This document shows positions 1-35,552 of a stretch of 35,552 nt of DNA, in pieces (the stretch's first letter is position 1; every line of letters begins with the position of its first letter). The stretch is taken from contig JAOAEE010000039.1 of the NCBI GenBank assembly GCA_026416955.1, positions 1 to 35,552 on the forward strand. The letters are read 5' to 3'. Under the pieces are notes generated by a model. It did no database searches. It was not told where the DNA came from and worked only from the letters and a program-made list of their open reading frames with translations. Both the position numbers and the translations under genes were made by a program. The DNA is from Ignavibacteria bacterium. GTDB taxonomy: Bacteria; Bacteroidota; Ignavibacteria; Kapaibacteriales; UBA2268.

Positions 1-268
1 TAGGTATTTGCTTGTAGAAGAAGATATCGTCTTGACCAAAGTAAATATTTTAATTGTTTTGTCTCTCGAAAACTTTCACCTTAATGTTCCGAATCTTTAA
101 GTTTTTGGTTTTTCTCAATAGGGGAAAAAGTTGAATAGGACAAAAATTTGTCCTTTCACAATATTTGTAAAAAATTAATAATTCAAAAAAGCAGAAAACT
201 TTTGCCAAGCATCAGACTAAAAAAATAGAATTAAATCTTTCCTTTGTTGAGAAGGCGAAAATAATATG
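1..268. other. AT-rich left flank, no gene recognised
   Basis: No frame on either strand carries a convincing coding stretch with a start codon. One plus-strand frame stays open from the left edge to about position 108, but it codes for only about 32 unremarkable residues. The only structure seen is a palindrome at 137-154, AGGACAAA-AA-TTTGTCCT (8-bp arms, 2-nt centre). It lies about 115 nt beyond the stop of the minus-strand methyltransferase and has no T-run on that strand, so I do not call it a terminator. Confidence 0.5.
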
Positions 269-1078
269 TTAATTTTGACTACATTTTTGAAACTCAATGG
301 TTAAAAACCAGCCAACATTGTCTCTTCCTAACAAAGCAGCAAAAATGTTTGCAATTTTCCGAAAGAACCAATTAAATCTTTGAAGCCTATCGTAATAGGT
401 GTAGATTGTATTGATTTTCAAGTTGTTTATTGGATAGTTTGAAAGAATTTTTTTTATCTCTTTTTTCGTATATGCTTTTGTTCCTTTACTTTCCATATAG
501 TTCCATAAAACCCAAGAAATTGATTTCCAAGGGCGAAGTTTTAGAAGAGCGTGTTTTATCCAGAAGAAAAATGCCAAAAGTGAATGCCGGTGATAAATCA
601 TAATTTTTGCCATACCACCGGGTTTAAGCACTCTAATTATTTCTTCTAATGCTTTAATTGTATTTGGTGTATGGTGTATAACTCCGAATGAATAAACCAA
701 GTCGAAAAAATTATCTGGATAATCAAGATTTTCTGCATCCCCAACTTTTACTTCTTCTGCGTGTAATTTATAAATCTCCAATCTTTTTTTTACTAATTCC
801 ACAGCTTCTGGTGCAAAGTCTATTCCATATGCTTTGGCACCAGCACGCACCCATTGGATAAAATCGGTTCCAGCACCAATACCAACTTCTAATACTTTTT
901 TCCCGTGAAATCTTGTAAATTGGGCAAAAGAGAATACCTCGGGGTGAATTTCATATCGCTTTGTTTCAATATCTTCAAAGTATTCAAAGGAATTTTTTTC
1001 CTTGTTGGTCAAAAAAGTACCACAAACGTTTTTGTTCCAAAAGTTCTTTACCTCTTGCTTTAAGTTGCTTTCCTCCAT
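269..1078 (-). CDS. Class I SAM-dependent methyltransferase (Methyltransf_11 type)
   Basis: This is a 269-residue cytosolic protein with a Rossmann-type methyltransferase core. Motif I reads VLEVGIGAGTDF (about residues 62-73). It is followed by an acidic ribose-binding loop (GIDFAP), the motif DNFFDLVYSFGVIHHT and the post-motif VLKPGGMAKIMIYH, an arrangement typical of UbiE/COQ5-like enzymes acting on small molecules or lipids. The C-terminal 100 residues are rich in aromatic and basic residues and give no substrate clue. The gene stands alone, divergent from the yceD-rpmF-fab unit, with about 146 nt between the start codons. A possible -7 box (CAAAGTTA on the plus strand, 1105-1112) lies just upstream. 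The fold is clear; the substrate is not. Confidence 0.8.
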   Translation of the reverse strand: MEESNLKQEVKNFWNKNVCGTFLTNKEKNSFEYFEDIETKRYEIHPEVFSFAQFTRFHGKKVLEVGIGAGTDFIQWVRAGAKAYGIDFAPEAVELVKKRLEIYKLHAEEVKVGDAENLDYPDNFFDLVYSFGVIHHTPNTIKALEEIIRVLKPGGMAKIMIYHRHSLLAFFFWIKHALLKLRPWKSISWVLWNYMESKGTKAYTKKEIKKILSNYPINNLKINTIYTYYDRLQRFNWFFRKIANIFAALLGRDNVGWFLTIEFQKCSQN

Positions 1079-1104
1079 AAATAAATTATTGTTATTTTTA
1101 AAAC

Positions 1105-1112
1105 CAAAGTTA
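1105..1112 (-). promoter_or_regulatory. Possible -7 box (TAACTTTG) for the methyltransferase
   Basis: Read on the minus strand this is TAACTTTG, matching the Bacteroidota TAnnTTTG -7 element, about 27 nt upstream of the ATG at 1078. The nearest TTTG for a -33 element is 27 nt further upstream, too far for the usual 19-21 nt spacing, so the call is weak. Confidence 0.2.
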
Positions 1113-1189
1113 AGTATTTTTTGGAATATGTTTATTAAACAAATAAAAGGTGATAAATTGAATTACTTTTTTATCAACCTAAATTTCAT

Positions 1190-1197
1190 TAATTTTG
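1190..1197 (+). promoter_or_regulatory. Possible -7 box (TAATTTTG) for the yceD-rpmF-fab unit
   Basis: TAATTTTG matches the Bacteroidota TAnnTTTG -7 consensus exactly and sits 28 nt before the ATG of the first gene. The expected -33 region is only a T-run with no TTTG. Immediately upstream, 1148-1156 and 1171-1180 form a weak inverted repeat (AGGTGATAA / TTATCAaCCT). Confidence 0.3.
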
Positions 1198-1224
1198 TAA
1201 CTCTTTTATTTACGGAATACATAA

Positions 1225-1764
1225 ATGTTGAAAATATTAGTAAAAGGAATTAAGGACGGCGAATACGACATAGATATCGCTTCTCCAGTTAGTGAAATCG
1301 AAGGGTTTTTCCCGGAATTTTACGGCGAGGTTCGGTTTCGTGGTAAATTAAAAATAGTAGGGAAAAGATACGCTGTCGAGGGTATTGCTGAATGCGAAGC
1401 CCATTTAACTTGCGACCTTTCAATGGAAGAGTATACAGAAACAATTTCGGTTCATATTTCATCTTCCTTTTATGCAAATAATGAACTTTATTACGCATCA
1501 AAGGGAATTAGCGAAGAACTTCGTGAAACAAGCGAGCATATTATTCACGAGGACGATAAATACATTGATATCTCCGAGGATGTCCGCCAAGAATTGGCTA
1601 TCCATCTACCTATGAAAAGAATAGCACCGAAATATAGGGGTAAGAGTTTCGAGGATATTTATCCACAGTACTCAGCAAATGCACCAAAAAAGAAACCCAA
1701 AAAGGGGCAACCCGAAGAAATTGATGAACGCTGGAATGAGTTGAAAAAATTGAAATTTAATTAA
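1225..1764 (+). CDS. yceD: DUF177 / YceD family protein, partner of rpmF
   Basis: This 179-residue soluble protein belongs to the DUF177 family, whose members almost always precede rpmF and have been linked to 23S rRNA/large-subunit processing. The N-terminal half is beta-rich with a CEAHLTCDLS stretch near residues 56-65. The C-terminus has the typical family ending in which an Arg-Trp pair precedes a Leu/Lys-rich tail (DERWNELKKL). Most family members carry a zinc-like Cys cluster before that tail; here the segment (APKYRGKSFEDIYPQY) has no cysteines. The stop is 25 nt from rpmF. The ATG at 1225 has a weak GGA 8-10 nt upstream. Confidence 0.8.
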   Translation: MLKILVKGIKDGEYDIDIASPVSEIEGFFPEFYGEVRFRGKLKIVGKRYAVEGIAECEAHLTCDLSMEEYTETISVHISSSFYANNELYYASKGISEELRETSEHIIHEDDKYIDISEDVRQELAIHLPMKRIAPKYRGKSFEDIYPQYSANAPKKKPKKGQPEEIDERWNELKKLKFN

Positions 1765-1789
1765 TTATTAAAAATTTAAGGAGGAAACA

Positions 1790-1966
1790 ATGCCAAATCC
1801 AAAACGAAGAATGTCGAGTTCGCGGCGGGATAAAAGAAGAGCCCATTACAAACCCGAGGTTCCAAGTATTTCCACTTGCCCACAATGCGGCGCAAGCAAA
1901 CTCCCGCATAGGGCTTGCCCAGAATGCGGTTATTACAATGGTAGAAAAGTAATCTCTAAAATGTAA
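1790..1966 (+). CDS. rpmF: 50S ribosomal protein L32
   Basis: This is a 58-residue basic protein of normal L32 length. It starts MPNPKRRMSSSRRDKRRAHY, the strongly conserved L32 N-terminus, and ends with a zinc ribbon made of CPQC (residues 30-33) and CPEC (43-46). All four cysteines are present, so this is the zinc-binding form of L32. A textbook Shine-Dalgarno AAGGAGG at 1778-1784 lies 5 nt before the ATG, one of the strongest in the window. It is followed by plsX, as in many bacteria, which couples ribosome supply to lipid synthesis genes. Confidence 0.97.
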   Translation: MPNPKRRMSSSRRDKRRAHYKPEVPSISTCPQCGASKLPHRACPECGYYNGRKVISKM

Positions 1967-1972
1967 TTTTCT

Positions 1973-1980
1973 TATTTTTG
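1973..1980 (+). promoter_or_regulatory. TATTTTTG box upstream of plsX
   Basis: An exact TAnnTTTG match, 21 nt before the plsX ATG and inside the short rpmF-plsX gap. No TTTG is present at the -33 distance. The same octamer precedes fabG, rnc, fmt and nuoA in this window. Confidence 0.25.
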
Positions 1981-2001
1981 AATTTTTATTTAAGGTATTG
2001 T

Positions 2002-3045
2002 ATGGAATTTCTTAAAAAGAAATTCTTGCGAATAGCAGTTGATGCAATGGGTGGTGATTTTGCACCACTCAACGAAGTTCAAGGTTCAATTCTTGCATAT
2101 CAAAATAAGGAACCATTTACTGATTTCGAAATTGTTTTCGTTGGCGATGAGAATAAAATTAAAGATGCAATAAATAATTACAATCCAAAGAACTTCAATT
2201 ACTCGATTGTCCACGCCGAAGACGTTGTTACAATGCACGACGACCCAACTGCTGCTGTAAAGAAAAAGAAAAATTCCTCGCTTTACAAGGGAATTAAGTT
2301 ATTAGCCGATGGTTATGTAGATGCTTTCGTATCGGCTGGAAATACTGGAGCAACTCTATCGACCGCTACCATACTTTTAGGTAGAATCGAAGGCGTTAGT
2401 AGGCCTACTATTGGGTCTTTTTTTCCAACTGTAAGTAAATTCCCGACTTTGGTGCTTGATGTTGGAGCAAATATAGATGCCAAACCAAAATATTTATACG
2501 AATTTGCTGTAATGGGTTCGATTTACTTTCGTAGTATGTTTGGAATAGAAAACCCCAAGGTTGGGCTTTTGAACATTGGTGAAGAAGAAACCAAAGGCTC
2601 CGAATTGCTTTTAACAACATACAAGATTTTGAAAGAATCATCTCTAAATTTCATTGGCAATGTCGAAGGAAGAGATGTTTTGCTCGGAACTGCCGATGTT
2701 GTTGTTTGCGATGGTTTAATTGGCAATATAATTCTAAAATTTGCCGAAAGCGTTCTTGGCCTTTTTAAAACGAAGGTGAAAAATTATGCTAAGAAAAGTA
2801 TTGTTAACGCACTTAAAGTTTTGATACTTAAGCCCGCACTGAAGAATATGCTCAAAGATATGGATTATCAACAATATGGTGGAGTTCCACTTCTTGGGGT
2901 AAACGGTGTGGTGATAATTGGCCACGGAAAGTCTTCCCCAATTGCAATTCAAAATATGATATACACTTCAATAGAACAAGTCAAGAAAGAAATAAATAAG
3001 AAAATAGAGAGAGCCCTAAATCCCAATTTTATTGAAAAACAATGA
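2002..3045 (+). CDS. plsX: Phosphate acyltransferase PlsX
   Basis: PlsX converts acyl-ACP plus phosphate to acyl-phosphate, the first step of the PlsX/PlsY route to phosphatidic acid, acting at the inner face of the membrane. The 347-residue protein has the family N-terminus (IAVDAMGGDFAP), the SAGNTGA loop near residue 105, the ANIDAKP segment, the GNVEGRD motif and the terminal GINGVVIIGHG-like stretch (LGVNGVVIIGHG). I chose the ATG at 2002 because TAAGG lies 6 nt upstream and the protein then begins just before the conserved strand; an in-frame TTG at 1978 would add eight poorly conserved residues. Nine bases separate it from fabH. Confidence 0.95.
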   Translation: MEFLKKKFLRIAVDAMGGDFAPLNEVQGSILAYQNKEPFTDFEIVFVGDENKIKDAINNYNPKNFNYSIVHAEDVVTMHDDPTAAVKKKKNSSLYKGIKLLADGYVDAFVSAGNTGATLSTATILLGRIEGVSRPTIGSFFPTVSKFPTLVLDVGANIDAKPKYLYEFAVMGSIYFRSMFGIENPKVGLLNIGEEETKGSELLLTTYKILKESSLNFIGNVEGRDVLLGTADVVVCDGLIGNIILKFAESVLGLFKTKVKNYAKKSIVNALKVLILKPALKNMLKDMDYQQYGGVPLLGVNGVVIIGHGKSSPIAIQNMIYTSIEQVKKEINKKIERALNPNFIEKQ

Positions 3046-3054
3046 AAAGGAAAT

Positions 3055-4038
3055 ATGCCTGCAACAATAACTTCGATAGCACATTATTTCCCTCCCGATG
3101 TTTATACTAATGAATACTTTGAAAGTTATCTCGACACATCGGATGAGTGGATAATTGAAAGAACTGGCATTAAAGAGCGTCGTTTTGCGAACAACGGAGC
3201 AACTTCCGATTTGATTGTTCCTGCTGCAAAACTTTGCCTTGAGCGTCGCGGATTAAAACCAGAAGATGTCGACTGTATCATAGTTGCAACAGTTACCCCC
3301 GACCATCTTTTCCCATCGACCGCTTGTGTGGTCCAACACAAATTGGGAATACCAAATTGTTGGGGTTTCGATTTGTCTGCTGCTTGTTCTGGTTTTTTGT
3401 TTGCTCTTGTTACTGCTGCCAAAATTGTAGAATCTGGTGGAGCTAGGAACGTGCTTCTTTGCGGGGCCGATAAAATGAGTGCAATTGTAGATTTTCAAGA
3501 CAGAGCCCAAGCAGTACTATTTGGCGATGGTGCCGGAGTTGCTTTGGTGGAAATGTCCGACGACCCGGATTTGGGGATAATCGACCACATTTTGCGAATT
3601 GATGGAGAAGGGGGAAAATATCTTTACCAAGCTGCTGGGGGAAGTGCAAAACCTGCCTCCCACGAAACCGTTGAAAATCGGGAGCACTATATCCATCAAG
3701 AAGGGCAAGCAGTTTTCAAAGCAGCGGTGAAAGGTATGGCAGATGTTTCTGTCGAAATAATGGAAAAAAATCATTTAACCAAAGAGGATATAGCTTGGTT
3801 AGTTCCCCATCAAGCAAATTTAAGAATCATTTCGGCTACCGCCCAAAGAATGGGCTTGTCTATGGACAAAGTTATGGTCAACATCGATAAGTATGCAAAT
3901 ACTACTGCCGCAACAATTCCTTCTTGCCTTTCCCAATGGTGGGAGGCTGGGAAACTTAAAAGAGGAGATAAAATCATACTTGCCAGTTTTGGTGCTGGCT
4001 TTACTTGGGGTGCTGTTTATATGAAATGGAGTTTGTAA
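3055..4038 (+). CDS. fabH: 3-oxoacyl-ACP synthase III (KAS III)
   Basis: FabH starts fatty-acid chains by condensing acetyl-CoA (or a branched acyl-CoA) with malonyl-ACP. The 327-residue protein has normal length and the full Cys-His-Asn triad: C111 in AACSGF, H252 in PHQANLRI and N282 in YANTTAATIP. The C-terminal GAGFTWGA loop is also typical. A GGAAAT precedes the ATG. Its stop TAA is separated from the fabD ATG by a single base, so the two are almost certainly translated together. The sequence does not show whether the primer is straight or branched. Confidence 0.97.
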   Translation: MPATITSIAHYFPPDVYTNEYFESYLDTSDEWIIERTGIKERRFANNGATSDLIVPAAKLCLERRGLKPEDVDCIIVATVTPDHLFPSTACVVQHKLGIPNCWGFDLSAACSGFLFALVTAAKIVESGGARNVLLCGADKMSAIVDFQDRAQAVLFGDGAGVALVEMSDDPDLGIIDHILRIDGEGGKYLYQAAGGSAKPASHETVENREHYIHQEGQAVFKAAVKGMADVSVEIMEKNHLTKEDIAWLVPHQANLRIISATAQRMGLSMDKVMVNIDKYANTTAATIPSCLSQWWEAGKLKRGDKIILASFGAGFTWGAVYMKWSL

Positions 4039-4039
4039 A

Positions 4040-4975
4040 ATGAAAACTGCTTTGCTTGCACCGGGACAAGGTTCTCAATATGTTGGAATGATAAAGGACT
4101 TATACGATAGTTTCCCAGAAGTTCAACGATTGGTCGACAAAGCTGATGATATTCTTGGTTACAAATTGAGCGAAATTTGTTTCAATGGACCGTTGGAAGA
4201 ACTGAAAAAAACCAAATACACCCAACCAGCCTTATTTCTGCATAGTGCTTGCATTTTTGAACTACTTAAAGGACGAATACAGTTTGATTGTGCGGCTGGT
4301 CATTCGGTTGGAGAATATGCTGCACTATATTTCGCTGGAGTATTATCATTCGAATCTGCTCTCCAACTTGTTCAGTTACGTGGCAACCTAATGTTTTCTG
4401 CTGGTGAATTTGCCCCGGGAACTATGTTTGCAGTGATTGGCTTAGAAGACAGCATAGTTGAACAAATTTGCGAAAAACTTACAAGCGAAGGCAATGGTAA
4501 TGTCGTTGTCCCTGCAAATTACAATTGCCCCGGACAACTTGTTGTATCGGGCTCGGCAGACTACCTTAGGGAAAAGGTTAATGCTTTTAAAGAAGGAGGG
4601 GCAAAGATAGTCAAGGAATTAGTCGTAAGTGGCGCTTTTCATTCTCCCTTAATGTTACCTGCACAAAAAGAACTTGCCATCGCAATAGAAAATACCGAGT
4701 TTAAGGATGCCATAGTTCCAGTATATGTTAATGTTACGGGGAACCCAGAAACAAAAGCCGAAAGCTTGAAGGAAAACCTTATCAAGCAATTAACCTCTCC
4801 GGTGAAATGGACCCAAAGTATTTTGCAAATGTACAACGATGGTGTGAGAAGATTTATCGAAATTGGTGCGGGAAATGTCTTGCAAGGTTTAGTTAAACGA
4901 ACTGTAACTGATTGTGAAATTTTAGGATTAGATAAGGCAACCGATATTAATAATTTTCTTTCAAGTTTGAAATAA
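4040..4975 (+). CDS. fabD: Malonyl-CoA:ACP transacylase
   Basis: FabD loads malonate from CoA onto the acyl carrier protein. The protein is 311 residues. The GQGSQ N-terminal motif, the nucleophile Ser89 in GHSVGEYAAL, the malonate-binding Arg in QLRGNLM (about residue 114) and His201 in SGAFHSPLM form the expected active site. It lies directly behind fabH and ahead of fabG in the usual cluster order. A consensus promoter-like pair (TTTG at 4966, TATTTTTG at 4989) overlaps its last codons and the following gap, so fabG and later genes may also be transcribed independently. Confidence 0.97.
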   Translation: MKTALLAPGQGSQYVGMIKDLYDSFPEVQRLVDKADDILGYKLSEICFNGPLEELKKTKYTQPALFLHSACIFELLKGRIQFDCAAGHSVGEYAALYFAGVLSFESALQLVQLRGNLMFSAGEFAPGTMFAVIGLEDSIVEQICEKLTSEGNGNVVVPANYNCPGQLVVSGSADYLREKVNAFKEGGAKIVKELVVSGAFHSPLMLPAQKELAIAIENTEFKDAIVPVYVNVTGNPETKAESLKENLIKQLTSPVKWTQSILQMYNDGVRRFIEIGAGNVLQGLVKRTVTDCEILGLDKATDINNFLSSLK

Positions 4976-4996
4976 GATTAAAAAAACTTATTTTTG
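4966..4996 (+). promoter_or_regulatory. Predicted internal promoter ahead of fabG (TTTG-N19-TATTTTTG)
   Basis: TTTG at 4966-4969 and TATTTTTG at 4989-4996 are separated by 19 nt, an exact fit to the Bacteroidota primary sigma consensus (TTTG, 19-21 nt, TAnnTTTG). The fabG ATG follows 14 nt later. The -33 element lies inside the 3' end of fabD. A consensus match in an AT-rich region can arise by chance, and no transcript data are available here. Confidence 0.5.
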
Positions 4997-5010
4997 TATT
5001 TTTTTAAAAT

Positions 5011-5754
5011 ATGGTAAGATTTAAGGATAAAATAGTAGTTGTAACTGGTGGATGCCGAGGGATTGGGAAGGCAATTGTCGAAGCTTTCTTGAACGAAGGT
5101 GCGTTCGTTTATGCTTGGGATTATAAATTGCCCGAGGAAGGCGAAGTATTTATTGAAGATGAACTTTTGCGGCAAAGGGTTAGAACCATTCAAGTAGATG
5201 TTTCTTTGTTCGACTCTGTTAATAATGCTGCGCAAAAGGTCTTGGAAGAATCTGGGAAAGTAGATATTTTAGTGAACAATGCTGGAATTACAAGGGATAA
5301 TCTGCTTTTAAGAATGAGCGAAAGCGATTGGGACGCTGTTATTAATACAAATCTCCGTGGTGCTTTCCTTTGCACAAAGGCTTTACTTCGTCCTATGATG
5401 AATCAGCGTTGGGGAAGGATAATCAATATTAGTTCAATTGTTGGCGAAATTGGGAACGCTGGCCAAGCAAACTATTCAGCGTCGAAGGCTGGGTTAATCG
5501 GTTTTACAAAATCCTTAGCAAAAGAACTTGCTTCGAGAAATATTCTTGTCAATGCTATTGCCCCGGGATACGTTCGAACTAATATGACAGACAAATTGAC
5601 CCCAGAGCAAAAAGAAATGTTTTTGAAAAATATACCCTTGCACCGCGAGGCCGAACCCGAAGATATTGCCAAAGTTGTTCTGTTTCTTGCTTCCGACGAC
5701 GCTAGCTACATAACTGGCCAAGTTATTAATGTTGATGGTGGATTAGTAATGTAA
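5011..5754 (+). CDS. fabG: 3-oxoacyl-ACP reductase FabG
   Basis: FabG is the NADPH-dependent reductase of each elongation round. The 247-residue SDR protein has the cofactor loop TGGCRGIGKA (residues 12-21), NNAG at 89-92 and the catalytic set Ser142, Tyr155 and Lys159 (NYSASKAG). The C-terminal ITGQVINVDGG is characteristic of FabG. No Shine-Dalgarno is visible; the ATG is preceded by an A/T tract and a promoter-like box. It sits between fabD and acpP, which supports the fatty-acid role over other short-chain reductases. Confidence 0.95.
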   Translation: MVRFKDKIVVVTGGCRGIGKAIVEAFLNEGAFVYAWDYKLPEEGEVFIEDELLRQRVRTIQVDVSLFDSVNNAAQKVLEESGKVDILVNNAGITRDNLLLRMSESDWDAVINTNLRGAFLCTKALLRPMMNQRWGRIINISSIVGEIGNAGQANYSASKAGLIGFTKSLAKELASRNILVNAIAPGYVRTNMTDKLTPEQKEMFLKNIPLHREAEPEDIAKVVLFLASDDASYITGQVINVDGGLVM

Positions 5755-5803
5755 ATATATTTTTTGGTAAGTTTTTGTTTAACATTAGTTTAAAGGAGAA
5801 TTT

Positions 5804-6043
5804 ATGGCAGATATTAAGCAAAAAGTAACGGAAATTGTTGTTCGCAAATTAGGAGTCGAAGAAACCCAAGTAACCGAAACTGCAAACTTTATCAAGGACT
5901 TGGGAGCCGATTCGCTCGATACCGTTGAACTAATTATGGAATTTGAAAAAGAATTTGGAATTACTATCGAAGATACCGAGGCCGAGAAAATTCAAACCGT
6001 TGGGGACGCAATCAACTTTTTGAAAGAAAAGGTTGGAGAGTAA
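5804..6043 (+). CDS. acpP: Acyl carrier protein
   Basis: This is a 79-residue acidic carrier protein. Ser37 in [11 protein letters not shown] is the phosphopantetheine attachment site. The four-helix pattern and the ending ([12 protein letters not shown]) are standard. A strong Shine-Dalgarno AAAGGAG at 5792-5798 lies 5 nt before the ATG, in keeping with the need for high ACP output. A 49-nt gap separates it from fabG, and it is followed after 23 nt by fabF. It is the shared substrate carrier for FabD, FabH, FabG and FabF encoded around it. Confidence 0.98.
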
Positions 6044-6066
6044 TTACTAACAATTTATTTTAGTGT

Positions 6067-7326
6067 ATGGCAAGATATAATTTCCCTAGAGTTGTCGTTA
6101 CGGGTATTGGTGTAATTACACCAATAGGTAACACTGTCGAGGAAATGTGGAAATCGCTCCTCGATGGTGTAAGCGGTGCAGATTATATTACCCGTTTCGA
6201 CACGACCCATTTCGATACAAAATTCGCTTGCGAGGTAAAGAATTTCGACCCACTTCTTTACCTTAACCGAAAAGAAGTTCAAAGAATGGATTTATTCACC
6301 CAATATGCTATTGCCTCGGCAACACAAGCATTAGAAGATTCTGGACTAAATCTTGACAAAGTAGATAAAGAAAGGGTCGGGGTTGTTTTTGGTTCTGGTA
6401 TTGGTGGGATGTGGACTTATCATTATCAGCAAGAACTTGTATACCAAAGTGGTGGTCGCCCCGATAGGATTTCGCCTTTCTTTATTCCTATGATGATTTC
6501 CGATATTGCTGCTGGGCATATTGCAATTCGCTGGGGTTTCAAGGGACCAAATTATGCAACCACTTCTGCTTGTGCTACTGCATCCCACGCATTGGCAGAT
6601 GCACTGATGCTAATTCAAAGAGGTGATGCCGATGTTATGGTGGTTGGAGGAAGCGAGGCCGCTATCTGTCCGATGGGAGTTGGTGGGTTCAATGCAATGA
6701 AGGCGTTATCAACACGGAATGACGACCCCAAAACTGCATCCCGCCCCTTCGATAAAGACCGCGATGGTTTTGTTATGGGAGAAGGTGCTGGCGTTCTAAT
6801 TCTCGAGACCCTTGAGCACGCAATGAATAGAGGTGCAAAAATATATTGCGAATTTGCTGGATTTGGTTTGACCGACGATGCGTTCCATATTACTCAACCT
6901 GCCCCTGGCGGCGAAGGTGCATACCGCTCGATGAAACTTGCTATTGAAGATGCAAAACTTACACCCCAAGACATTGATTATATAAATGCTCACGGTACTT
7001 CTACCCCGTACAACGATAAAAACGAGACCGAGGCAATCAAGTCCTTGTTTGGAGATTATGCATATAAAATTAACATAAGTTCCACCAAGTCCGAGCACGG
7101 GCATTTGCTCGGCGCTGCTGGTGCAGTCGAAGCAATTATTACCATTTTGGCAATAAAAAATGGTATTATTCCACCTACAATTAACTACTTTACACCCGAC
7201 CCAGAATGCGATTTAAACTATACACCAAACAAACCAGTTGAAAGAAAAGTTCGTGCAGCGTTGAGCAATACTTTTGGCTTTGGTGGACACAATGCAACTT
7301 TGACATTTAAAGCTTTCGAAGAATAA
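6067..7326 (+). CDS. fabF: 3-oxoacyl-ACP synthase II (KAS II)
   Basis: FabF performs the chain-elongating condensation of acyl-ACP with malonyl-ACP. The protein is 419 residues with the Cys-His-His triad: C169 in TSACATASHA, H309 in NAHGTSTPYND and H346 in KSEHGHLLGAAG. The last motif is slightly unusual: E. coli FabF has KSMTGH, so Met-Thr is replaced by Glu-His beside the catalytic histidine. The terminal NTFGFGGHNATL motif is complete. The gene follows acpP and precedes rnc by 19 nt. No enoyl reductase or FabZ dehydratase is encoded in this window, so they must be elsewhere. Confidence 0.97.
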   Translation: MARYNFPRVVVTGIGVITPIGNTVEEMWKSLLDGVSGADYITRFDTTHFDTKFACEVKNFDPLLYLNRKEVQRMDLFTQYAIASATQALEDSGLNLDKVDKERVGVVFGSGIGGMWTYHYQQELVYQSGGRPDRISPFFIPMMISDIAAGHIAIRWGFKGPNYATTSACATASHALADALMLIQRGDADVMVVGGSEAAICPMGVGGFNAMKALSTRNDDPKTASRPFDKDRDGFVMGEGAGVLILETLEHAMNRGAKIYCEFAGFGLTDDAFHITQPAPGGEGAYRSMKLAIEDAKLTPQDIDYINAHGTSTPYNDKNETEAIKSLFGDYAYKINISSTKSEHGHLLGAAGAVEAIITILAIKNGIIPPTINYFTPDPECDLNYTPNKPVERKVRAALSNTFGFGGHNATLTFKAFEE

Positions 7327-7327
7327 T

Positions 7328-7335
7328 TATTTTTG
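7328..7335 (+). promoter_or_regulatory. TATTTTTG box before rnc
   Basis: An exact TAnnTTTG match in the fabF-rnc gap, 10 nt before the rnc GTG. The closest upstream TTTG is 25 nt away (7299-7302), longer than the usual spacing. A transcript started here would begin inside the 5' arm of the inverted repeat described at 7334-7430. Confidence 0.2.
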
Positions 7336-7430
7336 GCTTCGAGCCGTGAAAAATTTTTTTGATTTTATTTATACTGGCCTTTTCAGATTTACACCAAAAG
7401 AAAAATTATCGAACATAAGGCTCGAAGCCA
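7334..7430 (+). repeat. 12-bp perfect inverted repeat bracketing the rnc start codon
   Basis: TGGCTTCGAGCC at 7334-7345 is the exact reverse complement of GGCTCGAAGCCA at 7419-7430. The left arm ends one base before the GTG start codon of rnc and the right arm lies inside codons 25-29, so the pairing would enclose the ribosome entry site in a 73-nt loop. Part of the loop can pair further (A/T-rich segments near 7350-7365 and 7395-7407). RNase III autoregulates by cutting a 5' stem in its own mRNA in E. coli; a similar role here is my inference. Confidence 0.55.
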
Positions 7431-8179
7431 CTAATTCTAATCAATTCGAAATATTTCGCCAAGAGAGAAAAAAAATTATTGAAAAAACTTTAGATATCCA
7501 AATTAAGAATATAAAGCTTTTCGAAGAAGCTTTAATTCATCGCTCCTACTTGCATTTGCTACCTAAAGGTGAATACAATTCCAACGAAAGGCTCGAGTTC
7601 CTTGGCGATACAGTTTTGAGTTTGGTTGTCTCCGAATATTTGTTTAATAATAATCCTAATCTGCCCGAAGGTGAACTAACAAAAATTCGTTCTTGGTTAG
7701 TTAATAAACATTCTCTTTCAGTTGTCGCTCGCAAATTAGAGCTCGACAAACTTATCCTTGTTAGTTTTAGTACTGCCAAGACATTGGAACGCTCGGGGGA
7801 ATCTATACTTTCGGATGCTCTCGAAGCGTTGATTGCAGCTATTTATCTCGATTCTGGCTTGGATGTTGCTAAAAAGTTTATTTTGGAAAAACTTATACCT
7901 TTGTTGCAAAAGGAAAATGTTTTACAAGATAAAAATTATAAGAGTATTTTAATGGAAAAGGTGCAAGCGAAAGGTAAGATGGCTCCAACATACGAAGTTT
8001 TGGAAGAATACGGTCCTCCCCACGATAAAACTTTCTTTGTTGGTGTTTATGTAGACAATGTGCAAGTAGCTACTGGGAAAGGAAAAAGCAAAAAAGAAGC
8101 CGAACAAGAGGCTGCAAAAAATGCATTATCTAATTTAGAATTTTTGAATGGAGAAGAAAATGGAAAAACTAATTTTTGA
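7346..8179 (+). CDS. rnc: Ribonuclease III
   Basis: RNase III cuts double-stranded RNA in rRNA and mRNA maturation. The 277-residue protein has an N-terminal extension of about 45 residues, then the catalytic domain with the signature NERLEFLGDTVLS and the second acidic motif ESILSDALEALIAAIYLD. A C-terminal double-stranded RNA-binding domain follows (about 200-268), ending GKGKSKKEAEQEAAKNAL. The start is a GTG with no Shine-Dalgarno; no ATG lies between it and the conserved core, and N-terminal extensions are common in Bacteroidota RNase III. A 12-bp inverted repeat brackets the start codon. The last 20 nt overlap gcvPB. Confidence 0.95.
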   Translation: MKNFFDFIYTGLFRFTPKEKLSNIRLEATNSNQFEIFRQERKKIIEKTLDIQIKNIKLFEEALIHRSYLHLLPKGEYNSNERLEFLGDTVLSLVVSEYLFNNNPNLPEGELTKIRSWLVNKHSLSVVARKLELDKLILVSFSTAKTLERSGESILSDALEALIAAIYLDSGLDVAKKFILEKLIPLLQKENVLQDKNYKSILMEKVQAKGKMAPTYEVLEEYGPPHDKTFFVGVYVDNVQVATGKGKSKKEAEQEAAKNALSNLEFLNGEENGKTNF

Positions 8180-9620
8180 AAAAAGTGTTAAAGGTCGGAA
8201 GGCATACTCGTTACCAAGTTTGAATTACGAGGAATTTAGTTCCGATAAACTGCTTCCAAGCAACCTTCGTCGGGCAAGCGAATTGAATTTGCCCGAACTT
8301 AGCGAAGTAGAAGTTGTTCGTCATTTCGTAAAACTTTCGAAACTTAATTATTGTATCGAAGACAACGTTTATCCACTGGGCTCTTGTACAATGAAATATA
8401 ATCCAAAAGTGAACGAAAAGGTAGCCTCGTTCGATGGTTTTACAGCGCTACACCCTCATCTTGATGAAGATGCCTGCCAAGGTGCTTTGCAATTAATGTA
8501 TGAATTAGGAGAAAGTTTAAAGAAAATCACTGGTTTTTCCGGTGTTACTTTGCAACCTGCTTCTGGGTCGCAAGGGGAACTTACCGGTTTACTTTTATTT
8601 AGAGCATATCACCAAGACAGGGGTGATACCAAAAGGACAAAGATTTTGATTCCAGACTCTGCTCATGGTACTAATCCAGCATCTTCAGTGATTGCGGGTT
8701 TTCAAGTTGTAACTATAAAGTCCGACCCCGATGGTAGAGTAAATGTCGATGAATTAAGAAAATATTGCGATGATACTACTGCTGGATTTATGCTAACAAA
8801 TCCCAATACTGTGGGTCTTTTCGAAAAACATATACTTGAAATTTCCGAAATAATACATAATTGCGGCGGATTGATGTATTTAGATGGAGCCAATTTAAAT
8901 GCTTTACTCGGAATAGTTTATCCAGCCGATATGGGTTTTGATTGTATGCATATTAACCTACACAAAACATTTTCCACTCCGCACGGTGGTGGTGGTCCTG
9001 GTTCCGGACCGGTTTGCGTCAACGATAAACTTGCCCCTTACTTACCAGTGCCCCAAATAACCTTCGATGGGAAAAAGTACTCTTTTAATTACAACTTACC
9101 AAAAACAATTGGTAAAGTTCATTCATTTTTTGGAAACTTTTTAGTATTTGTTCGGGCTTATTCCTACATATTGATGAATGGAACAGAAGGTTTAAAACAA
9201 ATTAGCAAGGCTTCGATAATTAACGCCAATTATTTGTTAAGCAAACTTAAAGAAGTATATTTCCAGCCCTTTAAAGAGTATTGTATGCACGAATTTTTAA
9301 TTACTGGTGATAATCAGAAGAAGTTCGGGGTTACAACAAAAGATATAGCCAAGCGAATACTTGACTTTGGTTTTTACGCACCAACAATATATTTCCCCTT
9401 GATAGTCCACGAAGCAATGCTGGTAGAACCGACCGAAACCGAGTCGAAGGAAAGATTGGATGAGTATGCAAGTGTGATGCTGCAAATTGCCAAAGAAGCC
9501 GAAAGTAATCCAGAAATTCTTTTAACTGCTCCGCATAATACACCAGTGCGAAGAGTTGACGACGCACGCGCAGCCCGACTTATTAATGTTAACTATTTCA
9601 AAGGCGAAGCCAAAGAGTAA
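8160..9620 (+). CDS. gcvPB: Glycine dehydrogenase (decarboxylating) subunit 2
   Basis: This is the PLP-binding half of the split P-protein of the glycine cleavage system, which decarboxylates glycine and passes the aminomethyl group to the H-protein. At 486 residues it has normal subunit-2 length. The PLP lysine lies in HINLHKTFSTPHGGGGPGSG, and upstream are PASGSQGELTG and AHGTNPAS. I chose the ATG at 8160 because GGAG at 8150-8153 lies 6 nt upstream; an in-frame ATG at 8148 would add four residues. It overlaps the rnc 3' end by 20 nt. The partner gcvPA and gcvT/gcvH are not in the window, and no glycine riboswitch is visible. It is the last gene before a terminator. Confidence 0.95.
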   Translation: MEKLIFEKSVKGRKAYSLPSLNYEEFSSDKLLPSNLRRASELNLPELSEVEVVRHFVKLSKLNYCIEDNVYPLGSCTMKYNPKVNEKVASFDGFTALHPHLDEDACQGALQLMYELGESLKKITGFSGVTLQPASGSQGELTGLLLFRAYHQDRGDTKRTKILIPDSAHGTNPASSVIAGFQVVTIKSDPDGRVNVDELRKYCDDTTAGFMLTNPNTVGLFEKHILEISEIIHNCGGLMYLDGANLNALLGIVYPADMGFDCMHINLHKTFSTPHGGGGPGSGPVCVNDKLAPYLPVPQITFDGKKYSFNYNLPKTIGKVHSFFGNFLVFVRAYSYILMNGTEGLKQISKASIINANYLLSKLKEVYFQPFKEYCMHEFLITGDNQKKFGVTTKDIAKRILDFGFYAPTIYFPLIVHEAMLVEPTETESKERLDEYASVMLQIAKEAESNPEILLTAPHNTPVRRVDDARAARLINVNYFKGEAKE

Positions 9621-9641
9621 AAGGTTTGAATTAAATTTTTA

Positions 9642-9667
9642 GGGCACGCATCCCGCGTGCCCTTTTT
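9642..9667 (+). terminator. Rho-independent terminator after gcvPB
   Basis: GGGCACGC (9642-9649) pairs perfectly with GCGTGCCC (9655-9662) around a 5-nt loop and is followed at once by five T residues. It lies 21 nt past the gcvPB stop and 20 nt short of the convergent aconitase stop, so it ends the long plus-strand unit. On the minus strand the run after the stem (TAAAAATTTAA) is weaker, so bidirectional action is possible but less sure. Confidence 0.9.
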
Positions 9668-9687
9668 GTTTACAGTGAGTTATACTA

Positions 9688-11967
9688 TTATATTTCTTGA
9701 ATGTTTTGCAATTTTTGTTTAATTAAGTTAAGAGCGGAACCAGCCTTGAACCACTCGATTTGTGTTTCGCTATAACTATGGTTTACAAGGAATTCATCGG
9801 TTGTTCCATCTTTATGATGCAAAACTACTTTTAATGGTTTATTGGGTTGGAAATCTTTTAATCCGATAATGTCTATAATATCGTCTTCTTGAATTTTGTC
9901 GTAGTCTTCTTTATTTGCAAAAGTAAGAGCAAGCATTCCTTGTTTTTTTAGATTTGTTTCGTGTATTCTTGCGAATGATTTTGCGAGAATTGCTTTCACG
10001 CCAAGATAGCGTGGCTCCATCGCAGCGTGTTCTCGGGATGAGCCCTCTCCATAATTCTCGTCACCGACTACAATTGTTCCTATTCCATTGGCTTTATAAA
10101 ATCTTTGGACTTCGGGAACTGGACCGTATTCTCCAGTTAATTGGTTTTTTACTGAATTTGTTTTGTCGTTGAAGTAATTCACAGCCCCAATAAGTAAGTT
10201 ATTGGAAATGTTATCTAAATGCCCACGATATCGAAGCCAGGGCCCGGCCATTGAAATATGGTCGGTTGTGCATTTACCTTTTACTTTAATTAGGAGTCTT
10301 AATCCAATAAAGTCGTTTCCATCCCAAGGCTCGAATGGTTTCAATAATTGTAATCTTTCGGAATTTGGGTTTACCTTGATTTCAATCTTTGAACCATCTT
10401 CTGCTGGGGGTTGGTAGCCCATTTCTTCGAAATCGAAACCTTTTGGAGGAAGTTCATAGCCATTGGGGTCTTGGAGAAGAATTTCTTCGCCTTTTTCGTT
10501 GACTAATTTGTCTTTCAATGGATTAAATTTTAAAGTTCCGCCTAAAACGAAAGCGGTAACAATTTCTGGCGATGCAACAAAACTATGTGTATTTGGATTA
10601 CCATCATTGCGTTTAGCAAAATTTCTATTGAAAGAGGTCATAATCGAGTTTGGCTCGTCTTTACCAACATCAGTTCTTTGCCATTGTCCGATACAAGGTC
10701 CGCAAGCATTTGCAAGAACAACCCCACCAATTTTTTGGAAAATATCGATAAAACCATCTCTTTCGATAGTGTAGCGAATTTGTTCACTTCCCGGGGTAAT
10801 TAAGAAATAGGATTTCGCTTTCAAACCATTATCCAATGCTTGTTTTGCAATGGAAGCAGCGCGAGAGATGTCCTCGTAAGAAGAATTGGTACACGAGCCA
10901 ATAAGTCCAGCGGTAAGTTTTTCGGGCCATTTGTTTTCCTCGACAGCAGCGGCAAATTTGCTAAGGGGCCAGGCAAGGTCGGGAGTAAATGGTCCATTGA
11001 TGTGGGGCTCGAGCTCATCTAAATTAATTTCAATGAGTTGGTCGAAATATTTTTCTGGATTTTCATAAACTTCTGGGTCTCCGTTGAGATAGTCGATTAA
11101 TCCATTGGCAAGGTCGCCAACTTCTTTTCGTCCAGTTGCAACAAGATAGTCGTACATTTTTTGGTCATAACCAAAGATTGAAGTTGTTGCTCCAACTTCT
11201 GCGCCCATATTGCAAATAGTTCCTTTCCCGGTGCAAGAAATACTTTTTGCACCATCACCAAAATACTCGATTATTGCACCAGTACCACCTTTTACGGTAA
11301 GAATACCTGCTACTTTAAGAATTACATCTTTTGGAGAAGTCCATCTTTGCAGTTTCCCAGTCAGTTTTACTCCAATCAATTTTGGCCACCTAAGTTCCCA
11401 AGGCATTCCAGCCATTACATCGACAGCGTCGGCACCACCAACACCAATAGCAATCATTCCTAAGCCACCTGCATTAACTGTGTGCGAGTCGGTGCCAATC
11501 ATCATACCTCCGGGGAAAGCATAGTTTTCCAGTAAAACTTGGTGGATAATACCAGCTCCGGGCTTCCAAAACCCTATTCCATACTTCATTGAAACAGAAG
11601 AAAGGAAATCGTAGACTTCTTTGTTTAGTCCAAGAGCGTGGTCTAGGTCTTCTTTTGCACCGTTGCGAGCAATAATAAGATGGTCGCAATGAACAGTAGT
11701 TGGAACAGCTGTTGTAGGAAGGTCGGCAGAAATGAATTGCAAAAGCGCCATTTGAGCCGTTGCATCTTGCATTGCAACTCTATCGGGACGAAAGTTGACA
11801 TAGTCGACGCCTCTTTTATAGTCTTTGATATCTTCGAAATTGTATAAATGTGCCAAAAGGATTTTTTCGGATAAGGTTAGTGGTCGTTTTAAAATAGCTT
11901 TTGCCCTATCAACTTTTTCTTTTAATGTAGAATAAACCGATTGGATTAAATTGAAATCGAATAACAT
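9688..11967 (-). CDS. acn: Aconitate hydratase (mitochondrial-type)
   Basis: Aconitase interconverts citrate and isocitrate in the TCA cycle. The 759-residue length and the N-terminal swivel-free layout match the mitochondrial-type family rather than the longer AcnA/IRP type. The 4Fe-4S ligands are C359 in IGSCTNSS and C422/C425 in [10 protein letters not shown]. Substrate-binding stretches include [19 protein letters not shown] and the C-terminal [12 protein letters not shown] good Shine-Dalgarno (AAGGG, 6 nt before the ATG) and a promoter-like TTTG-N18-TAAATTG lie upstream. It appears monocistronic and converges on gcvPB across the terminator at 9642-9667. I cannot assign a numbered acn symbol. 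Confidence 0.95.
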
Positions 11968-11996
11968 TTTTTCCCTTGAATTGTCCTACAAAGTTG

Positions 11997-12025
11997 CAAT
12001 TTATAAATTATTTTCTTTTATCAAA
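11997..12025 (-). promoter_or_regulatory. Possible aconitase promoter (TTTG-N18-TAAATTG)
   Basis: On the minus strand, TTTG (12025-12022) and TAAATTG (12003-11997) are 18 nt apart, close to the Bacteroidota -33/-7 layout but with an imperfect -7 box. The aconitase ATG follows about 30 nt later. The rest of the 290-nt gap between aconitase and clpC (11968-12257) holds the clpC terminator and otherwise nothing I recognise. Confidence 0.3.
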
Positions 12026-12197
12026 TGTTTATTAAAATCTTGTTTGGAAAATAGTTAATCGTCAATTTTTTTCAAAATTACTTTGGATAACTCCGAAAGT
12101 TCCGAAATAGTCTTGTTCTTTAAAAGCAATCATTTAGAATTACGAAAAATTCAATTAAAGTTGACCTAAACAATTCAAAAAAGGTTTTTGGTTGGCT

Positions 12198-12228
12198 AAA
12201 AAAAAACAAGGAGCATAAGCCCCTTGTT
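12198..12228 (-). terminator. Rho-independent terminator after clpC
   Basis: On the minus strand AACAAGGGGC pairs with GCTCCTTGTT (10 bp including one G-T wobble) around a TTAT loop and runs straight into a T tract of about seven bases. It lies about 30 nt beyond the clpC stop codon and would end the PqiC-like/birA/coaX/clpC unit before the divergently placed aconitase promoter region. Confidence 0.85.
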
Positions 12229-12257
12229 GAAAGAAAATAGTTCGAAAAAATTAAAAA

Positions 12258-14831
12258 TTAATTCATATCGGGATAATCATTTTTAATTTTATCTTCTAAT
12301 GCGTTATCTTCGAGCAAAATCTCGTCGATATTTATTTGCTTGAAAGTATTTTGTGTTTCGATTTTTGGCTCAATAAAATCGAAGCGCAACTTTTTCTTCG
12401 AGGCGTCGAGGTCTGCTACGATAGTTGTGCCGTTTTTAACACCACCAGTAAGGAGAACTTCGGCAAGTTCGTCCTCTACGTATTGCATTAAAGCACGCTT
12501 CAAGGGTCGGGCACCAAATTTTTCGTCGTAACCTTTTTCGACAAGGAAATCTTTTGCCGATTGTGTAAGTTCAAGAGTAAGATTTTTTTCCTTAAGTCTT
12601 TTACGAAGTTCTTCTAATTGAATATCAATAATTTGATAAATGTGTTCCTTTGTTAATTTTCTAAAGATAATGAAATCATCAATTCTATTGATGAATTCGG
12701 GATTGAAGAGGCGTTTTATTGCATCCTCGATAGAAGACTTGATTGATTGATATTCGTCCTCGTTGCTGGGTTCAACAAAGCCGAGTTTTGTACCAATTTT
12801 CAAATCCCGAGTTCCAACGTTAGAGGTCATAATGATAATTGTATTTTTAAAATCGACGCGTCTGCCAAGTCCATCGGTTAGAATACCATCGTCGAAAACT
12901 TGCAAAAGAATATTGAACACTTCGGGATGTGCCTTTTCTATTTCGTCGAGTAGAACAATACTGTATGGTCGTCTTCGAACTTTCTCGGTCAATTGACCAC
13001 CTTCCTCGTAACCAACATAACCTGGGGGAGCACCAACAAGGCGAGAGACCGAGAACTTTTCCATATATTCACTCATATCGATACGAATGAGAGCATCTTC
13101 GGTATTGAACAATACACGGGCAAGAGCTTTTGCTAATTCTGTTTTACCAACGCCAGTTGGACCAAGGAACATAAAGGAGCCAATTGGCCGACGTGGGTCT
13201 TTCAATCCCGCACGAGCCCTACGAATAGCCTTTGTAAGGTGTTCAATGGCTTCGTCTTGGCCAACAACCATTTTCTTTAGTTCGTTAGGTAATTTTATCA
13301 ACTTTTCTGTCTCGCTTTCTGCTATTTTATTCACTGGAATTCCAGTCATCATTGCAACAACATCGGCAACATCGTCTTCGGTAACTGGGAAATATGTTTC
13401 GCTGGATTTCAATTCCCATTCAAGTTTTGCCTTTTCTAACTCAGCCTGAAGCTTTTTCTCTAAGTCACGTAACCGGGCAGCTTCTTCGAAATTTTGGCTT
13501 TTAACAACAAGATTTTTCTCCCTGCGCACTTCTTCTATTCGTTCTTCAATTTCGATAATATTTTTTGGAACGCTTATATTGGCAAGATGAACTCGAGCAC
13601 CAGATTCATCCAGTACGTCAATTGCTTTATCTGGGAAATACCTATCTGTAATGTATCTATCCGACAAACGGACGCAAGCTTCTATTGCTTCGGGAGTATA
13701 TTTAACATTATGATGTTCTTCGTATCTGTCTTTGATTTTTTCCAAAATTTCCTTAGTTTCTTCCACCGATGGTGGGTCGATTAAAACTTTTTGGAACCTT
13801 CGTTCAAGAGCACCATCTTTTTCGATGTATTGACGATATTCATCGAGAGTGGTAGCACCAATGCACTGTATTTCTCCCCGCGAAAGAGCTGGTTTGAAAA
13901 TGTTCGATGCATCGAGGGACCCAGATGCGCCACCAGCACCAACAATTGTATGGAGTTCATCGATGAACAAAATAACATCTTTTGCTCTTTCGAGTTCATT
14001 GAGAACAGCCTTCATTCTTTCTTCGAACTGGCCTCTGTATTTTGTTCCAGCAACCAAAGAGGCAAGGTCGAGGCTTACAATTCGTTTATCGAGAAGTGTC
14101 CTAGGTACTTTTCGTTGCACAATACGTAAAGCAAGGCCTTCGACAATTGCTGTTTTTCCAACTCCGGGCTCTCCTATCAATACAGGGTTGTTCTTTTTCC
14201 TTCGAGCAAGGATTTGCGAAACTCGTTGAATTTCTTTTTCACGACCAATGACGGGGTCTAATTTATCTTCCATTGCCAGTTTTGTCAAATCTCGCCCGAA
14301 GTTGTCTAATACAGGGGTTTTAACTTTTTCTTTCATTGTTGCCCTCGGTTGTTGTGAAGAATAAGAAGAACGACGGGATGGTTCTTCCCACGAACGACCA
14401 CTTAAAATATCGTTTAGTTCATTTTTGACTTTTTCAAAGTCTACTCCAAACTTGTTTAGTATTTCTTTGGCTGAATTATTTTGGTCGCGAAGTATTGCAA
14501 GAAGCAAATGTTCTGTTCCGGCTATATCGGTTTTATAGGATTTTGCTTCGAACAAACTCATTCTAAGTATCTTTTCTAATTGCTTGCTTAATGGAATTGT
14601 TCCAGAAGAGTTCCCAACTTCACTTCCTTTTAGTTTGTTAACTATTGTTTCGCGAAGTTTTTCCAAATCTATACCAAGATTGCGCAATATTTTAATAGCA
14701 ATTCCTTCTCCTTCGCGAATCATTCCTAAAAGAATATGCTCTGTTCCAATAAAGTCGTTGCCCAACTTAATTGCTTCCTCTTGGCTAAAGCGTAGTACAT
14801 CTTTAACTCTATTTGAAAAACGTTCTTCCAT
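12258..14831 (-). CDS. clpC: ATP-dependent Clp protease ATPase subunit ClpC
   Basis: ClpC is a AAA+ unfoldase that feeds substrates to ClpP or remodels proteins. The roughly 857-residue protein shows two N-terminal Clp repeats (about 1-145), AAA module 1 with Walker A GEPGVGKT (about 220), a UVR/middle coiled region with [20 protein letters not shown] (about 425-450), and AAA module 2 with [13 protein letters not shown] (about 560), followed by the D2-small domain. The middle region marks it as ClpC rather than ClpB or ClpA. I chose the ATG at 14831; a TTG at 14840 would add three residues. It is the last gene of a minus-strand unit, 53 nt downstream of coaX. No mcsA, mcsB or ctsR is nearby. 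Confidence 0.95.
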
Positions 14832-14884
14832 TCTACTCAAAATTTGTGGTTACAATCGGAGAGACGAAAGTTGTTAAGTTTTAT

Positions 14885-15688
14885 TTATCTTTCGTTAAAA
14901 TCGATTAGATATTGCTTTTCGGAACTGGCAAGTGTTACAATTCCAGAGAGTACTAAATTCTTACGATAATACTTTTTTTCGTAGTTCCAAGTGCGAAATT
15001 TGTTTTTTAGATAGTTGAAACCACCACCAGTAAAAACTATTGGGATTTCTCTCCCGGGGAAGTAATAACAAAGTATTTCATTAACAATATATGTAATTCC
15101 TCCCCAAATCGAATTAATAATTCCAGCCGAAATAGCATTTTCGGTCGAAACCTCTAAAATTCCAAGCGATTTAACATTTGCGAATTTTGTTTGTTTCAAA
15201 AGAGAAGTATTTTCTTGTAATGATTTAAGTTGGGTTTCGGGACCGGGTAAAATCAATCCTCCGATGAAATTTTGTTGTTCGTCCACGCAATTAATTGTAA
15301 TAGCAGTTCCAATATCTATTGTAACAATTGGTGGAGCGAATTCTTCTAATGCACCAATTAAACCAAGAATTCTGTCGGTTCCAATCCAATGATAGTTGAA
15401 AATGTTCACTTTTTTTTGTTTGTTAATTAAATCTCGGATGTTGTAAACATAGACATTTGGTTGGGAGGCTAAAAATTCAATAATTGCTTTGGATTGTTCA
15501 ATGTTAACACTCGAAAAAAGTACTTGAAGAGGCGTTTTTATCTTTTGGAAAAAGAATTTTTTAAACTCATTTTCGATGTCGCTTGAATATCGAAAAGATT
15601 TGTACATATTTCGATATAGAAACTTTGCTCGACTGTTCCCAAAGTCGATAGCAAGGATTTGCTCCAAAAATTTAGCTTTCGAGGTCAT
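14885..15688 (-). CDS. coaX: Type III pantothenate kinase
   Basis: CoaX phosphorylates pantothenate in the first committed step of CoA synthesis, using the ASKHA fold. The N-terminal phosphate loop is AIDFGNSRAKF, the central motif is GTDRILGLIGALE and the second catalytic strand is TIDIGTAITIN. At 267 residues it is close to the usual length of about 255. I chose the ATG at 15688 as the last Met before the conserved core; ATGs at 15706 and 15721 are in frame but lie deeper inside birA. The gene overlaps birA by 17 nt, so the two cofactor genes are probably translationally coupled. Its product supplies CoA, needed by the fatty-acid enzymes encoded elsewhere in the window. Confidence 0.9.
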   Translation of the reverse strand: MTSKAKFLEQILAIDFGNSRAKFLYRNMYKSFRYSSDIENEFKKFFFQKIKTPLQVLFSSVNIEQSKAIIEFLASQPNVYVYNIRDLINKQKKVNIFNYHWIGTDRILGLIGALEEFAPPIVTIDIGTAITINCVDEQQNFIGGLILPGPETQLKSLQENTSLLKQTKFANVKSLGILEVSTENAISAGIINSIWGGITYIVNEILCYYFPGREIPIVFTGGGFNYLKNKFRTWNYEKKYYRKNLVLSGIVTLASSEKQYLIDFNER

Positions 15689-16415
15689 AGCGGATAGAAT
15701 CTCCATCGCCAATGAAAACAATATTCCCTTCTGGAATTGTTATTACAACAATTCTTCCAATGTCGTCGATAGTTTCGATTTTGCCTTTTATTTCTTTTGT
15801 GAAAATATTAACTTCTTTTCCAATTATGTCTAATTCCTTTTTCCAAAGTTCAAAAATTTCATTGGGAAATAATTTTAGATAAAATTCAAAGTAGTAAATA
15901 AGTGCATCGATAATGTTCACGATTTGGGGATTAAATCCTAAAAGTTTTAAGGAGGTTGCAATATTCGCTATTTCATTGTTGAACTCTGTTTGGTTCACAT
16001 TGATACCAATACCAAGTACAGTCGAAGTGCATAGTTCACCAAGGAATTGATGTTCAACAAGTATTCCAGCAATTTTTTTGTAATTACCTTCGGAAATTTT
16101 TGCGTAAACGTCGTTTGGATATTTAAGTTTAAAAATGTTGGAATTGGAGATTTGTCGTAATGTTGAAAGAACGACAATTGCTCCCAAACCTTGGAAATGG
16201 GCAACTTCTTCTATTCGTTTCATTTGGTTGTGTTTAATGCCAAAGGAGATGTAGATATTTTGTCCGTAATTCCCAGTCCAAACGTTGTTGTTTCGGCCCC
16301 TTCCTTTGGTCTGGAAATTTGCGCTAACTATAACTAATTCATTTTTTTGCAAGAGTTCTTTGGCAAAGTCGTTCGTCGAGGTAACAGTATCGAAATGATA
16401 TCTTTGGTATTTCAT
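15672..16415 (-). CDS. birA: Biotin--[acetyl-CoA-carboxylase] ligase
   Basis: BirA activates biotin as biotinyl-AMP and attaches it to the biotin carrier of acetyl-CoA carboxylase. The 247-residue protein has the catalytic core only: SVxSTN-like TVTSTNDFA near the N-terminus, the biotinyl-AMP loop KGRGRNNNVW, the KYPNDVYA motif and GIGINVNQT. No helix-turn-helix repressor domain is present, so it is a group I ligase that should not regulate biotin genes. The C-terminal SH3-like domain (about 200-247) is complete. Two bases separate it from the upstream lipoprotein gene, and it overlaps coaX downstream. Confidence 0.93.
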   Translation of the reverse strand: MKYQRYHFDTVTSTNDFAKELLQKNELVIVSANFQTKGRGRNNNVWTGNYGQNIYISFGIKHNQMKRIEEVAHFQGLGAIVVLSTLRQISNSNIFKLKYPNDVYAKISEGNYKKIAGILVEHQFLGELCTSTVLGIGINVNQTEFNNEIANIATSLKLLGFNPQIVNIIDALIYYFEFYLKLFPNEIFELWKKELDIIGKEVNIFTKEIKGKIETIDDIGRIVVITIPEGNIVFIGDGDSIRYDLES

Positions 16416-16417
16416 TT

Positions 16418-17044
16418 TTATTCTTGGTGTGCAATTGTCGATTGAATGTCTAGAATTATCTTATCAACTAACAAGGATAATGCTTTTGAAAAACTTTGGA
16501 CAAATTTTGAATATTCGGGCTCAGTAACTTCGTACCTTTGGGTATAAATCTTAGAAAACACAGAATTTTGATTTGTCGACATTGGATTGAACTTTAATAA
16601 ATTTACTTGGAGTGCGATTTGAACCCAATTCTTTTTTTTATCTTTTTTTTCAGAGTATGCTTTAAATTCTAAAATGTTTCCTTCGAGAATATAATCGGGT
16701 ACGTTTGCAGTGTTCAATTTATTTATTCCAAATTTAAATGCTTTCGCTAAATTCATCCTTGTAAAAATGAAGTTGTTCAGAAGGTCGGAATAATCGGAGT
16801 TAAACCTATGGTACTGAAGTTTTTGTACAGTCCCGTCTTCGTACCAAATCATAAGGCGATTGTCGAAAAGTTCCTCGGGAACAGTGAATTCTCGGAAAAC
16901 AATGTTTGTTTCTATTTCGGCAATGTTCCGAAACGAAAAGGGTTCTTGGGAAAGATAGTAGTATTGGGTAGGAATAAACGGTGTGCGTATCGAAACGCAT
17001 CCAGCGAACAGAAAAAGAAGCGCAATAAAATATCTTTTTTTCAT
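16418..17044 (-). CDS. PqiC-like ABC-type transport auxiliary lipoprotein
   Basis: This 208-residue predicted outer-membrane lipoprotein has a basic start (MKKR), a hydrophobic stretch and the lipobox FAGC with Cys16. The mature part follows the ABC-type transport auxiliary (PqiC/DUF330-like) layout: a YYYLSQ opening, a first strand ending FREFTVPEELFDNRLMIWYE, a central QYHRFNSDYSDLLNNFIF helix start, then YILEGNILEFKAY and a VQIALQVNLLKF strand. Such proteins work with MCE-domain lipid transporters between the membranes. No MCE or permease gene is adjacent; the only Mla-like ATPase is at 33469-34215. It heads the birA-coaX-clpC unit. The family call is from pattern recall, without a profile search. 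Confidence 0.65.
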   Translation of the reverse strand: MKKRYFIALLFLFAGCVSIRTPFIPTQYYYLSQEPFSFRNIAEIETNIVFREFTVPEELFDNRLMIWYEDGTVQKLQYHRFNSDYSDLLNNFIFTRMNLAKAFKFGINKLNTANVPDYILEGNILEFKAYSEKKDKKKNWVQIALQVNLLKFNPMSTNQNSVFSKIYTQRYEVTEPEYSKFVQSFSKALSLLVDKIILDIQSTIAHQE

Positions 17045-17066
17045 TTTGTTAAGATGAAACCAAATA

Positions 17067-17074
17067 CAAAATTA
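17067..17074 (-). promoter_or_regulatory. Possible -7 box (TAATTTTG) for the PqiC-like/birA/coaX/clpC unit
   Basis: Read on the minus strand this is TAATTTTG, an exact TAnnTTTG match 22 nt before the ATG at 17044, in the 64-nt gap shared with divergent lpxH. No clean TTTG is at the -33 distance. Confidence 0.3.
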
Positions 17075-17108
17075 AGTAAATGTCGAAAAAAACACTTAAT
17101 TTAGTTTT

Positions 17109-17876
17109 TTGTACAATAATTTTTCTGAGACTTTGGTATACTTTATTTCCGATGTGCATCTTGGTTACTTCTCGGGGGAACGAAATAAAGAATTGGAAAA
17201 TCTACTACTTTCTTTTTTTAACCAGGTTAGTTTAAATGCAAAAATTATTGCGATAATCGGAGACCTTTTCGATTTTTGGTTCGATTATAAAAAAGTTATT
17301 CCAAAGCACTTCTACAAAGTAGTTTCGAAACTTTCTGAATTGAAGGAAAAGGGAATAGAGATAGTTTATTTGATTGGAAATCACGATTTTGGACATTATG
17401 AGTTCTTTCGAAAAGAGCTTGGCATCGAGGTTTACGAAAAAGATTTAACATTAGAATTGTTTGGGAAAAAGTTCTATCTTTCGCACGGGGACGGAAAAAT
17501 CAAAAATGATTATGGTTATTCAGTTTTAAAATTTATTTTGCGCAATAAAGTTTCAAGATTTCTGTTTAGATTGGTTCATCCCGACCTTGGAATTTGGCTG
17601 GCTATGCGCTCTTCGAGAAAGAGTAGGGTCTACACGAATAAAAGGCAAAAAAAGAATTTCGATTCTTTATTTGAATTTGCAAAAAAGAAAATAGACGATG
17701 GGTACGATTTTGTCATTATGGGTCATTCACATAGGGCAGAATACAAAGAGTATAGACAAGGAATTTATGTAAATCTTGGCGATTGGTTGAGTGTGCCTCG
17801 GGTTGGTATTTTCGATGGGAATGGGTTTAAACTTTTGCAAGTCGAAGAATTAGTTAGAAACAACATAGAGGTGTAG
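17109..17876 (+). CDS. lpxH: UDP-2,3-diacylglucosamine diphosphatase LpxH
   Basis: LpxH cleaves UDP-2,3-diacylglucosamine to lipid X in lipid A synthesis at the cytoplasmic face of the inner membrane. The 255-residue calcineurin-like phosphoesterase has all metal motifs: D15 and H17 in ISDVHLG, D52 in GDLFDFW, N91-H92-D93 in GNHDFG, H126-G127-D128 in SHGDG and GHSH at 205-208. The start is a TTG at 17109; an in-frame stop at 17097-17099 rules out a longer form and no ATG precedes the conserved core. It shows that the organism makes a lipid A-containing outer membrane. It leads a plus-strand unit with a nitroreductase 2 nt downstream. Confidence 0.88.
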   Translation: MYNNFSETLVYFISDVHLGYFSGERNKELENLLLSFFNQVSLNAKIIAIIGDLFDFWFDYKKVIPKHFYKVVSKLSELKEKGIEIVYLIGNHDFGHYEFFRKELGIEVYEKDLTLELFGKKFYLSHGDGKIKNDYGYSVLKFILRNKVSRFLFRLVHPDLGIWLAMRSSRKSRVYTNKRQKKNFDSLFEFAKKKIDDGYDFVIMGHSHRAEYKEYRQGIYVNLGDWLSVPRVGIFDGNGFKLLQVEELVRNNIEV

Positions 17877-17878
17877 GA

Positions 17879-18394
17879 ATGGATGCTTTGGATGCAATTT
17901 TTCAGAGAAAAAGTGTAAGGAATTTCACGGGCGAGGAAGTCCCAAAAGAAAAGTTGGAATTACTTCTTCGCGCTGGAATGGCAGCACCATCGGCTGTAAA
18001 TATGCAACCTTGGGAGTTCATTTTAGTTACAAACAAAGAAACTTTGCAATCGATGGCAGATAACCTACCCTATGCAAAAATGATGAGTAAGGCAAGTGCT
18101 TGCATTTTGGTTTGCGCTATACCAGAATTAGCCCACCGCAAGTTGAAGGACTATGCGATTATTGATTGCTCTTGTGCTAGCCAAAACATTTTGATTGCTG
18201 CCGAGGCACTTGGTCTGGGCGCTGTTTGGACTGCCGTATTTCCTAATATCGACAGAATTGAGTTTGTTCGGAAACTACTTGGGGTTCCAAAAGACGTTAT
18301 CCCTTTGAATGCAATAGCAATTGGTATTCCGACTGGGGAAGACCAACCAAAAGATAAATACAAACCAGAAAAAATTCATTACGAAAAGTGGTAA
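17879..18394 (+). CDS. Nitroreductase-family FMN oxidoreductase
   Basis: This 171-residue, single-domain member of the nitroreductase family uses FMN and NAD(P)H. The N-terminal motif FQRKSVRNFTGEEVP binds the FMN phosphate, and AAPSAVNMQPWEF near residues 36-48 is the classic second motif. The C-terminal half has the GLGAVWTAVFP segment and the terminal GIPTGEDQPKDKY. The short length fits the minimal subfamily that works as a homodimer. The substrate cannot be read from the sequence. It sits 2 nt behind lpxH and 9 nt ahead of an exported hydrolase, which points to co-transcription but not to a shared pathway. Confidence 0.85.
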   Translation: MDALDAIFQRKSVRNFTGEEVPKEKLELLLRAGMAAPSAVNMQPWEFILVTNKETLQSMADNLPYAKMMSKASACILVCAIPELAHRKLKDYAIIDCSCASQNILIAAEALGLGAVWTAVFPNIDRIEFVRKLLGVPKDVIPLNAIAIGIPTGEDQPKDKYKPEKIHYEKW

Positions 18395-18403
18395 GAGATA
18401 AAT

Positions 18404-19816
18404 ATGCGAAAGTACTTCGTCTTGCTCGTTTTATTTCAATTGAATGTTTTTGCTTCCGAAACTCAGTTTTTGGGTTGTTGGATAGGGAAAATTGATATTA
18501 TTCAGCAAGTATTAGCAATAAAGATTTGTTTTAGTCTTGATTCAAATTCTAATTATGTTGGAAAAATAGATATTCCACAGCAAAATGCTTTCGGATTAAG
18601 TCTTTCCAATATAGAAGCTAAGAGAGATTCTATTAAGTTTGATTTGATAGTTAATGTTATGAACATTGCAAAATTCCACGGGAAGTTAGTAAATGCAAAT
18701 ACAGAAAGTGCAAAGATTGTTGGGACTTTTCGGCAAATGGGTTTAGTTGGAAAGTTCGAAGTAGAAAAATCTTTTGCTAATGATGAAGAACCAGAAGAAG
18801 ATACCACAATTTGTTACGAAGAGGAGGTAGAAATTCATAGTGGAGGGGTTAAACTTGCGGGCACTTTTTCGAGACCTATTGATTTGAATAAGTACCCAGT
18901 TGTTATATTTATCACTGGAAGTGGTTTGCAAAATCGGGACGAAGAAATATATGGCTTCAAGATATTCAAAAAAATATCTGATGAATTAATTAAGATTGGA
19001 ATTGCAACGCTAAGAATGGATGACCGTGGAGTTGGTGGTTCAACAACAATTCCGGGAACATCACCCACAACCTTCGATTTTGCGAATGATGTCGAGCAGA
19101 TGATAAATTATCTTAAAACACGAAAGGATATCGATACTGGTAAAATTTGCCTTTTAGGTCATAGTGAAGGAGCTATTGTAGCGTTTATTGTGGGTTCGCG
19201 AAATCCCAACATTCGATGTATTATAAGTATTGCCGGACCAACCATTCGCGGGGACAGTTTGATATTGGAGCAAATTTTGTTAGAAATGAAAAATCAAAAT
19301 GTTCCCGATTCTTTAATTCAAGAAACAATCCAAGACCAAATGGAAATATACAACATAGTTCGAAAGACACAAGATTATGAAAGAGCCAAAGAAATACTTC
19401 GAAAACAAGCAAAAAAACAATTGGAGTTTTATCCAGAAGAAATTTCCTCGCAAGTATCTAATATACTTATTGAAAGAAATATTCAAATGCAAATAGAATC
19501 GATACGCTCGGAATGGTTTAGAACATTTATCGACATTAACCCAATAGATTTTCTTTCGAAAATCAAATGCCCAACTTTATTAATTTTTGCCGAGAAAGAC
19601 CAGCAAGTTCCCCTTGAAAGTAACATTTCTAAATTTAGAAAGCATATCAAAAAGAAGAATTTTACAGTTGCTGTAATTCCAAATGCCAACCATCTTTTCC
19701 AGAAGTGTAAAACTGGACAAGTCTTTGAATATGGTATACTTCCTAAAAAGTTTGCTCCTAATTTCATAGAAACAATTTCGAATTGGCTTAGGTCCAATTT
19801 GCAGAACAAAAAATGA
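18404..19816 (+). CDS. Exported alpha/beta hydrolase (S33-like)
   Basis: This 470-residue protein has a signal peptide (MRKYFVLLVLFQLNVFAS, likely cut after the AS) and no lipobox, so it is probably periplasmic or outer-surface. Residues 20-125 form a beta-rich accessory domain (GTFRQMGLVGKFEVEK at its end) seen in many Bacteroidota hydrolases. The alpha/beta hydrolase fold follows, with nucleophile Ser254 in LGHSEGA, acid Asp399 in FAEKDQQVP and His430 in NANHLF. The DDRGVGGS loop near 206-213 supports the serine-peptidase/esterase S33-like group. The substrate is unknown. Its stop codon overlaps the start of the ATPase gene downstream (ATGA). Confidence 0.82.
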   Translation: MRKYFVLLVLFQLNVFASETQFLGCWIGKIDIIQQVLAIKICFSLDSNSNYVGKIDIPQQNAFGLSLSNIEAKRDSIKFDLIVNVMNIAKFHGKLVNANTESAKIVGTFRQMGLVGKFEVEKSFANDEEPEEDTTICYEEEVEIHSGGVKLAGTFSRPIDLNKYPVVIFITGSGLQNRDEEIYGFKIFKKISDELIKIGIATLRMDDRGVGGSTTIPGTSPTTFDFANDVEQMINYLKTRKDIDTGKICLLGHSEGAIVAFIVGSRNPNIRCIISIAGPTIRGDSLILEQILLEMKNQNVPDSLIQETIQDQMEIYNIVRKTQDYERAKEILRKQAKKQLEFYPEEISSQVSNILIERNIQMQIESIRSEWFRTFIDINPIDFLSKIKCPTLLIFAEKDQQVPLESNISKFRKHIKKKNFTVAVIPNANHLFQKCKTGQVFEYGILPKKFAPNFIETISNWLRSNLQNKK

Positions 19817-20886
19817 TGAATAAAATTGAACTGGTTGGAATTTGTAAAACTTTTGGTGATATTCCAGTATTAAAAGATATAACCTTCAGCGCAACTGAAG
19901 AGGATTTTTGTGTTTTAGTTGGTCCATCGGGTTGTGGGAAAACTACAATTTTGCGAATAATTGCTGGTTTGGAACAACCAACAAATGGAGAGATTTTTTT
20001 CAATGGAAATAAGTGGAACGAAGTTCCACCGGGGGAAAGAAATGTTGGGATGGTTTTTCAAAACTATGCACTATATCCCCATTTGTCTGTTTTCGAAAAT
20101 ATTTCGTTCCCTCTTTGGGTGAGAAGAGAAGACAAGAAGAGCATAGAAGAAAGGGTTCAGAAAGTTTCTATTATGTTGGGCTTAAAAGATAAGTTAGATA
20201 AAAAACCAAAAGAATTGTCGGGTGGGGAAAAACAACGGGTTGCCCTTGCTAGAGCAATAGTTCGTCAGCCGAATGTCTTTTTGTTCGACGAGCCATTGTC
20301 CAATCTGGACGCAAAACTTCGTGTTGTTATGAGAACTGAAATTGTAAATTTAGTTAAGGATTTACGCGTACCCGCTATTTATGTTACCCACGACCAGATA
20401 GAAGCCTTGACAATGGGAACAAAAATTGTTGTCTTGAAGGATGGGGAAATTCAGCAAGTCGGTTCACCAAATGATATTTACTACAAGCCAGCAAACACTT
20501 TTGTTGCAACTTTTATTGGTGTTCCACAAATGAATTTATTCGAGGGGGTCGTTCGCGATGGAGTTTTTTGTGAAAAAAATAGCTTATTTAAACTACCTTT
20601 ACCCGATAATTTGCCTTGTGATGGGGAGTTAATTATAGGAATTCGTCCAGAAGATTTTTTCATTGTTGATGAAAAGGATGCAAAAATCAAAACAGTTGTA
20701 AGAACTTATGAATACATTGGTTACGAAACCATTATTTATTTCGAACATTTTGGCAAATTGTTCTCTTTGCTTCTTCGAAAAGAACAACCCAAACCTACCT
20801 TGAACGACAAAATTTGTTTGGATTTTCCAGTAACTTCTATCCATTTCTTTTCTGGTAACGGCAAGCGAATAGAGTTCAATTCGTAA
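19813..20886 (+). CDS. ABC transporter ATP-binding protein, MalK/UgpC type
   Basis: This is the 357-residue ATPase subunit of an importer for sugars, sugar phosphates or similar solutes. Walker A GPSGCGKTT spans 37-45, the Q-loop is VFQNYALYPH (Gln83), the signature LSGGEKQR starts at 135, Walker B is VFLFDEP and the switch His is in YVTHDQIEAL (193). A C-terminal TOBE/OB-like domain (about 235-357, including IGIRPEDF) marks the MalK/UgpC/PotA branch. The start overlaps the hydrolase stop by 4 nt. No permease or solute-binding protein gene is present in the window, so it either serves a remote transporter or is shared by several. Confidence 0.88.
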   Translation: MMNKIELVGICKTFGDIPVLKDITFSATEEDFCVLVGPSGCGKTTILRIIAGLEQPTNGEIFFNGNKWNEVPPGERNVGMVFQNYALYPHLSVFENISFPLWVRREDKKSIEERVQKVSIMLGLKDKLDKKPKELSGGEKQRVALARAIVRQPNVFLFDEPLSNLDAKLRVVMRTEIVNLVKDLRVPAIYVTHDQIEALTMGTKIVVLKDGEIQQVGSPNDIYYKPANTFVATFIGVPQMNLFEGVVRDGVFCEKNSLFKLPLPDNLPCDGELIIGIRPEDFFIVDEKDAKIKTVVRTYEYIGYETIIYFEHFGKLFSLLLRKEQPKPTLNDKICLDFPVTSIHFFSGNGKRIEFNS

Positions 20887-21032
20887 AACAAAAAAGTACA
20901 ATTCAAAAACATAATATCTTTTCCCAAGTCCCTTTTTTTTATAATTTAAAGTTGGATTAGTTGGTTTTTGCCAAACTCGACTTATCTTTACTTTTTTTGT
21001 TAAATTACTATTTGTTAACAAGGGTGTTTAGT

Positions 21033-21494
21033 ATGTTGTATAAGAAGTCTTTATTTTTATTATGGTTAATGATTATTTGTTTCTATGGATGTAGAACAAA
21101 TCGTTTCGAACAAGAAATCATTTTTAGTGAACTTGCTCCAAAACCTATTGGTCCATATAGCCAAGCAATAAAAGTCGGGAAATTTGTATTCGTCTCGGGC
21201 CAAATTGGTATTAATCCACTTGATGGACAAATCCCGGAACGCGTAGAAGACCAATTTATGCAGATAATGGAAAATCTAAAAAATATTCTTGCAGCGGGAA
21301 AATCAGACCTATCGAAGGTTGTAAAGGTTACTATTTACTTGAAGGATATGAACGATTTTGAGAAAATAAACAAAATTTACTCTTCATACTTTAAAGAAAA
21401 GTATCCAGCACGCGAAACGGTGGAAGTCTCTCGACTTCCGAAAGATGCAAAAGTCGAAATTTCGGTAATAGCAATTTTGGGAAAAAGAAAGTGA
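21033..21494 (+). CDS. RidA-family protein with lipoprotein signal
   Basis: RidA enzymes hydrolyse reactive enamine/imine intermediates and are normally cytosolic, about 128 residues long. This 153-residue protein carries an extra N-terminus: a basic start, a hydrophobic stretch and a lipobox-like FYGC with Cys20, so the mature enzyme would be membrane-anchored outside the cytoplasm. The RidA core is intact: PIGPYSQA, VSGQIGINP, then YPARETVEVSRLP with the key Arg127 and KVEISVIA with Glu142, matching R105 and E120 of E. coli RidA. The ATG at 21033 has AAGGGTG 6 nt upstream, which supports it over an in-frame upstream ATG at 20961. Its stop codon directly abuts the stop of convergent argS. 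Confidence 0.85.
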   Translation: MLYKKSLFLLWLMIICFYGCRTNRFEQEIIFSELAPKPIGPYSQAIKVGKFVFVSGQIGINPLDGQIPERVEDQFMQIMENLKNILAAGKSDLSKVVKVTIYLKDMNDFEKINKIYSSYFKEKYPARETVEVSRLPKDAKVEISVIAILGKRK

Positions 21495-23141
21495 TTACAT
21501 TCTTGTGGGCGCAGATACTCCAAGAATAGTTAACCCGTTTTTTAGAATTGTTTGCGTTACCTTTGCCAATTTAAAGCGAGCCGATAGTATTGGTTCCTCG
21601 CTTCCAATTATACGGCAATTATGGTAAAAAGTGTGGAAAGCAGTAGCAAGGTCGTATAAATAATCGGCAAGAATCTGTGGTTCGAACTTTTCAGCAGCGA
21701 TTTCTATGACTTCTGGAAAACGTCTTTGCACTTTGATTAAATTCAATTCTTGGGGATGTTCGAGACAAGTTGTATTAGCTTCAAAATTGAATTCAATACC
21801 TCTTTCTTTGGCAGTATCGAAAATAGAGCAAATTCGAGCATATGCATATTGTAGGTAGTAAACTGGATTTTTTTCGCTTTGTTCGCGTGCAAGGCCTAAG
21901 TCGAATTCAAGATGTGACGAAACATTTCGCATTAAAAAGAAGAAGCGAACAACATCGGGGCCGACTTCAGATATCAACTCGTCGAGTGTGTAACTTCGTC
22001 CACTTCGTTTCGACATTTTTACTTGCTCGCCGTTTTCAGTAAGTGTTACGAACTGATGGAAGACAACTTTTACTTTCGAAGTGTCGTAGCCAAGAGCGCC
22101 AAGCCCAGCAATAACATCGGGAACAGTTGCTATATGGTCCGAACCAAGAATGTCGACAATTAAGTCGAACCCACGCTCGAACTTGTCGCGGTGGTAAGCA
22201 ATGTCGGGAAGACGATATGTTGGCTCGCCAGAGGATTTAACAATCACCCGGTCTTCGGTAAGACCAAGTTTAGTAAAAGCTAGCCAAAGAGCACCATCTT
22301 TTTGGTAAACCAACCCTTTTTGTTTCAAAATATCGATGACTTCATTTATTTTCCCGGTAGAATAAAGAGTGTCTTCGTTAAAGAACAAATCGTGGCGAAT
22401 GTTCAATTTTTCCAAAGTAGAGCGAATTTTTTCAAAGCACCAATTTTCGCCGTATTTTTTAAAAAATTCCAAATTTTCCGCAGTTTCAACTTTGTATTGG
22501 TCACCGAATTTTTCGGCAATTTCTTTTGCAATATCTTTGATATAGTCTCCGAAGTAACCATCCTCTGGAAATGGAAATTCCTCTTCCCCGAGCAATTGTC
22601 GGTATCGGGCATAAATCGAACGAGCGAGAATCTGCATTTGGCGTCCAGCATTGTTGAAGTAATACTCTCGGGTTACATCGTAGCCAAGCCATTGGTAAAG
22701 GTTGGCAATACTATCACCGATACAAGCGTTGCGGCCGTGCCCAAGGTGTAGCAAACCAGTTGGGTTGGCGCTAACATATTCGACATTCACTTTGCGATTA
22801 CTTCCTTTACTCGATTTTCCGTAATTTTCTCCAAGATTGAACATTCTTTCCAGTTCTTGGGTAAAGAAAAGATTGCTTAGTTTAATATTAATAAAACCGG
22901 GTCCATCGACAGAAATTTTATCGATTAAATTGGGGTCAAAAGATAATTTCGAAGTAATATCTTCGGCAATTTTCCTAGGATTTTCTTTTTTTTCTTTTCC
23001 AATGAGCAAAGCAATATTCGTGGCAATGTCGCCAAATTGTTCATTCCTTGGTTGTTCAAAGCGAATTTTATTTACAAAATTCTCGAAACCAAGTTCTTTC
23101 AATGTATTTTCAAATGCTTTTTGTATAAATTCAGGTTCCAT
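21495..23141 (-). CDS. argS: Arginyl-tRNA synthetase
   Basis: This class I synthetase charges tRNA-Arg. The 548-residue protein has the N-terminal Add-1 domain, VEYVSANPTG leading into the HIGH motif HLGHGR, the KMSKS-equivalent VKMSKRSGRSYTL and a C-terminal DALR anticodon-binding domain. Residues are conserved throughout and the length is normal. The ATG at 23141 lies inside the last codons of rsfS (11-nt overlap), so translation is probably coupled. The stop codon abuts the stop of convergent ridA-like with no base between them, leaving no room for a terminator. Confidence 0.96.
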   Translation of the reverse strand: MEPEFIQKAFENTLKELGFENFVNKIRFEQPRNEQFGDIATNIALLIGKEKKENPRKIAEDITSKLSFDPNLIDKISVDGPGFINIKLSNLFFTQELERMFNLGENYGKSSKGSNRKVNVEYVSANPTGLLHLGHGRNACIGDSIANLYQWLGYDVTREYYFNNAGRQMQILARSIYARYRQLLGEEEFPFPEDGYFGDYIKDIAKEIAEKFGDQYKVETAENLEFFKKYGENWCFEKIRSTLEKLNIRHDLFFNEDTLYSTGKINEVIDILKQKGLVYQKDGALWLAFTKLGLTEDRVIVKSSGEPTYRLPDIAYHRDKFERGFDLIVDILGSDHIATVPDVIAGLGALGYDTSKVKVVFHQFVTLTENGEQVKMSKRSGRSYTLDELISEVGPDVVRFFFLMRNVSSHLEFDLGLAREQSEKNPVYYLQYAYARICSIFDTAKERGIEFNFEANTTCLEHPQELNLIKVQRRFPEVIEIAAEKFEPQILADYLYDLATAFHTFYHNCRIIGSEEPILSARFKLAKVTQTILKNGLTILGVSAPTRM

Positions 23142-23574
23142 AACTTTCTACATTAATATTTTCAAGTTCGTAAAGAAATTTTGTTTTGTTGCGAATAGGA
23201 ACAAGGCGTCCACTTTCACTTAATTTGTAGAAATTCCCGTCGCTCCATAACCTTTCTATACTGTAAAATTTTCGTGCTTGGTAATGGAATATGTGGAATA
23301 CTATATCGAAGAAATCCAGTAAAATCCAATACGACGAATTAATTCCTTCGACTTTTGGTTTGGGCATCTTTTCTTTTTTGCATCTTAAATCCACTTCGTC
23401 CACAATTGCTCTCATCTGGACATCAGATTCGCAAGAGCAGATAACAAAAAAATCTGTGGGGGCAAATTCAATTTCGGTTAGGTCGATAATAACAATATCT
23501 TTTCCGATTTTTTCGAGTGCAACTTTTGCACACCATTTCGCAAGTTCTTTAGAAGTAATAACTTTACCTTTCAA
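23131..23574 (-). CDS. rsfS: Ribosomal silencing factor RsfS
   Basis: RsfS (Iojap/DUF143) binds L14 on the 50S subunit and blocks subunit joining when nutrients are short. The 147-residue protein has the family core DIVIIDLTEIEFAPTDFFVICSCESDVQMRAI, then KVEGINSSYWILLDFFDIVFHIF, where the usual E-G-x3-x-W-x-L-D-x-G/D-D-V-x-V-H-x-F pattern is clear. The tail RKFYSIERLWSDG is the usual Y-x-L-E-x-L-W end. A 25-residue extension follows the domain. It lies between a LytR_C-like gene (39 nt upstream) and argS (overlapping downstream). Confidence 0.93.
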   Translation of the reverse strand: MKGKVITSKELAKWCAKVALEKIGKDIVIIDLTEIEFAPTDFFVICSCESDVQMRAIVDEVDLRCKKEKMPKPKVEGINSSYWILLDFFDIVFHIFHYQARKFYSIERLWSDGNFYKLSESGRLVPIRNKTKFLYELENINVESYGT

Positions 23575-23613
23575 TAATTTTCCCTCGTTTATTAAACAAA
23601 GACTATTGACGAA

Positions 23614-24048
23614 CTAATTTTTAAATGGTTTTATTAACTTGTAATCTTTTCCAATTATAATAATTACATCTGAACTAATTTCTTCTTGCTTTATGATGTT
23701 CTCCGGGCCTAGATTAATCAACTTGGATATATATTCTGCAAGAGGAAAACCATCCGATTTTGTTAGAATATGTGTTTTGGAAACTAAGGAATCGCTATTT
23801 TTAACATTCGAAACATTAATTTCGAAGGTCTTTAAAAACAGCTTCATCTCCTTTGCCAAACCAAAAACTTCGGTTCCATTGAGTATGGTAACAGTTTTGC
23901 CAAAGAGTATTTTATCTTCTTTGTTGGGTTCCTCGGAACTACTTGGGGTGAAATGTTTAACATAAATAGATACCCCAAAAAGTGCTAAAATAAATAAACT
24001 AAAAAAAATTGTTGCAAAAAAGAAAATATTTTTTATTTTGGTATACAT
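23614..24048 (-). CDS. Membrane-anchored LytR_C-domain protein
   Basis: This 144-residue protein has one N-terminal transmembrane segment (about residues 9-30), a short Ser/Glu linker and a C-terminal domain starting VTILNGTEVFGLAKEMKLFLK. That opening is typical of the LytR cell-envelope C-terminal domain, which usually occurs alone or behind an LCP domain. No LCP catalytic domain is present. Orientation is probably N-in with the domain outside the cytoplasm. It is first in the rsfS-argS unit and divergent from guanine deaminase with a 42-nt gap. The family call rests on recall of the motif; the function is unknown. Confidence 0.6.
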   Translation of the reverse strand: MYTKIKNIFFFATIFFSLFILALFGVSIYVKHFTPSSSEEPNKEDKILFGKTVTILNGTEVFGLAKEMKLFLKTFEINVSNVKNSDSLVSKTHILTKSDGFPLAEYISKLINLGPENIIKQEEISSDVIIIIGKDYKLIKPFKN

Positions 24049-24090
24049 AAATTTCGAATTTAAACATATTTTTTTTCTCAGAGGTCAAAA

Positions 24091-25401
24091 ATGGTTAAGA
24101 AGCAATTAACTGGTATTATTATCAATCCAAAAGAAAATGGCAATGTAGAGTTGGTCCAAAATGGTTTAGTTGAATTTGATAGCGAAACTGGAAAGATATT
24201 AAAAGTGGGCAAATCGAAAGAAAAATCAAAGAAGGAGTTGGCAAAGGAGGAGTTTATAATTATTCCCGGGTTGGTCGATTTACATAGTCATATTCCACAA
24301 CTTCCGGGAGTAGCAAAGAACGCAGATGAACTATTGCCCTGGTTGAAAAACCATATTTTCCCATTAGAAGTAAAATTTTCCGATTTAGAATATGCAGCAA
24401 GAGTTTCGAAATTCTTTTTTACCGAAGCAATAAGTTTAGGAACCACAACAATCGTTGCCTATGCTTCGGTCCACAAGGAAGCAACCGATGTTGCCTTCGA
24501 AGTCGCCAAGGAAATGGGTATTCGTGCGTTTATCGGAAAAGTTATGATGGATAGGGACTTAAAGAGGTATCCAGAGGAACTACCTTTGATGTCGCGTAAC
24601 ATTAAAGATTCACTCGACCTTGCAAAGAAATGGCATAATTCAAACAACGGAATGCTGCAGTACATTTTTTCGCCGCGTTTTGCAGCATCGTGTACAATGA
24701 AATTGCTCGAAAAAACTGCTGCTATTGCAAAAGAAGGAGATTTTTTTATTCAAACCCACCTTGCGGAAAATCAAAGCGAAGTAAAATTTATCAAGTCGCT
24801 ATTCGAAAGAGAACGACACCGTGTTCCAACAAATACGCATATTTTCAAAAAGAGTGATATTTTAGGGGAAAAAACCTTGTTGGCTCATTGTTTGTATCTT
24901 TCAACGCCAGAATTGCTATTGATACAAGAAAGTGGTTCCAAGATAATTCATTGCCCAACTTCTAATATTTTTCTTCAAAGTGGTTTTATGCCGCTTCGTC
25001 GGTACGAATCCTACGATATTCCCATTGGATTTGGAACTGATGTTGCTGGCGGCTATTCTCTTTCTATGTTTAATTGTATGCGGGATGCAATTGAAACTAC
25101 TAAGATTGTAAATCTAATTAACGACAATAGACCTCAGCCTTTCTTAACCCCCCAAGAAGCCTTTTGGAAAGCAACTCTTGGTGGCGCCAAAATTTTGAAT
25201 CTCGACTCGAAAATTGGTTCAATTGAAATTGGTAAAGAAGCAGACTTAGTTGTAATCAAACCCGAACCTCATTTTAAATTTTATAACAACACTGATGATG
25301 TTGAAAGTATTCTGGAAAATTTAATCTATTTACCCCATACTTATAAAATAGTTAATGTTTTTATTGCGGGAAAAGATAGGTTTATTAAAAATACCAATTA
25401 A
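24091..25401 (+). CDS. guaD: Guanine deaminase (amidohydrolase family)
   Basis: The predicted activity is conversion of guanine to xanthine in purine catabolism or salvage. The 436-residue amidohydrolase has the metal motif GLVDLHSHIPQ, followed by the guanine-deaminase-like ELLPWLKNHIFPLE. It continues with IQTHLAENQSEV (metal His), LLAHCLYLS, IIHCPTSNIFLQSGF and FGTDVAGGYSLSMF, where the Asp is the last ligand. The DVAGGYS stretch and the order of motifs fit guanine deaminase better than chlorohydrolases or cytosine deaminase. AGAGGT lies before the ATG. The first 70 residues form the usual beta composite domain. The stop is 4 nt from the convergent bshB1 stop. Confidence 0.82.
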   Translation: MVKKQLTGIIINPKENGNVELVQNGLVEFDSETGKILKVGKSKEKSKKELAKEEFIIIPGLVDLHSHIPQLPGVAKNADELLPWLKNHIFPLEVKFSDLEYAARVSKFFFTEAISLGTTTIVAYASVHKEATDVAFEVAKEMGIRAFIGKVMMDRDLKRYPEELPLMSRNIKDSLDLAKKWHNSNNGMLQYIFSPRFAASCTMKLLEKTAAIAKEGDFFIQTHLAENQSEVKFIKSLFERERHRVPTNTHIFKKSDILGEKTLLAHCLYLSTPELLLIQESGSKIIHCPTSNIFLQSGFMPLRRYESYDIPIGFGTDVAGGYSLSMFNCMRDAIETTKIVNLINDNRPQPFLTPQEAFWKATLGGAKILNLDSKIGSIEIGKEADLVVIKPEPHFKFYNNTDDVESILENLIYLPHTYKIVNVFIAGKDRFIKNTN

Positions 25402-25405
25402 CAAA

Positions 25406-26146
25406 TTACAGCAATTTTGATAGACTGGCAATTCCAATTGGTTCGACCGATAGAAAAGCTTCTGCGTATTTGAAACCTACAAGAGTTCCAAAATATCTTG
25501 CACGCGCTTCCAGTTCATCGAAAAATTCTGGACGCGATAGTCTTGTTGTCGGTTCGTTTGGGTTTGATTTTCCTTCCACATATACTTGCGAAATGTAGCA
25601 ACGAATTGCTTCTAACTTTGCTTGGTATACATCTGTAATGTCGACATAGAAACTTGCTTTTTCTTGGAAAGGATAGCTTTGCATATAACAATACATTTTT
25701 CGAATTCTCCAAGGGTCTTGGGGTATACCATTCTCTTCGGTGACTATTTTTCGCAGTCCACTTAAGAACATAGCTTTTCGGACGATTTGATTTAAGGACT
25801 CGTGGTCTGGATGTCGCTCGAAAGGTGGGCTCAGAAGAACTATTTTTGGTCGGTACTTTCGAATAACCTTTATCACTTTATTGATTGTTTCTCTTGTGGG
25901 AAATGTAAAACCATCGGGTAGTTCCAAGTTTTCTCGAAATTTTGCGCCTAAAATTTTTCGGGCTTCTTCTGCTTCTCTTTGTCTATCTTGGACAGTGCCT
26001 CTTGTTCCAAGTTCTCCCAACGACATATCGACAATTGCTACCCTTGCACCTTCTTGGGCAAACTTAATAATTGAACCACCGCAAGCAATTTCTACATCGT
26101 CGGGATGTGACCCAAACGCAAGTAAATCTACCTCAAATTCATTCAT
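25406..26146 (-). CDS. bshB1: Bacillithiol biosynthesis deacetylase BshB1
   Basis: BshB1 removes the acetyl group from GlcNAc-malate in bacillithiol synthesis. The 246-residue protein is a zinc LmbE/PIG-L-type deacetylase with metal motifs SHPDDVE near residue 13 and RHPDH near 113. The BshB1-specific stretches MSLGELGTRGT and REAEEARKILG are present, followed by ENLELPDG. It separates from mycothiol-type MshB by length and by these motifs. It indicates that this lineage uses bacillithiol as its low-molecular-weight thiol; bshA and bshC are not in the window. It lies one base behind rpiB. Confidence 0.9.
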   Translation of the reverse strand: MNEFEVDLLAFGSHPDDVEIACGGSIIKFAQEGARVAIVDMSLGELGTRGTVQDRQREAEEARKILGAKFRENLELPDGFTFPTRETINKVIKVIRKYRPKIVLLSPPFERHPDHESLNQIVRKAMFLSGLRKIVTEENGIPQDPWRIRKMYCYMQSYPFQEKASFYVDITDVYQAKLEAIRCYISQVYVEGKSNPNEPTTRLSRPEFFDELEARARYFGTLVGFKYAEAFLSVEPIGIASLSKLL

Positions 26147-26147
26147 A

Positions 26148-26588
26148 TTAATTCCCAGTTAGGTTATGAATTTTATCTATTCGACGCTGGTGGCGGTTGC
26201 CTTCGAATTTTTCGTTAATGAATGCAATTGCAATTTCCTTCGCTAATTCAAATGGTATTAGGCGAGCCCCAAATGTTAATATATTTGCATCGTTGTGTTG
26301 CCGTGCTAATTTTGCCATTTCGACGTTGCAACAATTTGCTGCACGAATTCCTTCGACTTTATTTGCTGCAATGCTCATTCCAATTCCACTACCACATATT
26401 AAAATACCGAATTGATGTTCACCACGCGAAACACTTTTTGCAAGAGGTATTGCAAAGTCTGGATAGTCGCACGAAGCAGAATCGTAGCAACCGAAGTCGG
26501 ATATATCGTATCCAACTTCGGTCAAGTAAAGTTTGAGTTCCTCTTTGTATTCAAAGCCCGCGTGGTCCGAGGCAATTGCAATTTTCAT
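26148..26588 (-). CDS. rpiB: Ribose-5-phosphate isomerase B
   Basis: RpiB interconverts ribose 5-phosphate and ribulose 5-phosphate in the pentose phosphate pathway. The 146-residue protein has the N-terminal SDHAGFEYKE motif (D8, H9), the YPDFAIPLA segment, the catalytic Cys in LICGSGIGMSIAANK and the terminal NLTG-type end. Length is normal. It is 7 nt downstream of nuoB and 1 nt upstream of bshB1. No distinct promoter is visible, so it is probably expressed from the nuoA promoter. Confidence 0.95.
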   Translation of the reverse strand: MKIAIASDHAGFEYKEELKLYLTEVGYDISDFGCYDSASCDYPDFAIPLAKSVSRGEHQFGILICGSGIGMSIAANKVEGIRAANCCNVEMAKLARQHNDANILTFGARLIPFELAKEIAIAFINEKFEGNRHQRRIDKIHNLTGN

Positions 26589-26595
26589 TTTTTCA

Positions 26596-27150
26596 TTAGA
26601 TTACTATATCTGCCATTGGTGTATGGTATTCTTCTTGCTTGGGAGTTGGCGAAACATTTTTACCGAAATTGAATAAATCGGGTTTATGCTTTTTTTCAAT
26701 CTTTTCTTGAATAATCATCAATGCTTTAATAAGTGCTTCTGGTCGGGGAGGGCACCCAGAAACATATGCATCTACGGGAAGGAATTGGTCGATACCTTGA
26801 ACAACGGAATAGCTGCGAAACATACCGCCAGTGGATGCACATACTCCCATAGAAATAACCCACTTAGGGTCGGGCATTTGGTCGTATATTTTTCGAACTA
26901 CCCAAGCCATTTTGTAGGTAACAGTGCCAGCGACGATAAGTAAGTCGGATTGACGTGGTGTCATACGAAAAACTTCGGACCCAAATCGAGCAACATCAAA
27001 CCGCGGAGCAGCGAAAGCCATCATTTCTATGGCACAGCAAGAGATACCAAGTGGCATAGGCCAAACGGAGTTCTTCTGTGCCCACTTTAGCACTGCTTCG
27101 ACAGAGGTTGTTAGAAATCCATCGCGACCTAATAATTTATCTAATCCCAT
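26596..27150 (-). CDS. nuoB: NADH-quinone oxidoreductase subunit B
   Basis: NuoB carries the N2 iron-sulfur cluster, the last electron carrier before quinone in complex I. The 184-residue protein has the cluster ligands C38-C39 (GISCCAIE), C104 ([10 protein letters not shown]) and C133 (SGCPPRPE). Its ATG has an excellent Shine-Dalgarno, AAAGGAGG, at 27164-27157, placed inside the 3' part of nuoA with 6 nt spacing. It overlaps nuoA by 10 nt. nuoC would usually follow, but rpiB and bshB1 come next, so the rest of complex I is encoded elsewhere. Confidence 0.96.
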
Positions 27151-27503
27151 TGGAAGCCTCCTTTCATTAGTTCATAATAATAACCAGCAAAAAGAACAAT
27201 AATAAAAATTATCATAGCCCAGAAACCAGCGGCATCGAGAGAAGAGAAACTCACCACCCAAGGATATAAAAAAACTACTTCGATATCGAAAACAATAAAG
27301 CTCATTGCAACTAAGTAAAATTTTACAGAGAATCTTTCGCGTGCTGTTCGAAAAGGAATCATACCACTTTCGTAAGTAGTAATTTTTTCGCGAGTTTCTC
27401 TTCTTGCCCCCATCCATTCAGACAATATCAAAAAAACGAAGGCAACACCAAAACCAAATAGCACCATCAAAATTAAAGGTATATAACTTTCGAACATATC
27501 CAA
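27141..27503 (-). CDS. nuoA: NADH-quinone oxidoreductase subunit A
   Basis: NuoA is a small membrane subunit of complex I that lines the quinone-site region. The 120-residue protein shows three transmembrane segments (about 6-28, 60-80 and 88-108). The conserved loop between the first two reads [30 protein letters not shown], in part, and the acidic [11 protein letters not shown] follows. It is followed by nuoB with a 10-nt overlap. A consensus promoter-like pair (TTTG-N20-TATTTTTG) lies immediately upstream, only about 16 nt before the ATG. Confidence 0.95.
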
Positions 27504-27519
27504 TCCAAACTAAAAAAAA

Positions 27520-27551
27520 CAAAAATAAGATACAATAATAAATTATCCAAA
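27520..27551 (-). promoter_or_regulatory. Predicted nuoA promoter (TTTG-N20-TATTTTTG)
   Basis: On the minus strand TTTG (27551-27548) and TATTTTTG (27527-27520) are 20 nt apart, an exact fit to the Bacteroidota -33/-7 consensus. The nuoA ATG is 16 nt downstream, implying a very short leader. It is divergent from the tRNA promoter candidate at 27597-27626. Confidence 0.55.
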
Positions 27552-27596
27552 AAGAATAAACGAAAAATAGCGGTATTATTTTACTTCAAGATATTC

Positions 27597-27626
27597 TTTG
27601 TCATTTTATGAAATTTTATTAATTTG
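27597..27626 (+). promoter_or_regulatory. Predicted promoter of the tRNA pair
   Basis: TTTG at 27597-27600 and TTAATTTG at 27619-27626 are 18 nt apart. This is one mismatch from TAnnTTTG and one base short of the usual spacing. The mature end of tRNA-Val begins 11 nt later, which fits a start just before the tRNA. Confidence 0.4.
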
Positions 27627-27637
27627 CACTTCGGAGT

Positions 27638-27712
27638 GGGCGGATAGCTCAGCTGGTATAGAGCGCCTGCCTTACAAGCAGGAGGTCGGGAGTTCGAGTC
27701 TCTCTTCGCCCA
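27638..27712 (+). tRNA. tRNA-Val (anticodon UAC)
   Basis: The 75-nt cloverleaf folds fully: acceptor GGGCGGA/TTCGCCC, D-stem GCTC/GAGC, anticodon stem CCTGC/GCAGG around loop CTTACAA (anticodon TAC), T-stem GGGAG/CTCTC with loop TTCGAGT. The discriminator base is A. CCA is not encoded: the genomic bases after the acceptor are ACA, so CCA must be added afterwards. It is 8 nt from the next tRNA, so the two are likely co-transcribed. Confidence 0.97.
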
Positions 27713-27720
27713 CAATGTGA

Positions 27721-27806
27721 GCAGAAGTGGCGGAACTGGCAGACGCGCTGGACTCAAAATCCAGTGGGCTTAAAAACCCGTGCGGGTTCGACTCCCGCCT
27801 TCTGCA
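27721..27806 (+). tRNA. tRNA-Leu (anticodon CAA)
   Basis: This 86-nt type II tRNA has acceptor GCAGAAG/CTTCTGC and anticodon stem CTGGA/TCCAG around loop CTCAAAA (anticodon CAA). It has a long variable arm (TGGGCTTAAAAACCCGT) and T-arm GCGGG-TTCGACT-CCCGC. Discriminator A; CCA is not encoded. The DUF262 gene starts 59 nt downstream on the same strand, so this tRNA end is a natural place to look for an integration scar, although I see no repeat of its 3' end. Confidence 0.97.
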
Positions 27807-27865
27807 CAATGTTGGAGGAAATAGTTCGCAATATTGCAATATCTTGTTAAACTATTTGGTTGAAA

Positions 27866-29668
27866 ATGAGCAACATCCAAAAGTTTTCCGTAAATCACTA
27901 TCCCATCAATAGCGTTTTAACTTGGATAAGAGATGGCGAAATTGCTATTCCAGAAATACAAAGACCTTTCGTTTGGGATACAACAAAGGTTCGAGATTTA
28001 ATAGATTCTCTTTATCGGGGTTATCCAATAGGTTACCTTATTGCTTGGACGAACCCAAATGTTCGATTAAAAGACGGCACTATTTCGAAAGGCAAAAAAA
28101 TATTAATCGATGGACAGCAAAGAGTTACAGCACTTATGGCAGCTATTTTAGGAAAAGAAATTGTAACCAAAGAGTATAGTAAAAAAAGAATCACTATATC
28201 TTTTAACCCTATTGATAGAACTTTTGAAGTTTTTAATACTGCAATAGCAAAAGATAAAAGATGGGTTCCTGATATTTCAGAAATATTTAGGCCGGGGTTT
28301 AAAATATTGGATAAATTGGACGAGTTTATGCAAAACAATCCAAATGTTGATAGAAACTCTATTTACGACGCCTTAGACTCATTGTCTAAAATCCAGAATA
28401 TATTAATAGGTTTAATAGAGCTGAACTCTGAATTAGATATTGAAGAAGTTACAGAAATTTTTATAAGAATAAATTCTTCTGGTGTGATATTGAACCAAGC
28501 CGACTTTGCAATGTCGAAAATTGCTGTAGACGATAAGTTTGGTGGAAATATTTTGCGCAAAGCAATTGATTATTTCTGCCACCTTGCTGTAAAACCAGAC
28601 TTTTATTACCAAATTGTTGAGAACGATAAAGCATTTGCTAACACGCCGTTTTTCCAAAAAATGAGTTGGCTGAAAGATGATAATGAAACATTATACGATC
28701 CAACTTACACAGACCTTTTAAGGGTTGCGTTTACATATAAATTTAAGAGGGGGAAATTGCAAGACTTAGTTGCCTTGCTTTCAGGTAGAGATTTTGAAAC
28801 TAGGGAATTTAAAGAAGAAATTGCAGAAAATTCTTTCAAGACACTTTCACTTGGGATACAAGATTTTATTAATGAAAACAATTTTAAACAGTTAATGTTG
28901 ATTATTAAATCTGCTGGTTTTATCGACTCTTCAATGATATTATCTCAAAATGCTATTGACTTTTCCTATATTATCTATCTTTATTTAAAAGAAAAAGGAT
29001 TTCCTAAACACAAGATAGAAAAACTCGTTAGAAAATGGTTTGTATATGCAACGTTGAAAAGTTTATATTCGGGCTCTCCTGAATCTCAATTCGATAAAGA
29101 CATAAGAAAAATTGAAACTTCAGACCCAGAAGAATATATCGAAAATGTAATTAATTCTGAACTTAGCGATAATTACTGGCTAGTAAGTTTACCACAACAA
29201 TTAGAAACATCGGCTACAAGAAATCCTGCATTTAAAACTTTTCTTGCTGCTCAAGTCAAGATGAATGACAAAGGCTTCTTGTCGAAAGATATTACTGTTT
29301 CTGATTTAATTTCGATAAAAGGTGATGTTCATCATATTTTTCCAAAAGATTATTTGAAAAAGTTAGGTTACGACAAATCAATGTATAATCAAGTTGCTAA
29401 TTACGTTATGGCTCAATCTGAAATTAACGTTTCCATTGGGAATAAACCTCCTTTAAGTTACTTCAAAGAAATATTTAATCAATGTCGAACAAAAGTTCCC
29501 AAATATGGAGCTATTATTGATGAGAAAGTTTTAATTGAGAATTTAGAATCCCATTGTATACCCTATTATCTTTTCAATGGGAATAACGAACCAGACTATC
29601 AACTTTTTCTTCAAGAAAGAAGAAAATTAATGGCTTTGAAAATAAAAAAGTATTTCGATATGTTGTAA
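27866..29668 (+). CDS. DUF262/HNH protein, GmrSD-like (putative type IV restriction)
   Basis: This 600-residue protein has an N-terminal DUF262 (GmrS/ParB-like nuclease) domain with IPEIQRPFVWD (residues 28-38) and the NTP-binding motif IDGQQRVTAL (81-90). It ends in a nuclease-like module with DVHHIFPKDYL (His489, His490) and a following asparagine-rich YNQVANYVMAQSEIN, typical of the His-Me finger/HNH ends of this group. Relatives include GmrSD, which cuts modified phage DNA, so a role in phage defence is likely but inferred. The ATG at 27866 was chosen over a TTG at 27860; no strong Shine-Dalgarno is present. It follows the tRNAs and lacks the strong C-before-GA codon bias of the fab genes, hinting at acquisition. 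No partner gene or integrase is seen. Confidence 0.8.
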   Translation: MSNIQKFSVNHYPINSVLTWIRDGEIAIPEIQRPFVWDTTKVRDLIDSLYRGYPIGYLIAWTNPNVRLKDGTISKGKKILIDGQQRVTALMAAILGKEIVTKEYSKKRITISFNPIDRTFEVFNTAIAKDKRWVPDISEIFRPGFKILDKLDEFMQNNPNVDRNSIYDALDSLSKIQNILIGLIELNSELDIEEVTEIFIRINSSGVILNQADFAMSKIAVDDKFGGNILRKAIDYFCHLAVKPDFYYQIVENDKAFANTPFFQKMSWLKDDNETLYDPTYTDLLRVAFTYKFKRGKLQDLVALLSGRDFETREFKEEIAENSFKTLSLGIQDFINENNFKQLMLIIKSAGFIDSSMILSQNAIDFSYIIYLYLKEKGFPKHKIEKLVRKWFVYATLKSLYSGSPESQFDKDIRKIETSDPEEYIENVINSELSDNYWLVSLPQQLETSATRNPAFKTFLAAQVKMNDKGFLSKDITVSDLISIKGDVHHIFPKDYLKKLGYDKSMYNQVANYVMAQSEINVSIGNKPPLSYFKEIFNQCRTKVPKYGAIIDEKVLIENLESHCIPYYLFNGNNEPDYQLFLQERRKLMALKIKKYFDML

Positions 29669-32161
29669 TTATTTGATTTTGTTTTTCTTCTTAAAATCGA
29701 AATACAATCCAAGCCCGATTATCGCAAAAGTCAGCAAATTCGCTACGAGTGATAATGTTTTCCCACGTTCGAATCCTGGCGAAGTAAACTTCATCTCCAA
29801 TGTGTGTTTGCCAGCGGGAACTACAACAGAGCGAAAGGCATAGTTCGCTTTTATAATTTCTGTTTCTTTTCCGTCTATGTATGCCTTCCAAAATGGATAA
29901 TAGACTTCGGAAATAAATAGCAAGGATTTGACATTTGTTTCGGTAGTAAACTTAATATACTCGTTTTTCTTTTCGACGATTTGGACCTTTGCAGCTGTGT
30001 CGTACCCAATATCTTTGACAGCCAAAGGTTTTTCAACGAACATTGTATCGATTGGATTAAAAGAGCCTTTCTTTAAGTGATTTAGAATTTCGATTGGTTT
30101 TTCAACAATTGCTGTTTTAACGAAAAAGGCTCTTGGATAATAACCAAAATTTGGATAAACAAATGCTTGCCCGCCGGCACCTCGGTATATTGGTTCAACA
30201 CCTTCTAAGGTTTTATTGAAGATAAGATACTTAACATTCAACAAATTCCAAAGAAAAGGATTATATAACTGCGAAGTGGAACCTTCCATTCCTTCCATAT
30301 TAGCAATATCCATCAAGTCTTGGTAAACCCGCAACTTGGCAGCGTGGTAACCATTTATGTTTTCAAGAAGATAATATGCTGTTAAATTTGCTGGATTGAC
30401 TGAAAAGTCTGCAATCCTAAATATTGTAGTATCCCTTTTAATAAAATCGTAGACATCCCTCCTTGCTTCGAAGATACTGGTAGCATTCCCTTCTTTTGAA
30501 TATTCCATTCTTTCTGAGTCGATTCTGAACAAGTCGAAAACTGTTATTAAGGAAAAAATTGTAATTAGCGTTGCGTATTGAACTTTGGTTTGAATGTAGA
30601 GTGCAGCAAAAATCCCGAAGGCTACAAGAAATATTGCATTTATGTAGAAATCTTGAATGGTTTTCGACCAAACAAATTCTTGAAGTTCGGAGACTACTTC
30701 GTTGCCATAGGCTTTTGCATAAGATTGAAAAGTTTCGGAACTTCCAACAGCCGAAATATAAGTGGATTTCATAAAAGCAGAGAAAAAGAATGTAACGACA
30801 AGAAATAAAAGTGGTAGGACAATCAACCATTTAATAGTTTTTTTATTCTGACTACTATTTTGGCGCATTTCGTTTAGGGCTTTAATGCCAAAAGCTGCAA
30901 GAATTGGTACGGAAAAGTGCACAAGCACCAGCGACATCGAAGGGGCTCGAAACTTGCTGAAAGATGGAAAGTAATGGTAAAACAAATCGAATAGAAATGG
31001 GAGATTTTTCCCGAACGATAAGAATATGCCAAAAATGGAAATAACAAATAGGGCTTGAACGAAAATGTTCTTTCGGAAGTGGATTAACCCAACAATTGCT
31101 AATGCCAATACGATTATTCCCATATATGGTGGAGAATCCTCCGATTCCTTTGTCCCCCAATAAGTAGAAGCTTTGCCTTCTCGGTATTCTCGGATACCAA
31201 AGCCAAAATAGCTTGGAACAATGAAAGTAAAAAGTTCCTTTGGATGGTACGACCACATTGTAGCATAATCGTAATCGCTTTTGTCTGCCTTTTGTGTTTT
31301 GTCGGTATGTATTTTCGCAATTGGTGCTGCACCACGTACAGAATAGGGTGCATATTCGAAAGTAGAGAAGTATCTGTCGGCCGACATTAAAAAAGCAATT
31401 CCAAGAGCAATGCCTGTTAGTAAAGCAGTTCTTAGCTTTGGAATAATTTTTTCTTTCTTAACAATACCAGCAACGAAGTCGTAAATAATATAAATAGCAA
31501 ATGCAAGCCCACCGTAAAATATCATTTGTAGATGGTTCCCAATAAACATTACCGCAAAAGCAATTATGAGCAATCCAAAGTTTAGGAAAGAAAATTTTTC
31601 TTTTAGTTTTTCAATAAAAAGGAAAACATATGGAAACATTGCCAAAACAATTGGTTTTGTGTTGTGGCCTATCATAATCCAAGTTATAACATAAGTAGAA
31701 AAGACTGCGGCAAATGCAGAAAAAATTGCTATTGTTTTTTCAAATTTCTTATAGCGTAGTAGCCAATATATCCCAATTCCATACAAAATGTAGAAAAAAA
31801 GGACCCGAGCGACGTCACTTCCAAATATTCCTCCAAAACCAACTGAAATATTTGTAAAAATTTGAGCAATTATATCCCAAGACCTACTTCCAGTAACAAG
31901 CAAGGAAGCATAAGCTGGCATCCCACTGAATATTAATGGTATCCAAAGAGGAAAATTTCCAGATTTGGTTGCTTCTTCGATAAATGGCCTAAAAGAAAGC
32001 GACGACAAATTATCGAAGTCAATAAATCCACCCCCAGTAATTGCTCCCCAGAAAAAACCAAATACAAGAATGATTAACGAAAGAATAGCAACCAAATCTT
32101 GATATTTCGAAGGTATTAATTGCTTCTTTGCAACTTGTTTCTTTGTGTTTTGCTTTGCCAT
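29669..32161 (-). CDS. YfhO-family polytopic membrane protein
   Basis: This 830-residue integral membrane protein has roughly a dozen transmembrane segments between residues 22 and 540, then a large extracytoplasmic domain and a last transmembrane helix near the C-terminus (about 800-822), followed by a lysine-rich tail. The opening FDNLSSLSFRPFIEEATKSG and the FPLWIPLIFSGMPAYASL stretch, together with the late LLFISEVYYPFWKAYIDG and VVVPAGKHTLEMKF segment, are characteristic of the YfhO family. Members are GT-C-like and linked to glycosylation of wall or envelope polymers in Firmicutes; the role in Bacteroidota is not settled. GAGG lies 8 nt before the ATG. The stop abuts the convergent DUF262 stop. 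Confidence 0.85.
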   Translation of the reverse strand: MAKQNTKKQVAKKQLIPSKYQDLVAILSLIILVFGFFWGAITGGGFIDFDNLSSLSFRPFIEEATKSGNFPLWIPLIFSGMPAYASLLVTGSRSWDIIAQIFTNISVGFGGIFGSDVARVLFFYILYGIGIYWLLRYKKFEKTIAIFSAFAAVFSTYVITWIMIGHNTKPIVLAMFPYVFLFIEKLKEKFSFLNFGLLIIAFAVMFIGNHLQMIFYGGLAFAIYIIYDFVAGIVKKEKIIPKLRTALLTGIALGIAFLMSADRYFSTFEYAPYSVRGAAPIAKIHTDKTQKADKSDYDYATMWSYHPKELFTFIVPSYFGFGIREYREGKASTYWGTKESEDSPPYMGIIVLALAIVGLIHFRKNIFVQALFVISIFGIFLSFGKNLPFLFDLFYHYFPSFSKFRAPSMSLVLVHFSVPILAAFGIKALNEMRQNSSQNKKTIKWLIVLPLLFLVVTFFFSAFMKSTYISAVGSSETFQSYAKAYGNEVVSELQEFVWSKTIQDFYINAIFLVAFGIFAALYIQTKVQYATLITIFSLITVFDLFRIDSERMEYSKEGNATSIFEARRDVYDFIKRDTTIFRIADFSVNPANLTAYYLLENINGYHAAKLRVYQDLMDIANMEGMEGSTSQLYNPFLWNLLNVKYLIFNKTLEGVEPIYRGAGGQAFVYPNFGYYPRAFFVKTAIVEKPIEILNHLKKGSFNPIDTMFVEKPLAVKDIGYDTAAKVQIVEKKNEYIKFTTETNVKSLLFISEVYYPFWKAYIDGKETEIIKANYAFRSVVVPAGKHTLEMKFTSPGFERGKTLSLVANLLTFAIIGLGLYFDFKKKNKIK

Positions 32162-32192
32162 ATTTTTCCTCTATTTTTACAAACGAATTCTA

Positions 32193-32200
32193 TATTTTTG
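32193..32200 (+). promoter_or_regulatory. TATTTTTG box before fmt
   Basis: An exact TAnnTTTG match in the 71-nt divergent gap between YfhO and fmt, 32 nt before the fmt ATG. The -33 region has a T-run but no TTTG. Confidence 0.3.
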
Positions 32201-32232
32201 CAAAATATGATTTTTTTACAAAAGAAAGATAT

Positions 32233-33147
32233 ATGAAGAAAAATGATGTTAAAATTGTTTTTATGGGAACACCAGAATTTTCGGTTCCATCATTGGTCAA
32301 ACTTCATAACGAATTTGGTGTATGCTTGGTTGTTACAAATCCCGATAAACCCTCGGGAAGAGGATTGAAACTTACTCCATCACCGGTGAAAGAAAAAGCA
32401 ATTGAGTTGGGGATACCAATTCTCCAACCCGAAAAAATTCGCGACCCTAAATTCTATGAGCAAATTCAAACTGTTGAACCAGATATTATTGTTGTAATTG
32501 CATTTAAAATTCTTCCACCCGAAGTATTTAAAAGCGCTCGAATTGCCAGTTTCAATGTCCATCCAAGTTTATTGCCCAAGTATCGGGGTCCAGCCCCAAT
32601 CAATTGGCAAATAATCGAAGGGGAGCGAGAAACTGGTCTTACAACCTTCGTTTTGCAAGAAGAGGTCGACGCTGGGAACATTATTTTGCAATGGAAATAT
32701 GAAATTCCCGATGGTTTTACTGCTGGCGATTTGCACGATTTTCTTGCTCCACTTGCTGGGGATATTGCAGTTGAGACTTGCAAAATCCTTTTGGAAGGAA
32801 ATTATACTTTAAAGAAACAAGACGATTCTCTTGCCACAAAAGCTCCCAAAATTTTCCCCGAAAATTGTCAAATCGACTGGAACGATGATTGTAAAAAAAT
32901 AAGAAACTTCATTCACGGAGTTTCGCCTACACCCGGTGCTTGGACATTAATTGATGACAAGAGATTTAAAATTTATCGCTGTGAGTATGAAATTGCAAAC
33001 CACAATGAAATAATTGGAAAGCCAATCTTTACAAAGAACCGTATTATTTTCCCTTGCAACAATGGTTTCATCATTCCCGTAGAAGTACAAATGGAGGGGA
33101 AAAAGAAAATGAGTGCAAAGGAGTTTTTGCTAGGCTATCGAACTTGA
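32233..33147 (+). CDS. fmt: Methionyl-tRNA formyltransferase
   Basis: Fmt formylates initiator Met-tRNA using 10-formyl-THF. The 304-residue protein has the N-terminal VFMGTPEFSVPSL, the PSGRGLKLTPSPVKEKA loop that contacts tRNA, the catalytic Asn-His in FNVHPSLLPKYRGPAPINW and a C-terminal oligonucleotide-binding domain (about 205-304). I chose the ATG at 32233, which places the conserved strand at residue 7; the open frame upstream (from 32128) overlaps the divergent YfhO gene and has no family similarity. The last 13 nt overlap the 3' end of the convergent lipoprotein gene. Confidence 0.95.
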   Translation: MKKNDVKIVFMGTPEFSVPSLVKLHNEFGVCLVVTNPDKPSGRGLKLTPSPVKEKAIELGIPILQPEKIRDPKFYEQIQTVEPDIIVVIAFKILPPEVFKSARIASFNVHPSLLPKYRGPAPINWQIIEGERETGLTTFVLQEEVDAGNIILQWKYEIPDGFTAGDLHDFLAPLAGDIAVETCKILLEGNYTLKKQDDSLATKAPKIFPENCQIDWNDDCKKIRNFIHGVSPTPGAWTLIDDKRFKIYRCEYEIANHNEIIGKPIFTKNRIIFPCNNGFIIPVEVQMEGKKKMSAKEFLLGYRT

Positions 33148-33467
33148 ATTTCTTTCTTTTTGGTTTCAAGGACTTCTTTTGCAGCCTCGTTTTTAATAGA
33201 GTCCAGCATTTCTTGGAATTTTTTCACATCCTTCGACCTTAATTCCCAAGAAAAATCTAAAAACTCTCGGAAGGAAAAGCCATTTCGCTTTAAAATTTCC
33301 ATAACTTTTTCATTTGCTTTTGCACTGTCTTCGATTGTATATCGTGCAATAAGAATTTCTTTATATAGTTTCATAAACTTTTTCTCTTCGGAGGAGTACT
33401 TTTCTTTTTGGCAAGCAAATAAGAAAACAATCGAAAATCCAAACAAAAAAATTAACATTTTTCTCAT
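33135..33467 (-). CDS. Small lipoprotein, DUF4296-like
   Basis: This 110-residue protein has a basic N-terminus, a hydrophobic stretch and the lipobox LFAC with Cys19, so it is probably an outer-membrane lipoprotein. The mature part is all helical and charged: FMKLYKEILIARYTIED, then a KANEKVMEILKRNGFSFREF segment and a final DVKKFQEMLDSIKNEA helix. This size and pattern resemble DUF4296 lipoproteins of Bacteroidota, but I hold that only as a possibility. I chose the ATG at 33467, one base after the ATPase stop and supported by the signal; a longer frame upstream overlaps the ATPase. It ends inside the convergent fmt gene (13-nt overlap). Confidence 0.65.
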   Translation of the reverse strand: MRKMLIFLFGFSIVFLFACQKEKYSSEEKKFMKLYKEILIARYTIEDSAKANEKVMEILKRNGFSFREFLDFSWELRSKDVKKFQEMLDSIKNEAAKEVLETKKKEIQVR

Positions 33468-33468
33468 A

Positions 33469-34215
33469 CTATTCCGGTAATCTATTGAAAAACTTATAAA
33501 CGAGAATGTTCTCTTTTTTATTTGCAAGTTCAGTGGGTGTGCCTTCTGCGATAATCGTTTTTTCGGACTTATCGAGCATAACGACTCTATGGGCAATTCG
33601 CATTATGCTTGCAAGGTCGTGGGTAACGACAATGATTGTCAGACCAAGCAGTTTGTTCAAACTAATTATCAGTTCGTCCAAAGAAGCCGAAGTAACGGGG
33701 TCTAATCCCGAAGATGGTTCGTCGAAACATAATATAGGCGGGTCCAGAGCCAATGCTCTTGCTATTCCAGCTCTTTTTTTCATACCTCCACTTAGTTGCG
33801 ATGGGAAGTAACTTTCGTAACCCGAGAGTTGAACTAAACTCAATTTAAAGCGTACGATTTGTTCAATCCTTTCGTCCGAAAGTTTTGTGTAGGTTTTTAA
33901 GGGTAATTCTATATTTTCGAATAATGTCATTGAAGCAATTAATCCACTGGATTGAAAAAGAATACCAAATTTTCGCAAAATATTATTTCTTTCCTTTTCG
34001 CTTGCTTTGGTCAATTCGTTTCCATCAATATAGATTTCACCAGTGGTGGGGATTTCGAGCCCTATGATTTGGCGAAGCAATGTACTTTTGCCGCAACCAC
34101 TTCCGCCGACAATCACAAAGATTTCGCCAGGATAAATTTCGAAATTTATGTTTTTTAGAATAAGATTATTTGCATAGACCACCGAAAGGTTTGTAACTTT
34201 AACAATTGGTTCCAT
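33469..34215 (-). CDS. MlaF-like ABC transporter ATPase
   Basis: This 248-residue ATPase resembles MlaF/Ttg2A, which powers phospholipid exchange between the membranes with MlaE and an MCE protein. Walker A is GGSGCGKST (37-45), the Q-loop is GILFQSSGLIASMTLFENIELPL, whose SGxLxxxxTxxEN form is typical of Mla ATPases, the signature is LSGGMKKRAGIARAL and Walker B is ILCFDEPSSGLDPV. The gene overlaps murQ by 17 nt and is followed by a small lipoprotein. No permease or MCE gene is nearby; the PqiC-like lipoprotein at 16418-17044 may belong to the same pathway. Confidence 0.8.
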   Translation of the reverse strand: MEPIVKVTNLSVVYANNLILKNINFEIYPGEIFVIVGGSGCGKSTLLRQIIGLEIPTTGEIYIDGNELTKASEKERNNILRKFGILFQSSGLIASMTLFENIELPLKTYTKLSDERIEQIVRFKLSLVQLSGYESYFPSQLSGGMKKRAGIARALALDPPILCFDEPSSGLDPVTSASLDELIISLNKLLGLTIIVVTHDLASIMRIAHRVVMLDKSEKTIIAEGTPTELANKKENILVYKFFNRLPE

Positions 34216-35149
34216 CTTTTTCCTTGGCTTTTTTTATAGCAATTTTTACAAAACCTTGAGATTTTTCCAACAACTCGATGGCTTCTTCTTTATTTACATT
34301 ACCCAATAGCATTACCAAGGCAACTTTTACCTTTCCACCAGAAAGTTCCAATGCTAATTTTGCTGTTTCGTAATCTACATTACATAAGTCCATAATTATT
34401 TTTTTTGCACGCTCTTTTAATTTATTATTTGTCAACTGTAAATCGACCATAATGTTGCCAAAAGTTTTACCAAGTTTAATCATCGAGGCGGTAGAAAGCA
34501 TATTTAAAACAAGTTTTTGTGCTGTTCCACTTTTCATTCTTGTTGAACCAGCAATAACTTCGGGTCCAACTACGGGGCAGATGTAGATGTCGGCATTTAC
34601 TCCCAACTCTTTAACTTTCTCTACTGGTGATGTGGCTAAAAAAATTGTTTTAATTCCGCGTCGTCTTGCTTCGTTTATAGCAGATTTCACAAAGGGAGTT
34701 CTGCCAGAGGCAGCAATACCAACAACTATATCTGGTTCCTTGATACCATATTCGTCCAATACCAGTTTTCCATTAAGTTCGTTGTCTTCTGCTCCTTCTT
34801 GGGCTCGAAAAACCGCTTCCTTTCCGCCAGCAATAATTCCTTGAACCATCTCTGGATTGGTTCCAAATGTTGGTGGACATTCAGCAGCATCGACAATTCC
34901 AAGTCTTCCACTTGTTCCTGCTCCAATATAGAACAAACGCCCCCCTTTCTTGAACGCATCGACAATTAATTCAACTGCTTTCGTAATATTAGGGATTTCT
35001 TTTTCTACTGCAAATGGAACAGTTTTGTCTTCTTCATTTATTAAACGAAGTATCTCTTCTGTCGACGATATATCGATTTCCCTTGTCTTGGGGTTGTTTT
35101 GCTCAGTTGCCAATAAAGATATTTCATTAAATAATTCGTACTCACCCAT
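34199..35149 (-). CDS. murQ: N-acetylmuramic acid 6-phosphate etherase
   Basis: MurQ splits the lactyl ether of MurNAc-6-phosphate during peptidoglycan recycling, giving GlcNAc-6-phosphate and D-lactate. The 316-residue SIS-domain protein has the opening TEQNNPKTREID, the phosphate loop YIGAGTSGRLG, the catalytic-acid region DAAECPPTFG and a second SIS motif GIAASGRTPFV. GSTRMKSGTAQK and a C-terminal helical UBA-like region follow. It heads a small unit with the MlaF-like ATPase and a lipoprotein. No anmK, nagZ or ampG is in view. No Shine-Dalgarno is evident; a possible -7 box lies 20-27 nt upstream. Confidence 0.95.
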   Translation of the reverse strand: MGEYELFNEISLLATEQNNPKTREIDISSTEEILRLINEEDKTVPFAVEKEIPNITKAVELIVDAFKKGGRLFYIGAGTSGRLGIVDAAECPPTFGTNPEMVQGIIAGGKEAVFRAQEGAEDNELNGKLVLDEYGIKEPDIVVGIAASGRTPFVKSAINEARRRGIKTIFLATSPVEKVKELGVNADIYICPVVGPEVIAGSTRMKSGTAQKLVLNMLSTASMIKLGKTFGNIMVDLQLTNNKLKERAKKIIMDLCNVDYETAKLALELSGGKVKVALVMLLGNVNKEEAIELLEKSQGFVKIAIKKAKEKDGTNC

Positions 35150-35169
35150 AAACCAATGCTAAATAATTT

Positions 35170-35177
35170 CAAATTTA
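35170..35177 (-). promoter_or_regulatory. Possible -7 box (TAAATTTG) for murQ
   Basis: On the minus strand this reads TAAATTTG, an exact TAnnTTTG match 20 nt before the murQ ATG. No TTTG is at the -33 distance. The surrounding gap 35150-35276 holds no gene. Confidence 0.3.
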
Positions 35178-35272
35178 TCAAATTATTCGAAAGTAAATGT
35201 TAGAAAATAATATTAAAATATTAAACAGATTAATACCTGTCGAATATGTAGAAATCACAGAGATTTTTCACT

Positions 35273-35336
35273 TACTTCATTCTATTACAACCGGGACGGT
35301 TTCGCTTCCAGCGTTCCAACGCAATAGAATGAAGTA
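35273..35336 (-). repeat. 14-bp perfect inverted repeat across the stop of the T9SS gene
   Basis: TACTTCATTCTATT at 35273-35286 and AATAGAATGAAGTA at 35323-35336 are exact reverse complements, separated by 36 nt. The loop contains two further small hairpins: AACCG/CGGTT (35289-35293 with 35297-35301) and GCGTT/AACGC (35311-35315 with 35318-35322). The whole would fold as a three-arm structure covering the last codons and stop of the minus-strand gene. There is no T-run after it, so it is not a standard terminator. Confidence 0.6.
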
Positions 35337-35552
35337 TATTCCCGATGGTACTCCCTCGCAATTCCATTCTATCTGGGCTTCGGCTTTCCCTTCTGCTTGT
35401 ATCTGTATTCGCTCCCTACCTTCTACCTTTCGCCCCATACTGTCGTAGACTCCTTCGACAGCCTCCGATAAGTCGAAACTTCCATCCCAAGCAATGCGAG
35501 CTCGAACCTTGACTCTTGCTGGCTGGGGATATGGCTCCGATGCCCAGAAACG
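35277..35552 (-). CDS. C-terminal end of a T9SS-secreted protein (partial)
   Basis: This is the last 91 residues of a protein whose start lies beyond the right edge. The stop is TGA at 35279-35277. The segment matches a type A T9SS sorting domain: a YPQPA opening (the usual PNPA-type motif), VYDSMGRKVEG in the middle, then VPSGIYFILLRWNAG and the terminal VPVVIE strand. Such domains send cargo through the type IX secretion pore, after which they are cleaved and the cargo is anchored or released. The cargo part is not visible. G+C here is visibly higher than in the neighbouring genes. It points downstream towards murQ on the same strand with a 127-nt gap. Confidence 0.85.
   Translation of the reverse strand, partial: RFWASEPYPQPARVKVRARIAWDGSFDLSEAVEGVYDSMGRKVEGRERIQIQAEGKAEAQIEWNCEGVPSGIYFILLRWNAGSETVPVVIE

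Follow-up and report, generated by a model that had tools for sequence, protein, structure and literature searches.

In E. coli gnd, a complementary sequence within the gene's own open reading frame reportedly occludes the ribosome site (Chang, Green and Wolf 1995, as cited in PMC6728339). A comparable arrangement is predicted for the ribonuclease III gene, rnc, at the locus described here, where in three genomes of one genus (G000, G001 and G002) the start region can pair with the gene's own coding sequence across a long loop. The gene is a different one from gnd, the effect on translation is a prediction, and the stop codon of an upstream gene lies only 18–19 nt before the start. Structures that close the start of a downstream gene over a long range are also described, in the available part of PMC6728339, for operons in which initiation depends on upstream translation (atpHA, rplJL, motAB and infC-rpmL). 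In operons of the atpHA/rplJL type the partner strand often lies in the upstream gene, whereas in the predicted folds of our locus we found it in rnc and no pairing of the start region with the upstream ORF, fabF; the left arm is therefore all that a ribosome translating fabF can reach.

RNase III is known to act on its own message. According to the accessible portion of PMC3386247, it does so in S. aureus, in Streptomyces (within the coding sequence) and in E. coli (in the leader); the S. aureus message is cut at +296, in the coding sequence, and the authors of that study note that the site on the rnc message varies between bacteria. In vitro, the S. meliloti enzyme likewise cleaves the message that encodes it (PMC6121014, as excerpted). 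The E. coli site, rncO, is a hairpin in the 5' leader (excerpts of PMC8708148 and PMC3386247), and the present locus resembles it in having a double-stranded element on the 5' side of rnc. It differs in that one of the two stem strands is coding sequence and that rnc comes after another gene, fabF, which ends 19 nt upstream, so that an rncO-like position in a 5' untranslated leader is not found here. The double-stranded element in the rnc message that is the mark of an RNase III autoregulatory site is itself predicted (fold z −4.25). A stem that includes coding sequence had been taken in the first-pass annotation for a different layout; such a layout is not without precedent, autoregulation through the coding sequence being known from S. 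aureus and Streptomyces (PMC3386247, in the part available). As in these two, the coding part of rnc is structured at our locus, here as a prediction; unlike theirs, the predicted stem has the start codon either in its loop or within the helix. The start stem would be a variant of known control, either by start occlusion or by RNase III autoregulation, and if it is confined to one genus, it would be another independent solution to the control of rnc. Among the titles listed in our literature searches, none dealt with how rnc is controlled in bacteria of the Bacteroidota type.

An inverted repeat around the rnc start

The window, that is, the whole 35.5-kb stretch of DNA analysed here, belongs to genome G000 and carries the genes plsX-fabH-fabD-fabG-acpP-fabF-rnc-gcvPB in this order on the + strand. 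The arrangement of the genes and the type of promoter point, tentatively, to the Bacteroidota side of the tree. The spacer between fabF and rnc is 19 nt long in G000, and its last 12 nucleotides form one arm of an inverted repeat whose other arm lies inside rnc (Table 1). As first noticed from the sequence, the two 12-bp arms around the GTG at 7346 are indeed perfectly complementary; 73 nt separate them. The left-arm 12-mer has no second copy anywhere in the G000 genome. From the in-frame stop upstream to about codon 20, the GTG is the sole start codon common to G000–G003. A search of positions 7150–7600 for known Rfam families gave five matches at E values up to 1, every one below its gathering score.

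Table 1. Features at the fabF–rnc junction of G000 (positions in the window).
Feature	Position	Strand	Remarks
fabF	6067–7326	+	TIGR03150, 651 bits; TAA at 7324–7326
Possible outer helix, 5' side (end of fabF)	7314–7320	+	7 bp; G000 fold prediction; partner 7445–7451; weak
Left arm, TGGCTTCGAGCC	7334–7345	+	Non-coding, between fabF stop and rnc start; perfect complement of 7419–7430
GTG start codon of rnc	7346–7348	+	Pairing with 7414–7416 possible
rnc, ribonuclease III	7346–8179	+	Gene proposed to be controlled; TIGR02191, 240 bits against a cut-off of 166
Right arm, GGCTCGAAGCCA	7419–7430	+	Within rnc codons 25–29; perfect complement of 7334–7345
Possible outer helix, 3' side	7445–7451	+	G000 fold prediction; partner 7314–7320; weak
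gcvPB	8148–9620	+	NF003346, 729 bits; open frame overlaps rnc end; downstream of a cut, should one occur

The first-pass annotation had placed the start codon in the loop of the fold, a detail that needs correcting: in the predicted fold the GTG of G000 can pair past a 2-nt bulge, but opening it alone costs only 1.5 kcal/mol, so a block in this genome would rest on the bases that precede it. When the whole start region (−15 to +12) is considered, the predicted opening energy of rnc is 19.6 kcal/mol, the highest among 32 window genes called mechanically for this ranking (next 12.9, mean 7.0). The corresponding values are 22.7 kcal/mol in G001, 18.5 in G002, 11.4 in G003 and 7.1 in G004. For G001 and G002 they were computed at the GTG, because the mechanical call in G001 had taken an upstream TTG (9.9) and rnc was absent among the six G002 rows listed.

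Within the window, we found five perfect repeats of at least 12 bp with loops of up to 200 nt, as compared with a mean of 1.2 and a maximum of 4 in 60 dinucleotide shuffles, so the length of the rnc-start repeat is unremarkable by itself. It is the only one of the window repeats with at least 8 G+C in 12, a composition seen in none of 100 shuffles, albeit by a threshold set post hoc, once the repeat was known. The predicted fold of 7325–7440 has z −4.25, and 2 of 611 equal-length stretches along the window reach a lower z. With five such repeats in one window, a repeat in a single genome is weak evidence, and the case rests on the relatives.

Conservation within the genus

The genus sample comprised five genomes, G000 and four others (G001–G004). 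Perfect arms are present at the homologous place over 12 bp in G000, 14 bp in G001 and 15 bp in G002. In G003 a 7-bp core remains (GCUUCGA with UCGAAGC), and in G004 no comparable stem is predicted at the rnc start (fold z −0.51); the stem is intact in three of the five genomes, partial in the fourth and absent in the fifth. Fold z values at the rnc start were −4.25 in G000, −6.30 in G001, −5.50 in G002 and −4.05 in G003. The start codon lies within a continuous predicted stem in both G001 and G002, where the pairing reaches into it through a G-U pair in the former and a G-C pair in the latter. The folds predicted for G001–G004 lack the outer 7-bp helix in the form that it takes in G000. G003 has an irregular hairpin of its own (7+5 bp; L006 1530–1564) in the loop region of rnc, its outer stem being weak, and this separate hairpin might replace the weakened outer stem.

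Repeats of at least 11 bp number seven in the window and five (G001) and one (G002) in 12-kb neighbourhoods, and the rnc-start repeat is the only one that is matched across all three genomes (lists compared by eye). Resampling of synonymous codons reached the energy of the start-region duplex in 2 of 500 cases for G000, in 0 of 500 for G001 and in 2 of 500 for G002, while the duplexes of G003 and G004 were no stronger than those of resampled codons (247/500 and 282/500). The energy of the whole fold was reached in 30 of 500 resamplings for G000, 4 for G001, 5 for G002, 0 for G003 and 182 for G004.

Conservation of sequence is seen in both arms. The left arm contains an unbroken stretch of 12 bases that does not differ between G000, G001 and G002, in a spacer of 18–19 nt. 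In the other operon spacers that could be aligned, the longest identical runs were 1, 3, 11 and 11 bases, one of the two 11-base runs overlapping the TAnnTTTG box between fabD and fabG and the other being the TTTGTTTAACA stretch before acpP. The right-arm codons CTC, GAA and GCC are likewise identical in the three genomes, among which 50–54% of the rnc codons for the same amino acid differ between any two. All three genomes agree in 58 of 190 shared rnc codons, and for the amino acids of the arm in 4 of 29 Leu, 12 of 20 Glu and 1 of 15 Ala codons (arm included). The identical 11-base run in the right arm is one of four in rnc (831 columns), with five in fabF (1275 columns), and is telling only because its position was specified in advance. 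Most of the variation in the 73 bases between the arms is silent, the pattern of translated codons, and this speaks for the GTG start. An invertible DNA segment was also considered as a reading of the repeat.

Covariation was sparse. In an alignment of four genomes, one pair changed on both sides (columns 16/90, C-G to U-A in G003), 134 of 500 shuffles matched this single covarying pair, no better than a chance arrangement, and the two pairs next to it are lost in G003. The comparison of the arms in close relatives that the first-pass annotation had called for accordingly gave a mixed answer, with perfect arms in two of the four, partial and mostly uncompensated arms in one and none in the last. 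Taken together, a start-enclosing RNA stem is likely conserved on the rnc start.

Proposed start clamping and its rivals

We propose, with a probability of roughly 0.55, that the repeat acts in cis, as RNA, within the fabF-rnc-gcvPB message of this genus and clamps the start of rnc. The computed features behind this proposal are the pairing potential, its presence in three of five genomes (with a fourth partial), the fact that both arms are conserved and a predicted opening cost that is unusually high. The stretch of 12 to 15 bases immediately before and at the start codon would pair with rnc codons 24–29, and the stem, if formed in the cell, would cover the landing place of the ribosome, lower initiation and thereby hold RNase III synthesis low relative to the neighbouring fatty-acid enzymes. 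The fabF stop codon lies 18–19 nt upstream of the rnc start, so a ribosome ending fabF would intrude on the outer bases of the left arm and might open the stem, which would tie rnc output to the translation of fabF. With the usual ribosome footprint, such a ribosome would reach about 7336–7337, the outer few pairs, and we therefore infer that opening by fabF ribosomes is a reasonable step.

Start clamping is the mechanism we favour, and RNase III self-cutting is a live second, possible but held only tentatively. The enzyme would cut the stem, remove the rnc start codon and sever fabF from rnc-gcvPB, such that excess enzyme destroyed its own message. Self-cutting is attractive because rnc encodes the very enzyme that cuts such stems, the most closed start of the 32 mechanically called genes thus belonging to the gene for an enzyme of double-stranded RNA cleavage, and it is plausible because cutting of the rnc mRNA by its own product is known from several distantly related bacteria, though not at one common site. 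The continuous helix of only 12–15 bp is, however, short for a substrate, model RNase III substrates having roughly 20 bp, and G003 keeps only 7 bp (besides the separate irregular hairpin in its loop) and G004 is without a predicted stem. Clamping and cutting are compatible and both may act. The full combination, in which the stem is cut by RNase III, with loss of the start and a split between fabF and rnc-gcvPB, and also blocks translation until fabF ribosomes arrive, seems doubtful to us; if it were true, the RNase III level would be set by the enzyme's own activity together with fatty-acid enzyme synthesis. Simple mutations in the arms could tell repression apart from cutting.

That the repeat arose by chance and was retained through coding constraint or close kinship is improbable. 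The abundance of 12-bp repeats in the window (five where 1.2 are expected), the weak covariation and the three further runs of right-arm length in rnc are all in keeping with chance, but both arms are intact in G000–G002 even though about half of the shared codons differ pairwise and the left arm is non-coding. Quite improbable, too, is a DNA site for a dedicated regulator, made of two inverted, near-palindromic copies of GGCTTCGAGCC, 84 bp apart. In its favour, either arm comes close to self-complementarity (GGCT-TCG-AGCC) and can form a small hairpin of about −4.5 kcal/mol, and invariant arms alone cannot distinguish DNA from RNA. That the stem reaches into the start codon in G001 and G002, on the other hand, fits pairing and would not be needed by a DNA site. 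The two-sided change at columns 16/90 in G003 is a further point against it, but the adjacent pairs are lost there. Copies of the 11-mer beyond the arms number one in G000, four in G001 and none in G002, with none at all in G003 and two in the stemless G004, and with so few of them a regulon is not visible.

The first-pass annotation had also read the TATTTTTG box at 7328–7335 as an escape promoter, starting short rnc transcripts without the stem. The Bacteroidota-type promoter consensus is TTG ... TAnnTTTG, and the box is an exact match to the second element, TAnnTTTG. It has no −33 TTG partner 17–23 nt upstream and is absent at the homologous place in G001, G002 and G003, and it is one of 29 such motifs that the + strand carries across the window; the TAnnTTTG that is common to G000–G003 sits instead in the fabD-fabG spacer. 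Lacking both the spaced TTG and conservation, the escape promoter was rejected and has very little left to recommend it.

Range beyond the genus and other features of the window

We searched for a start-enclosing duplex at 70 loci, drawn from 77 genomes with an rnc match among 80; G036, G050, G059, G061, G066, G078 and G079 lay outside this set, as did G080–G085. Starts in distant genomes were picked mechanically, and 4 of the 70 fell on no start codon. The shuffle fraction was at or below 0.05 at 7 of the 70 loci and at or below 0.01 at five, three of which are G000–G002. Among the other 67 loci, four were at or below 0.05, against about three expected by chance. Of these, G016 (shuffle fraction 0.005) and G014 (0.01, fold z −2.36) are leads only. 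G003 and G004 were among the 70 tested, though not among the 30 loci listed. A family-wide element was rejected, a clear start-enclosing duplex being found only in G000–G002 of the 70 loci. Nor are the rnc starts of the other genomes closed to an unusual degree (19 of 67 loci exceed the mean inside rnc), and a comparison with the fabF start showed no general trend (rnc harder to open in 15 of 26 genomes). On these results, and within the range tested, the element is therefore confined to part of one genus. A scan of genome contigs covered at least 80 loci, among the matches listed none exceeding 47% identity to rnc, and was not used.

In G014, which belongs to another genus of the family, bases before the rnc ATG can pair with early rnc codons (L008 1487–1564), with a different sequence; given how many tests were made, chance could account for this pairing.

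Elsewhere in the window, the strongest predicted fold covers fabF codons 9–47 (6091–6206), with z of −6.4 to −6.8; across G000–G004 its z values are −6.4, −5.1, −0.7, −2.4 and −2.0, making it strong also in G001 only. The plsX start (1973–2088) likewise folds strongly in G000 (z −4.2 to −5.3), a strength that is not retained in G001–G003 (−4.2, −1.2, −0.7 and −0.3 in G000–G003). A promoter-like element, TTG-N19-TAnnTTTG, spans the end of fabD and the fabD-fabG spacer (4967–4996), its TAnnTTTG being present in G000–G003; as a candidate promoter inside the operon it is preferable to the 7328 box. Lastly, the fabG-acpP spacer (5755–5803) contains TGTTTAACA and AGGAG upstream of acpP in all of G000–G003, possibly a regulatory site and a ribosome site, respectively. 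AGGAG thus lies near the acpP start in four genomes, and at that place the rnc start has the stem arm instead.
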